NCBI GenBank assembly: GCA_027449125.1
Contig: DAIDME010000014.1
Coordinates: 79,324 to 143,323, forward strand
Source: Solirubrobacterales bacterium
Lineage (GTDB): Bacteria; Actinomycetota; Thermoleophilia; Solirubrobacterales; Solirubrobacteraceae
Direction of reading: 5' to 3'
DNA length: 64,000 nucleotides
Positions 1 to 64,000 of the stretch are shown here, one piece after another. The notes under the pieces were generated by a model. That model was given only the letters and a program-made list of their open reading frames with translations. It did no database searches and was not told the DNA's origin. The position numbers and the translations under genes were made by a program. The first letter of the stretch is position 1. Each line of letters opens with the position of its first letter.

Positions 1-2078
1 CCATCGACGCTGTAGACGATCTCCATCGCACGCCCGCCCAGCACGTAACTCGGCCGCACCAGGAGCGGGAAGCCGACCTCAGGAGCGCGTTCCAGCGCCT
101 CCTCCGGCGTCGCCACGGCGGCGTAGGGTGGCGCGCGGTAGCCCAGCTCGTCGAGCAGCCTGCCGAACCGCGCGCGGTCCTCCGCCAGGTCGATCGCATC
201 CGTTGTCGTGCCGAGGATCGGGATGCCGGCGTCGCGCAGGCCAGCCGCCAGCTTGAGCGGCGTCTGGCCTCCGAACTGGAGGATCACGCCCTCAGGCTGC
301 TCGACATCGCACACTCCGAGCACGTCGGGGAGCGTGAGCGGCTCGAAGTAGAGCCGGTCGGAGGTGTCGTAGTCGGTCGAGACCGTCTCCGGGTTGCAGT
401 TGATCATGACCGCGTCACGCCCTGACTCCCTGACGGTCTGCGCGGCGTGCACGCAGCAGTAGTCGAACTCGATCCCCTGGCCGATGCGGTTGGGTCCGGA
501 TCCGAGGATCACCACGCTCGCCCTGGAGCCCCGTGTCACCTCACCCGCGGTGAGCGTCCCGCCGTCGCGCCCCACCGGCCGCGGGCGCTCCCAGGCGGAG
601 TAGAAGTAGGGCGTCTGTGCGGCGAACTCGGCCGCACAGGTGTCGACCGCCTTGAACGTGCGCTCGCCGGCGAATACCGTCTCGGGCTCGCGGGCGACCA
701 CTGCGAGCTCGCGCAGGAACCAGGGGTTGATACGCGTCAGCGCCTCGAGCGCAGCCACCGTGTGTCCACGCCGCAGCGCTTCCAGCAGGTGGTCGAAGCG
801 CTCCGCGCCCGGTTGCGCGACACGCGCGAGCAGCTCCGCGTCATCGCCTGGGAAGCGCGCCGGATCGTCGAGCTCACGCGAGCGCAACGCCTTGGCGAAC
901 GCCTGCCTGAACGTCCGGCCGATCGCCATCGCCTCACCGACGGACTTCATGTGGGTCGTCAGCTCCTGCTCCGCCCCGGGGAACTTCTCGAACGCGAAGC
1001 GCGGCCACTTGACCACGCAGTAATCGATCGCCGGCTCGAAGCTCGCGGGCGTCGCCCGGGTGATGTCGTTGCTGATCTCCTGCAGCGTGTAGCCGACCGC
1101 GAGCCGCGCCGCGATCTTCGCGATCGGGAAGCCGGTGGCCTTGGACGCGAGCGCGCTCGAGCGCGACACGCGCGGGTTCATCTCGATCACCATGATCTCC
1201 TCGGTCGCGGGGTTGACCGCGAACTGGACGTTGGAGCCGCCGGTCTCGACGCCGATCGCGCGGATCACGGCGATCGCCTGGTCGCGCAGCCGCTGGTAGA
1301 GGTGGTCTGGCAGTGTCTGCTGTGGCGCCACACAGACGCTGTCACCGGTGTGGACGCCCATCGGATCGATGTTCTCGATCGCGCAGACGATCACCACGTT
1401 GTCAGTCGAGTCGCGCATCACCTCGAGCTCGAACTCGCCCCAGCCGAGCACCGACTCGTCGATCAGGATCTGGCTGATCGGAGACGCCTCGAGCCCCCGG
1501 CCGATCACGGCGTCGAACTGAGCCATGTCGCGCAGCACGCCGCCGCCGGCGCCGCCGAGCGTGAAGGCCGGGCGGATGATCACCGGCAGGCCGATCTCCG
1601 CCACGGCCAGCCGCGCCTGCTCGAGCGTGTGCGCGATCGCCGAGCGCGGCACGCGCAGACCCGCCGCCTGCATCGTCGCACGGAACAGGTCGCGGTCCTC
1701 CCCGCGCTCGATCGCGTCGATCTTGGCGCCGATCAGCTCGACGCCGTAGCGCTCCAGCACGCCGTCCTCGTGCAGCCGCTTGGCGAGGTTCAGCGCCGTC
1801 TGGCCCCCCAACGTCGCGACCAGCGCGTCGGGACGCTCGCGCTCGATTATCCGCGTGACCGTCGCAGGATCCAGCGGCTCCACGTAGGTTGTGGTCGCGA
1901 CCTCCGGGTCGGTCATGATCGTGGCCGGGTTTGAGTTCACGAGTACGACCTCGTACCCCTCCTGCATGAGGACCCTCGCCGCCTGCGTACCCGAATAGTC
2001 GAACTCCGCGGCCTGCCCGATCACGATCGGGCCGGAGCCGATCAGCAGGATCTTGTGGATGTCGTCGCGTCTAGGCAT
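1..2078 (-). CDS. carB: Carbamoyl-phosphate synthase large subunit (3' end beyond window)
   Basis: Minus-strand translation from ATG at 2078: [33 protein letters not shown]..., classic CarB; open to window edge so absent from the ORF track; ATGA overlap with carA. Confidence 0.95.
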
Positions 2079-3214
2079 CAGCGGCTGCTCCGGATCTCGT
2101 CGACAAAGCGGTCGAACAGGTAGAGAGAGTCGTGTGGGCCGGGGCCGGCCTCGGGGTGATACTGGATCGTGGCGCCCTTCACATCCACGAGCGCCAGGCC
2201 CTCGACGGTGCGGTCGTAGAGGTTCACGTGGCTCAGCTGCGCGGTACCGAAGTCCGTCTCCCAGCGCACCGGCTCGTCGCCTTCGATGCGGCCGTGTCCG
2301 TCGGGCCCGAGGACCGCGAAGCCATGGTTCTGGCTGGTGATCTCGGTGCGGCCCGAGGCCAGATCCTTGACCGGGTGGTTGGCGCCGTGATGGCCAAAGG
2401 CCAGCTTGTAGGTCTCGAGCCCGAGCGCCCGGCAGAGCAGCTGGTGGCCCAGGCAGATGCCGTATACCGGCTTCCTGCCGACGAGGCCGCGGACGGTGTC
2501 AACGACGTAGCCGAGCGCCGCGGGGTCACCGGGGCCGTTGGCCAGGAAGATCGCGTCCGGGTCACCGGCGAGCAGCGCCTCGGCGCCGGCCGTGCATGGG
2601 TGCAGTGTCAGATCGACGCCGCGCTGGGTGAGTTGGGCGATGATCGAGCGCTTCACGCCGGTGTCGATCATGGCCACCCGCACGCGTGACTGCTCGCCGC
2701 TGCCGGCGACCTCCACCACGGATGGCGGTGTCACCTCCCGCGCGAGATCACGGCCCGCCATCGCCGGCTCGCGCTCGATCAGCTCGCGGGCCTCGCTCTC
2801 CGGCAGGGCCGCCGGGAACACGCCGCCGCGCATTGCGCCCGCATCACGGATGTGGCGTACCAGCGCCCTGGTGTCAACGTCGGTGATCGCCGCGACCCCC
2901 TGGGCCGCGAGCCAGGACAACCAGCCGCCCTCGGCGTACGGGGCGTCGTCATAGTCGACCGCCGCGCGCATGATCGCGGCCCGTGCGTGCGCACGATCTG
3001 ACTCCATCGCGCGCTCGCTCACCCCGTAGTTACCGACCTGTGGATAGGTGAACGCGATCAGCTGGCCGGCGTAGGAGGGATCGGTCATGGCCTCCTGATA
3101 GCCGGACATCGACGTGGTGAACACGACCTCCCCCACCGCGTGCGTGTCGGCGCCGCAGGCGCGCCCGTCGAAGCGCGCGCCGTCCTCCAGAAGCACGTAT
3201 GCGTCGCGGCTCAT
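2078..3214 (-). CDS. carA: Carbamoyl-phosphate synthase small subunit
   Basis: [14 protein letters not shown] glutaminase motif, SQNHGFAV; start at [12 protein letters not shown]. Confidence 0.95.
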
Positions 3215-4572
3215 GAGACCTCCTCGAGCATCGTCGTGCGAATGCCGGCACCGGCGTGTGCGACGCCTCCGGCGGCGAGTGTCAGCTCCACCGTGCCACG
3301 CAGGCTGCGGCCGTGAAAGCAACAGTTGTGCGAGCGACTTCTGTAACCGCCCTCGCCCACACGCCAGTCACGGTCCAGGTCGACCAGCACCACGTTGGCC
3401 TGCTCGCCGATCGCCACGCGTGGCAGCGCCAGCCCGTAGAGCGCCCCACCGGCGGTCATCCGCTCCACCAGCACCGGCAGTTGCAGCACCCCCGGCCGCA
3501 CGAGCTGCGTGTACAGCGCGGCGAACGCGGTCTCAAGCCCCGTGGTTCCCATCGGCGCCTGTTCGAACGGCACCTCCTTCTCGTGCCGCGCGTGCGGCGC
3601 GTGGTCCGTGGCGACGCACTCGATCACGCCGCGGCGCAGCGCGTCTACCAGTGCCTGGCGGTCGGACTCGGCGCGGAGCGGAGGGTTCATCTTGAGGTTC
3701 GCGTCGAGGCTGAGCAGTTCTTCCTCGGTCAGCGTCAGGTGGTGTGGCGTCACCTCGCCGCTGACCGGCGCACCGGTGTCGCGCCAGAACTCGAGCGCTT
3801 CCACGGACTCCACACAGCTCAGGTGCTGGAAATGTACGCGGGCGTCCTCATATCTCGCCAGGCCGCCGTCGCGACCGACCATCGTCGACTCGCTGATGGA
3901 CGGGATCCCGGCGACCCCCAAGCGCGCCGAGATCGCGCCCTCGTGCATGACGCCGTCAGCTGAGAGCGCCGGATCCTCCTCGTGCAGCGCCACCACGCCG
4001 CCCGCCAGGCGTTGATACTGAAGCGCCTTGCGCAGCATGCCGGCACTCGCCACGGGCCGGCCGTCGTCTGTGAAGCCGAGCGCACCGGCATCAGCGAGCG
4101 CAGCCATCTCCGTGAGCTCCTCGCCCGCCAGACCGACCGTGATCGCCGCCAGGAAGCCGGTCGGCACCACCGCCTCGACCCTCGCCTTGGCCCGCAGCGC
4201 CTCCAGCACGCTCACCTGATCGACGGTCGGCGCCGTGTTGGGCATCGCGATCAGCTGGCAGAAGCCGCCTGCGGCGGCGGCGGCCGTGCCGGTCGCGATC
4301 GTCTCCTTGTACTCCTGGCCGGGGGTGCGCAGATGCACGTGCGGGTCGACGAACGCCGGGAATAGGTGCTTGCCGGCCGCCTCGATCACGGCCGCCCCGC
4401 TGGGCGGCCGTGTCGTCCCGGGCTCACCCAACTCGGCGATCACGCCGCCGCGGATCAGCACGTCCCGCGGCGCGTCGATCCCGGCCCGCGGGTCGAGGAC
4501 ATGCGCCTGCCTGACCAGGATCTCGGCCGGCAGGGCACTCCTGTGAAACAGCTTATCGCCGCTCATGCTCAC
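3211..4572 (-). CDS. pyrC: Dihydroorotase
   Basis: FVDPHVHLRTPGQEYKE metal-binding motif; DHAPH; operon context. Confidence 0.95.
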   Translation of the reverse strand: MSMSGDKLFHRSALPAEILVRQAHVLDPRAGIDAPRDVLIRGGVIAELGEPGTTRPPSGAAVIEAAGKHLFPAFVDPHVHLRTPGQEYKETIATGTAAAAAGGFCQLIAMPNTAPTVDQVSVLEALRAKARVEAVVPTGFLAAITVGLAGEELTEMAALADAGALGFTDDGRPVASAGMLRKALQYQRLAGGVVALHEEDPALSADGVMHEGAISARLGVAGIPSISESTMVGRDGGLARYEDARVHFQHLSCVESVEALEFWRDTGAPVSGEVTPHHLTLTEEELLSLDANLKMNPPLRAESDRQALVDALRRGVIECVATDHAPHARHEKEVPFEQAPMGTTGLETAFAALYTQLVRPGVLQLPVLVERMTAGGALYGLALPRVAIGEQANVVLVDLDRDWRVGEGGYRSRSHNCCFHGRSLRGTVELTLAAGGVAHAGAGIRTTMLEEVS

Positions 4573-5489
4573 GCTACCGCCTGCAGAGCCGGGGTACCGA
4601 CCAGCAACTCATAGAGCACGGCCATGCGCACCGCCACGCCGGCTTTGACCTGCTCGCCGATCAGCGACGCGGCGCAGTCGATGGCCGCGCCGCTCAGCTC
4701 GACTCCGCGGTTGACAGGCCCTGGGTGCATCAGCAGCTGTCCTTCGCGCAGGCGTTCCAGGTTGATCTGGTAGCGCTGCGCGTACTCGCGCAGGCTCGGC
4801 ACATAGGCTTCACGCATGCGCTCGTGCTGCATCCGCAGCACGTAGACCACGTCAGCTTCAGCGAGCCGCGCGAGCGTCGTCTGGCGCTCGCAGCCGAGCG
4901 CCTCGATCTGGCGCGGGATCAGTGTCGGGGGGCCGCACACCGTCACTCGAGCCCCCATTCTCCGGAAGGCGATGATGTTCGACCGCGCCACGCGTGAGTG
5001 CGCCAGGTCGCCGACGATCCACACGGCCAGTCCATCCAGCGAGCCGAGCCGCTGGCGCAGCGTGAAGACGTCCAGCAGCGCCTGCGTCGGGTGCTCGTGC
5101 TTGCCGTCACCGGCGTTGACGACCGAGGCGGCGGTCCATCCCGCCACCTGGGCGGCCGCGCCCGCGAACGGCGCGCGGATCACGATCGCGGCCGGGTCAT
5201 AGGCGCTCAGCGTCTGCACGGTGTCCTTGAGCGACTCTCCCTTCTCGACGCTCGAGCCGACGCTGCGGACGCTGACCACATCCGCGCTCAGCCGCTTGGC
5301 CGCAAGCTCGAACGATGAGCTCGTTCGCGTGGATGCCTCGTAGAACAGGTTGACGACCGTGCGGCCCTTGAGCGCCGGCACCTTTTTGATCTCGCGCCCG
5401 GATACCTCGGCGAATGACCTGGCACGGTCGAGGATCCGCTCGATCCCGGGCCGGTCGAGGTCGTCGATCGACAGCAGATGCCCCCTCAC
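4569..5489 (-). CDS. pyrB: Aspartate carbamoyltransferase catalytic subunit
   Basis: FYEASTRTSSSFELAAKRL, HPTQALLD, HPGPVNRGVE. Confidence 0.96.
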   Translation of the reverse strand: MRGHLLSIDDLDRPGIERILDRARSFAEVSGREIKKVPALKGRTVVNLFYEASTRTSSSFELAAKRLSADVVSVRSVGSSVEKGESLKDTVQTLSAYDPAAIVIRAPFAGAAAQVAGWTAASVVNAGDGKHEHPTQALLDVFTLRQRLGSLDGLAVWIVGDLAHSRVARSNIIAFRRMGARVTVCGPPTLIPRQIEALGCERQTTLARLAEADVVYVLRMQHERMREAYVPSLREYAQRYQINLERLREGQLLMHPGPVNRGVELSGAAIDCAASLIGEQVKAGVAVRMAVLYELLVGTPALQAVA

Positions 5490-6052
5490 GCTCCACCACC
5501 TTCGCTGATCGTCACCGCGTCCTCGCCGTCGACCTCGACGACACGGACGTTCACGCGCTGCCCGCGCGAGGTCGGCAGGTTCTTGCCCACATAGTCGGGC
5601 CGGATCGGCAGCTCGCGGTGGCCGCGGTCGGCCAGCACCGCCAGCTGGACGCGCGCCGGGCGGCCGTAGTCGAACAGCGCCTCGATCGCGGCCCGCACCG
5701 TACGGCCGGTGTAGAGCACATCGTCGACGATCACGATCGTACGCCCGTCTATGGGGAAGTCGAGCTCTGTGGCGCGCACTACCGGGGCGGCCGGCGGCGC
5801 GACGACGCGACGACCCAGGTCGTCGCGGTAGAAGCTGATGTCAACGCTCCCAAGCGGCACCTCCGCACCGGCCAACTCGGCCACGATCACCGCCAGGCGA
5901 GCGGCCAAGACGGCGCCGCGGCGATGCACGCCCACGATCGCAAGCGGCGCCTCGCCCGCGTACGTGGCGTTCTTCTCGACGATCTCATGCGCTATCCGTA
6001 CGAGCGTGCGCCGCGTGCCATCACGGTCGAGTACGACCGTCTGATGCTCCAT
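5486..6052 (-). CDS. pyrR: Bifunctional pyrimidine regulator/uracil phosphoribosyltransferase
   Basis: IVIVDDVLYTGRTVRAA PRPP motif; first gene of the pyr operon. Confidence 0.96.
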   Translation of the reverse strand: MEHQTVVLDRDGTRRTLVRIAHEIVEKNATYAGEAPLAIVGVHRRGAVLAARLAVIVAELAGAEVPLGSVDISFYRDDLGRRVVAPPAAPVVRATELDFPIDGRTIVIVDDVLYTGRTVRAAIEALFDYGRPARVQLAVLADRGHRELPIRPDYVGKNLPTSRGQRVNVRVVEVDGEDAVTISEGGGA

Positions 6053-6060
6053 CGATACGT

Positions 6061-6091
6061 CCTTCCTGGCCTCTCCGGACCGGGTTAAAGG
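6061..6091 (-). promoter_or_regulatory. PyrR-binding loop (anti-antiterminator-type hairpin) over the pyrR RBS
   Basis: Minus strand CCTTTAACCCGGTCCGGAGAGGCCAGGAAGG: GGUC[CGGAGA]GGCC hexaloop fits CNGNGA consensus; 8 nt before ATG. Confidence 0.7.
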
Positions 6092-6109
6092 GACAGTGTG
6101 GCGACAGTA

Positions 6110-7108
6110 TCAGGAGCTTCGGTCGTCCGGCGTGCTCGCTCTGCCGCTGCTGCCGGCCAGCGGGCCGGCAGCAGCGCTGTCGCGCTCTGACCAGCGCAGC
6201 AGGCGCGGCGCGCCGCGCTCCGGGAAGGGGATCTCGATCGTGTCGAAGTCCCTGGGCACCACCGTGTTGGCGAAGATCTCACGGGCCTGGTCGCGGATGA
6301 CCGAGGCCGGGTAGCGGATCGAGATGTGGTTCAGGGCGAGCATCACGACCTCGGCGTCTCGGGCGACCCCCGCCGCCTGGGTGGCCGTCGAGTGGCCGGT
6401 CTGGTGGGCGCGCTCGGCATCCTCGATCGCGAACGTCGCCTCGTGGATCAGCAGATCGCTGCCGTGGGCGGCGTCGGCCAGAGCAGCGCTCGGCCGTGTA
6501 TCGCCTGAGACCGTGAGCTTGCGCCCGGCGCGGGCCGGCCCCATGACCATCTCCGGCGTGACGCCCGCGACCGTCTCGCCACGCTGTACGCGGCCGAAGT
6601 CGGGCCCGTCTCGCAGACCCGCCTGACGCGCACGCTCGGGGTCGAAGACACCGGGCCGGTCGTGCTCGTGGAGCACGTACCCGAGCGCCGGGCCACGGTG
6701 TGAGACCGCCACCGCCTCGATCTCGTAGCCGTCGCGCTCGAGGATCTCGCCGTCGCCCAGTTCAACCACGTGCAGGTCGTAGGAGGTCGCGCCCGCATAG
6801 CGCATCAGATTCGCGATCAGCTCCTCGAGGCCGCGCGGACCGTGGATCGCGAGTGGCCGGCCGCGGTCGCGCATGTCAAAGGTCTTGAGCAGGCCGGGCA
6901 GGCCGAGCCAGTGGTCGGCGTGCAGGTGCGTGATCAGGATCTCATCAATGTCGGTCAGGCCGATCGAGCGCAGCAGCTGGCGCTGCGTGCCCTCGCCGCA
7001 GTCGACCAGCAGCGTGTCGCCGCCACGGCGAACCAGCAGCCCTGGCAGGCCACGACGCTGGGTCGGCAGCGAGCCGCCGGTGCCGGCGAAGAAGACGGAC
7101 AACTCCAT
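6110..7108 (-). CDS. rnz: Ribonuclease Z
   Basis: THLHADHWLGLPGLL metallo-beta-lactamase motif; MELSVFFAGTGGSLPTQRRG start. Confidence 0.93.
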   Translation of the reverse strand: MELSVFFAGTGGSLPTQRRGLPGLLVRRGGDTLLVDCGEGTQRQLLRSIGLTDIDEILITHLHADHWLGLPGLLKTFDMRDRGRPLAIHGPRGLEELIANLMRYAGATSYDLHVVELGDGEILERDGYEIEAVAVSHRGPALGYVLHEHDRPGVFDPERARQAGLRDGPDFGRVQRGETVAGVTPEMVMGPARAGRKLTVSGDTRPSAALADAAHGSDLLIHEATFAIEDAERAHQTGHSTATQAAGVARDAEVVMLALNHISIRYPASVIRDQAREIFANTVVPRDFDTIEIPFPERGAPRLLRWSERDSAAAGPLAGSSGRASTPDDRSS

Positions 7109-7145
7109 TGGCGCCAGTCTGCCAAGACGGCGGTAGCCTGAGTGT

Positions 7146-7694
7146 GTGCGAGTTGTGAACACGCCAGACGCGGGGCCGTCACGGCGGCGCGGTGTCTACC
7201 GCTCGCTACCGCCGTGGCTGCAGTGGGCGCTGCCGTTCACGGTTGCGGGCCTCGTCGTGGTCGGGCTCGTGTACTACGTCAACCACCAGACCTATGACGT
7301 GCCGCAGATCGCCAACGTGACCAAGCCGAGCGCGGTGGCCGCCCAGGACCAGCAGGGAACCGTGATCGTCGAGCAGCAGCAGGCGCCGCACGAGAGCAGC
7401 CTCGGGGCCGCCCAGGCGCCGCTCGCCGGCGTGCACGCCGCGGTCCTGCGCTACATGAGGCACGAGATCTCGCTCGGCGTCTTCGCCGGGCCGATCACGC
7501 ACTCGGCCTGCACACGGACCGGGGGCTCCGGGAGCAGGCTGCTGTTCCACTGCACGGTGACGGCCACCGCCCAGGTCGTCAACTATCCCTTCGATGCGGT
7601 CGCCGACCCGGCCAGCGGCGTGATCACCTACTGCCAGCGCGTGGAGCCGCCGGTCCCGAGCATGAACATCCCGGTCAGCAAGCGCTGCACCTGA
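7146..7694 (+). CDS. Hypothetical membrane-anchored protein
   Basis: Single N-terminal TM helix then secreted domain; 182 aa. Confidence 0.7.
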   Translation: MRVVNTPDAGPSRRRGVYRSLPPWLQWALPFTVAGLVVVGLVYYVNHQTYDVPQIANVTKPSAVAAQDQQGTVIVEQQQAPHESSLGAAQAPLAGVHAAVLRYMRHEISLGVFAGPITHSACTRTGGSGSRLLFHCTVTATAQVVNYPFDAVADPASGVITYCQRVEPPVPSMNIPVSKRCT

Positions 7695-7722
7695 GCGCTG
7701 CCCGCCGGCGTCGCGGTGGTGC

Positions 7723-8568
7723 TCAGCCGACCCGCAGGCCCAGCGCCGCCGCGAGCGCCCGCCACTCGCGCTCGGGGACGCCAACGGTGCCCACCGTCTG
7801 GACGCAGACGTGATCGGCGCCGGCGTCGCGGTGCGCCGCGGCCGCGACGGCCACCGAGGCGGCTGAGCCCTGCGGCACCAACTGGTTCACGAGCTCGTCG
7901 CTGCCCCCGTCGGCCAGGTCCCGTTGAGCGTACCCGAGCCGTCTGAGGTTGTCCGCGTAGTTGCTCAGTCGCAGGTAGAAGGCGGCGTACTCCCGGGCGG
8001 ACTCGCGCGCCGGCTCGGGGTCGGCGTCGTGGATGACGACGGCCTGCTCGGGCGCGATCAGCGCCTCTGCCCCGAGCAGCTCCCGCGCCATCCGGGTGTG
8101 GGCGGGCGGCGTGAAGTACGGGTGTGTGCCCAGCGTGCGCTCGGCGCTCAGCTCCAGCATTCTCGGGCCGAGCGCGGCCAGCAGCATGCGCTGGAGCGGG
8201 ATCGGCTCTGGCGCTGCGGCGACGCCGTCCAGGAAGGCTCGCATCTTCGCCAGCGGCCGCTCGTACTCCTGCGTGGCCTCCCGGTGGCCGATCCCGATCC
8301 CGACCAGCACGCGACCGGGATGGTCGGCCTCCAGCTCCGCGAACTCGCGCGCCAGCAGCGCCGGCTCGTACTGCCAAACGTTGACGATGCCGGTCGCGAT
8401 GACGATCCGCTCGCTTGACTCGAGCATCGCCCGCAGCGACCCGAGGCGCGGTGAGCTGCCGAGCCACAGCGTGCCGAAGCCGAGCTGCTCCGCCAGCGCC
8501 GCCGCCGGCCCGTAGCTGGACAGCTCCAGCGAGCGCCCCACCCATACACCGAAGCTGCCGAGTTTCAT
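7723..8568 (-). CDS. LLM-class F420-dependent oxidoreductase
   Basis: MKLGSFGVWVGRSLELS...GTLWLGSS...RVLVGIGIGH luciferase-like fold. Confidence 0.85.
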   Translation of the reverse strand: MKLGSFGVWVGRSLELSSYGPAAALAEQLGFGTLWLGSSPRLGSLRAMLESSERIVIATGIVNVWQYEPALLAREFAELEADHPGRVLVGIGIGHREATQEYERPLAKMRAFLDGVAAAPEPIPLQRMLLAALGPRMLELSAERTLGTHPYFTPPAHTRMARELLGAEALIAPEQAVVIHDADPEPARESAREYAAFYLRLSNYADNLRRLGYAQRDLADGGSDELVNQLVPQGSAASVAVAAAAHRDAGADHVCVQTVGTVGVPEREWRALAAALGLRVG

Positions 8569-8663
8569 GCGATAAGCGTTGCACAGAGGCCCGGCCGGGG
8601 GCTCAGACCCCGGCGGCTGCGCGCTGGCGCTAAGCTCGCGGTCGGCATCCCCACCGCACTCGA

Positions 8664-8736
8664 GCGCCCGTAGCTCAGGGGATAGAGCGTTCGCCTCCGG
8701 AGCGAAAGGCCGCAGGTTCAAATCCTGCCGGGCGCG
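8664..8736 (+). tRNA. tRNA-Arg (anticodon CCG)
   Basis: GCGCCCG acceptor pairs with CGGGCGC, T-arm GCAGG-TTCAAAT-CCTGC, anticodon loop CTCCGGA; island integration site. Confidence 0.95.
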
Positions 8737-8739
8737 TCA
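8692..8739 (+). repeat. attL: 48-bp direct repeat (3' half of tRNA-Arg)
   Basis: cgcctccggagcgaaaggccgcaggttcaaatcctgccgggcgcgtca identical at 22614-22661. Confidence 0.95.
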
Positions 8740-8772
8740 GAAAAGCCCTGCTAATCGCGCGGTTTTTTTCGT

Positions 8773-10002
8773 TCAGGCGGCCTCGTGAAAGTCGATCTCG
8801 GTCGCCGCTGCGCTCCGTTGGCCATTATTGGCCAAATGCACGCCGTCCACGAGAGCGCGCAACCGGTCCTTCTCCCCCTGGTCACGACGCATCGACTGCC
8901 GGTACACCCTGAGCGCCAGCGCCGGGTCCGTGTGGCCCATCTCGTCCATGACGATGCCGGGGTCTTCACCGATGGCGTAGAGCACGCTCGCGAAGGTGCG
9001 GCGCAGCGAGTGCGGTGTCAGGCCCTCGGGCAGCGGCGGATGACCGCTGGCCACGAGCTGCCTCGATGCCAGATCGACGGCTGGAGTCAGTACACGCTTG
9101 CGGACGTTGTTGGTGAGGAACTCGCGCCCGTTGGCCGTCGGGAACACGAACGCATCGGGGTTGGCCGATCCTACCCGGGCGCGGATGTTGAGCAGCTCGT
9201 CTCGAAGCGCGCCCCGGATCTTCACCTTGCGCCGCCCGGCGTCGGTCTTGGCGTCCTGCACGTGCAACCAGCCGCTCGCAAGATCGACGTCTCGCCAGCG
9301 CAGGGCCACGAGCTCTCCGACACGCAGGCCCGCGAAAGCCAAGGTTGCGATCATCCCGCGCCGCTCGACATGCCGTCGATCACCGCGGGACTCTCGATCT
9401 CTCTGGCCGGCGGCATCGAGGAGTGCCTGCACCTGCTGGGCGGTGTCGAGATATGAGCGCCTCGGCTCGTGCTCGCGCGCTCTGCGGTTCTTCCCCTTCG
9501 CGGGGTTGCGGGAGATCAACTCTCGTTCGACCGCGCCCTCGAGGATCGCCGCGAGGAGGGTCAGCTGCATGTTGATCGAGCGGGCCGAGAGCGGCTTCTC
9601 CTCCGCGAGCTTGACAGCGATGTAGCGCTCGACGCTGTCAAAGCTGATCCGATCGAGGGGCATCGCGGCGAAGTACGGCAGAAGGTGCTTCTCAAGGCGC
9701 CAGCGATAATCCGTCTGAGTGCTCGGCCGCAGCTGCTTCTCGTTCCTCAGCCACCACTGCTCGGCGAACTCATGGAAGGTAGGCATGCCCTCCGGTTCGG
9801 GTAGCGGCTCGACTGGAGGCTTCCAAGTCCCGTCTGCCACTTGGTCGAGCGCGATCCGGAGCTTCCTCTGAGCCGTGTCCTCGTCAACCTGGCCGAGAGA
9901 CACCCTGCGGCGCTTCCCATAGGCTGTGAAGCGCAGGGAACGGTAGACCCTGCCATCCGCCCCGACATGCTCCACGACCGCGCCTGTCGCTTGGCGTGCC
10001 AT
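8773..10002 (-). CDS. int: Tyrosine site-specific recombinase (integrase)
   Basis: TPHSLRRTFAS...MGHTDPALALRVYRQ catalytic R-H-x-x-R...H...Y; abuts attL. Confidence 0.95.
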   Translation of the reverse strand: MARQATGAVVEHVGADGRVYRSLRFTAYGKRRRVSLGQVDEDTAQRKLRIALDQVADGTWKPPVEPLPEPEGMPTFHEFAEQWWLRNEKQLRPSTQTDYRWRLEKHLLPYFAAMPLDRISFDSVERYIAVKLAEEKPLSARSINMQLTLLAAILEGAVERELISRNPAKGKNRRAREHEPRRSYLDTAQQVQALLDAAGQRDRESRGDRRHVERRGMIATLAFAGLRVGELVALRWRDVDLASGWLHVQDAKTDAGRRKVKIRGALRDELLNIRARVGSANPDAFVFPTANGREFLTNNVRKRVLTPAVDLASRQLVASGHPPLPEGLTPHSLRRTFASVLYAIGEDPGIVMDEMGHTDPALALRVYRQSMRRDQGEKDRLRALVDGVHLANNGQRSAAATEIDFHEAA

Positions 10003-10004
10003 TT

Positions 10005-10241
10005 TCAGGCGTCCTCCTCCGGTGGTCTGTTACGGCCTGGGTGCGGGTCGGCTCTACCAAACCGCTCCCAGGCCGCCTGTTTGCTGATACCTAGCACCGT
10101 CCCGATTGACCGCCACGAGATCCCGTACTCGCGCGCAGCCGCCACCAGCTTCTCGACCTGTGCTTCGTTGTTTCGCAGAGCGTCCTGCGCCGCGCGCAGC
10201 CCGCCAAGCACATTCACTCGTTGAGCTTCAAGATGGTTCAT
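10005..10241 (-). CDS. Small helix-turn-helix protein
   Basis: EYGISWRSIGTVLGISKQAAWERFG HTH; directly upstream of int. Confidence 0.75.
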   Translation of the reverse strand: MNHLEAQRVNVLGGLRAAQDALRNNEAQVEKLVAAAREYGISWRSIGTVLGISKQAAWERFGRADPHPGRNRPPEEDA

Positions 10242-10323
10242 ATCGTCAAGTTATCCTGACGGCCGGACGGAAGCTAACAGGCTTATCTCCCACGGGGCTC
10301 ATGCCCTGGATTAGGATCCGCCG

Positions 10324-10626
10324 ATGACTAACTACGAGATCGTGTGCGTCAACGCCGAGAAGCCGCACGATCACATCATCAGCGTCGGGACTAAGCGTGA
10401 CGATGAGCCGGTCAAGGTGCGGTCGGTCAAGTGGGTTCGGAGGGCAATCAAGAATGGCGACGGCTTCTACACCCGTAGCCCTAAAACGCAGAAGACTGCC
10501 GAAGTCGAGCGCTACGAGTGCGAGGAGGCCAACTGCGGCTTCAAAACGATCAGGTCAGCCGCGGACGCGACGCGGAAGAACAACCTCAACGGGCTTGACC
10601 CGTGCGAGGACTCGGCGGCAACGTAA
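10324..10626 (+). CDS. DUF3892-like protein, only plus-strand gene of the island
   Basis: MTNYEIVCVNAEKPHDHIISVG...VKWVRRAIKNGDGFYT pattern; divergent from int/HTH. Confidence 0.55.
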   Translation: MTNYEIVCVNAEKPHDHIISVGTKRDDEPVKVRSVKWVRRAIKNGDGFYTRSPKTQKTAEVERYECEEANCGFKTIRSAADATRKNNLNGLDPCEDSAAT

Positions 10627-10686
10627 GGGCTGTCGCGTCATTTCTCATTTCCAGAGCCCTCCGCCACACGCCCGCGCGCCCGCCCA

Positions 10687-11010
10687 TCACGACGCTCCTC
10701 GCGCGGCTTCCGCCATCAGATGCTCGATCTGGCCGCGGAGTTCCGACACCTGCGACTCCAAGCTCTCGACCCGCACGGACATCGGGACATGCTCCCCGGA
10801 GTCGATCTTGCGTGAGCGGCCCTCGAGCCATTCGCAGCACGCCTTGAGGTCGAACAGTCTGCGCCCCGCCGCGTCGAGCGGCCCGATCGGCATGCCCTCG
10901 GCCATCCGAAGCTCAAGCCAGCGTGCCGAGCGGTTCAGGTGCGCGGCTAGCACCTTCTTCGTGACCATCGGGCGGTCGTCGGGGCGATCGGGGAACCGAT
11001 AGACGCTCAT
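10687..11010 (-). CDS. MerR/excisionase-like DNA-binding protein
   Basis: MVTKKVLAAHLNRSARWLELRMAEGMPIGPLDAAGRRLFDLKACCEWLEGR, HTH plus coiled coil. Confidence 0.65.
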   Translation of the reverse strand: MSVYRFPDRPDDRPMVTKKVLAAHLNRSARWLELRMAEGMPIGPLDAAGRRLFDLKACCEWLEGRSRKIDSGEHVPMSVRVESLESQVSELRGQIEHLMAEAARGAS

Positions 11011-11282
11011 CGGGCACCGCAGAACGAGAGTTGGGGATCGGCCTGGCATTCCTGCTGCGTCAGCGTCTGCTGCGCCTGCGAGATCTGCAGCTGTACGCGT
11101 CGCATGCGATTCTCGTATTCGGTCAGGTCTGCGCCACAGAATGTGGCCCCGAAGCCGTTGCGCGCGCACGTGTTGAAGTTCAGCCCGACGTTGTACAGCG
11201 CGTAGTCGAGCCTGCCCGAGAAGTACATCACCCCGACGATGACCACGACTACCAAAAGTGTCACCTTCCACTTCATTCGCAT
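11007..11282 (-). CDS. Small single-TM protein
   Basis: VTLLVVVVIVGVMYFSG TM helix; Cys-containing soluble domain; 91 aa. Confidence 0.6.
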   Translation of the reverse strand: MRMKWKVTLLVVVVIVGVMYFSGRLDYALYNVGLNFNTCARNGFGATFCGADLTEYENRMRRVQLQISQAQQTLTQQECQADPQLSFCGAR

Positions 11283-11426
11283 CGCTCGATTCCCCCTTCG
11301 TGTAGATAAGTGGCCCCGGCCGCCCGAGTGACGGCCGGGGCATGTCTTGTGTCACGCTTTCCGCTGAGAGACGCGCCCGGGCATCTCCACGACCACGCCC
11401 AGGCCCTCGTGCGGCACGTCCGCCAT

Positions 11427-11849
11427 TCAGGCCACCCCCCTCTCGTCGCCCGCGCCGACCCGAAGCGCCTCGAACGCCTCGAGCGCCTCCACGATGTGCC
11501 GATGCTGCTCCGGGTACGGTCTGAGGAACTCTTTTTCCCAACGTCCCCACGGGCCCGTCCGTTCAGCCTCGGTCTCCTCCGGACACTCCTCCCGCCACCA
11601 CGCGATCTCCTCGGGGTCGACCCAGTCGGCGATGAACCTTCGCACCGCATCGTCCACGACGATCTGCACTGTGCTGGACCCCTGATTGTCAGCAACGGTT
11701 ATCGCGTCGTCGAGATGCACCGCCATCGTCGCGAGTTTCGCGAACCGGACCAGACTGTCAGCCGAGCACCCGTCATTGTCTATCAGGGGCCAAAACATGT
11801 CCGATAGCCCCCGAGCCTGCTCCATCGTCAGGGTTACGGTCGCAGTCAT
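11427..11849 (-). CDS. Hypothetical island protein, paralog 2
   Basis: Start at MTATVTLTMEQARGLSDM by ATGA overlap; shares motifs with 11846-12235. Confidence 0.65.
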   Translation of the reverse strand: MTATVTLTMEQARGLSDMFWPLIDNDGCSADSLVRFAKLATMAVHLDDAITVADNQGSSTVQIVVDDAVRRFIADWVDPEEIAWWREECPEETEAERTGPWGRWEKEFLRPYPEQHRHIVEALEAFEALRVGAGDERGVA

Positions 11850-12235
11850 GCCGCCACCTCGAAGCACTCGAGCGCCTCTAGTGCCGCGAGAGTGTCCCGC
11901 TGTTGAGCGGCGTACGGCCTGCGCAGATCTTTCTCAAAGCGCACCCAGACTCGCTCGCCCTGCTGCTGATCCTGTGGCACCGGGTTCGCCCGATACCACC
12001 CGATGTCCCCGCGCAGCCGCTCCGCGATCATCCACCGCACCGGCTCGTCCACGACGACCTCCACCGTCTCTGACTGCGACGCCTCAGCCGCAGCGATCGC
12101 GTCGTCCAGGTGTGCCGCTGCGGTGGCGTGCAGCGACGCTTCGCTCACGTCCTCCATCGAGCACTCGAGGTCGCTCCACCACATATCGCTGAGCGCATAC
12201 GCCTGCGGCCTTGTCAGCAACACCGTCTCGGGCAT
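11846..12235 (-). CDS. Hypothetical island protein, paralog 1
   Basis: MPETVLLTRPQAYALSDMWW; SD AGAAAGGAT upstream; paralog of next gene. Confidence 0.65.
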   Translation of the reverse strand: MPETVLLTRPQAYALSDMWWSDLECSMEDVSEASLHATAAAHLDDAIAAAEASQSETVEVVVDEPVRWMIAERLRGDIGWYRANPVPQDQQQGERVWVRFEKDLRRPYAAQQRDTLAALEALECFEVAA

Positions 12236-12344
12236 TGATCCCATCCTTTCTCGAAAGGACCGGACCCCTCCTGACGAGGACCGCAAACCGCCAAAACGCT
12301 AGCCTGCGATACGCGCACTCGAAGGGCCCTCCTTCGTTTGCGTG

Positions 12345-12375
12345 GCCCCGTCGCAGTTGACCGCTGCGGCGGGGC
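12345..12375. other. GC-rich leader hairpin
   Basis: gccccgtcgcag-ttgaccg-ctgcggcggggc, 12-bp stem with one mismatch. Confidence 0.55.
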
Positions 12376-12393
12376 GCTTTATTGGTGGTGTGA

Positions 12394-12422
12394 ATCCTAC
12401 ACTTGACCGCCCGGCTGTCAAG
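12394..12422 (-). promoter_or_regulatory. Sigma70-like promoter with overlapping inverted repeat
   Basis: Minus strand TTGACA-N16-TAGGAT; CTTGAC-N9-GTCAAG overlaps the -35/spacer. Confidence 0.6.
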
Positions 12423-12689
12423 GTCACATTCTGTGCGTGTTCGCCAGGCGAATCGCCCTGGGCGGGATCGCCCACGGCACGGGAGACTACGAGCGCCGCA
12501 CGGCCTCGCAAACTCGGGCTACCCACACATTTCGTGGGTGCTCACACACGTCGGCCGCCCCGATGGCCACAGAGCCGAAGCGCGCGACGCGACTCCGGCG
12601 ACCCTCGATCGCCCCTGACAGGGACGCGGTCGGCACACGCATCGAATAGCGGAGCCGGTCACGGCGTCACTCCAACACCGATGCTTCCC

Positions 12690-12905
12690 TCACTCGGACC
12701 GGCCGGCCCCTAGCTCGTGCTCGGGCACCCCGAGAGCTTCCGAGAGCGTCCGCAGCACCCAGGGCGCAGCGCGGTACGGGCGCAGGCGCAGGATGTGGCC
12801 CTCGTCGCATCCGAGCCGCTGGCGAGCGGCAGCCTGCTGGCGCCTGTTGGCCCGCCGATAAGCCTCGGCGATCGGCCCGGTCTGGGGGTTCAGCCCGGTT
12901 GTCAC
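12690..12905 (-). CDS. Small island protein (GTG start)
   Basis: VTTGLNPQTGPIAEAYRRANRRQQAAARQRLG...; GTGA overlap with preceding gene. Confidence 0.5.
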   Translation of the reverse strand: MTTGLNPQTGPIAEAYRRANRRQQAAARQRLGCDEGHILRLRPYRAAPWVLRTLSEALGVPEHELGAGRSE

Positions 12906-13057
12906 GTGGTCTCCTTCGGTTCGTGCGGCTTGAGCTGCGCGAGCAGAACGGCAAGCTCGCTCATGATGTGCGGGTCGTCGCGGTCGGGCCAAAGCGCCGA
13001 AGCGCGTGCCGGGAGCGCCTCGAGCGGCCGGCCAGGCAGTGTGTCGGGCGCGCTCAT
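12902..13057 (-). CDS. 51-aa island protein
   Basis: MSAPDTLPGRPLEALPARASALWPDRDDPHIMSELAVLLAQLKPHEPKETT; ATGA/GTGA overlaps on both sides. Confidence 0.5.
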   Translation of the reverse strand: MSAPDTLPGRPLEALPARASALWPDRDDPHIMSELAVLLAQLKPHEPKETT

Positions 13058-13791
13058 ACCACCGTCACCGAGAGCGTGCTGGTCGCGGTGCCGTAGACGG
13101 GATCGTCGGGGTTCAGCAACACATTGTTGACCGGCGTGTACGCGACTGTGACCGTGTAGCTGCCCGCGCTGGCGAACGTCACGGTAAACCAGCCCATCGC
13201 TTGCCCGCCACTGTTGCTCATCGCGGTGCCGTTGCCTGGTGTCGGGTCGGGTGCCACATCGCCGCCGTCCATGTTCTGATCCGCCACTGTCACACCGGTC
13301 GAAGGGCTGACAGTCACCCCGAGTGTGCCGTACGGGTACTCGTCGATCGCCTGTAGGGTCGTCGCCGTCGTGAGCGCCTGGTCGGCGGGCATCTTGTAGA
13401 TCCACGGGTTGACGTTGTACCCCCACGGGCCGTAACCGCCGCCGAGCACGATGTCGCTTCCGCCCGGCTCGGCAAGCCCGAGTATCTGGACACCCCCCTG
13501 GATCAAGCCTGGCGTTGAGCAGATGACCGGCATCCCGTTCTCAAGCTCCGCGAAGTTGCTCGCGACGGTGAAGACCGAGCTACCGGCCGGGCACGACGCG
13601 GTGAAGTCGATCACGTTCGACGCGCTTCCGATCGCGAGCGCGGACGTGTGCAACACGTACCCCGCAGGCATCGTCACCGCAGGCGGATCGCCCGCGATGA
13701 GCGAAGGATTGCGGTACATAAATGCGGTTGCGGTGTCGGATGCGTTGATGGCTTCCAAGTACTGCCACACGATCCCGGGCGTGACCGTCAT
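13054..13791 (-). CDS. Putative virion structural protein with C-terminal Ig-like domain
   Basis: 245 aa; C-term GWFTVTFASAGSYTVTVAYTP...TSTLSVTVV beta-rich Ig-like signature. Confidence 0.6.
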   Translation of the reverse strand: MTVTPGIVWQYLEAINASDTATAFMYRNPSLIAGDPPAVTMPAGYVLHTSALAIGSASNVIDFTASCPAGSSVFTVASNFAELENGMPVICSTPGLIQGGVQILGLAEPGGSDIVLGGGYGPWGYNVNPWIYKMPADQALTTATTLQAIDEYPYGTLGVTVSPSTGVTVADQNMDGGDVAPDPTPGNGTAMSNSGGQAMGWFTVTFASAGSYTVTVAYTPVNNVLLNPDDPVYGTATSTLSVTVV

Positions 13792-13871
13792 CCCTTGCTC
13801 GCCTTGATGATCGACTTCAGCGCCTGCCTGATGCTCTTCGGGCTGACGCCCGAGCCCTTTGCCGCTGCCAT
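13788..13871 (-). CDS. 27-aa cationic microprotein
   Basis: MAAAKGSGVSPKSIRQALKSIIKASKG; ATGA overlap with next ORF; SD-like GAGAGGA; below track length cutoff. Confidence 0.5.
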   Translation of the reverse strand: MAAAKGSGVSPKSIRQALKSIIKASKG

Positions 13872-13910
13872 TTCTTCATCCTCTCTGTGGTCAGTCATCG
13901 GGTTAGTTAG

Positions 13911-14720
13911 TTATTCGAGGGTCCATCCGTACGTCACGTCCGCCACGGTGTAGCCCTCAAGGGCGGTTTGCCGGTCGTCCTCTGCGGGTGATGGGTGCGC
14001 CGGATCGAACAGCAAGTCCCGGCCCGTGCACACCAGTAGGTGGTTCGCGAGCGGGTCGTTAGCGTCTCTCTCGATCGCCCCGATCCACCGTTTCGCCCAG
14101 ACCGGAGGTGAGGAGTGAAGCCGCAAGCGCACACCGGTCTGGCCCGCGAAGGTCTCGTAGCTCCCATCGAGCTCTGCGAGCACCGTTGCCGGGTCGGTGC
14201 CTGACAGGATGCGCCGCATCTCGTGCGGGTCCGGCACCAGCGAAGGGTGACATTGCGCCAATGTCGCGACGGTTGCCGTCGAGCAGTCGTCGCTTCGGCG
14301 CATGAAGTAGCCGCGCGTCCCATCACGCAGATGCTGAATGAACCAGCCGTCATCGAGCGCATCCTCGACCGTGTCACCCGGCGCCGGCGCGGGCTCGATC
14401 CCGAGCTGCTCCCAGTTTGCCCTCCTAAACCTGTGTACGGCTCGTGGGTATTCGGTCGCGACGAGCCACAGCTCCTGCGCCGGACTCGACGCCTGCGCGA
14501 CGAGCGCAGTGAACGTCTCAAGCGCGCTTGTGTCGGCGCCCTCCAGCCCAGGTCGGGGGATCGGCTTGCGTTGAGGCGCGCGGCGCGCCCGTGCGGGCCC
14601 GGGAGTCCTCCTGCGGGTCGCGTGCAGCTGCTTGGCTTCGTCGCGCGCGGCCGCGATGGCCGGGGCGCTCGCGAGAAGCCCAGCCATCCAATCGGGCTCC
14701 TCAGCTCGGGACGCCAACAC
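13911..14720 (-). CDS. Hypothetical phage-type protein
   Basis: 269 aa in capsid gene cluster; no confident family. Confidence 0.55.
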   Translation of the reverse strand: MLASRAEEPDWMAGLLASAPAIAAARDEAKQLHATRRRTPGPARARRAPQRKPIPRPGLEGADTSALETFTALVAQASSPAQELWLVATEYPRAVHRFRRANWEQLGIEPAPAPGDTVEDALDDGWFIQHLRDGTRGYFMRRSDDCSTATVATLAQCHPSLVPDPHEMRRILSGTDPATVLAELDGSYETFAGQTGVRLRLHSSPPVWAKRWIGAIERDANDPLANHLLVCTGRDLLFDPAHPSPAEDDRQTALEGYTVADVTYGWTLE

Positions 14721-14723
14721 CGC

Positions 14724-15128
14724 TCATGCCGCCCTTCTGGCGTCCGCGACCATCACGTCGAGGCAGGGCTGCTCCGGCAGGCCTGCGAGCCGCCTAGCGC
14801 GCCGCAACGCCAGCGCCTCGACGCAGTCGAACCCGAACGGCAAGTCGAGCGTGTCGATCTGCTCGACCGGGTAGCCGATCGCCAAGCCGACCGCGCGCGC
14901 CTGCTCCCCGGTCAGCCGTCCGATGCGCGGCAGATCCGGGCCCGCGCCAAGATCGGACCACCGGTCCAAGAGCTCGACGACGTTCTGCTGTGCGCGGAGC
15001 CGTCCCGCCGGGGTCGCCTCGTCGTCGTCGGCGAGCCTGGCGGCCGATCGCAGCGTTTCTGCGAGCACCTGGCCCTCCCTGGTCAGGGCCGCGCCCTCAA
15101 CGAGCCGCTCAATCACGTCTGCGAGCAT
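14724..15128 (-). CDS. Hypothetical head-associated protein
   Basis: Strong SD TTTTGGAGGGAAA-ATG; MLADVIERLVEGAALTREGQVLAETLRSAARL. Confidence 0.55.
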   Translation of the reverse strand: MLADVIERLVEGAALTREGQVLAETLRSAARLADDDEATPAGRLRAQQNVVELLDRWSDLGAGPDLPRIGRLTGEQARAVGLAIGYPVEQIDTLDLPFGFDCVEALALRRARRLAGLPEQPCLDVMVADARRAA

Positions 15129-15432
15129 TTTCCCTCCAAAATCGTAGTGATGGGCACCATCCCTCGGGGGATTTGGCACCCTCCGAAAAAAAATCGTCGG
15201 CCCAAAAAGAACGCTGAGAGGCAAGCTGTCATCAAAAATCTCGCGTGGGTCGTACCCGCCTCCCGGGTACGGTGCGAGCGAGGATCTGCGGCTGATCATC
15301 CCCGGCTCGACAGCCCGGCGTGCCAAAGGAGCGGGCGGTTGAACGCCACACGCCGATGCTGTCGAGTGGGGACGACCACCCCGAGCTGACGCCTTTAGTG
15401 CCTCGTCAGGCATGCGGTCGCTCGGGGAAGGG

Positions 15433-16029
15433 TCAGGATCTCGCGCCCATCCTTGCGGCGTGCTGAACCGCCGCGGCTTGGCGACTCAGCGACGTCAGAG
15501 CTTCGGCCGTCTCACGCTGCCGGCGGTCGTAGGCATCGCTTGCCGCCTTGAGCCGCCGTTGGTACCGGCGCATGAGATCCCAGTCGCGGTCTGTGATCTT
15601 GTCGCCGTTGCCCTTGAGTCCGCGCTTCCTCAGCTTGGCTAGCCGGTTCTCAACCCTCGTGTAGCGCTGGCAACGAGTGCCGGTTGTTTTCAGCCCGAGC
15701 TTGTCTTCGAGCACCAGTACCTGTGACCACACCGCCGCACGCGGATCGGTGAGCATCTCGACCAGCCACTCAGGCTCAGAGCGTCTCTCGACGTGGCCGG
15801 TAGTGGAGCGGACGCTCACCGGCTGACCGCGTTTGCCGACGTTGCCCGGCTTACTTGCCGGCTTGCTTGCCGGCTTGCCAAGTCGTGCGAGAGCCTTGTT
15901 CAACTCGACGATGTTCACTCGCATTGAGTCGCAGTACCGCGACTGCTGCGCGTGTGTCATGTCATTGAAGGTCATGTTGCGCGCGGCGAGTGCGCTTCTG
16001 GTTGCGCGTGCCGTCTCCATGATGTCCAT
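15433..16029 (-). CDS. Hypothetical basic protein next to capsid gene
   Basis: Start MDIMETARATRSALAARNM with SD AAAGGAGAA; basic, helical. Confidence 0.6.
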   Translation of the reverse strand: MDIMETARATRSALAARNMTFNDMTHAQQSRYCDSMRVNIVELNKALARLGKPASKPASKPGNVGKRGQPVSVRSTTGHVERRSEPEWLVEMLTDPRAAVWSQVLVLEDKLGLKTTGTRCQRYTRVENRLAKLRKRGLKGNGDKITDRDWDLMRRYQRRLKAASDAYDRRQRETAEALTSLSRQAAAVQHAARMGARS

Positions 16030-16050
16030 GTGTCGTTCTCCTTTCACCTG

Positions 16051-17466
16051 TTAGAAGCCGGCCGGGACAACCAAACCGGTACCTTGCACCGAGCCGATCG
16101 CGGACGGGTAGCGCTGTGGGAATACCGCCGCGTACATGTGCCATCCAAGGACAACGGCGAGCTGCCCCGCGCTGTCGCTGCCCGGGTAGGCGACGAACCG
16201 CGGGCCGACCGGGTCCTCGAGCAGAATCACATCGCTGGCGCGCACCAGCACGATCGCATCCTGGTTCGTGCCCGCGCCGAGGTCGCTCGGGATCTCGTTG
16301 TCGTGATACACGGGCAGCGACGCGAGTGGGCCGTACGGGCCGGTGTCGGTTTTCGGCACCGTTCCGGTGCCCGGTCGCTGTGTCGGCTCGTTGCCGGAAC
16401 CGTCAGGCGCGCCGGCAATGCTGAACCAGCGCGAGCCGCGCATCAGAATCACGGTCGGTGACCGCTTGCGGGTATCGCTGATCGTGCCGGCACACTGCGC
16501 GATCGCGTTGACGATCCCAGCCGAGGTCGGCGTGGCGGCGGTGTAGGTCGTGAGGATCGCGCCCGGCACACCATCGACGACACTCGTGCCGACGTTCAGG
16601 AGCCCGAGCATCTGACCGTTGGTGCCGGTGCCGTTCATCAGCTGCTGGGCGAGCGACTGGCCGTACGCGTCCGCGAAGTCCTGCAGCACGATTTCGTCGC
16701 TGAACTGCCCACCGCGGTCGTAAAGCTGCTGCGAGACGAGCGCCGAACCTTCGAACGTCGCGACCTTCGCCGTGATCGAGTCGGTGGAGCTGTACTGGTC
16801 CGGCGCGGTCGTGTTCTCCACCGCGTCGGGCACCACACCGGCCGCCGAGTCAAACCGGGGGATCTCCAGAAGCAACGTGTCCGGCGGTAAGTCGACGCGC
16901 GTCACAAGCTGCTTGAGCGGGCATGCCGCACGAGCCACGGACGCCCACTGTTCCTGCATCCACCGCGGCGGCACCAGCTCGCCACCCGCGCCAGCAGTAG
17001 ACGACAGCGCACGGCTCTGCGGGCTGGCGGTGATGCCATAGAACGGCAGCCCGGCGCGCGCGTCCGCCTCGGTCAGCTCCACCCGCCCACGCTCAAAGTC
17101 GGTATGGCGCTGCAGCCGCTCGGAGGCCTCTGTGGCGCTGCTGACGCCGGGAACGGGCCATGACGGGTTAGCGGACGCCACTAGGTCCGCGAAGAACGAT
17201 CGGCGCTTGTCGCCACGCTGATAGATGTCCGGCTCGCGCGTCACCCGAATCTCGGGCAGCGCCTGGCGGCGCCGCTCGAGCTGATCGATCCGTGAATAGG
17301 CGAACTCCATCTGACCCTCGAGCCGCGCCCGCTCATCAAGTGTGAGCCCGGGCGCGCGCAACTGCTCGTCGAGCTCGAGTGCGGCGCGCACCGCCTGCTC
17401 GCGGTCCTCGCGCACCCGCTCGTGCAGATCCTCGATTCCCTCGGCATACGCCGCTGATACAGCCAT
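16051..17466 (-). CDS. HK97-fold phage major capsid protein
   Basis: N-terminal coiled-coil delta-like domain; GGELVPPRWMQE..., ALVSQQLYDRG, QSLAQQLMNGTGTNGQMLGLLN; TGATG overlap gives this start. Confidence 0.9.
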   Translation of the reverse strand: MAVSAAYAEGIEDLHERVREDREQAVRAALELDEQLRAPGLTLDERARLEGQMEFAYSRIDQLERRRQALPEIRVTREPDIYQRGDKRRSFFADLVASANPSWPVPGVSSATEASERLQRHTDFERGRVELTEADARAGLPFYGITASPQSRALSSTAGAGGELVPPRWMQEQWASVARAACPLKQLVTRVDLPPDTLLLEIPRFDSAAGVVPDAVENTTAPDQYSSTDSITAKVATFEGSALVSQQLYDRGGQFSDEIVLQDFADAYGQSLAQQLMNGTGTNGQMLGLLNVGTSVVDGVPGAILTTYTAATPTSAGIVNAIAQCAGTISDTRKRSPTVILMRGSRWFSIAGAPDGSGNEPTQRPGTGTVPKTDTGPYGPLASLPVYHDNEIPSDLGAGTNQDAIVLVRASDVILLEDPVGPRFVAYPGSDSAGQLAVVLGWHMYAAVFPQRYPSAIGSVQGTGLVVPAGF

Positions 17467-18065
17467 CAGAACTCCTCCCCTCGGGCGATCCGCCCCACGG
17501 CTTGAACCATCTCTCGCAGCTCGCGCTGCCCGGCCTCCTGAGCGTCGAGGCGCTCCTCGATCGCCGCGCAACGTGCGATCAGCTGGGTGAGCGGGTCGGC
17601 GGCCATCTTGCGAGCGATCGAGTTCGCTCGAGCCTCCTCGGCGACCCGCTGCTCCTCGGCGTGTGCGGCAGCCCGCTCACGTTCGAGCTGGCCGTAGTCG
17701 ATCATCGGCGCCGGCTGCCGGCGTGGCGCGTACGGCCCTCGCTTCGATAACAGAGTCACTTGTCTCTCCTTCTTCGGTTCAATTTCGCGGCTGTACGCCG
17801 CCTCAAGGCCACCTGGCACGCTGGCTGTCACCAGCTCACGGCGCTCAAGCTTCGGGTACAGCCCCGGGTCGCTGCTCAGCCACTCGCAGGGCCACGCCCG
17901 GCCGTCACACACCGGCAGTACCACCTGCCGCGATCCGGTAGGCGCAATCGCTGCCCTGCGCTTCACCGCACCACTACGCCCGAGCCGGCCGCCCATCGCC
18001 GCGCTACAGCCGACATGCACCGCCCGCGGGTTCGAGCGGTCAAACCCTCTGGGACTCACACTCAT
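17466..18065 (-). CDS. Hypothetical protein with C-terminal coiled coil, possible scaffold
   Basis: Immediately upstream of MCP with TGATG overlap; Glu/Arg-rich C-terminus. Confidence 0.5.
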   Translation of the reverse strand: MSVSPRGFDRSNPRAVHVGCSAAMGGRLGRSGAVKRRAAIAPTGSRQVVLPVCDGRAWPCEWLSSDPGLYPKLERRELVTASVPGGLEAAYSREIEPKKERQVTLLSKRGPYAPRRQPAPMIDYGQLERERAAAHAEEQRVAEEARANSIARKMAADPLTQLIARCAAIEERLDAQEAGQRELREMVQAVGRIARGEEF

Positions 18066-18598
18066 GCTACCTCCAAGTGTGAACGGGCTTCCGGCATATG
18101 GGCGATCTCGTCCTGCTGACTGCGGTCAGGCACGGCAACACTCAGCCCGACAAGCCACACCACTCCGCCGCGACGCACCAGCTCGACCCCACGCTCACGG
18201 AGCTGCACAGCAAGCTGACGGTTAGTCGGCAGATCAGCACGCTCCTCGGGATCAACTGTCCAAGCGTGCAGCGCCGCCGCGAACTCACCGAGTGTCACCG
18301 CGCCACGATCGCAGCACGCGTCGAGCAAGAAGCGGTCGAGGCAGTACTCGCCGAGCCTGAAACGGATGTCGGCCGGGTTGTGTTGCGCTCGCGTCCTGGC
18401 ACGCGGACGGTACGGCGTGCGCTGGGCCTGCTCCAACCGCACGTCTGCCCAGGCATACTCGAGCTGCTCTGTGATCTGCTGGACCGCTCCGACATCACCC
18501 ATACGCCAAGCGTGTGATCGTTCGGCCGCGAGCCTGAGCACACGAGCACGTGCGAAGTCGCCGACGGTCGGCTGCTCGACTATGGCAGCGGCCGTCAT
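18062..18598 (-). CDS. Protein with primase C-terminal-like winged-helix domain
   Basis: CDRGAVTLGEFAAALHAWTVDPEERADLPTNRQLAVQLRERGVELVRRGGVVWLVGLSV. Confidence 0.55.
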   Translation of the reverse strand: MTAAAIVEQPTVGDFARARVLRLAAERSHAWRMGDVGAVQQITEQLEYAWADVRLEQAQRTPYRPRARTRAQHNPADIRFRLGEYCLDRFLLDACCDRGAVTLGEFAAALHAWTVDPEERADLPTNRQLAVQLRERGVELVRRGGVVWLVGLSVAVPDRSQQDEIAHMPEARSHLEVA

Positions 18599-18774
18599 CG
18601 TTCGCCCCGCTTCGACTCGCGAACGATGCGCCAGTTCTCGGCAAGCCGACGCCGAGCGATCACCCACCGCCCACCGTCGCTGTCCTCGATCAGCAACTTA
18701 CCGCCGCTCACCGCCGCCACCGTGTACCGTGCGCCCGCCGGGTCCGCGATCTTGTCACCCATCGTCACCGCCAT
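18595..18774 (-). CDS. 59-aa small protein (not in track)
   Basis: MAVTMGDKIADPAGARYTVAAVSGGKLLIEDSDGGRWVIARRRLAENWRIVRESKRGER; ATGA overlap with next gene. Confidence 0.6.
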   Translation of the reverse strand: MAVTMGDKIADPAGARYTVAAVSGGKLLIEDSDGGRWVIARRRLAENWRIVRESKRGER

Positions 18775-19010
18775 GAGGCCTCCTCGTCGTGGTCAGTCGC
18801 CAGTGAGCCGAACTCGCTCGCGGCCTCGTCAAGCAGCGCCGCGAACGCGTCAAGGCTCGAGGCGGCCAGCTCGGGCGCGGCGCTTTGTGCGGCCCGAGCG
18901 AGCGCGTTACACAACCCCGCGGCGGCAGGGATGGCGTCCGCTCGAAGTCCACGCGCGAGCAGCGCATGCAAAAGGCGAGCTGCGCCCGGTTCGTAGTCGA
19001 GGCCGCTCAC
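18765..19010 (-). CDS. Small island protein
   Basis: MSGLDYEPGAARLLHALLARGLRADAIPAAAGL; overlapping starts and stops. Confidence 0.5.
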   Translation of the reverse strand: MSGLDYEPGAARLLHALLARGLRADAIPAAAGLCNALARAAQSAAPELAASSLDAFAALLDEAASEFGSLATDHDEEASWR

Positions 19011-19213
19011 GACGCAACCCCGATCGGCTCGAGGTCAGCAGCGAGCTGCGCGAGCCGATCAGCGCACCCGATCGCCACGTCGCTGCTGGTCGCCCTCAGA
19101 TCGGCCTCGACGGCGCGCAGCTCGGCCACAATGTCGGCATCGGTCCAGAACCGCCGAGCTTCGACAGCCTGTGGGTCGGGCTGCTCGCCGAGAGTGAGCT
19201 GTTTCGCGGTCAC
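19007..19213 (-). CDS. Small island protein
   Basis: MTAKQLTLGEQPDPQAVEARRFWTDADIVAEL; ATGA overlaps. Confidence 0.55.
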   Translation of the reverse strand: MTAKQLTLGEQPDPQAVEARRFWTDADIVAELRAVEADLRATSSDVAIGCADRLAQLAADLEPIGVAS

Positions 19214-19563
19214 GCTGCACCCCTGATCGCCAGGACCGAACCGGGTTGATTGCGGGCCGCCGTGCGCCTTGGCCGTGGCCGGCTACCGGCAGCCACGGTG
19301 TCGGGAAGCTTTGCGCCGGCGTCCGCTGGGAAGCGCAGTCGCGGCTTTGTCCCGCTGCCGATGCGGATCGCTCCGAGCTGGTCCGCGTGCTCGCGTACGT
19401 ATCGCACGCTGACGCCGAGTCGCGCCGCGAGTTGGGCGGCCGTCTGCAAGGAGCTTGGCGCGGACTGCGGCTCGTATGGCCCTGCAAGCGACTCAGCTAC
19501 GCGGGCCGCGATCTTCATCGCGAGCGCATCGAGCTGGGCCTCCGATAGTTCAACCGCGCTCAT
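19210..19563 (-). CDS. HTH/excisionase-like protein
   Basis: SSLQTAAQLAARLGVSVRYVREHADQLGAIRIGSGTKPRLRFP. Confidence 0.65.
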   Translation of the reverse strand: MSAVELSEAQLDALAMKIAARVAESLAGPYEPQSAPSSLQTAAQLAARLGVSVRYVREHADQLGAIRIGSGTKPRLRFPADAGAKLPDTVAAGSRPRPRRTAARNQPGSVLAIRGAA

Positions 19564-20908
19564 GCCGCCCACCAGTGAAAGCGGCCGAGACGCGCGCATC
19601 CCACTCTAGAAAGCTCTCCCCGGGCAGTGGCGAGGCGTCCGCCACGGTTGGGTCACAGTCGGGACTAGTGTTACCACTGTCCTTACTAGCCCCACTAGCC
19701 CAACTACTACTTTTATTGGGGTTTCGGCCGTTTTCAGTCGGGCTAGTCGGGCTAGTCGGGACAACGCTCTCAGTTGTCCTGACTGAGTCCCGAGTGTCCG
19801 GCCAGCGCCACTCCGTGATGCTCGGATAGGTGTTGGTTCGGCGATGCTCGATGGACAGGCGCTCTTTGGCGCGCTTCGCCATCCGGGCATCGACCCCATC
19901 CGCGGCGCACGCGTCCTTGATCTCCTTTGCGGCGTGCCACCGGCCGTCCTTCGGCAGGAGTGCCTCGATGATCTCGCACGCCTCCGCGATCCTGCTGTGG
20001 TCTTCCCGCGCCCCCTCCCGGCCGATTAGGTCATCGACCGCGAGTGTGCCGTCCGTGTGCCCGGCGGCCAGCGGCACCTTGAAGTCGAAGCCGTTGGCCT
20101 TGAACCGGTGCTCGGTGATCCTGAACTCCACCGACACCGGCGCGGCTGACAGGTTGCCCTTGCCGCGGACTAGCACCCTGCGCGTCTCATCGTCAGGGTG
20201 CTCGGCGAGGAGGAGGCTCGACCTCGACACGGCGTTGAAGGCCGCCGCGCCGGCTACGAGCTGGCGGAACGAATCGCCTCGCTTGTTCGGGTGCAGCGCC
20301 CCCAGCGCGACGATCTCAAGCTCGCGAGCCAACGCGCGGATCGGTTGGAGTGCCTCACGGACCGCCTTCTGGCGCCAGTCGTCAGTGCCGGCTCCAAGGT
20401 TGTCGAGCAGCTGGTCGAAGAACAGTAGGCGGAGGCCGTACTCGAGGATCGCGAGCGTGAGCTTTTCCCGATCCTCCGCGACGTTCACGAAGCCGCCGTC
20501 GGGGCGCTCGATTTGAACGACCCTCGACAGGTCCGCGCCGGCCGCGTGCAGCCTCGGCACCCAGACTCCGTCGAAGCTGTCCTCGTCGCCGAGGACACCG
20601 ATGCCGATCGGCTTTCCCGCGAGGTCGCCGGGAAGCTCACCACGCGTCAGCCGGGCGATCACCCAGCACATGAGGGTGCCCTTGCCTACGCCCTCGTTGC
20701 CGATGAGCAGGTTGAGGTAGCCGATAACGAGCCGCTCCTGCCATGCCCACTTCGGCGGCATCGACCTACCCAGATCCGCGCGACGGACCTCGAGGCCCGT
20801 GATGGGCTCGCCGAATGCGAGTAGACGCGCCTCCGCGCGTTCGACCGCGGCGTCCGGTTCGGCACCTCCAGCCTGCAGGCGTGCGAACTCCTCCGGTGAG
20901 ACGGTCAT
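19550..20908 (-). CDS. RepA-like AAA ATPase (RecA/DnaB-type helicase fold)
   Basis: Walker A GNEGVGKGTL, Walker B RLLFFDQLL, GALHPNKRGDSFRQLVAG. Confidence 0.85.
   Translation of the reverse strand: MTVSPEEFARLQAGGAEPDAAVERAEARLLAFGEPITGLEVRRADLGRSMPPKWAWQERLVIGYLNLLIGNEGVGKGTLMCWVIARLTRGELPGDLAGKPIGIGVLGDEDSFDGVWVPRLHAAGADLSRVVQIERPDGGFVNVAEDREKLTLAILEYGLRLLFFDQLLDNLGAGTDDWRQKAVREALQPIRALARELEIVALGALHPNKRGDSFRQLVAGAAAFNAVSRSSLLLAEHPDDETRRVLVRGKGNLSAAPVSVEFRITEHRFKANGFDFKVPLAAGHTDGTLAVDDLIGREGAREDHSRIAEACEIIEALLPKDGRWHAAKEIKDACAADGVDARMAKRAKERLSIEHRRTNTYPSITEWRWPDTRDSVRTTESVVPTSPTSPTENGRNPNKSSSWASGASKDSGNTSPDCDPTVADASPLPGESFLEWDARVSAAFTGGRHERG
19685..19756. other. Candidate replication origin: opposed octamer pairs around AT-rich core
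   Basis: ACTAGCCC at 19685 and 19694; GGGCTAGT at 19740 and 19749; core aactactacttttattggggtttcggccgttttcagtc. Confidence 0.45.
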
Positions 20909-21087
20909 CGCGCACCCTCAGACCTGACGATCGCGCGGAGCGTGTCAAGCTCGCGCTCGAGCCGCGCAGTGAGCACCGCGAGTGCCCAAGGGTCCAGATG
21001 GGCGTCCTCGGCGCTGACATCGGCGACGAGCGACAGCAACTCCCCAGCAAGCCGCTCGAGGCGCGCGAACTGCGGCGAGCTGCTCAT
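20905..21087 (-). CDS. Small coiled-coil island protein
   Basis: MSSSPQFARLERLAGELLSLVADVSAEDAHLDPWALAVL; ATGA overlaps. Confidence 0.55.
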   Translation of the reverse strand: MSSSPQFARLERLAGELLSLVADVSAEDAHLDPWALAVLTARLERELDTLRAIVRSEGAR

Positions 21088-22220
21088 GCCGCCACCGCGA
21101 TTCGGCCGTGCTCGCCTCGCCACGCCGGCGCGGAGCCGTGGCGAGGCACTGCCCGATGCTCACGGGCGATCGCTCTGAGCACCTGTACCACATCGGTGTC
21201 GTAGCTCGGGAGCGCCGACCGGCGCATCGCCGTGTAGTACGGCGCAGGCGTCTGCCATGATGGCCGCCCCACGTAGTCGTGCCCGCACTTGAAGCACGAC
21301 CGCGCCTCAGGATCGAATATGTGATGCCCGTTGCAGCGGCAGGTCGCGCCCGGCGCCAGCCATGTCGGCTCACCGAGAGCACGCTGGAGGTACGGATCAG
21401 CTGGCAGACGGTCCAGCGCCCCGGACTCGTCAACGCCCGCGACACGGCGTCGGTGCGCGGCCTGCTTGCAGGCGGCTGAGCAGAATCGAGCCTCGGCCCG
21501 AAACTTGCGACCATTCGGATGGAAGTCGGGGAGCGGCTCGCTGCAGGCCGCGCAGAGCCGCCCGGCTAGGTCGCCGGGCGGCTCACTAGGACCAGGGTCG
21601 TCGCCGCTGTCGCCGGACCTGGCCGACGAGCGGCTCGCAGAAGCGCGAGCCTTGGGCCGTCCGCCAGATCCGCGCTGACCGTTGTGACGGCGAGCCGATG
21701 AAGGCCGTGCAGAGGTAGCCGTTGCGCGAACGCGACTCGGGCCTACATTCGCACGGCGCACAGACTCACAGCGGCGGGCGTGAGCGAGGTGCTGCTCGAG
21801 CGCATGGGTCCAAGTCCCGGCAGCTTGCGCTTGAGCGAGTTGATCGGAGATCTCCTCGATCTTCGAAGCGTGCTCCAGTGCCCACTTGTCGCTGTCAGCG
21901 ATGATCCCCGGCCCGAACGCTTCGATCGCTGCCTCCTGGTCGGCCTTCTTGATCGGGTAGGGGATCTTGCGCCCGGTGAAGGGGTGGACCAGGAAGGCGT
22001 CCGCTCCGTCCCCTTGCACGAGCGCCACGGGGTGTCTGCCCGAGGCGTCAATCCTGGCGCGCACGGCTGCCAGGATCTCTTCGGCCGGGGGGTTACCGGG
22101 CGCTTCGAACTGTCCCGCGGAGACCCACGTCTCGATGTCCCTCAACGTCAGCATCCCGCCAAGCACGTGCTCGGCGAGTTGCTCGTAGATACTGGTGGCC
22201 CCGTCGGTGCTGGTCTGCAT
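21084..22220 (-). CDS. Zinc-finger protein, first gene of the leftward operon
   Basis: CAACSEPLPDFHPNGRKFRAEARFCSAACKQAAHRRR and CRCNGHH...SCFKCGHDY clusters. Confidence 0.65.
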   Translation of the reverse strand: MQTSTDGATSIYEQLAEHVLGGMLTLRDIETWVSAGQFEAPGNPPAEEILAAVRARIDASGRHPVALVQGDGADAFLVHPFTGRKIPYPIKKADQEAAIEAFGPGIIADSDKWALEHASKIEEISDQLAQAQAAGTWTHALEQHLAHARRCESVRRANVGPSRVRATATSARPSSARRHNGQRGSGGRPKARASASRSSARSGDSGDDPGPSEPPGDLAGRLCAACSEPLPDFHPNGRKFRAEARFCSAACKQAAHRRRVAGVDESGALDRLPADPYLQRALGEPTWLAPGATCRCNGHHIFDPEARSCFKCGHDYVGRPSWQTPAPYYTAMRRSALPSYDTDVVQVLRAIAREHRAVPRHGSAPAWRGEHGRIAVAA

Positions 22221-22467
22221 GTTCGATCCTTTATGGTGCGCGACCAGCGAAGGCTACGCTGCTGGTCGGATGTATTGGGCTTGGTCGCGGGCCGCTTTCC
22301 TTCCGCGCAGCGTCGGGGAGAAACCCCCGGCCGCGCCACGGCGCGGCCGGGGGTCCCGACACCATGCGGGGATCGAAGCCGCGCACACAGCTTCCACCCG
22401 CGTTACGGCTATTCCAAGTAGCCGTTTGGACGCCGTCGCTTTCGAAGCAAGAGATCGCACGCCAATT

Positions 22468-22491
22468 GGCCAACGGGCGATCTCGTTGGCC
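22468..22491. promoter_or_regulatory. Inverted repeat, candidate operator or integrase arm site
   Basis: GGCCAACG-N8-CGTTGGCC perfect 8-bp arms in the noncoding right end. Confidence 0.45.
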
Positions 22492-22613
22492 GTTACTCCC
22501 GGAAATCGATGCATTTTCGCGACCATTTCGAGAGGTCCTCGGAGAGAGCCAAATAGCCCCAATCCTCAGCGTTTACGGGCGGTTTGGCCACTTGCGGCCC
22601 TGTGCTAAGTCCA

Positions 22614-22661
22614 CGCCTCCGGAGCGAAAGGCCGCAGGTTCAAATCCTGCCGGGCGCGTCA
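22614..22661 (+). repeat. attR: 48-bp direct repeat
   Basis: Identical to 8692-8739; flanks diverge immediately on both sides. Confidence 0.95.
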
Positions 22662-23171
22662 ACGAGGGCCCGGGGCCGGGCGGCGGAGGTCAGGCACGTC
22701 CGGCAGCCGCGTGAATCCGGCGGAGACGTAGGTCGCTGCCGCGGCGACGTTTTCATTGGGCGTGCAGACAAGGGCGCTGGCGCAGACCAGCTGGCGCAGA
22801 GCGTGCGCCGCAGCGATGGTCGAGCCTGTGAACGCCGAGCGCTGCACCGCCGTCCTCACCGCCGCCTGAGCCGGCCCTGCGAGCTCCATCCCGAACGCGC
22901 TGAGCGGGGGCAGCCGGTCGCCGAACCGAGCCTCCACAGACGCTGCGCCCGCGGGCAGAACTCCATGCCGCGGATCGGCCAGGTCCGCCACGATCCGCGC
23001 GGCCAGCTCCTGGGCCTCGGCGGCCAGCGGAGCGACCGCAAGCCGCAGCAGCGTGGGCCGCCGAGGCGCTGCGAGCCGCAGTCGCACCCCCGGATCGTAC
23101 TCGCGCACCGGACCGCTCGCCGACGCACGCAGCCGATGCTCAAGCGCCCGCCCCACGGCGCCGATGCTCAC
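22659..23171 (-). CDS. Hypothetical protein
   Basis: 170 aa, GTG start; stop codon lies in attR repeat. Confidence 0.5.
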   Translation of the reverse strand: MSIGAVGRALEHRLRASASGPVREYDPGVRLRLAAPRRPTLLRLAVAPLAAEAQELAARIVADLADPRHGVLPAGAASVEARFGDRLPPLSAFGMELAGPAQAAVRTAVQRSAFTGSTIAAAHALRQLVCASALVCTPNENVAAAATYVSAGFTRLPDVPDLRRPAPGPR

Positions 23172-23174
23172 GAG

Positions 23175-24512
23175 ATGGAGCAGATCGCGCTCTCAGAAGT
23201 GATCGGGTCGCTGTCCTACGCGCTCGACATCGTCGAGGGACAGCCGCCCGGACACTCGCTGCGCTCGTGCCTGATCGGGATGCGGATCGCCGAGGAGATC
23301 GCCCTGGCCGACCCGGATCGCTCAGACCTCTTCTACGCACTGCTGCTCAAAGACGCGGGCTGCTCGGCGAACTCGAGCCGCATGGCGTCCGTCCTCGCCG
23401 CCGACGACTTTGCCGCCAAGGCCTCTTCGAAGCTGACCGACTGGAGCAACCCGCGGGCGTCGCTCGTGTGGGCTGTCCGCAACGCAGCTCAGGGCGGCGG
23501 CCTGCGACGCCGCGCGCGCGTGCTTGCAGCGATGCGCGATGAGGGTGATCTGACGCACCAGTTCATGGAGGCACGCTGCGACCGCGGCGCGGAGATCGCA
23601 CGCATGCTGTTTCTAACCGAACAGACCGCACGCGCGATCCGCAGCCTCGACGAGCACTGGGACGGGCACGGCATGCCGGACGGTCTGCAAGGCGAACAGA
23701 TCCCGCTGGCGGCGCGCATCCTGTGCCTGTCCCAGACTGTCGAGGTATTTCATCGCGAGGGCGGCGTCCGCGCGGCGCGCGCCGTCGCCCGGCGCCGCAG
23801 CGGCCGCTGGTTTGATCCGCATCTGGTGGACGCGTTCCTGCGCTGCTCGCGTGACGCCGATCTGTGGCGTTCGCTGGACACAGCGGACGTTTCAAGCTGG
23901 GAGCCACCCGGGCTCGAGCTGAGCGCCGACGACCGCCGCCTCGACCGCATCGCGGAGGCCTTCGCCCGTGTGATCGACGCCAAGTCACCGTTCACAGCCA
24001 GCCACTCCGAGCGCGTCGCTGAGCTCGCCGTCGGTACGGGCGCACAGCTCGGCTTCGATGCGGACCTGCAGCGCACGCTCAGACGCGCCGGATTGCTGCA
24101 CGACATCGGCAAGCTCGCGGTCTCCAACCGGATCCTCGACAAGCCAGGCAAGCTGACCGACGCCGAGTTCGACGCGATCAAGTCACACCCTGTCTACACG
24201 CTGCAGATCCTCGAGCGCGCGCCCTGCTTCGAGCAGTTCGCCGAGCTGGCCGCCAACCATCACGAGAAGCTCGACGGCAGCGGCTACCCGCGTCGCCTGG
24301 TGGCGGAGCAGCTGGACCTGCCGATGCGCGTGCTCGCGGTCTCGGACATATACGAGGCGCTCACCGCCAAGCGCCCGTACCGGGAGCCGCTCGAGCCGGC
24401 GCAGGCGCTCGCGATCATCGACCGGGATGTCCCGCACAAGCTCGACGCGACGGCCCGCGAGGGGCTCGGCGAGCACCTGGCGACGTTCGGCGCCGGCAGC
24501 CTCGCGGCCTGA
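23175..24512 (+). CDS. HD-GYP/HD domain phosphohydrolase
   Basis: HDIGKLAVSNRILDKPGKLT...NHHEKLDGSGYPRRL. Confidence 0.88.
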   Translation: MEQIALSEVIGSLSYALDIVEGQPPGHSLRSCLIGMRIAEEIALADPDRSDLFYALLLKDAGCSANSSRMASVLAADDFAAKASSKLTDWSNPRASLVWAVRNAAQGGGLRRRARVLAAMRDEGDLTHQFMEARCDRGAEIARMLFLTEQTARAIRSLDEHWDGHGMPDGLQGEQIPLAARILCLSQTVEVFHREGGVRAARAVARRRSGRWFDPHLVDAFLRCSRDADLWRSLDTADVSSWEPPGLELSADDRRLDRIAEAFARVIDAKSPFTASHSERVAELAVGTGAQLGFDADLQRTLRRAGLLHDIGKLAVSNRILDKPGKLTDAEFDAIKSHPVYTLQILERAPCFEQFAELAANHHEKLDGSGYPRRLVAEQLDLPMRVLAVSDIYEALTAKRPYREPLEPAQALAIIDRDVPHKLDATAREGLGEHLATFGAGSLAA

Positions 24513-24618
24513 GCGGCGGCGGGCCGGCGTGCTCGATGCAGCCGCACGGGCATCGCTGCGAAACTTAGGCGCGTTGCCGGTGTCTATGCGGTCGAAGGCA
24601 GAGCCGTAGATCAACCCC

Positions 24619-25431
24619 ATGAAGCAAGTCCTAGCAATCGCCATCGTTGCCGCGCTGGCGGCACCGGCGGGTGCAGCCGCGGCGCCAATGCTGGCTGAGC
24701 CGTTACCCAGCCCGCCGCCGGCATCCTCCACAACCACCATCACCGGCACTGCCACCGCGCCGCAGCAGGCTCCGGCCTACCCGCCTGCCGACATGCGCTC
24801 CGACCGGCGCGCGCTCGGCGCCTACGCGGCCTATCTCAACGCCCTGCTCACGGCCACCGCGTCGGCGCGCGCCGCCGCCAGCGACTACACGGTCACGATC
24901 GTCTCGCAGTGCCGCAGCGCGCTGGAGCCGCTGACCCAGCCGACCACGCAGATCGGCAAAGCGGCACGACGCACGCTGACGGCGATTGGAAACGAGATCG
25001 GGGATGACCTCACGATCAGCTACGACGAGGCGCTGACGCCGCAGTTCAGCAGGTTCTCGCAGCTGCTGCTGCGCCTGCGCTGGCCCCGCAAGAGCTCAGG
25101 CTGGATGGTCGTGCGCCGTTACGTCGCGGCGGAGTCGCGGGTGCTCGCGCTGCAGACCAGCAACCTCTGCCAGGATGCGGGGCTCGCCGGTGCCTCGCCG
25201 CAGCTGCTGCCGCCCGGCACGGCGAGCTTCCTGGCCGCCTACGATCGCGCGTCGGTGGCCGCCAACCGCATGTTCATCAACCTCACGAAGCTGATGGGAA
25301 CCTACACCCGCGCGGGTGAGAGCGCGCTGCTGCAGCGCATCGCCACCCTGGCCGGCGAGTTTGCGAGCACCAGCAGGACCGACCTGCTCACGGCGGGGTC
25401 GCAGCTGACCACAGCGCTGCAGAGCACCTGA
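24619..25431 (+). CDS. Secreted hypothetical protein
   Basis: [23 protein letters not shown] signal peptide. Confidence 0.7.
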
Positions 25432-25477
25432 CCGACGGCGAGGCCAAGCGGCCGTGCCGTTCTCCCCCGGAGCTCCT

Positions 25478-26149
25478 ATGCTTGAGGTCGTGTTCGGACT
25501 CTGGAACGAGAAGACGAAGATGGTGGACCCGGGCCGGGCCCTGCCCGGCAGGCCACAGCGAGTGCCGGTGCCCGCCGGCCACACGGTTCTGGGCACGCGG
25601 CTCGAGCCGCCCTTCCCCGACGGCCTCGAGCAGGCGACGCTCGCGCTCGGCTGCTTCTGGGGAGCGGAGCGGGCGTTCTGGAAGCTCCCCGGGGTTTACA
25701 CCACCGCGGTCGGCTACAGCGGCGGCTACACGCCGAACCCGACCTACGAAGAGGTGTGCAGCGGCAGCACCGGCCACGCCGAGTGCGTGCTGGTGGTCTT
25801 CGACCCGGCGCAGATCCCCTACGCCGAGCTGCTGCGCCACTTCTGGGAGAGCCACGACCCGACCCAGGGGATGCGTCAGGGAAATGACCTCGGCACCCAG
25901 TACCGCTCCGCCATCTACTACGCGGACGCGCAGCAGCGCGCGGTGGCAGAGGCATCCAAGCGGGCCTATGCCGAGCAGCTCGGGCGGGCCGGCTTCGGCG
26001 AGATCACGACCGAGATAGCAGCCGCCGGGCCGTTCTACTACGCCGAGGACTACCACCAGCAGTACCTGGACAAGAACCCGGGTGGCTACTGCGGGCTCGG
26101 CGGCACCGGCGTCAGCTGCCCCGTCGGGCTGGCCGCGGTCGGCGATTGA
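25478..26149 (+). CDS. msrA: Peptide-methionine (S)-S-oxide reductase
   Basis: [18 protein letters not shown]...[24 protein letters not shown]; start at MLEVVFGLW. Confidence 0.95.
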
Positions 26150-26790
26150 CCGAGACGGGCACGAGCGGCCGGCGCGCGGCTGGCGCGGCGGCACTGGTCG
26201 TGCTGTTTGACATCGGCGGCGTGCTCGCACCCTTCGAGGGACTCGCTGACCTGCGCCGGCTGACCGGAGAATCCGAAGCGGACGCCGCCACGCGGTGGCT
26301 GCGCAGCCCGACCGTGCGCAGCTTCGAGTCGGGCGCCTGCGATGAGCTCGCGTTCGCCCGCGGAGTGATCGCGGAGTGGGGCTTTGAGCTCTCGCCCGAA
26401 CAGTTTCTGGAGCAGTTCCGCGGCTGGCTCGGCGACCCCTACCCGGGGGCCGACGCGCTCGTGTGCGAGACCGCCAGCCGCGCCCGGGTCGGCTGCCTCT
26501 CGAACACCAACGGCCTGCAGTGGCGTGAGCGGATCTCACGCTGGCCGCTCACCGCCCGCTTCCAGGAGCGGCTGTTGTCCTTCGAGCTCGGTGCCGTCAA
26601 GCCCGACCGCGAGATCTTCACGCGCGCGCTCGCCAGGCTCGAGGTGCCGGCCGAGTCGGTGCTGCTGCTCGACGACAACGAGCACAACGTCGCCGGCGCG
26701 CGGGCTGCCGGCATGCGGGCCGAGCAGGCGCTGGGCGTGGGCGGCGCCCGCGCGGCGCTGGTAGGCCACGGGCTGGTGGCACCCGGTTAG
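26146..26790 (+). CDS. HAD-family hydrolase
   Basis: [16 protein letters not shown]...[11 protein letters not shown]...[20 protein letters not shown]. Confidence 0.88.
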
Positions 26791-26804
26791 GACAAGGCTC
26801 GGGC

Positions 26805-26836
26805 GTCGGGGGCTGCACTGTGCAGCAGCCCCCGAC
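26805..26836. terminator. Hairpin between convergent genes
   Basis: gtcgggggctgc-actgtgca-gcagcccccgac, 12-bp perfect stem; no T tract. Confidence 0.6.
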
Positions 26837-26849
26837 AGCGCCGCGCTCT

Positions 26850-28091
26850 CTAGCTGCGCCCGCCGACCGGCAGACGCTCCTCGCGGGCCCGCTCGAACGA
26901 GTCGAAGCTCGCGTCTATCTCCCAGGCCTCGAAGGTGCCGCGCGCGCACTCGAGCGTCTTCAGGCCCTCACCGGTGATGACCGCGACCACCCGCTCCGCC
27001 GGGTCGATGTCGCCGCGCTGCGCCAGTTTGCGCAGGACGGCGGTGGTGACCCCACCGGCGGTCTCGGTGAAGATGCCCGTGGTCTGGGCGAGCAGCCTGA
27101 TGCCGTCACGGATCTCGTCGTCTGAGACCGAGTCGATCGCGCCGCCGCTGCGCCGGGCGAGGTCGAGCGCGTAGGGCCCGTCGGCCGGGTTGCCGATCGC
27201 AAGCGACTTGGCGATCGTGTCGGGCTTCACCGGGCGGCAGAAGTCGCGGCCCTCGGCGTAGGCCTGCGCGACCGGCGAGCACCCCTCTGCCTGGGCGCCG
27301 TTGAAGACCGGCAGCCGGCCTGACACGAGCCCGACCTCGAGCCACTCGTCGAACGCTCTTGCGAGCTTGGTGTAAAGCGACCCGGAGGCGATCGGCGCCA
27401 CCACGCGGTCGGGCAGCTCGAACCCGAGCTGCTCGGCGATCTCAAATGCGAGCGTCTTTGAGCCCTCGGCGTAGTAGGGGCGCATGTTGATGTTCACGAA
27501 CGCCCACTCGTGCTCACCCGAGAGCTCGGTGCACAGTCGGTTGACGTCGTCATAGTTCCCGTGGACCGCGACCATGTTCGTGCCGTAGATCCCGGTGGCG
27601 AGCACCTTCTGCTCCTCCAGGTCGTCGGGGATGAAGACGAAGGACTCGAGCCCGGCCGCCGACGCGTGCGCGGCCACGGCGTTCGCGAGGTTGCCGGTCG
27701 ACGCGCAGGCGATCGTCTGAAAGCCGAGCTCCTGGGCGCGGGCCAGGGCAACCGAGACCACGCGATCCTTGAACGAGTGCGTCGGGTTGGCGGCGTCGTT
27801 CTTGATCCACAGCTCGCCGATCCCCAGCTCGCGGGCGAGCCGGTCGGCGCGCACGAGCGGTGTCCATCCGGCTCCGAGCGCAGACTGCGGGCGCTCCACG
27901 GGCAGGAAGTCGGCGTAGCGCCAGATCGAATACGGACCCGCCTGGATCCGGCGTCTGAGCTCGTCCGGATCGGCGTTGGAGCGCTCGCCGTACCGTACTT
28001 CCAGCGGGCCGAAGCAGCGCTCGCAGACGTAGCGAGCGTCGAGCGGGTATCCGGTCCCACATTCCTTACATCTGAGTGCTTCTGGCGGCAT
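26850..28091 (-). CDS. thrC: Threonine synthase
   Basis: N-terminal LRCKECGTGYPLDARYVCERC; KNDAANPTHSFKDRVV PLP motif. Confidence 0.95.
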   Translation of the reverse strand: MPPEALRCKECGTGYPLDARYVCERCFGPLEVRYGERSNADPDELRRRIQAGPYSIWRYADFLPVERPQSALGAGWTPLVRADRLARELGIGELWIKNDAANPTHSFKDRVVSVALARAQELGFQTIACASTGNLANAVAAHASAAGLESFVFIPDDLEEQKVLATGIYGTNMVAVHGNYDDVNRLCTELSGEHEWAFVNINMRPYYAEGSKTLAFEIAEQLGFELPDRVVAPIASGSLYTKLARAFDEWLEVGLVSGRLPVFNGAQAEGCSPVAQAYAEGRDFCRPVKPDTIAKSLAIGNPADGPYALDLARRSGGAIDSVSDDEIRDGIRLLAQTTGIFTETAGGVTTAVLRKLAQRGDIDPAERVVAVITGEGLKTLECARGTFEAWEIDASFDSFERAREERLPVGGRS

Positions 28092-28095
28092 ATCG

Positions 28096-28129
28096 AAAAA
28101 CCTCCGCCGGGTTTCCGTGGTCGGAGGCT
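28096..28129 (-). terminator. Riboswitch expression-platform terminator overlapping thrC SD
   Basis: Minus strand CCTCCG...CGGAGG-TTTTT; GGAGG 9 nt before ATG. Confidence 0.7.
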
Positions 28130-28145
28130 CTAGGACCGCCCTACC

Positions 28146-28251
28146 CACATCTCCCAGGCCTGTCGTTGGAGCCTGATGGAATTGGCACCGTTTCCTTGCG
28201 GTCGGTTGCCGGGGTTTCGTAGGGCCATTTCCCTCCACCCCTCTGGATGCG
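28146..28251 (-). ncRNA. SAM (S-box/SAM-I type) riboswitch
   Basis: Minus strand CGCATC P1 pairs with GATGTG; AGAGGGGTGGAGGGAAATGGCCCTACGAAACCCCGGCAACC...GGTGCCAATTCCATCAG. Confidence 0.9.
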
Positions 28252-28390
28252 TACAGCTATGTGAGCGCAAAGCGTACATGATCGTCGAAGGTCCGTGCAC
28301 GCACGCGGGGCCGCCGCCTGGTCCTGCCGGCCCGGCCACCGGCGACGGGCCGTAGATCTGCCCGGCGTAGTTTGCGACACTCCTGGGCTG

Positions 28391-29392
28391 GTGAGCGCGA
28401 TCGACTTCGACTTCACGCCCGTGGCCGACCCCGGCAGCGAGCAGCGCGAGGCGCCACGCAGGCGCCTGCTGATGATCGCCAACCCGTTCGCATCGAGCGT
28501 CTCCGAGCGGCTGCGGACGCTCGTGATCGCGGCTCTGCGTGGCAGTTACGTGGTCGACGCCGTCGACACCGAGCGGCGAGACCACGCCACTGAGCTGTGC
28601 CGGGAGGCCGCCCACGAGGGCTACGACGCCGTGGTGGCCTTTGGCGGCGACGGGACGGCCAACGAGGCCGCCAACGGGCTGGTCGGGACGCGCACGCCGC
28701 TGACCTGCCTGCCTGGGGGACGCGCGAACGTGTACTGCAGGATGCTCGGGATACCACCCGATGTGGTGGACGCGACCGAGCATCTGCTGGGCCTCGCCCA
28801 CAGCTGGCAGACCCGCCAGGTCGATCTAGGGCGCGTGGGCGAGCGCTACTTCCTGTTCTCCGCCGGCGTGGGGCTGGACGCCGATGTGGTGGAGCGGGTG
28901 GACGCCCACCCGCGCCTGAAGGCCAGGCTCGGCGAGTACTACTACGCCTGGGTGGCCACGAGCACGTTCGCGAGGCGCTACCTGCTCTCGCCACCACGAC
29001 TCGAGGCCGAGCTCGAGCACGCCGGGTCCGACACCGCCAGTCGCCCGCGGGGAGTCACGTTCCTGGTTCAGAACGCCGCGCCCTACACCTACTTCGGCGA
29101 CCGCGGCGTCGAGATGGCGCGTGGCGCGTCGCTGGTGAGCGGCGACCTCGCAGGGCTGCTGCTCGAGCGCACCAACCCGCTCGACATCCCCTCGATCGCC
29201 TGGCGGGCGCTCTCCTCCCGCGCGCAGGTCGCCGCGCACCGGCGCGTCGCGGAGTTCCGCGCCCAGCGCTGGCTCCGAGTCCGTTCGCTCGACGGCCGGC
29301 CACTGCCGTTGCAGGTTGACGGGGACTACATCGGCGCGCGCCACGAGCACAGCTTCTCGGTCTCCCCCGGCGCGCTCACCGTGCTCGCCTGA
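28391..29392 (+). CDS. Diacylglycerol kinase-family lipid kinase
   Basis: VVAFGGDGTANEAANGL, LPGGRANVYCRMLG. Confidence 0.88.
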   Translation: MSAIDFDFTPVADPGSEQREAPRRRLLMIANPFASSVSERLRTLVIAALRGSYVVDAVDTERRDHATELCREAAHEGYDAVVAFGGDGTANEAANGLVGTRTPLTCLPGGRANVYCRMLGIPPDVVDATEHLLGLAHSWQTRQVDLGRVGERYFLFSAGVGLDADVVERVDAHPRLKARLGEYYYAWVATSTFARRYLLSPPRLEAELEHAGSDTASRPRGVTFLVQNAAPYTYFGDRGVEMARGASLVSGDLAGLLLERTNPLDIPSIAWRALSSRAQVAAHRRVAEFRAQRWLRVRSLDGRPLPLQVDGDYIGARHEHSFSVSPGALTVLA

Positions 29393-29510
29393 GCCTGGCG
29401 GCGCGCGCCCGCGACGGCCCGGCTGAGCGCCTGCCCGGCGTGCGCTCACGCCGCACCGTCACGGTCCGGCAACCATCAAATCCCGCACGTAGCGCCCAAA
29501 ACCTTCCGGC

Positions 29511-29546
29511 AGGGGGGTCGATTTCGGTGGGCTGATGCCTCCATTG
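29511..29546 (+). promoter_or_regulatory. Shared leader element, copy A
   Basis: aggggggtcgatt-N10-gatgcctccattg, matches 42960-42995. Confidence 0.6.
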
Positions 29547-30332
29547 ATCATGACGCCCAACGCACAACCGCAGCTGACCTCAGCCGACCTCTCGGTGCTC
29601 GGCCCGCTGGCCGAGCACCGGCTCCTGATCGTCCCCCAGCTCGCCGTCCTGCTCGGGGTGGGCGCCGCCACCGCGACGCGGCGCTGCCGGCGTCTGGCCG
29701 ACGCCCGCCTGCTGCGCCTGGAACGGACCTTCAACCGCCTGCCGGCGGCGGCATCGATCGCCGCCGCCGGCCTCCAGACGATCGGCTCGCCATTGAAGCC
29801 GCCAGCCTTCAACCTGGCCGAGTACCGCCACGACGTCGGTGTCGGCTGGCTGTGGCTGGCGGCTCGCGCCGGTCGCTTCGGCAGGCCGCGGACGCTGCTG
29901 ACAGAACGCGTGATGCAGGCTCGGGACGATCACCATGCGGGCGCGCACGGTGCCGGCGGCTCGGGCATCGGCCTGGGGGTCTTCGGCGCGGACGGGCGGG
30001 TCCGTCGCCACTATCCAGACCTGCTGATCGAGCTGCCCGGGGGCGGGAATGTGGCCGTGGAGCTCGAGCTGACGGCCAAGAGCTCGGCGCGGATGACCGC
30101 GATCATGTCTGCCTACGCGAGTGATGCACGAGTGGCCAGGATCGTCTACCTGGCCGGCAGCGAGACTGTCGCGCGTACGGTCGACCGTGCGGCGGCGGCC
30201 GCGGGCACAGCCGACCGCGTCCACATCCGGCTGTTGGCCGCAGACGGGATCGAGGGGGCGAGCGTCGCCGGCACGCGAGACGACGGGCGCGCGCTACGGT
30301 CCGCGCGCTCGCGGGCGGTGATGTGTCGATGA
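29535..30332 (+). CDS. Replication-relaxation-like protein (wHTH plus nuclease-like domain)
   Basis: N-term winged helix LLIVPQLAVLLGVGAATATRRCRRLADARLL; HYPDLLIELPGGGNVAVELELTAKS. Confidence 0.65.
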   Translation: MPPLIMTPNAQPQLTSADLSVLGPLAEHRLLIVPQLAVLLGVGAATATRRCRRLADARLLRLERTFNRLPAAASIAAAGLQTIGSPLKPPAFNLAEYRHDVGVGWLWLAARAGRFGRPRTLLTERVMQARDDHHAGAHGAGGSGIGLGVFGADGRVRRHYPDLLIELPGGGNVAVELELTAKSSARMTAIMSAYASDARVARIVYLAGSETVARTVDRAAAAAGTADRVHIRLLAADGIEGASVAGTRDDGRALRSARSRAVMCR

Positions 30333-31810
30333 GCGACCCGCCGCAGGCGCCACGACCGCCACGGCCCCCGGCGCCCGGGCATTTGGCTGGCGGCATCCTG
30401 TGGACGCTTGCCGGCGCGGTGGCGTTGACCGCGCTGCCGGCGGGTGCGGCGGTAGCGCTGATCATCGCCGCGTTCGGCCTGCGGAGCGTCTGGTCGCTGG
30501 CCAGGCGCCTGCAGGAGCGGGAGCGGCTGAGCACCGCGAAGCTCACGGCCGGGCGGATGATCACGATCGGCCACGACGCGGACGGCCGAGCGGTGGAGAT
30601 TCCGGAGCGCACGCTCGCAGCCCACGGCCTGATCCTCGGTGCCACCGGCGCCGGGAAGACGACGACGATGCTGACGCTGCTGCGCGATCAGATCAGCCAC
30701 GGGCGCGGCGTGGTGGCGATCGACCTGAAGGGCAGCCGCGCGTTCGCGGCCGAGCTGCAGGCGGCCGCCGAGGCGGCCGGTCGCCCGTTCAGGGAGTGGT
30801 CCCCGGAGGCCCAGACGCGCTGGAACCCGCTCGCCAGCGGCAACGCCACGGAGCTCAAGGACAAGCTGCTCGGGACCGAGCGCTTCACAGAGCCCCACTA
30901 CCGGCGCGCCGCCGAGCGCTACCTGCAGATCGCGATCGCGACCGCACAGGAGGCCGAGCCGGATCGGCCGCTCACGCTCACGCGGGTGGTGGCGCTGATG
31001 AACCCGGCGCGGCTGGCGGCGCTCGCCCGGCGCGCCGGGCCGCAGCGGCTGGCGCATGTGCAAGAGTATGTGGCCGGCCTGACCTCCGACCAGGTGAGCG
31101 CGGTTCGCGGCCTGGGATCGCGCCTTGCGGTGCTGACGGAGTCACACGTCGGGCCGTTGCTCGAGCCCGGCGAGGGCTCCGAGACGCTCGACCTGCGCGG
31201 CGCGCTGGACGGTGGCGAGGTGGTGCTCTTCAGCCTCAACTCGAGCACCTACGGCGGCCTCGCGGCGATGCTCGGGACGCTCGCGGTGGCGGATCTGACC
31301 GCCGCCTCAGGCGCCCGTCTGGCGGACCGGCCGGCCGGGCCCAGGCAGGCGCTGGTGGCCATCGACGAGTTCTCGGCGCTGCGCTCGGACAACCTGCTGT
31401 CGCTGCTCGTGCGCGGCCGCGAAGCAGGCGTCGGGGTGCTGCTGGCGACGCAGGAGATGGCCGACCTGGACCGTGCCGGAGAGGGCGTGCGCAAGGAGTT
31501 CCTCGGCAACACGGCGCTCAAGATCGCTCACCGCCAGGATGTGCCGGAGTCCGCGCGCGCGGTGGCGGAGCTGACCGGCACCATGCAGGTCTGGGAGCGC
31601 AGCTACCACCACCGGCCCGGCCTCCGCGGCGCGCGGGCGAGCACCTCCGTGAGTGACCGTCTGGTGACGCGAACGCGCATAGACGCCGACCGGATCGGCT
31701 CGATGGCCACCGGTGAGGCGGTCGTCGTGGTGAAGTCGCCGTACGTGAGCAGCCGACTGGCGCGCATCCGCCGTGGCGCGCCGCCTCGGGGCTCGGGCCG
31801 CGAGCGCTAG
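30323..31810 (+). CDS. TraD/VirD4-like DNA-transfer coupling ATPase
   Basis: Walker A LGATGAGKTTTML; ALVAIDEFSAL; ATQEMADLDRAG; N-terminal TM. Confidence 0.85.
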   Translation: MSMSDPPQAPRPPRPPAPGHLAGGILWTLAGAVALTALPAGAAVALIIAAFGLRSVWSLARRLQERERLSTAKLTAGRMITIGHDADGRAVEIPERTLAAHGLILGATGAGKTTTMLTLLRDQISHGRGVVAIDLKGSRAFAAELQAAAEAAGRPFREWSPEAQTRWNPLASGNATELKDKLLGTERFTEPHYRRAAERYLQIAIATAQEAEPDRPLTLTRVVALMNPARLAALARRAGPQRLAHVQEYVAGLTSDQVSAVRGLGSRLAVLTESHVGPLLEPGEGSETLDLRGALDGGEVVLFSLNSSTYGGLAAMLGTLAVADLTAASGARLADRPAGPRQALVAIDEFSALRSDNLLSLLVRGREAGVGVLLATQEMADLDRAGEGVRKEFLGNTALKIAHRQDVPESARAVAELTGTMQVWERSYHHRPGLRGARASTSVSDRLVTRTRIDADRIGSMATGEAVVVVKSPYVSSRLARIRRGAPPRGSGRER

Positions 31811-31817
31811 GCGGTCG

Positions 31818-34109
31818 TCAGCCCGCAGCCCCTGGGGTGCGGCGATACGCGTCAAAGACGTTGTCGATGTTGCGCAGGCGGGCAATGGCCTGGTCGAGCG
31901 TGCGCGTGTCACCGACCTCCACGACGAACTGGTTGCGGATCATCGGGTGGTTGACCGTGCAGCGCGCCTCCAGGATGTTGATCCCGGCCTCCGCAAAGGT
32001 CCGCGACAGATCCTCCAGCAGGCGGTGGCGGTCCCAGCCCTGGACCTCGATCTCGACCTGGAACGAGGTCTCGGCGTCGCCGTCCCAGGAGACCGGGGTG
32101 AAGCGATCCGGATCCTTGCGCAGCACCTCCACGTTCGGGCAATCCTCCCGGTGGATCGTGATGCCGCGCCCCAGGGAGATGTAGCCGACGATCTCATCGC
32201 CGGGCACGGGGTGGCAGCACTTGGCCATGCGCAGCATGACCTCGTCGATCCCGTCGACGTTGATGCCGTAGCGGTTCGAGGAGGTCGTGGACCTCGTCCG
32301 GCGCCGGCCGGAGGACATCAGGTCGGCGGCCGCGGTCGGCACCGTCTCGGCCGCCTCGCCGGCCTTCAGGCGTGCCATCAGCTTGTTGGTCACCGTCTGC
32401 GATGAGACCTTGCCGGCCCCCAGGGCGATGTAGAAGTCATCGCCCTTGCGGAAGCCTAGCTCGCGAATCACCTCTGCCATCAGCGGCGAGGAGACGATCT
32501 TCTGCGACGGCAGGCCCTGCTTGCGCAGATGCTCCTGCAACAGCTCGCGTCCCGAGTGCTCGGCGTCCTTGCGATTCTCGGCCTTGTACCAGGCCTTGAT
32601 CTTGTTGCGCGCCCGCGAGGTCTTGACCAGTGCCAGCCAGTCGCGCGAGGGGCCACGCTCGCGCTTGGAGGTGAGCACCTCAACGATGTCGCCGGAGCGC
32701 AACTGGTAGGAGAGCGGCACGATCTTGCCGTTGACCTTGGCGCCGACGCAGCGGTGCCCGACGTCGGTGTGGATCTCGTAGGCGAAGTCAAGTGGCGTCG
32801 CGCCTGCGGCCAGCGACTTGACCTCGCCCTTGGGGGTGAAGACGAAGACGTCGTCCTCGAACAGGTCGACCTTCAGCGTCTCGACGAACTCGCGCGGGTC
32901 GGAGACGTCCTTCTGCCAGTCGACCAGCGAGCGCAGCCACTTGAGCTTGCCCTCGGGGTCGCGCAGCGCAGCCTCGCCGCCTGCCTTGCCGGGGGCGCGG
33001 CTGCCGGGCGCCGCGCCCTCCTTGTACATCCAGTGCGCGGCGATTCCGAACTCGGCCAGGTCGTGCATCGCCCGGGTGCGAATCTGGATCTCCAGCGGGC
33101 GTCCCTCCGGCCCGATCACGGTCGTGTGCAGCGACTGGTACATGTTGAACTTTGGCATCGCGACGAAGTCCTTGAAGCGCCCGGGCAGCGGCTTCCAGAG
33201 CGAGTGGATCACCCCGACGGTCCCGTAGCAGTCCTTGACGGAGCCGACGATCACCCGCATCGCCGTGAGGTCGTAGATCTCGTTGAACTCGCGGCCCTTG
33301 CGGGTCATCTTCGAGTAGATCGAGTAGAAGTGCTTGGCCCGCCCCGAGATCTCAGCAGTGATCCCGAGCTCGGCCAGCGCACTCGAAAGGTAGGCGCCCG
33401 CCTCATTCACGTAGCGCTCGCGGTCGTCGCGCTGCTGGGCGACCAGCATCTTGATCTCGTTGTACTTGCGCGGGTGCAGGGTCTGGAAGGCCAGGTCCTC
33501 GAGCTCCCACTTGATCGCGTGGATGCCGAGCCGGTGCGCGATCGGGGCGTAGATGTCGAGCGTCTCACGCGCCTTCTCGATCTGCTTCTGCTTGGGCATC
33601 GCCTCGATCGTGCGCATGTTGTGCAGGCGGTCAGCGAGCTTGATCAGGATCACGCGGATGTCCGAGGCCATCGCCACAACCATCTTGCGGTAGTTCTCCG
33701 CCTGGGCCTCGTCCCGGGACTGGAACGTGAGCTCGGTGAGCTTCGTCACGCCATCGACCAGGCCGGCCACCTCCGCGCCGAACAGCCGGCCGATCTCGTC
33801 CAGCGACGCCTGCGTGTCCTCGACGGTGTCGTGCAGCAGCGCCGCGCAGAGCGTCTCGGTGTCGAGTCGCATCCCCGCACAGATCTTGGCGACGCTGACC
33901 GGATGCACGATGAACTCCTCGCCCGAGCGCCGCCGCTGGTTGGCGTGGTGCTCGCAGGCGTAGACGAATGCCTCCTGCACGCGCCCGCGGTCGACGGCCA
34001 CCGCCGCCTCCTCCGCGTGCTCCTCGACGACCGCGAAGAGATCCTGCAGGAGTCCGCCGTGGGGCTCGCAGGGCGGCGCCTCGGCCGCCGGCGCAGACGC
34101 CGCGGTCAA
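31818..34109 (-). CDS. rel: RelA/SpoT-family (p)ppGpp synthetase/hydrolase
   Basis: HD, synthetase, TGS (VFTPKGEVKSL) and ACT domains. Confidence 0.95.
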   Translation of the reverse strand: MTAASAPAAEAPPCEPHGGLLQDLFAVVEEHAEEAAVAVDRGRVQEAFVYACEHHANQRRRSGEEFIVHPVSVAKICAGMRLDTETLCAALLHDTVEDTQASLDEIGRLFGAEVAGLVDGVTKLTELTFQSRDEAQAENYRKMVVAMASDIRVILIKLADRLHNMRTIEAMPKQKQIEKARETLDIYAPIAHRLGIHAIKWELEDLAFQTLHPRKYNEIKMLVAQQRDDRERYVNEAGAYLSSALAELGITAEISGRAKHFYSIYSKMTRKGREFNEIYDLTAMRVIVGSVKDCYGTVGVIHSLWKPLPGRFKDFVAMPKFNMYQSLHTTVIGPEGRPLEIQIRTRAMHDLAEFGIAAHWMYKEGAAPGSRAPGKAGGEAALRDPEGKLKWLRSLVDWQKDVSDPREFVETLKVDLFEDDVFVFTPKGEVKSLAAGATPLDFAYEIHTDVGHRCVGAKVNGKIVPLSYQLRSGDIVEVLTSKRERGPSRDWLALVKTSRARNKIKAWYKAENRKDAEHSGRELLQEHLRKQGLPSQKIVSSPLMAEVIRELGFRKGDDFYIALGAGKVSSQTVTNKLMARLKAGEAAETVPTAAADLMSSGRRRTRSTTSSNRYGINVDGIDEVMLRMAKCCHPVPGDEIVGYISLGRGITIHREDCPNVEVLRKDPDRFTPVSWDGDAETSFQVEIEVQGWDRHRLLEDLSRTFAEAGINILEARCTVNHPMIRNQFVVEVGDTRTLDQAIARLRNIDNVFDAYRRTPGAAG

Positions 34110-36643
34110 AGGGCCCTTGCTGCTTGTAAGCGGTTCAGGAATCGCTGGCCGTCCTCGTTGATCTCGATGTACGTGCGGTAGGCGACGGAGCGTTCGAGCG
34201 CGGTGGGGCTCGCCTCGACCACCTCCAGCGCCGGCAGCTCCCGGTCGAGGCTGACGAGCCCGAGCTCCGTGAGGACTCTCAGCAGGCGCCCGGCCATGCC
34301 GGCCGTGCGCGCGTGCCTGCCGTCACCGCGGAGCAGGTGCTCGAACTCCCCGCCAGTGACCCTATGCCGGTCGCGCAGCGCCCGGTATAGGGCCACGAGC
34401 GGCGTACGCAGGTCGTACTCCAGCTCGTGCATCTGCCTACTGAAGCGTAGCTCAGCCTCGCCCCAGGCCAGATGCGTGTAGCCCGCGCCCGTGCGCGTCG
34501 CCTCGTACTGGCGATCTGATGTGGGCGGGTCGATGACAACCACGTGCTCAAAATCGGCAGCAAGCCACGGCTCCTTGACGAGGCTAGCGTGACTCACCAG
34601 CGCAAAGCCGCCGCGACGGCCGGCGAATCCCTGTAGCCGGCGCGAGACCTCGGCGCAGACGACGAGCAGCGGGCGCTCCGCGCCCGAGACCGCTTGCAGG
34701 TCTGCGATCGTCGCGAGCACAGGCCTGCCACGACGGTCGAGCGCCTCACGGCGGATGGCTGCGGCCGGCTCAGCCGTCTCGCGCACAGCGCCGTCAGGGC
34801 CACCGGCAGCCGCCGCGCTCGCCTCTGGCTCCAGCGCGCGATCGAGCTCACGGAGCGCCGCGGCCAGGTAGTCCGGAGGCTCGCCGAGCACCGTCACCGG
34901 CTGGGGCTCGCAGGCCAGCGCCTGGTCGAGAATCAGGCGCGGCTCGACCACCCCCCGCCAGGCGTTTCGCTCCAGCCTGACGCTCGCGTCGACAAAGCCG
35001 CCGTCGGCACCTGCGACCAGCTCGCTACAGCCGAAGGCGACCGCGCTCGCCCGAGCCGTGCCCGAGATCACGTCAAAGCGCAGATGCTGCCCGTGCTCGC
35101 CCATCCTCCGCACGCCGTCAAGGCGGGCCGCCGGCAGGTAGAGGTGGACACCGGGGTTGCCGTTGCCGAAGGGCCCGAGACGGGCGAGCTCCTCGGCCAG
35201 ATCGAGCGTCATCTCTGCGGCGCTCGCGACCGCATCCACCCGCTCCACCGTCTCTAGCAGCGCCGGTGTGAGCAGTTCCCGCGCGTGGCGCTCGAACGCC
35301 TCCGCGAAGGCTTCGATCTGCGCTGGAGCGATGCTGAGCCCGGCCGCGGCGCGGTGGCCGCCGTAGCTGATCAGATGCTCGCCGGCAGCCTCGAGCGCGG
35401 CCAGCAGGTCAAACCCCGGGATGCTGCGCCCGGAGCCGTGCGCCGGTGCCAGCGGGTCGTCGCGGTCGAGCGTGAGCATGATCGTCGGCCGGTGGTAGCG
35501 CTCGACCACCTTCGAGGCCACGATGCCGATCACACCCGCATGCCAACCTGGCGCCGCGAGTACGTAGGTCGCCCGCTCACCCAGCTCGGCGGCCATCCTC
35601 TCAGCCTCCCAGGCGATGCGCTCCTCTGTCCCGCGGCGCCGTGAGTTGACGGCGTCCAGCTCGGCGGCGATCGCGCCGGCGCGCTGCTGGTCACCGGTGA
35701 GCAGCAGCTCCAGGGCCCCGTCGGCACGACCCATGCGCCCCGCGGCGTTGATCCGCGGGGCCAGCCGGAAGCCGAGGCACGAGGCATCGAGCGCGCTGGG
35801 GTCGGTGTGCGAGACCTGCATGAGCGCGCGCAGGCCTGGCCTCGCCGTGGCCGCGAGCTGCTCCAGGCCCTCGCGGACCAAGCGGCGGTTCTCGCCCACC
35901 AGCGGCACGAGATCCGCGACCGTCGCCAGCGCCACCAGCTCGGTGTCCGCTGATGCCGTCGGGGCGCCCAGCGCCTCGGCGAGCTTGTGGGCGACCGCGC
36001 TCCCGCACAGCTCCGCGAACGGGTAGCCGCAGACGCGCGGGTGCACGATCGGACAGCCTGGCAGCTCGCCGTCGCGACGGGGCGTGTGGTGGTCGCTGAT
36101 CAGTACCTCAAGCCCGCTGGCGTGCGCCAGCGCGGCCTCCTCCACGGCGGTGATGCCGCAGTCGACCGTGATCAGCAGGCCCGTGCCGCAGCCCGCCAGA
36201 CGCGCCACCGTGGCGGCGCTCAGTCCGTAGCCGTCCTCGTGCCGGCTCGGCAGATACCAGCCGACGTCAGCGCCCAACGCTCTGAGCGCACGCACCATGA
36301 CGGCGGTGGCACAGACGCCATCAACGTCGTAATCCCCGTGCACGACGATTCGCGAGCCGGCGCGCAGATGCTTGCGCACCAGGCTCACGGCCCGATCGAT
36401 GCCCTGGAAGCGGCTCGGGTCGTGGCGCTCGTCACCCGCCAGGAAGGCGCGCGCGGCCACGCTGTCGGCAAACCCCCGCCGGACGAGAATCTGGGCCAGC
36501 AGCTGGCTGACGCCGAGCTCGCGCTCGAGCCGGAGAGCATCCTCGATCGCGTAGCCGGGGAGCTCGATACGGCGCGACTCGCGCTGGCGACCAACCTGGG
36601 CGGCCGCCGTGGCGTCCGGATCGAGGATGGCTGCACCGCTCAT
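34106..36643 (-). CDS. recJ: Single-stranded-DNA exonuclease RecJ with long C-terminal extension
   Basis: VVHGDYDVDGVCATAV, ISDHHTPR, RINAAGRMGRAD, GGHRAAAGLSI. Confidence 0.92.
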   Translation of the reverse strand: MSGAAILDPDATAAAQVGRQRESRRIELPGYAIEDALRLERELGVSQLLAQILVRRGFADSVAARAFLAGDERHDPSRFQGIDRAVSLVRKHLRAGSRIVVHGDYDVDGVCATAVMVRALRALGADVGWYLPSRHEDGYGLSAATVARLAGCGTGLLITVDCGITAVEEAALAHASGLEVLISDHHTPRRDGELPGCPIVHPRVCGYPFAELCGSAVAHKLAEALGAPTASADTELVALATVADLVPLVGENRRLVREGLEQLAATARPGLRALMQVSHTDPSALDASCLGFRLAPRINAAGRMGRADGALELLLTGDQQRAGAIAAELDAVNSRRRGTEERIAWEAERMAAELGERATYVLAAPGWHAGVIGIVASKVVERYHRPTIMLTLDRDDPLAPAHGSGRSIPGFDLLAALEAAGEHLISYGGHRAAAGLSIAPAQIEAFAEAFERHARELLTPALLETVERVDAVASAAEMTLDLAEELARLGPFGNGNPGVHLYLPAARLDGVRRMGEHGQHLRFDVISGTARASAVAFGCSELVAGADGGFVDASVRLERNAWRGVVEPRLILDQALACEPQPVTVLGEPPDYLAAALRELDRALEPEASAAAAGGPDGAVRETAEPAAAIRREALDRRGRPVLATIADLQAVSGAERPLLVVCAEVSRRLQGFAGRRGGFALVSHASLVKEPWLAADFEHVVVIDPPTSDRQYEATRTGAGYTHLAWGEAELRFSRQMHELEYDLRTPLVALYRALRDRHRVTGGEFEHLLRGDGRHARTAGMAGRLLRVLTELGLVSLDRELPALEVVEASPTALERSVAYRTYIEINEDGQRFLNRLQAARAL

Positions 36644-36708
36644 CAGAGCAGCGTAGGGTGATCCCCCGACGGAATCCACCCCGACCTCGCGGAGGCGAGC
36701 CCCTTCAG

Positions 36709-36993
36709 CTACAGGGCCGGCTCGGCGACTGCCGCGATCCGCTCGCGCCTGCTGCCCTCCGCGTAGATCAGCGCGATGCCGATCAGCGCGCCCGGCGCTC
36801 CCTCGATCGCGGTGAGCAGATGCGTGGCGTGCGTGCCCGGAACCGAGAAGCCGTGGATGATCAGCCCGACCAGCACGGCGCCGGTGATCGCGCCGAGGAA
36901 CGCGCCCACGATCCCGCCCCAGTAGCGATCCGGCAGCCAGATCGTGAAGTGCCAGATGGCAAGCCCCATCATCGCCCAGGCGAGCAGCCCCAT
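36709..36993 (-). CDS. Small membrane protein
   Basis: 94 aa, several TM helices, between recJ and secDF. Confidence 0.7.
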   Translation of the reverse strand: MGLLAWAMMGLAIWHFTIWLPDRYWGGIVGAFLGAITGAVLVGLIIHGFSVPGTHATHLLTAIEGAPGALIGIALIYAEGSRRERIAAVAEPAL

Positions 36994-39900
36994 CAGCGCC
37001 TCCTCCCGTGCCGCCGGTTACGCTGCCGGGAGCGCGCGGGCGTCCCGGGATCCGGGCGCTTGGCCACGACGCCGTCGTTCTCCGCCACATCTGGCGCCGG
37101 CTCCGGGGCTCGCTCAGGTGGCTCCTGACCATCGGTGGCCGGCACCGCGGCCTGCTGGCCGTCGGCCGGCGGCAGCTCCGGCGTCGGGCCGACTCCTGGC
37201 AGCGGCGCGACGGCGCCGAGCGGTGCCGGCGGAGCCAGGGTCGTGCCGGCCGGACGCGCCGAGCGAGCTGCCCGTGGCGGGTCCTCCTCGACAGTGTGCG
37301 CCGTCCGCTCGGCCAGGCGCGAGGGCCGGCTGCGCTGCTGCTGGTCTTCATCGAGACCGAGGTCGCGCTTCATCTGCTCGAACTCGGCCGCCGACACCGA
37401 GTCGTCACTGGGCGCCGTGAGGCGGGCCGTCGAGCGCACGCGGCGCGGCGTCGGGTCGACGTCACCGCCGTCAGCATAGGCGGGTACGTAACCGAACTCG
37501 GCGATGATGCGCTGGCGCCGCGCCTTGTAGGTGTGCTCACGCTCCTTCCAGTGGGTCAGCACCGGCGAGGCGATGAAGATCGACGAGTAGGCACCCGAGG
37601 CGACACCGACAAGCAGCGCGAAGGCGAAGTCCCGCAGCGTCGATCCACCGAAGATGAGCAGCGCGATCACGGGCAGCAGCGTGCACGAGGTCGTCATCAG
37701 CGACCGCGTCAGCACCTCTGACATCGAGCGGTTCACCACCTGCGAGAAGGCCGCGCGCGGCATCCGCGGGATGTTCTCGCGCACGCGGTCAAAGACGATG
37801 ATCGTGTCGTAGAGCGAGTAGCCGAGGATCGTCAGCAGCGCCGCCACCGTGTCGGCCGTCACCGTCCTGCCGACCAGCGCGTAGACGCCGGCCGTGATCA
37901 GCAGGTCGTGCATCAGGGCGATCAGCACAGGCACTGTGAACTTCCACTCGAATCGCAGCGCCACATAGAAGGAGATCACGACCAGCGAGACGATGATCGC
38001 GACCAGCGCGCTGTGCGCGATCGTCGCGCCGAAGGTGGGGCCGACGGAGGTCGCGTTGAAGCCGGCGAGGCCGCCGCGAATCCCGTAGCGGGACGCGAGC
38101 AGCGAGCGCAGATGCTCGTAGTGGCTCTGGGAGAGGTACCTGGTGGCGATCTGGAAGCCGTGGTTGCCGAGCGTCTTGCTGTGGCTGACCGCCTGCACGG
38201 TGACGTCGCCGCCGCCGACGCTCCTGACCAGGGACTTGATCTTGGCGACGCTCACGGCACGATCGAGACCCACCGACACCTGCGTGCCGCCTGTGAAGTC
38301 GATCCCGAGCTTGAGCCCGCGCCCGCCGACCGCAAGCGCGCCGATCAGCAGGATCATCCCCGACATCGAGAAGAAGTAGCGGCTGGCGCCCATGAAGTCG
38401 AAGCGCCAGTGGCGCTTCTCCCCGCCTGCGCCGAGCGCTGACGGGCTCTGGATGGTGCGCGAGTCGCCCATCGTCGTGAGGATCGCCTGGGTCGCGAGCA
38501 CGGCCGTGAACAGCGACACGAACGTGCCGATGCCGAGCGTGAAGGCGAAGCCCTTGACGTTCGAGGTGGCCAGCACGAACAGGATGAACGCGGTCATCAC
38601 GGTCACGACGTTCGCGTCGATGATCGCCGTGATGCCCTTGCGGTAGCCGGTCAGGATGCCCTGGCGGATCGAGCGCCCGCCACGGATCTCCTCCTTGACG
38701 CGCTCGAAGATGACGATGTTGGCGTCCGCGGCGACACCGATCGTGAGGATCAGGCCGGCGATCCCCGCGAGCGTCATCGTCACCGGGATCACCTTTATCA
38801 GCGCGTAGAAGTAGAGGCCGTAGGCGACCAGGCCACTGACGGCGATCACCCCGAGCACGCGGTAGTAGCCGATCAGCAGCAGCACGACGATCGCCAGGCC
38901 GACAGCGCCCGCGATCAGGCCCTGGTGAAGCGCCTGCGTGCCGAGCGTCGCCGAGACCTGCTCCTCTGAGATCTGCTTCAGCTTCACCGGCAGGGCGCCG
39001 AGGCGCAGCTGTGTGGCCAGCTGATTCGCGGTGGTCGTGGTGAAGCCACCGTAGATCTCACTGCCGCCGGACGCCGGGATCCCCTCCGGGAACTGCTTGT
39101 AGTCGATCGAGGGGACGCTGACCAGCTGATTGTCGAGCGCGATCGCGAAGTGCTGGTTTAGCGTCTGCCCGGGCGGGCTCTCCAGAGAGGCACGCTGCGC
39201 GATCTTGCCGGTCACGTTCTGGAAGGCGTTGGCGCCGCCGCTCTTGAAGCCGAAGGTGACGTCCGGGGAGCCGGTCTGCGTGGTGCTCGCCAGCGGATTG
39301 CTGATCTGGTTTCCGGTGAGCGCCACACGGTCGCGGATCACGTAGTAACCGGCATTGGGGGAGCCGTACTTGGGCCAGTGCGAGTAGCTGGCCGGAACCG
39401 CCTGAAGCACCTGAGTGCCCTGCTTGACCTCGAGCACCTGCGCGCCCCCGATCTCAGCCGCGGTGAGGCCGGATTCGAGCGTCTTGCGCGCGGTCTGGGT
39501 CGAGGTGCCGGCCGGCACGCTCACCGGTCCCGCGATCAGGCAGTGCACGCCCTTCTGCACCTTCGTGCCCTGCGCCGCCGCGGCCGCCCTACAGGCGGCG
39601 CTGCCGGGCGCGCCGAACAGGAAGTACTGGTTGCCCGCGCCTGACGTCTGCTTTGCATCCGCGTAGAACGGCTGCTTGGCGGCGAGCTTCACCGCCTCGT
39701 AGAAGCCCAGCGCGCCAGCGATGCTGCTGTCGCTGCCGGGAGCGATGTTCGCGCCGTTGCCCTGACTCAGGGCGATTGAGGTGGCGTTGCCGCTGAGGAT
39801 GCCGTTGGCCGCCGCCTGGCCGCTCGGGGTGAGGACATCCCCCTCCCAGTCGTAGAAGTACAGCTGCGAGGTCTTCCCGACCAGCGCCTCGGCCTGGGCG

Positions 39901-40196
39901 ACGTTGGTCACGTCCGGCAGCTGGACGTTGATCAGGTTCTTGCCCTCGGTCGAGATCTGCGGCTGGCTCACGCCCAGCTGGTTGACGCGGTTGTTGAGCA
40001 CATCCACGGCGCGCGTCATGGCCGCCTGGTTGATGACCGGGGTCTCCGCTGTGGGGGTGGCCTGGTAGGTCAGCTGCACGCCGCCCTTCAGGTCCAGGCC
40101 GAGCCGCGTCGGGCGCGTCGCGATGAACACGACGGAGGCGGCGATCAGCCCGGCCACGAGCAGCAGGACGAATCCGTGACGTTGGCGGTCAGTCAT
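36993..40196 (-). CDS. secDF: SecD-SecF fused translocase subunit
   Basis: RLGLDLKGGVQLTY, DANIVIFERVKEE, GIDFTGGTQ, YDTIIVFDRVREN. Confidence 0.94.
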   Translation of the reverse strand: MTDRQRHGFVLLLVAGLIAASVVFIATRPTRLGLDLKGGVQLTYQATPTAETPVINQAAMTRAVDVLNNRVNQLGVSQPQISTEGKNLINVQLPDVTNVAQAEALVGKTSQLYFYDWEGDVLTPSGQAAANGILSGNATSIALSQGNGANIAPGSDSSIAGALGFYEAVKLAAKQPFYADAKQTSGAGNQYFLFGAPGSAACRAAAAAQGTKVQKGVHCLIAGPVSVPAGTSTQTARKTLESGLTAAEIGGAQVLEVKQGTQVLQAVPASYSHWPKYGSPNAGYYVIRDRVALTGNQISNPLASTTQTGSPDVTFGFKSGGANAFQNVTGKIAQRASLESPPGQTLNQHFAIALDNQLVSVPSIDYKQFPEGIPASGGSEIYGGFTTTTANQLATQLRLGALPVKLKQISEEQVSATLGTQALHQGLIAGAVGLAIVVLLLIGYYRVLGVIAVSGLVAYGLYFYALIKVIPVTMTLAGIAGLILTIGVAADANIVIFERVKEEIRGGRSIRQGILTGYRKGITAIIDANVVTVMTAFILFVLATSNVKGFAFTLGIGTFVSLFTAVLATQAILTTMGDSRTIQSPSALGAGGEKRHWRFDFMGASRYFFSMSGMILLIGALAVGGRGLKLGIDFTGGTQVSVGLDRAVSVAKIKSLVRSVGGGDVTVQAVSHSKTLGNHGFQIATRYLSQSHYEHLRSLLASRYGIRGGLAGFNATSVGPTFGATIAHSALVAIIVSLVVISFYVALRFEWKFTVPVLIALMHDLLITAGVYALVGRTVTADTVAALLTILGYSLYDTIIVFDRVRENIPRMPRAAFSQVVNRSMSEVLTRSLMTTSCTLLPVIALLIFGGSTLRDFAFALLVGVASGAYSSIFIASPVLTHWKEREHTYKARRQRIIAEFGYVPAYADGGDVDPTPRRVRSTARLTAPSDDSVSAAEFEQMKRDLGLDEDQQQRSRPSRLAERTAHTVEEDPPRAARSARPAGTTLAPPAPLGAVAPLPGVGPTPELPPADGQQAAVPATDGQEPPERAPEPAPDVAENDGVVAKRPDPGTPARSRQRNRRHGRRR

Positions 40197-40251
40197 CGCT
40201 TGACACCTGATGCTAGAAGAGGATCGCGGCCGGCGCTGTTAGGGCTCTGCG

Positions 40252-40713
40252 TCAATGCCCGTTTGAGGGCGTCAGCACGACGAGCAGGCCGCCCTCCTCG
40301 TCGTCGTAAGCCGGAAAGATGTCGGCAACCGCGTGGGCCCGCTCGGCCCCCGCATTCACGGTCAGCGCCTTGCCGCTGACGCGAACCTCCCACTCGAGCG
40401 CGGTGGCGATGTGGTCGGTGCCGTCGCTGAAGCTGATCGCGAGCGCCTCTGCGATCGGCTGGCCGATGACGACCTCCGTGCGCAGGCCCGTGAGCTCGAA
40501 GGAGCCGCGCCCGCAGTCCACGATCCGGCCCTCGGCGTCACAGGCGAAGAACGCCGCCGCGGGTGCCGGGTAGTAGTCATCCAGCAGCTCGAACAGGTAG
40601 GCGAAGCCGCACTTCTCGCAGCCGCGATCCTCCTGCCGGAAGCCGTTCTTGCGGTCGGTCCCCATCGAGCGGTTGCCGCAGTGGGGGCAGATGAAGTAGT
40701 GCTCGTGCGCCAT
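40252..40713 (-). CDS. Zinc-ribbon/PAS-like protein
   Basis: CPHCGNRS...CEKCGF followed by PAS-like AAAFFACDAEGRIVDCG. Confidence 0.7.
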   Translation of the reverse strand: MAHEHYFICPHCGNRSMGTDRKNGFRQEDRGCEKCGFAYLFELLDDYYPAPAAAFFACDAEGRIVDCGRGSFELTGLRTEVVIGQPIAEALAISFSDGTDHIATALEWEVRVSGKALTVNAGAERAHAVADIFPAYDDEEGGLLVVLTPSNGH

Positions 40714-40770
40714 CTCGCGCCCAGGATAGTCAGTCACGCGAAGTGGCAGAGCGGACCCGCACAGAGTGGC

Positions 40771-41778
40771 TCACAGCAGGCCCAGCTGAGCGCCCGGCGA
40801 CTCCAGGCCGAGATGGGCGTAAGCCCGCGCTGTGGCGGCGCGCCCGCGCGCTGTGCGTTCGATCAGGCCGAGCTGGATGAGGTAGGGCTCGTACACGTCC
40901 TCGAGCGTGTCCTGCTCCTCGCCGATCGCGGCCGCCAGCGTCGAGAGCCCCACCGGCCCGCCCGAGAACTTCTCGCAGATCGTTCGCAGGATCTCACGGT
41001 CCAGCCGGTCCAGGCCGACCGCGTCCACCTCGAGCAGGTCCAGGGCCTCTGCGGCCGCCTGCGCCGTCACCACACCGCTGCCGCGCACCTGTGCGTAATC
41101 GCGGACGCGCCGCAGCAGCCGGTTGGCGACGCGCGGCGTGCCGCGGGAGCGCGAAGCCACGGCGAGCGCTCCCCCGGATTCGATCTCGACGCCGAGCAGG
41201 CGAGCGGAGCGCCGCACGATCTGCGCGAGCTCCGCCGGCTGGTAGTGGTCGAGGCGGTGCTGGATGCCGAAGCGGTCGCGCAGCGGCGTGCTGAGCAGTC
41301 CGGTGCGGGTCGTCGCCCCGATCAGCGTGAATGGCGGCAGGTCGATCGTCACGACCCGGGCGCCCGCCCCCTGGCCGACGGTGATCGGCAGGCAGCGGTC
41401 CTCCATCGCCGGGTAGAAGGTCTCCTCGAGCGCGCGCGGCAGACGGTGGATCTCATCGACGAAGAAGACCGAGCGCGGCTCCAGCGCCGTCAGGAAGGCG
41501 GCCACATCGCCCTTGCGCTCGAGCGCTGGGCCGGCGGTCTGCACGAACGGCACCTCCAGCTCCGCCGCGACGATCTGCGCGAGCGAGGTCTTGCCGAGGC
41601 CCGGCGGGCCGGCGAGCAGGACGTGGTCCAGGGCCTCCCGGCGGCTGCCGGCCGCAGCGATCGCAACGGACAGCTGGTCCTTGAGCGTCTCCTGTCCGAT
41701 GAAGTCCTCGAGCCGGCGTGGACGCAGCGAGCGCTCCAGGTCGTCCTCGGGCAGCTGCTCGGCGCTCAGGATGGTCAT
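40771..41778 (-). CDS. ruvB: Holliday junction DNA helicase RuvB
   Basis: [25 protein letters not shown]. Confidence 0.96.
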
Positions 41779-42353
41779 CGCCGCGCCGCCCTGAGCGCCT
41801 GGGCGATCAGATCCTCAGGTGTCTCCGCAGCGATGCCCGCGAGCAGCGACTCCGCCTCCTGAGGGGTGTACCCGAGCCCGATCAGCCCATCCCTGGCAAT
41901 CGCCTGCGGCTCCCCGGGCGCCGCGATCCCCGGCGCCTGCGCCGGCACCGTGGCGGCCACCTTCTCACGCAGCTCGACGATGATCCGCTCCGCGGTGCGC
42001 TTGCCGACGCCCTTGACCGCCTGGAAACGGGCGCTGTCGCCCGACGCTATGGCCCCCAGCAGCGCCCGCGGCGGTCCGCCTGACAGCACCTCCAGGGCCA
42101 GCTTCGGACCGACGGACTGCACCCCGAGCAACATCAGGAACAGGTCCCGCTCCTCCTCGGTTGCGAAGCCGTAGAGCACGAGCGCGTCCTCCCGCGCGAT
42201 CAGGTGCGTGTGGATCGTCACCTGGTGCCCGACCGCCGGTACCTGCCGGAGGGTCTCCGCCGAGACCGCGAGCCGGTAGCCCACGCCGCCGCAATCGATG
42301 ACCACGTGGTCAGATCGCCGCACGACCACGCTGCCGCTGACGAGTGCGATCAC
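41775..42353 (-). CDS. ruvA: Holliday junction protein RuvA
   Basis: [27 protein letters not shown]. Confidence 0.95.
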
Positions 42354-42369
42354 GCCGTCCCCCGTGAGA

Positions 42370-42870
42370 TCACGAGCCCACCCGGGCTATCGCGGCGGCC
42401 AGCGGGGCGCGGTTGATGGCGCAGAGCGCCACCGCCAGCGCATCGGCGGCATGGTCTGGCCGCGGTGGGCCGCTCATCCCGAGCAGCCGGGCGACCATGC
42501 GCGCCACCTGCTCCTTGCCGGCGCGCCCGCTACCGCACACCGCCGACTTCACCGCCTGCGGCGTGTGCACGCGCACCGGCACGCCATGCTGACCAGCCGC
42601 CAGCATCACCACCCCGCGCGCCTGCCCGACGGCCATCGCGCTCACCACGTTGGCGCCGAAGTACAGCTCTTCAACGGCCACCTCATCGACCTCGTGGGCG
42701 ATCATCAGCTGGCCGACGTCGGCGTGTATCTCGGCGAGCCTCGCCTCCGGGGTCGCCGTGGCGGCGGTCTCGATCACGCCAAAGGCGAGCGCGTGCAAGC
42801 GCGATCCCCTGGCGCTCACCACGCCGTAGCCTGTGTTGGCGATACCGGGATCGATGCCCAAGACGATCAT
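42370..42870 (-). CDS. ruvC: Crossover junction endodeoxyribonuclease RuvC
   Basis: MIVLGIDPGIANTGYGVV, DHAADALAVALC. Confidence 0.96.
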   Translation of the reverse strand: MIVLGIDPGIANTGYGVVSARGSRLHALAFGVIETAATATPEARLAEIHADVGQLMIAHEVDEVAVEELYFGANVVSAMAVGQARGVVMLAAGQHGVPVRVHTPQAVKSAVCGSGRAGKEQVARMVARLLGMSGPPRPDHAADALAVALCAINRAPLAAAIARVGS

Positions 42871-42959
42871 GTGTTCGCCTATTCAACGCGCTCGGTCGGA
42901 CGCCTTCCGCTGCGCGGCGTTTCGTTTTTGGCGCAACGAGCGGAAAGTGCCGCCCTGGT

Positions 42960-42995
42960 AGGGGGGTCGATTCGAGCCGCTCGATGCCTCCATTG
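42960..42995 (+). promoter_or_regulatory. Shared leader element, copy B
   Basis: aggggggtcgatt-N10-gatgcctccattg identical flanks to 29511-29546. Confidence 0.6.
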
Positions 42996-43904
42996 GATAT
43001 GCAACCAGCGGCAGAACCCGAGCGGCTCGAACGCCTGCGTGTGCGCGCGACCGCACAGCACGGGCTCGTGACCCGCGCGCAGATGCTCGCGCTCGGGATC
43101 CCTGAGCGGACGCTCGCCGACTGGTGCAGGCGAGGTCTCCTGACCCGGGTCCGCCGGCTCCCGGGCGTCTACGCACTCGGACCGCACGCGCAGACGCCGG
43201 AGCGGACACTCTGGGCGGCTGTGCTCTACGCCGGCCCGGGCGCGATGCTCAGCCACCTGACCGCTGCGTGGTGGTACGGCCTGGTGGACTCTCCGCCCCA
43301 GGGCCTGGTGCAGGTGAGCACACCTCGACAGGTCAGCTCCCGGCCTGGGATCGAGGTGCACCCAAGGCGCCAGCTGGAACGGGCCCTGTACCGCCGGCTG
43401 CCCGTGAGCGGCGAGGCGCAGACAGTGCTCGACCTCGCGGCCACCGCCCCCGCGCTGCTGGTGCGCAAGGCCCTTGCCAAGCTCGACTACCGCCGGCGGC
43501 TGGATGTTGGGGCGCTGGCCGGGCTGTGTGGGCCAGGCGTTCCAGGCAGCGCCGCATTGCGTCAGGCGCTCGCCGAGCACGAGCCGCGGCTGGCACGCAC
43601 AAACGGGCGCCTTGAGGAGGACTTCCTGATCTGGTGCGAGCATCACGAGCTGCCGTTGCCGCGGCTCAACGTACGCGTGCACGGCATCCTCGTGGACGCC
43701 TACTGGCCAACCCCCGGCCTGGTCATCGAACTGGACGGCCACGCCAACCACTCGAGTCCGGCCCAGCTTCGCCGCGACCGCCGCAACGACCTGTTGCTGC
43801 GCGAGCATGGCCTCACCGTGCTGCGCTACGACTGGGCGCTTGTCCACGGCGAGCGGCACCGCCTGTACCGCGAGCTGGCTGGGCTGCTCGGGCGGTCTTT
43901 GTGA
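42984..43904 (+). CDS. AbiEi-type wHTH plus DUF559 (Vsr/PD-(D/E)XK-like) protein
   Basis: N-term QHGLVTRAQMLALGIPERTLADWCRRGLL; C-term LVIELDGHANHSSPAQLRRDRRNDLLLREHGLTVLRYDW. Confidence 0.82.
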   Translation: MPPLDMQPAAEPERLERLRVRATAQHGLVTRAQMLALGIPERTLADWCRRGLLTRVRRLPGVYALGPHAQTPERTLWAAVLYAGPGAMLSHLTAAWWYGLVDSPPQGLVQVSTPRQVSSRPGIEVHPRRQLERALYRRLPVSGEAQTVLDLAATAPALLVRKALAKLDYRRRLDVGALAGLCGPGVPGSAALRQALAEHEPRLARTNGRLEEDFLIWCEHHELPLPRLNVRVHGILVDAYWPTPGLVIELDGHANHSSPAQLRRDRRNDLLLREHGLTVLRYDWALVHGERHRLYRELAGLLGRSL

Positions 43905-43942
43905 AAAACCATGCAAGATCCTGCATGGTTTTTCACAAAGAT
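43897..43942. terminator. 20-bp perfect palindrome, bidirectional-terminator-like
   Basis: tctttgtgaaaaaccatgca-agatcc-tgcatggtttttcacaaaga. Confidence 0.8.
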
Positions 43943-43943
43943 C

Positions 43944-44028
43944 CCGGCGGGAGACCGCCGCGGGCGCCCGGCGGGAGGCCGAGCCGCGCGCCCCCGGTGG
44001 GAGGCCGAGCCGCGCGCCCCCGGTGGGC
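43944..44028. repeat. ~26-bp imperfect tandem repeat (about 3.3 copies)
   Basis: Unit cccggtgggaggccgagccgcgcgcc; copies at 43944, 43968, 43994, partial 44020. Confidence 0.7.
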
Positions 44029-44046
44029 CGTCCACCGGCGATGCGC

Positions 44047-44628
44047 CTACTTGACGACCTTGAGCAGGTCTACGTCGAAGATCAGCGTCGAGTTGGGTGG
44101 GATCGTCGAGCCGCTCCCGGCCTTGCCGTAGGCCAGCGCGGGCGGGATGATCAGCTCGCGCCGGCCACCGACCTTCATGCCGACGAGCCCCTTGACCCAG
44201 CCCGCGATCACGGAACCGGTGCTCAGTGAGAAGGAGATCGCCTTGCCGGGCGTGTCACGCCACGAGGCGTCGAAGAGCTTGCCGTTCTTGTAGAGCACGC
44301 CTACATAGTTGACGTAGACCGTGTCTCCATCCTTGGCCGTCGCCCCGGTGCCGGTGATCAGGTTGTGGATCACGAGCTTCGTCGGTGGCGGTCCCGATGG
44401 AGGTTTGATCACCGGCTCCTTGGAGAGCGGGCCGGTCTTGGGGGTCGTCACGGTGAGCGCCGCGGTCGTCGTCGTGTTCGTGGCGGGCGCCGCCTTGAGC
44501 GTGGTGCTCGTCGGTCCACTGCTGGGCGCGAGCATCACCCCGGCAGCCCGGGTGCTCGAGCCGCACGCGGACACACCCAAGGCGATACCAGCGGCCGCGA
44601 TCAGCGCTGTAAGCGATTTGAAACTCAT
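44047..44628 (-). CDS. FKBP-type peptidyl-prolyl isomerase lipoprotein
   Basis: Lipobox GVSACGSS; GTGATAKDGDTVYVNYVGVLYKNGKLFDASW. Confidence 0.9.
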   Translation of the reverse strand: MSFKSLTALIAAAGIALGVSACGSSTRAAGVMLAPSSGPTSTTLKAAPATNTTTTAALTVTTPKTGPLSKEPVIKPPSGPPPTKLVIHNLITGTGATAKDGDTVYVNYVGVLYKNGKLFDASWRDTPGKAISFSLSTGSVIAGWVKGLVGMKVGGRRELIIPPALAYGKAGSGSTIPPNSTLIFDVDLLKVVK

Positions 44629-44672
44629 CCGGGCTGCGAGCGTAGCGGGACCTCGGCACGAACGCGTCGCGG

Positions 44673-45422
44673 TCACCCGGCGATCCGCTCCAGAACGTCG
44701 ACGTCCACGTCGTAGTTCGCGTGGACAGCCCCGATGTCATCGGACTCTTCCAGCGCGTCGATGAGTTTCATAAGTTTCGCCGCCTCGTCCTCGGCGAGCG
44801 GCACCCTCGACTTGGGCCGCTGCGTCACGTCGGCGCTCTCGATCTCCACGCCGGCGGCCATCAGTGCATCCTGGACGACTCCCAGCTCGCCTGGCGCCGT
44901 GATGATCTCGTAGACGTCGTCGTCCATCACGATGTCCTGAGCGCCGGCGTCGATCGCAACGATCAGATCCTCCTCGCCGTAGCGTTCGCCGTCCACCACC
45001 AGCACCCCCTGCTTGTCGAACAGGTAGGCAACCGATCCGGGCTCGCCCAGCGAGCCGCCGTTCTTGCCCATGATGTGACGCACGTCCGCCGCTGTGCGGT
45101 TGCGGTTGTCGGTGAGTGCCTCGATCAACATCGCGACGCCACCCGGGCCGTAGCCTTCGTAGAGCACGGTCTCCCAGCTCTCCGCGTCGGCGCCGGCCCC
45201 GGTTCCCTTCTGGATGGCCCGCTCGATGTTGTCCTTCGGCATCGATGCGTCCCTGGCCTTCTGCACCGCGAGCGCCAGCGCCGCGTTCCCACTCGGGTCG
45301 CCTCCCCCCTCCTTGGCCGCGACGGTTATCGCGCGCGCGAGCTTGGTGAAATGCTGGCCGCGACGCGCGTCCACAACCGCCTTCTTGTGCTTGATTGAAG
45401 CCCACTTGGAATGCCCTGACAT
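44673..45422 (-). CDS. yebC: YebC/PmpR-family regulatory protein
   Basis: MSGHSKWASIKHKKAVVDARRGQ. Confidence 0.96.
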   Translation of the reverse strand: MSGHSKWASIKHKKAVVDARRGQHFTKLARAITVAAKEGGGDPSGNAALALAVQKARDASMPKDNIERAIQKGTGAGADAESWETVLYEGYGPGGVAMLIEALTDNRNRTAADVRHIMGKNGGSLGEPGSVAYLFDKQGVLVVDGERYGEEDLIVAIDAGAQDIVMDDDVYEIITAPGELGVVQDALMAAGVEIESADVTQRPKSRVPLAEDEAAKLMKLIDALEESDDIGAVHANYDVDVDVLERIAG

Positions 45423-45495
45423 GGGGTACCAGTCTACGTCGCCCCGCCGGCCGCCCAGCTCGAGGCCGCGTGCGAGCTGGGGCGGCGCCACGGGA

Positions 45496-45561
45496 CGGCC
45501 GCCACCCAGCCACGACCCGGCCGCCACCCGGCCGCCACCCAGCCGCCACCCAGCCGCGACC
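45496..45561. repeat. Six tandem 11-bp repeats between yebC and manB
   Basis: Unit c(g/a)gcc(g/a)c(c/g)acc repeated without interruption. Confidence 0.75.
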
Positions 45562-45585
45562 GGCGGCCGGATAGGATCAGCGCTG

Positions 45586-46953
45586 ATGACCATCTCACCG
45601 TCCGTTTTCAAGGCCTACGACATCCGCGGCATCCATGGCACCGACCTGGACGAGGGCGGTGCACGCCTGGTCGGGAGAGCCTTCGCACGGGTGATCGCGG
45701 CCATGGAGCAACGGCCGACGAGCGAGCTGCGCCTGGCTCTCGGGCGTGACATGCGCCTCAGCGCGCCGGGCATGGCGGGCGCGTATGCCGCGGGCATGGC
45801 GGCTGAGGGCGCGCATGTGATCGACGCGGGTCAGATCGGCACTGAAATGCTGTACTTCCTGGTCGGCTCGCGTGACCTCGACGGTGGCCTGATGTGCACC
45901 GCGTCGCACAACCCCAAGGCCTACACGGGCGCAAAGCTCGTACGCCGCGGCGCCGTGGCGCTCTCGGGCGACGCGGGCATCAGCGAGATCCGTGAGCTCA
46001 CCGCAGGGGATATGGGACCGGAGCCCGGCGGTGGCGGCGTCCAGGAGGTCGAAATCGCCCCGGCCTTCCACCAGCACGTCCTCGGCTTCATCGATCCGCA
46101 AGCGATCACGCCGCTCAAGGTCGTGGTGGATGGCGGCAACGGGATGGCCGGACCAATGGTTGGTCCGCTGCTGGAGCAGCTGGGCCTCGCCCTCAGCACC
46201 TCCTACTGGGAGCCGAACGGCGACTTCCCCGATCACGAGCCAAATCCGCTGCTACCTGAGAACCGTGCGTTCATCATGGGCGAGGTGCTCAGGCAGGGCG
46301 CGGACCTGGGCATCGCCTGGGACGGTGACGCGGACCGTTGCTTCTTCATCGACGATGAGGGCCGGTTCGTCGACGGGGACTTTCTCACCGCGCTGCTGGG
46401 GGCATCGATGCTGCGCAAGCAGCCGGGCGAGACCATCCTGTACGACGTTCGCGCCAGCCGCGCGGTGGCTGACACGGTCGCCGCCGCGGGCGGGACAGCC
46501 CTGGTCAACCGCGTCGGCCATGCCTTCTTCAAGTCGCGCATGCGCGCAGAGGGCGGGATCTTCGGTGGTGAGGTGTCCGGGCACTACTACTTCAAGGACT
46601 TCTACTGCGCCGATTCCGGCACGATCCCGGCGCTGCTGATGCTCGAGGAGCTCTCGCGCTCCGGCCTGAAGCTCTCCGAGCTGCTCGCGCCGCTGCGCAG
46701 CCGCTATTTCATCTCGGGTGAGATCAACTCCGAGGTGAGCGATCCGAACGCCAAGATGGCGCAGATCGCGGAGCGCTACGCCGACGCGCGCCAGAGTCGG
46801 CTCGACGGCATCTCCGTCGACTACCAGGACTGGCACTTCAACGTGCGTGCGTCGAACACCGAACCACTGCTGCGCCTCTGCCTGGAGTCGCTGGTCTCCC
46901 CCGCGCACATGGAAGCCAAGCGGGACGAGGTGCTCGCCCTGATCAGGGCGTGA
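45586..46953 (+). CDS. manB: Phosphomannomutase/phosphoglucomutase
   Basis: VFKAYDIRGIHG, TASHNPKAYTGAK, WDGDADRCFFID. Confidence 0.92.
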   Translation: MTISPSVFKAYDIRGIHGTDLDEGGARLVGRAFARVIAAMEQRPTSELRLALGRDMRLSAPGMAGAYAAGMAAEGAHVIDAGQIGTEMLYFLVGSRDLDGGLMCTASHNPKAYTGAKLVRRGAVALSGDAGISEIRELTAGDMGPEPGGGGVQEVEIAPAFHQHVLGFIDPQAITPLKVVVDGGNGMAGPMVGPLLEQLGLALSTSYWEPNGDFPDHEPNPLLPENRAFIMGEVLRQGADLGIAWDGDADRCFFIDDEGRFVDGDFLTALLGASMLRKQPGETILYDVRASRAVADTVAAAGGTALVNRVGHAFFKSRMRAEGGIFGGEVSGHYYFKDFYCADSGTIPALLMLEELSRSGLKLSELLAPLRSRYFISGEINSEVSDPNAKMAQIAERYADARQSRLDGISVDYQDWHFNVRASNTEPLLRLCLESLVSPAHMEAKRDEVLALIRA

Positions 46954-47945
46954 CCGTCCAGCTCAGCAGCCAGGCGGCCCCGGGAGTCCACCGGATCCCG
47001 CTGCCGACCCCGTTTCAGGTGGGGGACGTCAACTGCTACCTGCTGACCGGCGAGCCGCTGACGCTGGTCGACACCGGCCCCAACTCGGGCACTGCACTCG
47101 ACCGGCTCGATCGCGCCCTGGACGAGCTGGGGCTGCGCATCGGTGACCTTGAACTGATCGTGCTCACACACCAGCACATGGATCACGAAGGGCTGCTGGA
47201 GATCCTGGCTCGCCGCTGCTCAGCGCAGGTGGCGGCCTTCGCCCCACTACAGCCATGGCTGGCCGACTACCACCGCAGCGCCCGCGCCGACGACATCTAC
47301 GCGCAGCGCGTCATGAGCCGGCACGGGCTGCCCCGTGAGCTCGTCGCACTGATCGGAGTGCTCAGCGCCGGAATGCATGCGTACGGTTCCTCGGGGGCGG
47401 TCACCAGGCCCCTCCGTGAAGGCGACCGCCTGGCGATGGGCGGCCGGGACTTCGCCGTGTACGAGCGCCCGGGCCACAGCCCGTCAGACATCGTGTTCCT
47501 GCACGAGCACAGCGGCTTGATGCTCGGTGGCGACCATCTGCTTTCGAGCATCTCGTCAAACGCGCTGGTCAGCCGGCCGCTCAACGGTCCGCTCCAGGCG
47601 CCAAGGCCGCAGCCGCTGGTCGTCTACGCGGAGTCGCTGGCCGCGACCGGGATGATGCCGGTGAAGCTCATGCTGACCGGTCACGGCGAGGCCATCCTCG
47701 AGCACCGTGCGCTGATCGACTCGCGTCTGGAGGCCCAGCGCCGGCGTGCGCGCCAGATCCTGCGCCTGATAAGCGATCGGCCCCTGACCGCTCACGAGAT
47801 CGCGCTGCGCATGTGGGGCGATGTCGCGATCACCCAGGCTTACCTGACGCTCAGCGAGACGCTCGGTCACATCGACCTGCTGCTGCGCGACGGACGCGTC
47901 CACGAGTTCGACGCCGATGGGCTGAGCAGGTTCCAAGCCGCGTGA
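46950..47945 (+). CDS. MBL-fold metallohydrolase
   Basis: LTHQHMDHEGLLEIL; GHSPSDIVFL; GGDHLLSSIS. Confidence 0.9.
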   Translation: MTVQLSSQAAPGVHRIPLPTPFQVGDVNCYLLTGEPLTLVDTGPNSGTALDRLDRALDELGLRIGDLELIVLTHQHMDHEGLLEILARRCSAQVAAFAPLQPWLADYHRSARADDIYAQRVMSRHGLPRELVALIGVLSAGMHAYGSSGAVTRPLREGDRLAMGGRDFAVYERPGHSPSDIVFLHEHSGLMLGGDHLLSSISSNALVSRPLNGPLQAPRPQPLVVYAESLAATGMMPVKLMLTGHGEAILEHRALIDSRLEAQRRRARQILRLISDRPLTAHEIALRMWGDVAITQAYLTLSETLGHIDLLLRDGRVHEFDADGLSRFQAA

Positions 47946-47964
47946 GCGCGCTGCCTCGGCCGCT

Positions 47965-48747
47965 TTACACGGCGTTGCCGCCGCTGGCCGTCGTCTGAGC
48001 GGTCGAAGTCGTACCGGCGGTGCTCGTCCCACCGCCGCCACCGCCGCCACCGCCGCCACCCTGCCCACCCTGCCCGCCCTGACCACCTGCCTGCGCACTG
48101 AACGCGCTCGCTCCCGGCAGCATCGGTGAGAGCGTCGCGCGCCCGCACGCGGCCACACCGGGGAGCGCGACCTTCATCGTGACCGTGTCGTTGGGCGCGT
48201 AGATCTGCAGCGCACTGGCCGTCGGGCAGCTGCCGCCTCCCGGCGCCACGTCGCTGGAGACGATCCTGAAGGACGCCTCCTCGCCGGGCGCCAAGGTCAG
48301 CAGGTTGGCCGGCGTCGCACCGACGACGTCGGCCGTGGTGCGCGTGGCGTTGGTGGGCAGCGCCGCGCCGCTCGACGAGAGGAACTCCACTCCCGGCCAA
48401 CCGTAGGTCTGGCAGGCCGTCTTGCCGGTGTTCTTCAGCGCGAACCCGAGCACCAGCGTTCCGGCGGCGCCGTTGGTGCCGAGCAGCGACGGCCTCAGGT
48501 CGGCGGCTGTGCAAGGGTTCCTCAGCCCCGTCGGAGTTGTCGCCGGGCCGGTGGCGACGGTGTCGGTCAGCGGTCCCGTGGACGTGGTGGGCGTGGTGGC
48601 AACCGGCTGCGCGACCGTCCCCGTGCCCTGGCCGGACCGCTTGGCGGCATGGTGGGAAGCGGCGGCACCACCGCCGCAGGCTGCGACCAGGAGCGAGACC
48701 GAGCCGGCCGCCAGGGCCGCGGCACCAGAGCGTCGCAAGCGCATCAT
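47965..48747 (-). CDS. DUF4232-like lipoprotein with Gly-rich tail
   Basis: Lipobox LLVAACGGG; GQGGQGGQGGGGGGGGGGGT. Confidence 0.75.
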   Translation of the reverse strand: MMRLRRSGAAALAAGSVSLLVAACGGGAAASHHAAKRSGQGTGTVAQPVATTPTTSTGPLTDTVATGPATTPTGLRNPCTAADLRPSLLGTNGAAGTLVLGFALKNTGKTACQTYGWPGVEFLSSSGAALPTNATRTTADVVGATPANLLTLAPGEEASFRIVSSDVAPGGGSCPTASALQIYAPNDTVTMKVALPGVAACGRATLSPMLPGASAFSAQAGGQGGQGGQGGGGGGGGGGGTSTAGTTSTAQTTASGGNAV

Positions 48748-49361
48748 GTCTCTTTCGCGGACGCCGGCAGGAGTCCTGCCAACGAGAGGAAGAAGCGGTG
48801 CAGCCGGTCCTCCCCGGTCAACTCGGGATGAAACGAGAGCGCGAGCACCCGGCCCTGGCGGACCGCCACCGGGTGGCCGTCGACCTCCGCCAGCACCGAG
48901 ACCGCCGGACCGAGCTCAGTCACCCAGGGCGCCCGGATGAAGATCGCGTGGACAGGACCGCCGGAGACGCCGGCAAGCCGGAAGGACGCCTCGAACGAGT
49001 GCAGCTGCCGGCCAAAGGCGTTGCGCTGCGTGGCCACGTCGAGGATCCCCAGGTGGTCGCGGTCGAGCATGATCATCCCCGCACAGGTGCCGAAGATGGG
49101 CAGGCCACCGGCAGCGAGCTCGCGCAACGGCGCCGTGAGCCCTTCGCGCTCCACGCCGAGCGTCATCACGGTCGACTCGCCCCCGGGCAGCACGAGCGCA
49201 TCCAGTCCGTCCAGGTCCGCCGGCACACGCACCTGGCGGGTGCCCACTCCGAGGCCCGTGAGCACCCGCTCGTGCGCCTCGAAATCGCCCTGCAGGGCGA
49301 GCACTCCGACCACCGCTGAGCCGACGCCCTGCGCCCGATGCGAAACGCTGGTGGCGCTCAC
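48744..49361 (-). CDS. pdxT: Pyridoxal 5'-phosphate synthase glutaminase subunit
   Basis: [27 protein letters not shown]. Confidence 0.95.
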
Positions 49362-50263
49362 CAGCCGCGCGGCGAGAGCAGCTGCTCGGCCTCGAGCTTC
49401 GAGGTCTCGATGCTCTCCATCGCCGCGCCGAGCCCGGTCGAGGCTGCGGCCACGCGGGCCGGGTCGGCGTAGTGCGTGGTCGCCTCCACGATCGCGCGGG
49501 CACGCCGCTCCGGGTCAGACGACTTGAAGATGCCCGAACCGACGAAGACGCCCTCGGCGCCGAGCTGCATCACGAGCGAGGCGTCAGCCGGGGTCGCGAT
49601 CCCGCCGGCGCAGAACAGCACGACCGGCAGCTTGCCGTCCGCTGCCACCTGTCGCACGAGCGGCAGCGGCGCCTGAAGCTCCTTGGCGGCGGCGGCCAGC
49701 TCCTCGGGCCCGAGCACGGTCAGGTGCCGGATCTCCGAGCGGATCCGGCGCAGGTGCGTGACCGCGTTGACGATGTCCCCCGTGCCCGCCTCGCCCTTGG
49801 AGCGGATCATCGCCGCCCCCTCGCCGATCCGCCGCAGCGCCTCACCGAGGTTCGTCGCACCGCAAACGAACGGCGCCTTGAAGGCCCACTTGTCGATGTG
49901 GTTTGCGGTGTCGGCGGGGGTCAGCACCTCCGACTCGTCGATGTAGTCCACCTCGAGCGCCTCCAGCACCTGCGCCTCGGCGAAGTGACCGATGCGGGCC
50001 TTGGCCATCACCGGGATGCTCACCGCCTCCTGGATCCCCTGGATCATCTCGGGGTCGGACATGCGCGCCACCCCGCCGTCCCGGCGGATGTCCGCCGGCA
50101 CGCGCTCGAGCGCCATCACCGCCGCGGCGCCCGCGGCCTCCGCGATCCGCGCCTCCTCGGCCGTAACGACGTCCATGATCACGCCGCCCTTCAGCATCTC
50201 GGCCAGGCCGGCTTTGGTGGTGAAGGTCGATTCGTCGCGCGCGATGTGGCCGTTGGTGCTCAT
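49358..50263 (-). CDS. pdxS: Pyridoxal 5'-phosphate synthase lyase subunit
   Basis: [36 protein letters not shown]. Confidence 0.97.
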
Positions 50264-50420
50264 GTCGCAAGTGTAACCGCAGTGCAATTGGCCAGATCGG
50301 CGCAAGCTCACGGCGCCGCGGGCCGTCACGTGCACTCCCACCCGGGGACCGGCCACGCGGGCCGCGACGGTGGCTGAGCTGGCCGGTGGCCCGCTGGCCA
50401 CCGGCCGCTGCCAAACGCCC

Positions 50421-51299
50421 CTACTTGAGGCGGAAGGCCTTGATGCGCACGTCGTACTGCTGCGCGTCGCGGCTGTAGACCCCGTAGGCGAGCGCTTGGA
50501 TGATCGACAGAAGCGCGGTGTGCGAGCGCACGAAGGCGGGCGTGTTTGACGAGTAGTACAGCCTGATCCGCGCCAGGCGCGCGACCTCCGACAGCGTCGC
50601 GTCGGTGATCGCGAGCGTCGTCGCGTGGCGGTGGCGCGCGAGCTTCATGGTGCGGGTGATCAGCGGGTGCGGCCGCCCGGCCGAGAGGCCCACCACCAGC
50701 GTCTGCTCGTCGATCCGGGAGAGGCGCCCGAGCGCCTCCTGCGACGGGCTCGCGACGATCTCCGCCCGCACGTCCAGCAGCATCAGCAGATGCCGCAGGT
50801 AGCTCGCGAAGAAGGCCATCTGGTCGGTGCCGGCGATCAGCACCTTGTCGGCGCCGACGATCGCGTCGATCGCGGCCTCGACGTCCGCGCGGGAGAGCTT
50901 GTGCGCCGTGTCCTCGACGTTGACGTGATCGGCGGCCAGCGAGGACTCGAACTCCGTGTGATCGAGCGAGAACAGCGGCCCGCCTCCGACCAGCGGCTCG
51001 GGGGCCCCGCTTGCGGGCCGGCGCCGGTACTCGTCGCGCGCGGCCTGTTGCAGCTCCGGGAAGCCCTCGAAGCCGAGCGCCTGCGAGAAGCGCACGACCG
51101 TGCTGGAGGAGGTGTTGGCGCGGCGCGCGAGCTCCTCCGCGGTCTGGAACGCGGCCTCGTCGAGGTGGTCCACGATGTACTGAGCGACGTCCTTCTGAGA
51201 CCGCGAGAACTCGTCGAAGCGAGCGGTGATGTACGCGGAGAGGGCCTGGTGGCCGTGTGGCGCCTCGGGCGCCGCGGTGATTGCGATGGCTTGCTTCAT
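50421..51299 (-). CDS. MurR/RpiR-family transcriptional regulator
   Basis: N-terminal RpiR HTH ([22 protein letters not shown]) and SIS domain. Confidence 0.9.
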
Positions 51300-51300
51300 G

Positions 51301-51331
51301 GGCAGCGTCTGATTCGACGCGCGACGCTGCC
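51301..51331 (-). promoter_or_regulatory. 9-bp inverted repeat abutting the RpiR-family start codon
   Basis: GGCAGCGTC-N13-GACGCTGCC directly before ATG; no SD seen. Confidence 0.55.
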
Positions 51332-51382
51332 GTTCCTGCTCATTTCCCTTACAGGGCGTTAACAGGCGCGCCAGGCACGCAC

Positions 51383-51589
51383 TCAGGACTGATGGCGAGC
51401 ATCGTACTCTCGCATGCGCTGCTGGTTCTGACGGCGCTCCATCAGGACCTGGTTGACGATGTACCAGACCAGGAAGTTCACGAGCCCGCCGATCGCCAGG
51501 ATGAAGGTGATGATCAGCGCCAGCGACACGCCAAAGGCGCTGGGCGCAAGCCCGAGGTCGAGGAAGCCCGAACCGATCAGCAGTTGCAT
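51383..51589 (-). CDS. Small membrane protein
   Basis: MQLLIGSGFLDLGLAPSAFGVSLALIITFILAIGGLVNFLVWYIV. Confidence 0.65.
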   Translation of the reverse strand: MQLLIGSGFLDLGLAPSAFGVSLALIITFILAIGGLVNFLVWYIVNQVLMERRQNQQRMREYDARHQS

Positions 51590-51648
51590 GGTCCTGATCA
51601 TACGGCCAGAGGCTGACGTGTGCGCCGCTGCGGTACCTTGCAGGCGGC

Positions 51649-51721
51649 GGCCCTGTAGCTCAGCGGTCAGAGCACCCGGCTCATAACCGGCGAGACGCAA
51701 GTTCGAATCTTGCCAGGGCTA
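51649..51721 (+). tRNA. tRNA-Met (anticodon CAT)
   Basis: GGCCCTG/CAGGGCT acceptor, loop CTCATAA, T-arm GCAAG-TTCGAAT-CTTGC. Confidence 0.93.
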
Positions 51722-51770
51722 TCTGGCGGCCCCTGGCCGCAGATGGCAGCCACGTCATCCGCGAGCGCAC

Positions 51771-52448
51771 CTACTCACTCTCTAAGAATCCTAGATTCCC
51801 GCGGTCCCGCCTGCCTCTGTGCACCTCACCGGCACAGCGCACGGCGTCCGCCAGCGCATGTGCCCCGGTGCTTGCCAGGCCGGCGACGATCGCGTCCCGA
51901 TCGGCGGCGGGCTCGCCCTGCTCGAGCTTGGCCTTGGCCTCGATGCGGCCGATCACGAGCTCAACCCCGACGATCGCGCGCAGCTGGCCGTCGATGTAGT
52001 CAGCGGGGGCGTCGTCCACGGACCATGGTTGCGGCCCACCAGCCTCGTACTTGTCGGTCAGCAGCCGCACCACGCGCCCGAGCCAGACCGGATCGTCGTG
52101 GATCACGAGCTCCCCGTAGACGTGGGCTGCGATGTAGGCCCAGGTGGGCACGACACGACCGTGCTCGAGCTTGGACGCATACCAGTTCGGTGTCAGGTAG
52201 CCATCCGGCCCCTGGAGGATCGCAAGCGACTCGCCGATCGGCTCGAGCCGCCAGTGGCTGTTTCTGCGTGCCACGTGGCCGAGCAGGCTGCCGTGGCCCG
52301 TTTCGGAGGCCATGTAGACGAGCGGCATGAACGTCGCCCAGGGACCCTCGGCGGTGGCGGTGACGAGGTGCGCGGCCCGCACGGATTCGAGCAGGGCCCG
52401 TGTCTGCGCGTCCTCGGCCCGCATGTGCCTGGGCACGTACATGCGCAA
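51771..52448 (-). CDS. FMN-binding negative transcriptional regulator (PaiB-like)
   Basis: MYVPRHMRAEDAQTRALLESVRAAHLVT; HVARRNSHW; VHVYGE-like core. Confidence 0.88.
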   Translation of the reverse strand: MRMYVPRHMRAEDAQTRALLESVRAAHLVTATAEGPWATFMPLVYMASETGHGSLLGHVARRNSHWRLEPIGESLAILQGPDGYLTPNWYASKLEHGRVVPTWAYIAAHVYGELVIHDDPVWLGRVVRLLTDKYEAGGPQPWSVDDAPADYIDGQLRAIVGVELVIGRIEAKAKLEQGEPAADRDAIVAGLASTGAHALADAVRCAGEVHRGRRDRGNLGFLESE

Positions 52449-52626
52449 ACGGTAACCCGAGCGCGCGACTGCCCGCGCGGTGGGCTGCTACCGTCGAGGC
52501 CACGACCGGCACCCTGCCGGCCGTGAGGCAGTTGCTTTCAGTGGACGCGCTCCAGCGCGATTCGGGTCAGCGAGTCAGCCTCCCGAATCGTCAGCGGCCC
52601 CGGATACGGGCCGTCAAGGAGAACAC

Positions 52627-54000
52627 ATGTCCCAGCAGTCCTTCGCCGCTCTAGGCGTGTCCAAGGCCGTCGTCGATGCGCTCGCGGCGCGCCGCATAAC
52701 GGAGCCGTTCGCGATCCAGCGTGAGGTGATCGGCGACGTGCTCGCCGGCCGTGACGTGCTCGCCCGGTCCCCCACGGGCTCGGGCAAGACGCTCGCGTTC
52801 GGCGTGCCGATGATCGACCGCACAGCCGCGGAGTCCCGGCGCCCCGCGGCCCTGGTGCTCGCCCCCACGCGCGAGCTCGCGACCCAGATAGTCGAAGAGC
52901 TGCGTTCGACGGCGCAGGCGCGCGCGCTGCGCATCACGGCGGTCTACGGCGGCGTCGGCCTGCTCAAGCAGGCCCAGGCGGCCGCACGGGCGCACATCGT
53001 CGTGGCCACCCCCGGACGGCTCGAGGACCAGCTCGCCCGCGGCGCCTTCACGCTCGACCACGTGCGCACCCTCGTGATCGACGAGGCCGACCGGATGCTC
53101 GACATGGGCTTCCGTCCGGCGCTTGATCGCATCGTCGCGCTGTGCCCGGCCGACCGGCAGACGCTGTTCTTCTCCGCCACGCTCGACGGCGAGGCCGGCC
53201 GTGCCGCACGCCGGTACACGCGCGACGCCGCCTTCCACGAGCACGGCCCGTCCGAGCGGCGCGCCTCGGACGCGGTCGAGCACCACTTCGTCTCGGTCAC
53301 GCACGATTCGCGCCTGGATGCCCTGCTCGAGCAGCTCGGCTCCGAGCGCGAGCTGACGCTCGTGTTCGTGCGCACCAAGCACGGGGCCGACAAGCTCGTC
53401 AAGAAGCTCGCCTCGAGCGGCATCGACGCCGTGGCCATGCACGGCAACAAGACCCAGGCGCAGCGCGAGCGCGCGCTAGCCCGCTTTGAGTCCTTTGACG
53501 TGGACACGCTGGTCGCGACCGATGTCGCCGCCCGCGGGATCGATGTCGGCGGGATCTCCCACGTGGTCAACTTCGACCCCCCACACGACTCCGAAACCTA
53601 TGTGCACCGGATCGGTCGCACCGGCCGTGCCGGCGCGACCGGGGTCGGGATCACGCTGGTGGCACCCGACCAGAATCGCGAGGTGGCGCGGATCGCCGAC
53701 GAGCTGGGCATCGCTCACGGGCTGCCGGGCTCGCGCCCGAGCGTCGGCGCCGGCGGCTTCAAGCGCGGCGCCAGGCCCGCCCCGGCCCAGGCGAAGCGGC
53801 ACGGCCCAGCCGGCGGCGCCGCCCAGAGCTCGCGCCCCGGTGCCGCCCAGGGCTCGCGTCACGGCGCCCCCCAACCGCGCCACGGCGCCCCCCAACGTGA
53901 CCAGCAGCCGAAGCATGGAGGCCCGCAGCGCGACCGGCACTCAAGCGGTGAGGGCCAGCGCCGCGGCCGCCCGGCTCGCTCACACCGAAAGCAGGGCTGA
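52627..54000 (+). CDS. DEAD-box ATP-dependent RNA helicase
   Basis: SPTGSGKTLAF, VIDEADRMLDMGF, FSATLD, HRIGRTGRAG; low-complexity basic tail. Confidence 0.95.
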   Translation: MSQQSFAALGVSKAVVDALAARRITEPFAIQREVIGDVLAGRDVLARSPTGSGKTLAFGVPMIDRTAAESRRPAALVLAPTRELATQIVEELRSTAQARALRITAVYGGVGLLKQAQAAARAHIVVATPGRLEDQLARGAFTLDHVRTLVIDEADRMLDMGFRPALDRIVALCPADRQTLFFSATLDGEAGRAARRYTRDAAFHEHGPSERRASDAVEHHFVSVTHDSRLDALLEQLGSERELTLVFVRTKHGADKLVKKLASSGIDAVAMHGNKTQAQRERALARFESFDVDTLVATDVAARGIDVGGISHVVNFDPPHDSETYVHRIGRTGRAGATGVGITLVAPDQNREVARIADELGIAHGLPGSRPSVGAGGFKRGARPAPAQAKRHGPAGGAAQSSRPGAAQGSRHGAPQPRHGAPQRDQQPKHGGPQRDRHSSGEGQRRGRPARSHRKQG

Positions 54001-54040
54001 GCCGCGACGCCAGGGCGGCTCGAGGCCGTAACCTGCCCGG

Positions 54041-54649
54041 GTGATGGCGGCCACCGGCGAAGCGAACGCTGACCGCGGGCAGCTCGGTGACGGCGGGCAG
54101 CTCGGCACGACGCTGCGCCCCGAGCGCTTCGCCCTGCGGGAGGCCTACCGCCGCCACTTCCAGGACCACCGCCGTGAGCGCGCCTTCCTGCACGCGGTCG
54201 GCTTCACCGCCGGCTTCGCGGGCTGCCGCGTCGTGACCCATGCGATCAGGGCGGGCCGTGGGCCGTTTCGCAACCTCAGCGCCGGCGGCCGGCATCTGCA
54301 CCACTCCACCCCGGGGATCATCGGCCAGATCGCGCTCGGCTACCTCTGGACCTGGCAGGTGGCGATCGGCACCGACCCGCGCCGCCGCGCGGGCTCGCGG
54401 GCGGCGGCGCTCGGCGCCGGGCTCGCAACCGCGCTGACGCTCGACGAGTTCGCGCTGTGGTTCGACCTCGCCGACGACTATTGGGACAGCGCCGGCCGCA
54501 AGAGCGTGGATGCCGTGGTGCTGTTCTGGGGCGCCTCAGCGATCCTGCTCACGGGCCGCGGGCTCGTCTCCGAGGCGGGACGCGCGCTGCGCGACGTGGA
54601 GCGCCGCCGGGGCGGCGCCGCGGGCACCGGCCGGCAGCTGCGGCAGTAG
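54041..54649 (+). CDS. Hypothetical membrane-associated protein
   Basis: 202 aa; ORF with hydrophobic segments. Confidence 0.55.
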   Translation: MMAATGEANADRGQLGDGGQLGTTLRPERFALREAYRRHFQDHRRERAFLHAVGFTAGFAGCRVVTHAIRAGRGPFRNLSAGGRHLHHSTPGIIGQIALGYLWTWQVAIGTDPRRRAGSRAAALGAGLATALTLDEFALWFDLADDYWDSAGRKSVDAVVLFWGASAILLTGRGLVSEAGRALRDVERRRGGAAGTGRQLRQ

Positions 54650-55528
54650 CTCCCGGCAGTGCGCCGCAAAGGCCTCGGCGCGCAGCGTCGGGCGCACCCC
54701 CGGCGCGCTCGCGAGGATCACGTTCACCGGCTTGATCGCACCCGCCAGCGGCACCACCACCAGCGGGCGGCCCTCGTAGCTGACGTCCCCGTAGGGCCGG
54801 CTGATCAACAGCGTGAAGCCCAGGTTGCGCGCGACCAGCGAGCGCACCAGCTCGTAGCTCGAGGTCTGATAACGGATCGACGGAACCACACCGGCATGGG
54901 CAAAGAGCCCGAGCTGGTGCTCGTGCACCGGGGCCACGTCGAGCGCCACGAAGTCGTGCCCTGCGAGCTCCGCGAGCGTCACCGACGAGCGCCCCGCCAG
55001 CGGGTGCTCGGGCGCGAACAGCGCGTAGGGGATCGCGCTGTGCAGCCGCTCCCTGCGCAGCGTCACGTGCAGGCCGATGTCATACATCAGCGCGACCTCG
55101 CAGCGACCCGCGAGCAGCGCCTGCTCGAGCGCCTCCGTCGAACCCTCGACAAACGCGAGCGTCACGCCGGGGTGGCGGCGCTCGAAGGTCTCCATCAGCG
55201 CCGGCAGCACGAGCGGCGCCCCGGTGCCGAAGCAGCCGACCGTGAGCCGGCCCTGCAGCCCGCGCCCGAGCGCATCGGCCGCGGCGCGCAGCGCCTCGGC
55301 GTCGGCGAGCAGGTTGCGAGCCGCTAGCAGCAGCTCGCGGCCCGCCGCCGTGAGCTCCAGGCCGCGGCCGCGGTGCCGGATGAACAGGCTGGTGCCGAGC
55401 GCCGCCTCGAGCCCCCCGACGGCCAGCGACACAGCCGACTGGGACACTCGCAGCCGCTCCGCGGCGGCCGTCATCGACCCGCCCTCCGCGGCGGTGACGA
55501 AGGCCTCCACCTGGCGCAGATTCAGCAT
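54536..55528 (-). CDS. LysR-family transcriptional regulator
   Basis: MLNLRQVEAFVTAAEGGSMTAAAERLRVSQSAVSLAVGGLEAALG. Confidence 0.92.
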   Translation of the reverse strand: MLNLRQVEAFVTAAEGGSMTAAAERLRVSQSAVSLAVGGLEAALGTSLFIRHRGRGLELTAAGRELLLAARNLLADAEALRAAADALGRGLQGRLTVGCFGTGAPLVLPALMETFERRHPGVTLAFVEGSTEALEQALLAGRCEVALMYDIGLHVTLRRERLHSAIPYALFAPEHPLAGRSSVTLAELAGHDFVALDVAPVHEHQLGLFAHAGVVPSIRYQTSSYELVRSLVARNLGFTLLISRPYGDVSYEGRPLVVVPLAGAIKPVNVILASAPGVRPTLRAEAFAAHCRELLPQLPAGARGAAPAALHVAQRASRLGDEPAAREQDR

Positions 55529-55531
55529 TTC

Positions 55532-55546
55532 ATGAGTATTGCTCAT
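55532..55546. promoter_or_regulatory. LysR-type box (T-N11-A)
   Basis: ATGAG-TATTG-CTCAT dyad in divergent LysR/aminomethyltransferase intergenic region. Confidence 0.65.
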
Positions 55547-55626
55547 ATGCCTCACAACCAACTGGTACTTTTCTTCTGCGCGGCCCGGGGCGACCATGTC
55601 GGCAACCCGCAAGCAGAAGGAGAGAG

Positions 55627-56985
55627 ATGCCCGCACTCAGCCTCGAGGACGCCATCCAGCAGGCCGGTGGCACCGTCCCGTTTTTGCGCAACCACCCGGC
55701 CCTGCCCCACACCTTCCCCGTCAAGCCAGAGTTCAGCAACTGGCGCTCCGAGCAGCGCGCCTGGCGCGAGACAGCGGCGCTGCTCGATCAGTCGCACCAC
55801 ATGGCCGACCTGTTCGTGAGCGGCCCGGACGCGCTCCGCCTGTTCGAGGACATCGGCGTCAACAACTTCTCGCGCTTCGCGCCCAACGTCGCCAAGCAGC
55901 TCGTCTGCACCAATCCGGACGGCTACCTGATCGGTGACGGCATCCTCTTCTATCTGGCCGAGAACGAACTCGATTTCGTCGGGGCCCACCCGACGATCGT
56001 CGACTGGGTGCACTACAACGCGCTCACCGGCGGCTACGACGTCGAGATCGAGCGCGACGAGAACTCCTTCGACCGAGAGGGCCCGCCGAAGCTCTACCGC
56101 TACGAGGTCCAGGGGCCCGCCGCGCTCGCGATCATCGAGCGTGCGAGCGGCGCCCCGGTGCCCGAAGTGAGGTTCTTCCACCTGACCGAGTTTCAGATCG
56201 CGGGCCGCCCAGTGCGCGCCCTGCGCCACGGCATGGCCGGCCAGCCCGGCTTTGAGCTGTTCGGCCCCTGGCAGGACGGCGAGCTGGTCCGCGCCGCCCT
56301 GCTACAGGCCGGCGCCGAGCACGGCCTGCTGCCCGCCGGCTCACGCGCCTACTCGACCGCGAACCTGGAGTCGGCCTGGGTGCCCTCGCCGCCGCCGGCG
56401 ATCTTCACCGGCGCCGGCATGGAGGAGTTCAGGCGCTGGCGCAGCGCGGAACGGGCCGGCTCGCTGGGCGGCTCCTTCTACTCCGAGCAGATCGGCGACT
56501 ACTACACGACGCCCTACGACCTTGGCTATGGAGCGATCGTCGCCTTCGACCACGACTTCCCCGGCCGTGCGGCGCTGGAGCGGATCGCCGCAGACCCGCC
56601 GCGCCAGAAGGTGACGCTGATCTGGAACGAGGACGACGTCGCCGGCGTCTTCAGAGCGCAGCTGCAATCCGCGCAGCCCGCCAAGTACATGGAGTGGCCG
56701 AAGGCCCGCTACGCGCTGTTTCAGACCGACGCGGTCCGCGCGCAGGGCGAGCTGGTCGGTCTCTCGTTCGACTGCGGCTACATCTACAACGAGCGCGCCT
56801 TCGTCTCGCTGGCGACGGTCGCAAACGCCCACGCGCAGCCCGGCACGGAGCTCACGGTGCTGTGGGGCGAGGCCCCGAACTCGCGCAAGCCGACGGTCGA
56901 GCCCCACGCCCAGGTGGAGATCCGCGCCACGGTCGCCCCCGCCCCCCTCGGGTCGTTCGCCCGCAGCGGCTACCGCTCCGCCTGA
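55627..56985 (+). CDS. Folate-binding aminomethyltransferase-family protein, LigM/DesA-like O-demethylase candidate
   Basis: GcvT-fold: RALRHGMAGQPGFELFGPW; NPDGYLIGDGILFYL; AFVSLATV. Confidence 0.75.
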   Translation: MPALSLEDAIQQAGGTVPFLRNHPALPHTFPVKPEFSNWRSEQRAWRETAALLDQSHHMADLFVSGPDALRLFEDIGVNNFSRFAPNVAKQLVCTNPDGYLIGDGILFYLAENELDFVGAHPTIVDWVHYNALTGGYDVEIERDENSFDREGPPKLYRYEVQGPAALAIIERASGAPVPEVRFFHLTEFQIAGRPVRALRHGMAGQPGFELFGPWQDGELVRAALLQAGAEHGLLPAGSRAYSTANLESAWVPSPPPAIFTGAGMEEFRRWRSAERAGSLGGSFYSEQIGDYYTTPYDLGYGAIVAFDHDFPGRAALERIAADPPRQKVTLIWNEDDVAGVFRAQLQSAQPAKYMEWPKARYALFQTDAVRAQGELVGLSFDCGYIYNERAFVSLATVANAHAQPGTELTVLWGEAPNSRKPTVEPHAQVEIRATVAPAPLGSFARSGYRSA

Positions 56986-56998
56986 CAGCGTCTGTACT

Positions 56999-57028
56999 GG
57001 TGCACCTGGCCCGCTGGCCAGGTGCACC
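56999..57028. terminator. Hairpin between convergent genes
   Basis: ggtgcacctggcc-cgct-ggccaggtgcacc, 13-bp perfect stem. Confidence 0.7.
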
Positions 57029-57040
57029 GCCGCGGCGCGC

Positions 57041-58465
57041 TCAGATGACGGCAAGCGGCGGACGGTCGGCCGCCCAAGGCCTGGCGGCCTCGATCTGGCC
57101 GGCCAGCGAGTAGAGCGTACGCTCGTCGCCGTGACGGCCGACCAGCTGCACGCTCAGCGGCAGCCCGTCTGAACCGAAGCCGGCGGGCAGGGAGACGGCG
57201 GGCTGACCGGTCAGGTTGAAGGCCGGAAACCAGGGCATGAAGCGCCCGGCGGTGAGCAGCGCCGCGACCCCGCTCTTGCCGTAGGCGCCGGCAGCATCAA
57301 TCGCGGTGCTCGCGAGCCCCGGCGTCAGCAGCACGTCGTAGCGCTCCCACAGCCGCGCTATCCGCACAGTCACGCGCGGCCGCAACTCGAGCAGCCGCTC
57401 GCGCCGGCGCTCGGGCACGAGCCGTCTTCCGAGCACCGCCAGCTGCCTGGTCGAGCGCTCCGCCAGCTCGGGCTGCGACAGCGTGGCGAACTCGTCGGCG
57501 GCGCCGCGCAGGTAGGTCTGCATGAACTGCAGCGAGACCGACCCGTAATGCGGATCGGCCTCCCCCACGTGGTGGCCGAGCTCCTCGAGCAGGCGGGCGG
57601 TCTGGTCGAAGGCGCGGTGCTGGTCGGCTGAGAGCCGCGCGAACGCCCCGGGCGGAAGCGCCGTTGAGACCGCGATCCGCAGCGGCTGCTCGGGCGGTGC
57701 CTGGGCCGCGTCGAGGAAGGTGCCCGCGGGCGGCGCGAGCGTGTAGCGGTCGCCGGCCGCGGCGCCCTGCATGACGTCCAAGAGCAGCGCGCTGTCGGCC
57801 ACCGTGCGGGCCAGCGCCCCGTAGGTTGAGAGCCCCAGCCAGCCGTCGCCGAGCGGCTGAGCGGATACGCGGCCGCGGGTCGGCTTCATGCCGACCAGGC
57901 CGCAACACGCGGCCGGAATCCGGATCGAGCCGCCCCCGTCCGAGCCACCGGCGGCCGGCACCAGGGCGGCCGCCACGGCGGCCCCGGAGCCACCGGACGA
58001 ACCCCCTGGCGTGCGCTCGAGGTCCCACGGGTTGCGGGTCACGCCGCCGGCGGCGCTCGCCGTCCACGGCGTCAGCATCAGCTCCGGCACCCGCGTGACC
58101 CCGAGCGGGATCGCGCCGGCCCGGCGCAGTCGCCGCAGGGCCTCGGCGTCGGCGGGCTGCGGCGCGCTGGCCGAGCGCGAGCCGCGCGTCATCGTGCGGC
58201 CGGAGATCGGCATGTCGTCCTTGATCGCGAGCGGCACCCCGGCCAGCGCGCCACCGGCTTCCAGAGCGCCCGCGTCGATCTGGGCGGCGGTGGTCAGCGC
58301 GAGGTCGTGCAGCACCTCGCGGAAGGCGTTGACGCGTGGGTTCAGGCGGTCTATTCGCGCGAGGAAGAGCTCGACCAGCTCGCGGGCGCTGAGCTCGCGC
58401 TCGCGCACGAGCCGCGCCAGCTGTAGCGGCCCGGCGAAGGCGAGCTCGTTCTGCTCGGCCCGGCT
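57041..58465 (-). CDS. Amidase (amidase signature family)
   Basis: GVPLAIKDDMPISGRTMTRGS; TPGGSSGGSGAAVAAALVPAAGGSDGGGSIRIPA. Confidence 0.94.
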   Translation of the reverse strand, partial: SRAEQNELAFAGPLQLARLVRERELSARELVELFLARIDRLNPRVNAFREVLHDLALTTAAQIDAGALEAGGALAGVPLAIKDDMPISGRTMTRGSRSASAPQPADAEALRRLRRAGAIPLGVTRVPELMLTPWTASAAGGVTRNPWDLERTPGGSSGGSGAAVAAALVPAAGGSDGGGSIRIPAACCGLVGMKPTRGRVSAQPLGDGWLGLSTYGALARTVADSALLLDVMQGAAAGDRYTLAPPAGTFLDAAQAPPEQPLRIAVSTALPPGAFARLSADQHRAFDQTARLLEELGHHVGEADPHYGSVSLQFMQTYLRGAADEFATLSQPELAERSTRQLAVLGRRLVPERRRERLLELRPRVTVRIARLWERYDVLLTPGLASTAIDAAGAYGKSGVAALLTAGRFMPWFPAFNLTGQPAVSLPAGFGSDGLPLSVQLVGRHGDERTLYSLAGQIEAARPWAADRPPLAVI

Positions 58466-59523
58466 CACAGCGCCGCCAGCAGGTCGCGGATCGCCGGCGC
58501 GTAGCGGTGGCTCAGACCGCCGTGGGTGCCGTCGAAGAGCTCGAGCCTGTGCTGCACGCCCGCCCGCTCGAGCTCCGCGGACAGCGCCTGGGCGCCCAGG
58601 TCCAGATACCACTCATCGCCACGGCCGGCCTCGATGTGGATGTGCGCCAGGCCGCGCAGCGCCTGCGCTTGCGCGGCGACCATGCGTACCGGGTCGTGCT
58701 CGAGCCAGCGCCCCCAGACCTCCGGGATCAGCCTGCCCGTGCGCGCTTCGAAAGGCAGCAGCGGGCGCGTCGGGCGCTCGGGGTCGGGGGAGTAGGCGCA
58801 GGCCATCGCGTAGGCGTTGAGCACCAGGCCGTGGCGGGCGAAGTCGAAGCGCTCGCGCTGCTGAAACCGTCGCCAGAAGGCGTCGAGCGAGCCGTCGAAG
58901 TGATCGCGCAGCGTCCGCGCGACCTTCGGGAACTCAGGCAGGTAGCAGGCCTCGAAGAGCGCGTCGCCGGCGTGCGAGACCAGCGCACCGAACACGTCTG
59001 GGCGGCGCATCGCCAGCACCAGCGCCCCGTAGCCGCCGGAGGACTTTCCGGTGACGGCCCGCTGCCGCGGCGTGGGCGAGGCGGGGTAGTTGGCGTCGAT
59101 GAACGGGACGATCTCGTCGCAGACGTAATCGGCGTAGTCGCCGATCGCGCTCGAGTTGACGAACTGGGAGCCGCCGACGGAGGTCCAGGCGTCCACGAAC
59201 ACGACCACCGCGTCACGCACCGGCGGCGACTCGCGCGCGAACATCGCGTCGAGGCGCTCGATGAAGTTCGGGTCGAACGCTTCCCGTGCGAGCCACATGT
59301 CGAGCTGGCCGATGAACCCCTGCAGCACGTAGACCGCCGGTACGCCGCCGGCGGTCCCGTCCGCGACGCCGGGCGAGCTGTACACGTACAGCGGGCGGCG
59401 CGCGGGGTCGCCGAGCGGGTTTGAGGCGAGGATCTCGGAGTGGACGGTCAGGCGGTCGAGGCGGCCGCGGAGCGGCCGCTGCCAGGGAGCTCCGAGCTCT
59501 TCGTCGCCGCGCGCGAGCGTCAT
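58465..59523 (-). CDS. Esterase D/S-formylglutathione hydrolase-like alpha/beta hydrolase
   Basis: AVTGKSSGGYGALVLAMRRPDVFGAL nucleophile elbow; HGGLSHRY. Confidence 0.85.
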   Translation of the reverse strand: MTLARGDEELGAPWQRPLRGRLDRLTVHSEILASNPLGDPARRPLYVYSSPGVADGTAGGVPAVYVLQGFIGQLDMWLAREAFDPNFIERLDAMFARESPPVRDAVVVFVDAWTSVGGSQFVNSSAIGDYADYVCDEIVPFIDANYPASPTPRQRAVTGKSSGGYGALVLAMRRPDVFGALVSHAGDALFEACYLPEFPKVARTLRDHFDGSLDAFWRRFQQRERFDFARHGLVLNAYAMACAYSPDPERPTRPLLPFEARTGRLIPEVWGRWLEHDPVRMVAAQAQALRGLAHIHIEAGRGDEWYLDLGAQALSAELERAGVQHRLELFDGTHGGLSHRYAPAIRDLLAAL

Positions 59524-59630
59524 GTGCGCACGGTACCCGACCCGGCCTTGTGTCGTCGACCGGTCAAAAGGCTGGGGTTTATAGTCCTCTCGTAGAGCCT
59601 TGTGACCCCACCAGCCCGTGTGAGCCAGCG

Positions 59631-62365
<2,735 letters not shown>

Positions 62366-62369
<4 letters not shown>

Positions 62370-63628
62370 CGGCGACCGCAGGGCTGCTCGAGGTCTCCGT
62401 GCCCGACATCGGCGACTTCGCCGACGTGCCGGTGATCGAGGTGCTCGTCAAACCGGGCGATGCGGTCGCCGCCGAGGACCCGCTGGTCACGCTCGAGTCC
62501 GACAAGGCGACCATGGACGTGCCGGCACCCGCCGCCGGCGTGGTGAAGGCGTTGCACGTCAAGGTCGGCGACACCGTCTCCGAAGGAACCCACATCGTCG
62601 ACCTGGAGCCGGCCGGGCAGCGCGACCCACCGCCGCCCGCGGAGGCCGCCCCGTCGACGCCCGCGGCCGAGCCGGCGCCTACCGCTGCCGCCTCGCCACC
62701 ACCAGCGGACGCCGAGCGCCACGCGGTCTACGCGAGCCCGTCCGTGCGACGCCTCGCTCGCGAGCTCGGAGTCGACCCGCGCGGGGTCACCGGCAGCGGT
62801 CGCAACGGCCGGCTGACGCCGGCGGACGTGCGCTCGGCGAGCGCCGGCGGCCAGCGGGCCGCCGGCGGAGTGCCAACCAACGGCAGCGCCCTGGGCCTGG
62901 CGCCCTGGCCGGTCGTCGACTTCGAGAAGTTCGGCCCCGTCGAGCGCGTGGCGCGCAGCCGCATCCAGAAGATCTCGGCGCCGAACCTCGCGCGCAACTG
63001 GGTGCTCATCCCGCACGTGACCCAGAACGATGAGGCCGACATCACCGAGCTCGAGACCTGGCGCAAGGAGCTCAACGCCGAGCACGCGCGGGCCGGCGTG
63101 AAGTTCACGATGGTCACGTTCCTGATCGCCGCCTGCGTGGCGACGCTCAAGGCGTTTCCGAACTTCAACGCCGCCCTGGATGGTGATGAGCTCGTGTTGC
63201 GTCGCTACTACAACATCGGCTTCGCCGCCGACACCCCGGATGGGCTCGTGGTGCCGGTGATCAAGGACGCCGACCGCAAGGGCCTGGCCGAGCTCGCGGC
63301 CGAGCTGAGCGAGCTCTCCGCGCGCGCCCGCGAGGGCAAGCTCGGGCCGGCGGACATGAGCGGCGGCACCTTCACGATCTCCTCGCTTGGCGGGATCGGT
63401 GGCACATCGTTCACGCCGATCATCAACGCGCCCGAGGTTGCGATCCTCGGCGCCACGCGCGCCGCCGTGAGGCCCCAGTGGGACGAGCAGGGCGCCACCT
63501 TCCTGCCGCGGCTGATGCTGCCGCTGTCGCTCTCCTACGACCATCGCGTGATCGACGGGGCGAGCGCGGCGCGGTTCGTGGTGCACCTCGCCCGCGTGCT
63601 GGGTGATCTGCGCAGGGTGTTGCTGTGA
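62366..63628 (+). CDS. aceF: Dihydrolipoamide acetyltransferase (E2)
   Basis: Lipoyl domain LESDKATMDVP; E3-binding SPSVRRLARELGVD; catalytic LSYDHRVIDGA. Confidence 0.95.
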
Positions 63629-64000
63629 GCCTCACCGAGGTGCTGGTGCCGGACATCGGCGACTTCGCGGACGTGCCGGTGATAGAGATCCTGGTGGCGG
63701 CCGGCGATGAGGTCGCAGTCGAGGATCCGCTGGTCACGCTCGAGTCGGACAAGGCGACGATGGACGTGCCCGCCCCAATTGCGGGCGTCGTCAGGGCGCT
63801 GGGCGTGAAGGTCGGCGACCGGGTCTCGCAGGGCAGCGTCATCCTCGAGCTGGAGCCGGCCCCAGGGGCGCCGAGCGCCACACCGGATGCGCCCGCCGCA
63901 GCGCCCGCGCGGCATCAACCCGCGGGCGCCGCGGTGGCGGCCGGCCCCGTCGCCGGCGGCGAACCACACCACGTGCTGGTGATCGGCTCTGGACCGGGCG
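63625..64000 (+). CDS. lpd: Dihydrolipoamide dehydrogenase with N-terminal lipoyl domain (truncated by window)
   Basis: GTGA overlap; LVTLESDKATMDVPAPIAGVV then HHVLVIGSGPG FAD-binding start. Confidence 0.85.
   Translation, partial: MSLTEVLVPDIGDFADVPVIEILVAAGDEVAVEDPLVTLESDKATMDVPAPIAGVVRALGVKVGDRVSQGSVILELEPAPGAPSATPDAPAAAPARHQPAGAAVAAGPVAGGEPHHVLVIGSGPG

What the first reader, a model, noticed from the sequence alone, without database searches (positions are those of the whole stretch)
29511..29552. Identical 13-N10-13 leader on two unrelated accessory genes (copy A, replication-relaxation gene)
AGGGGGGTCGATT-N10-GATGCCTCCATTG is identical to copy B at 42960-42995, with the same 10-nt spacer length, the same ATG CCT CCA TTG start and a second in-frame ATG exactly 15 nt later in both. 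The proteins are otherwise unrelated. GGGGG can pair with CCTCC around the start codon, suggesting a structured translational leader, a shared promoter or a mobile-gene signature. Two copies in 64 kb predict many genome-wide.
Basis: seen in the sequence. Interest (0 to 1): 0.7.

Follow-up and report, generated by a model that had tools for sequence, protein, structure and literature searches.

The report
Sigma-factor promoter shared by DNA-handling genes
The repeated sequence in front of two unrelated genes is very probably a promoter, not an RNA leader: one copy of a fixed start signal that soil bacteria of the order Solirubrobacterales put directly in front of pilus, nuclease, DNA-pump and regulator genes, most likely read by a dedicated membrane-tethered sigma factor.

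Summary
In detail: two exact copies at 29511-29546 and 42960-42995, none expected by chance. The interpretation mostly does not. The genome has 6 copies, all directly in front of genes: one replication-relaxation/TraD operon, four AbiEi-like genes, one response regulator. The true element is GGGGGTYRA-N16-CCTC with the start codon exactly 8 nt after CCTC in 17 of 18 copies in the genus, although no start codon was in the search pattern. ATG-CCT-CCA-TTG is not the start. The same architecture, GGGGGCGA-N16/17-CCTA-N8-ATG, precedes the orthologous regulator across the family and other genes: 54 hits in 16 genomes, none with the reversed pattern. They encode Tad-pilus ATPase, AbiEi-like proteins, Y1 transposases, endonucleases, helicase and small membrane proteins. 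Both halves diverged together in the window's genus, pointing to one dedicated sigma factor and near-leaderless mRNAs. A candidate is an ECF sigma fused to an anti-sigma zinc finger and membrane tail; its own gene carries the element in two genera and is split by a 9-kb phage-like element in a third. The window genome's own sigma was not found; nothing was measured.

The parts
29513..29521 (+). copy A, upstream (-35-like) half, GGGGGTCGA
   Evidence: GGGGGTYRA constant in 18 of 18 genus copies
29537..29546 (+). copy A, downstream (-10-like) half, GCCTCCATTG (CCTC at 29538-29541)
29550..30332 (+). replication-relaxation (MobC-like) winged-helix protein, 260 aa, start at the second ATG, 8 nt after CCTC
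   Evidence: MarR_2, weak; NF041423 MobC/replication-relaxation, E 3.9e-07, far below its cut-off; orthologues with the element in L005, L006, L025
30323..31810 (+). TraD/VirD4/HerA-like DNA-translocase ATPase, second gene of the copy A operon
   Evidence: TrwB_AAD_bind, TraG-D_C; TraD; same gene pair in G012 (L193)
42962..42970 (+). copy B, upstream (-35-like) half, GGGGGTCGA
42986..42995 (+). copy B, downstream (-10-like) half, GCCTCCATTG (CCTC at 42987-42990)
42999..43904 (+). AbiEi-like winged-helix protein with a C-terminal nuclease-like region (the latter by eye), 301 aa, start at the second ATG
   Evidence: (AbiEi_4, E 2.4e-09); one of 8 paralogues, 4 of which carry the element
42370..42870 (-). 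ruvC-like gene, divergent neighbour of copy B; the same arrangement in G021 and G012
   Evidence: L017, L021; identified by reading the sequence

Best explanation
The element is a promoter of a small dedicated regulon. GGGGGTYRA is the -35-like half and GCCTCYATTR the -10-like half, with 16 nt between GGGGGTYRA and CCTC. Transcription would start at or within a nucleotide or two of the start codon, which lies 8 nt (sometimes 9) after CCTC/CCTA, so mRNAs would be leaderless. In the rest of the family the same promoter reads GGGGGCGA-N16/17-CCTA. Because both halves changed together in the window's genus, at every target class, one protein probably reads both, i.e. an alternative sigma factor. 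The best candidate is an ECF-type sigma fused to a zinc-finger anti-sigma domain, a membrane segment and a proline-rich tail; it would be held at the membrane, released (probably by proteolysis) on a signal, and would activate its own gene plus an OmpR-type response regulator, Tad-pilus genes, a DNA-pump operon and a set of nucleases and other DNA-acting proteins. Shown from sequence: the element, its fixed geometry, its targets, the joint change of both halves, and its presence in front of the sigma gene in two genera. Inferred: promoter activity, leaderless start, identity of the sigma, release by proteolysis, and any link to DNA uptake.
For: Start codon exactly 8 nt after CCTC in 17 of 18 distinct genus copies and 9 nt in the other, in genes of three unrelated families, with no start codon in the search pattern. 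Family form: 54 matches in 11 of 16 genomes against 0 for the reversed pattern. Scan of 85,462 species: 19 stretches, 12 of them in Solirubrobacterales and those in front of genes; the other 7 scattered over unrelated phyla. Orthologous response regulator: recognisable element in about 28 of 30 loci, by eye. Joint change of both halves between genus and family. Sigma gene of G208 and of G204 (matching Svornostia abyssi) preceded by the element, while none of the other sigma genes read in six genomes had it. Domains of the sigma: Sigma70_r2, Sigma70_r4_2, zf-HC2, TIGR02937. In G208 the sigma gene has a short leader with a GGAAGGAG ribosome site between element and ATG, as expected if transcription starts about 8 nt after CCTA.
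Against: No transcription start site, binding or expression data. The orthologue of the candidate sigma was not found in the window's genome: not in the 1.38 Mb of stretches searched (nearly all from this genome), and the nearest match (C63, 31% identity) has no element; at least one sigma hit of this genome was not listed. In G035 the element before the sigma gene is degenerate (AGGGCGAAC..CCTA). The family pattern included RTG, so the fixed start there is partly built in. Five of 16 genomes searched have no exact match.
Confidence: 0.72

Rival explanations
1. The G-run half is an operator for a transcription factor, for example the OmpR-type response regulator that is itself a target, overlapping an ordinary -10 region read by the housekeeping sigma factor.
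For: The response regulator is the most constant target (50 of 61 family genomes have it; element in about 28 of 30 loci), and an activator site overlapping -35 would have a fixed distance to -10.
Against: The -10-like half is CCTA/CCTC, not TANNNT, and it changed together with the G-run half in the window's genus. No direct repeat typical of OmpR-family sites is seen. The sigma gene carries the element too.
Confidence: 0.17
2. The element belongs to a regulon as described, but it is read by another sigma factor, and the membrane-tethered ECF sigma is only one more target.
For: The window genome's orthologue of this sigma was not found, although 6 copies of the element are there.
Against: None of the other sigma genes read in six genomes has the element, and autoregulation is common for ECF sigma factors (general knowledge).
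Confidence: 0.3
3. A structured RNA leader that controls translation by pairing GGGGG with CCTCC around the start codon.
For: The two strings are complementary with a G-U pair; copy A alone folds somewhat better than shuffles (z -1.85).
Against: No shared fold in five elements and z-scores from -1.85 to +0.67; one base pair is broken in the whole family form, CCTA, without compensation; the real start codon is 8 nt further on and the element would not be transcribed.
Confidence: 0.03
4. A mark of gene mobility: the ends or target of a mobile or homing gene.
For: Several targets are transposase-like, nuclease-like or AbiEi-like.
Against: The element is only on the 5' side, tied to the start codon, also on regulator and pilus genes, and orthologous copies keep their chromosomal neighbours.
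Confidence: 0.03

Closest known systems
ECF sigma factor groups ECF48/52/53, e.g. SCO4117 of Streptomyces coelicolor (PMC5826349, PMC8999054)
   Same: ECF sigma domain followed by a zinc-finger anti-sigma domain, a membrane segment and a proline-rich tail; own gene among the putative targets.
   Different: No carbohydrate-binding domain found; promoter GGGGGCGA-N16/17-CCTA instead of the putative CSGYN-17-SRHA; targets are pilus and DNA-acting genes, not secondary metabolism. Group assignment was not tested by phylogeny.
Competence sigma regulons (ComX/SigX of streptococci, SigH of staphylococci)
   Same: An alternative sigma factor with a short, highly specific promoter would co-activate pilus and DNA-processing genes.
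   Different: comEA-comEC and dprA do not carry the element, and comEC was not found in the window's genome or its sister G012.
Tad (Flp) pili for DNA uptake in Micrococcus luteus (PMC4322843, PMC8467076)
   Same: A Tad-pilus ATPase, a response regulator and an FtsK/TraD-type translocase occur together; in M. luteus mutations in such genes lowered transformability.
   Different: No transformation has been shown for these bacteria here, and no M. luteus promoter was compared.
Prophage-like interruption of sigma or competence-regulator genes (skin in sigK, prophages in comK; PMC5025042 for sigK)
   Same: In G035 the candidate sigma gene is split by an 8,981-bp element with a large serine integrase; joining the flanks gives one open frame.
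   Different: Excision was not observed, and the element is seen in one genome.

Membership tests
Promoter of an alternative (ECF-type) sigma factor | two short conserved blocks with near-constant spacing, shared by unlinked genes | tested here: met
Promoter of an alternative (ECF-type) sigma factor | fixed position upstream of coding sequences, on the coding strand | tested here: met
   17 of 18 genus copies have the start codon 8 nt after CCTC; 54 against 0 for the control in the family, RTG being part of that pattern
Promoter of an alternative (ECF-type) sigma factor | element in front of the sigma gene itself (autoregulation) | tested here: met
   G208 and G204; G035 degenerate; not found in the window's genome
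Promoter of an alternative (ECF-type) sigma factor | transcription start just downstream, dependent on that sigma | not testable with these tools
   needs 5'-end mapping and a sigma mutant
ECF48/52/53-type sigma factor (the candidate) | sigma-70 regions 2 and 4 only | tested here: met
   Sigma70_r2 above cut-off, Sigma70_r4_2 just below cut-off, TIGR02937 47.5 bits against cut-off 42.9 in G208 and 42.3 in G204
ECF48/52/53-type sigma factor (the candidate) | fused zinc-finger anti-sigma domain | tested here: met
   zf-HC2 33.3 bits against cut-off 22.2 in G204; in G208 only the HxxxCxxC residues seen by eye
ECF48/52/53-type sigma factor (the candidate) | transmembrane segment and proline-rich tail | tested here: inconclusive
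   seen by eye, no topology program used
ECF52 proper | C-terminal carbohydrate-binding domain | tested here: not met
   no such Pfam domain at E 0.001
Structured RNA leader / riboswitch | conserved base-paired structure | tested here: not met
Competence regulon | late competence genes comEA, comEC, dprA under the shared promoter | tested here: not met
   no element at these loci in up to 13 genomes
Competence regulon | pilus machinery under the shared promoter | tested here: met
   Tad/CpaF-type ATPase genes L071, L080, L117
Mobile-gene signature | element travels with genes to new sites, copies without synteny | tested here: not met
   orthologous copies keep neighbours relA/spoT, ruvC and a CcdA-like gene

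The most novel reading that the evidence does not exclude
Solirubrobacterales have a so far undescribed DNA-uptake or DNA-exchange programme, switched on by a membrane-tethered ECF sigma factor that activates itself, a response regulator, a Tad pilus, a TraD-like DNA pump and an expanding family of AbiEi-like nucleases through leaderless promoters, and which phage-like elements disable by inserting into the sigma gene.
Probability: 0.28. Interest if true: 0.85.

Novelty: new variant of a known kind. Interest (0 to 1): 0.62.

Why it matters
It turns an odd repeat into a readable regulatory code for a poorly studied, mostly uncultured order: with one short pattern the members of a regulon can be listed in many genomes. 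It ties together genes that are usually annotated as scattered accessory or defence genes (AbiEi-like, replication-relaxation, Uma2, Y1 transposases) with a pilus and a DNA pump, and names the sigma factor to delete. If the programme is DNA uptake, it would give a testable regulator of competence in a deep branch of Actinomycetota, where competence control is hardly known.

Tried and rejected
Structured leader: folding and the fate of the proposed pairs across relatives, rejected. Genus-specific pattern outside the genus: 0 of 204 other genomes of the order, which was misleading until the orthologous regulator's upstream regions were read. Two-mismatch family pattern in G035 and G204: too noisy (47 and 32 hits against 7 and 22 for the control), not used beyond one-mismatch hits. 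comEA-comEC and dprA as targets: not found. Search for the window genome's own sigma by synteny with C89 and by taking further stretches: not found. Viral contigs: the family pattern gave two coding-sequence chance hits, the genus pattern none. PADLOC hits of the helicase (PsyrT/DpdF) and of the ATPase may only reflect broad ATPase homology and were not used to call a defence system.

Full report
What was checked. The two copies are exact and not expected by chance. The window lies in a 3.17-Mb draft genome of 113 contigs. All six are directly in front of genes: the replication-relaxation/TraD operon (copy A), AbiEi-like genes (copy B, C14:64429, C93, C106) and an OmpR-type response regulator (C99). 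Four of the genome's eight AbiEi-like genes carry it.

The true element. In its genus form the element is present in 6 of 28 genomes of the genus and in none of 204 other genomes of the order. Comparing 18 distinct copies gives GGGGGTYRA, 15 variable bases, then GCCTCYATTR, while the flanks vary. The real start is ATG or GTG exactly 8 nt after CCTC in 17 of 18 copies and 9 nt in the last. No start codon had been part of these search patterns.

The family form. Reading upstream of orthologues of the response regulator in 30 loci shows, by eye in about 28, a related element: GGGGGCGA, 16 or 17 bases, CCTA, 8 bases, ATG. Searching 16 genomes for this form with a start codon 7-9 nt on gave 54 matches in 11 genomes and none for the reversed control. 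The distance from CCTA to the start codon is 8 nt in most and 9 nt in some, the latter mostly AbiEi-like genes. A stricter pattern in one genome for each of 85,462 species hit 19 stretches; 12 are Solirubrobacterales (Svornostia abyssi, Solirubrobacter soli, S. phytolaccae and metagenome bins) and lie in front of genes; the other 7 are scattered over archaea and Pseudomonadota and look like chance.

The targets. Downstream genes in the family include the response regulator, Tad/CpaF-type pilus ATPase, AbiEi-like proteins, Y1 (IS200-type) transposase relatives, alkyltransferase-like proteins, PD-(D/E)XK and Uma2 endonuclease-like proteins, a DEAD-box helicase, DUF192 (just under its cut-off), a phage-type integrase, secreted proteins, and small proteins without Pfam match, one family with a single membrane segment and a proline-rich tail. 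Most would act on DNA, on its transfer or at the surface.

Why a promoter. The geometry is that of -35 and -10 blocks with transcription starting at the start codon. The two halves differ between the window's genus and the rest of the family, and they differ together at every target class seen in the genus: the response regulator, the replication-relaxation gene and the AbiEi-like genes. That is the expected result of a change in one reader of both blocks, and is hard to square with an operator next to an ordinary -10.

Which sigma. Sigma-70 region 2 was searched in six genomes and 58 sigma genes were read. Only one group has the element upstream: G208 (51 nt before its ATG, with a ribosome site in between) and its orthologue in G204, whose element-bearing genes are identical to those of Svornostia abyssi; in G035 a degenerate copy. 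The protein has ECF regions 2 and 4, a zf-HC2 anti-sigma zinc finger (G204), a putative membrane segment and a proline-rich tail ending in EFGP. This is the plan of groups ECF48/52/53, for which release by regulated proteolysis is expected (PMC8999054; PMC5826349 for SCO4117). I did not find the orthologue in the window's genome: not in 1.38 Mb of stretches, and one sigma hit of the genome was never listed.

The interrupted sigma gene. In G035 the sigma gene is split by 8,981 bp carrying a large serine integrase and a ClpP-like head-protease relative. The two flanks share AAGGTSAAC, and joining them gives one 452-residue frame, 44% identical over 429 residues to the G204 sigma. This resembles elements in sigK and comK; whether it excises is unknown.

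What it may be for. A Tad pilus, a TraD/FtsK-type pump, a response regulator and nucleases suggest DNA uptake or exchange; in Micrococcus luteus, Tad pili are needed for transformation and a mutation in an FtsK-type translocase beside a tad cluster lowers it (PMC4322843, PMC8467076). Against a classical competence regulon, comEA-comEC and dprA lack the element and comEC was not found in the window's genome or in G012. I therefore hold the promoter as likely, the sigma as probable, and DNA uptake as open.

Limits. Everything rests on sequence. Several identifications are by eye (membrane segments, ruvC, the 28 of 30 count). Draft genomes may miss genes. The family pattern contains a start codon, so the strongest unbiased evidence for the fixed start is the genus set.

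Noticed in passing
L299:10183-19163 (G035:C1): An 8,981-bp phage-like element with a large serine integrase splits the candidate sigma gene at AAGGTSAAC; joining the flanks gives one open frame.
   Followed up: partly
L070, L076, L078, L084, L105 (C-termini); L267, L282 (sigma C-termini): Small single-membrane-segment, proline-rich proteins of the regulon and the candidate sigma factor end in similar tails (EFGP, EFGF, EFRP, EFAPFG), as if a common partner or protease recognised them.
   Followed up: no
G000 and G012, whole genomes: No ComEC (PF03772) match in the window's genome or its single-contig sister, while the 11 other genomes searched each have one.
   Followed up: partly
L117:60-2081, L269:2723-3933 (G204): The Tad-pilus ATPase gene directly behind the element appears frameshifted in this Svornostia abyssi-like record.
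   Followed up: no
L120:14-1200 (G110): The gene of the small proline-rich membrane protein lies divergent to genes that read as rpsF and ssb, with the element between.
   Followed up: no
L085, L086, L091, L133, L201, L206: Recurrent targets of roughly 100-120 residues; those tested had no Pfam match.
   Followed up: no
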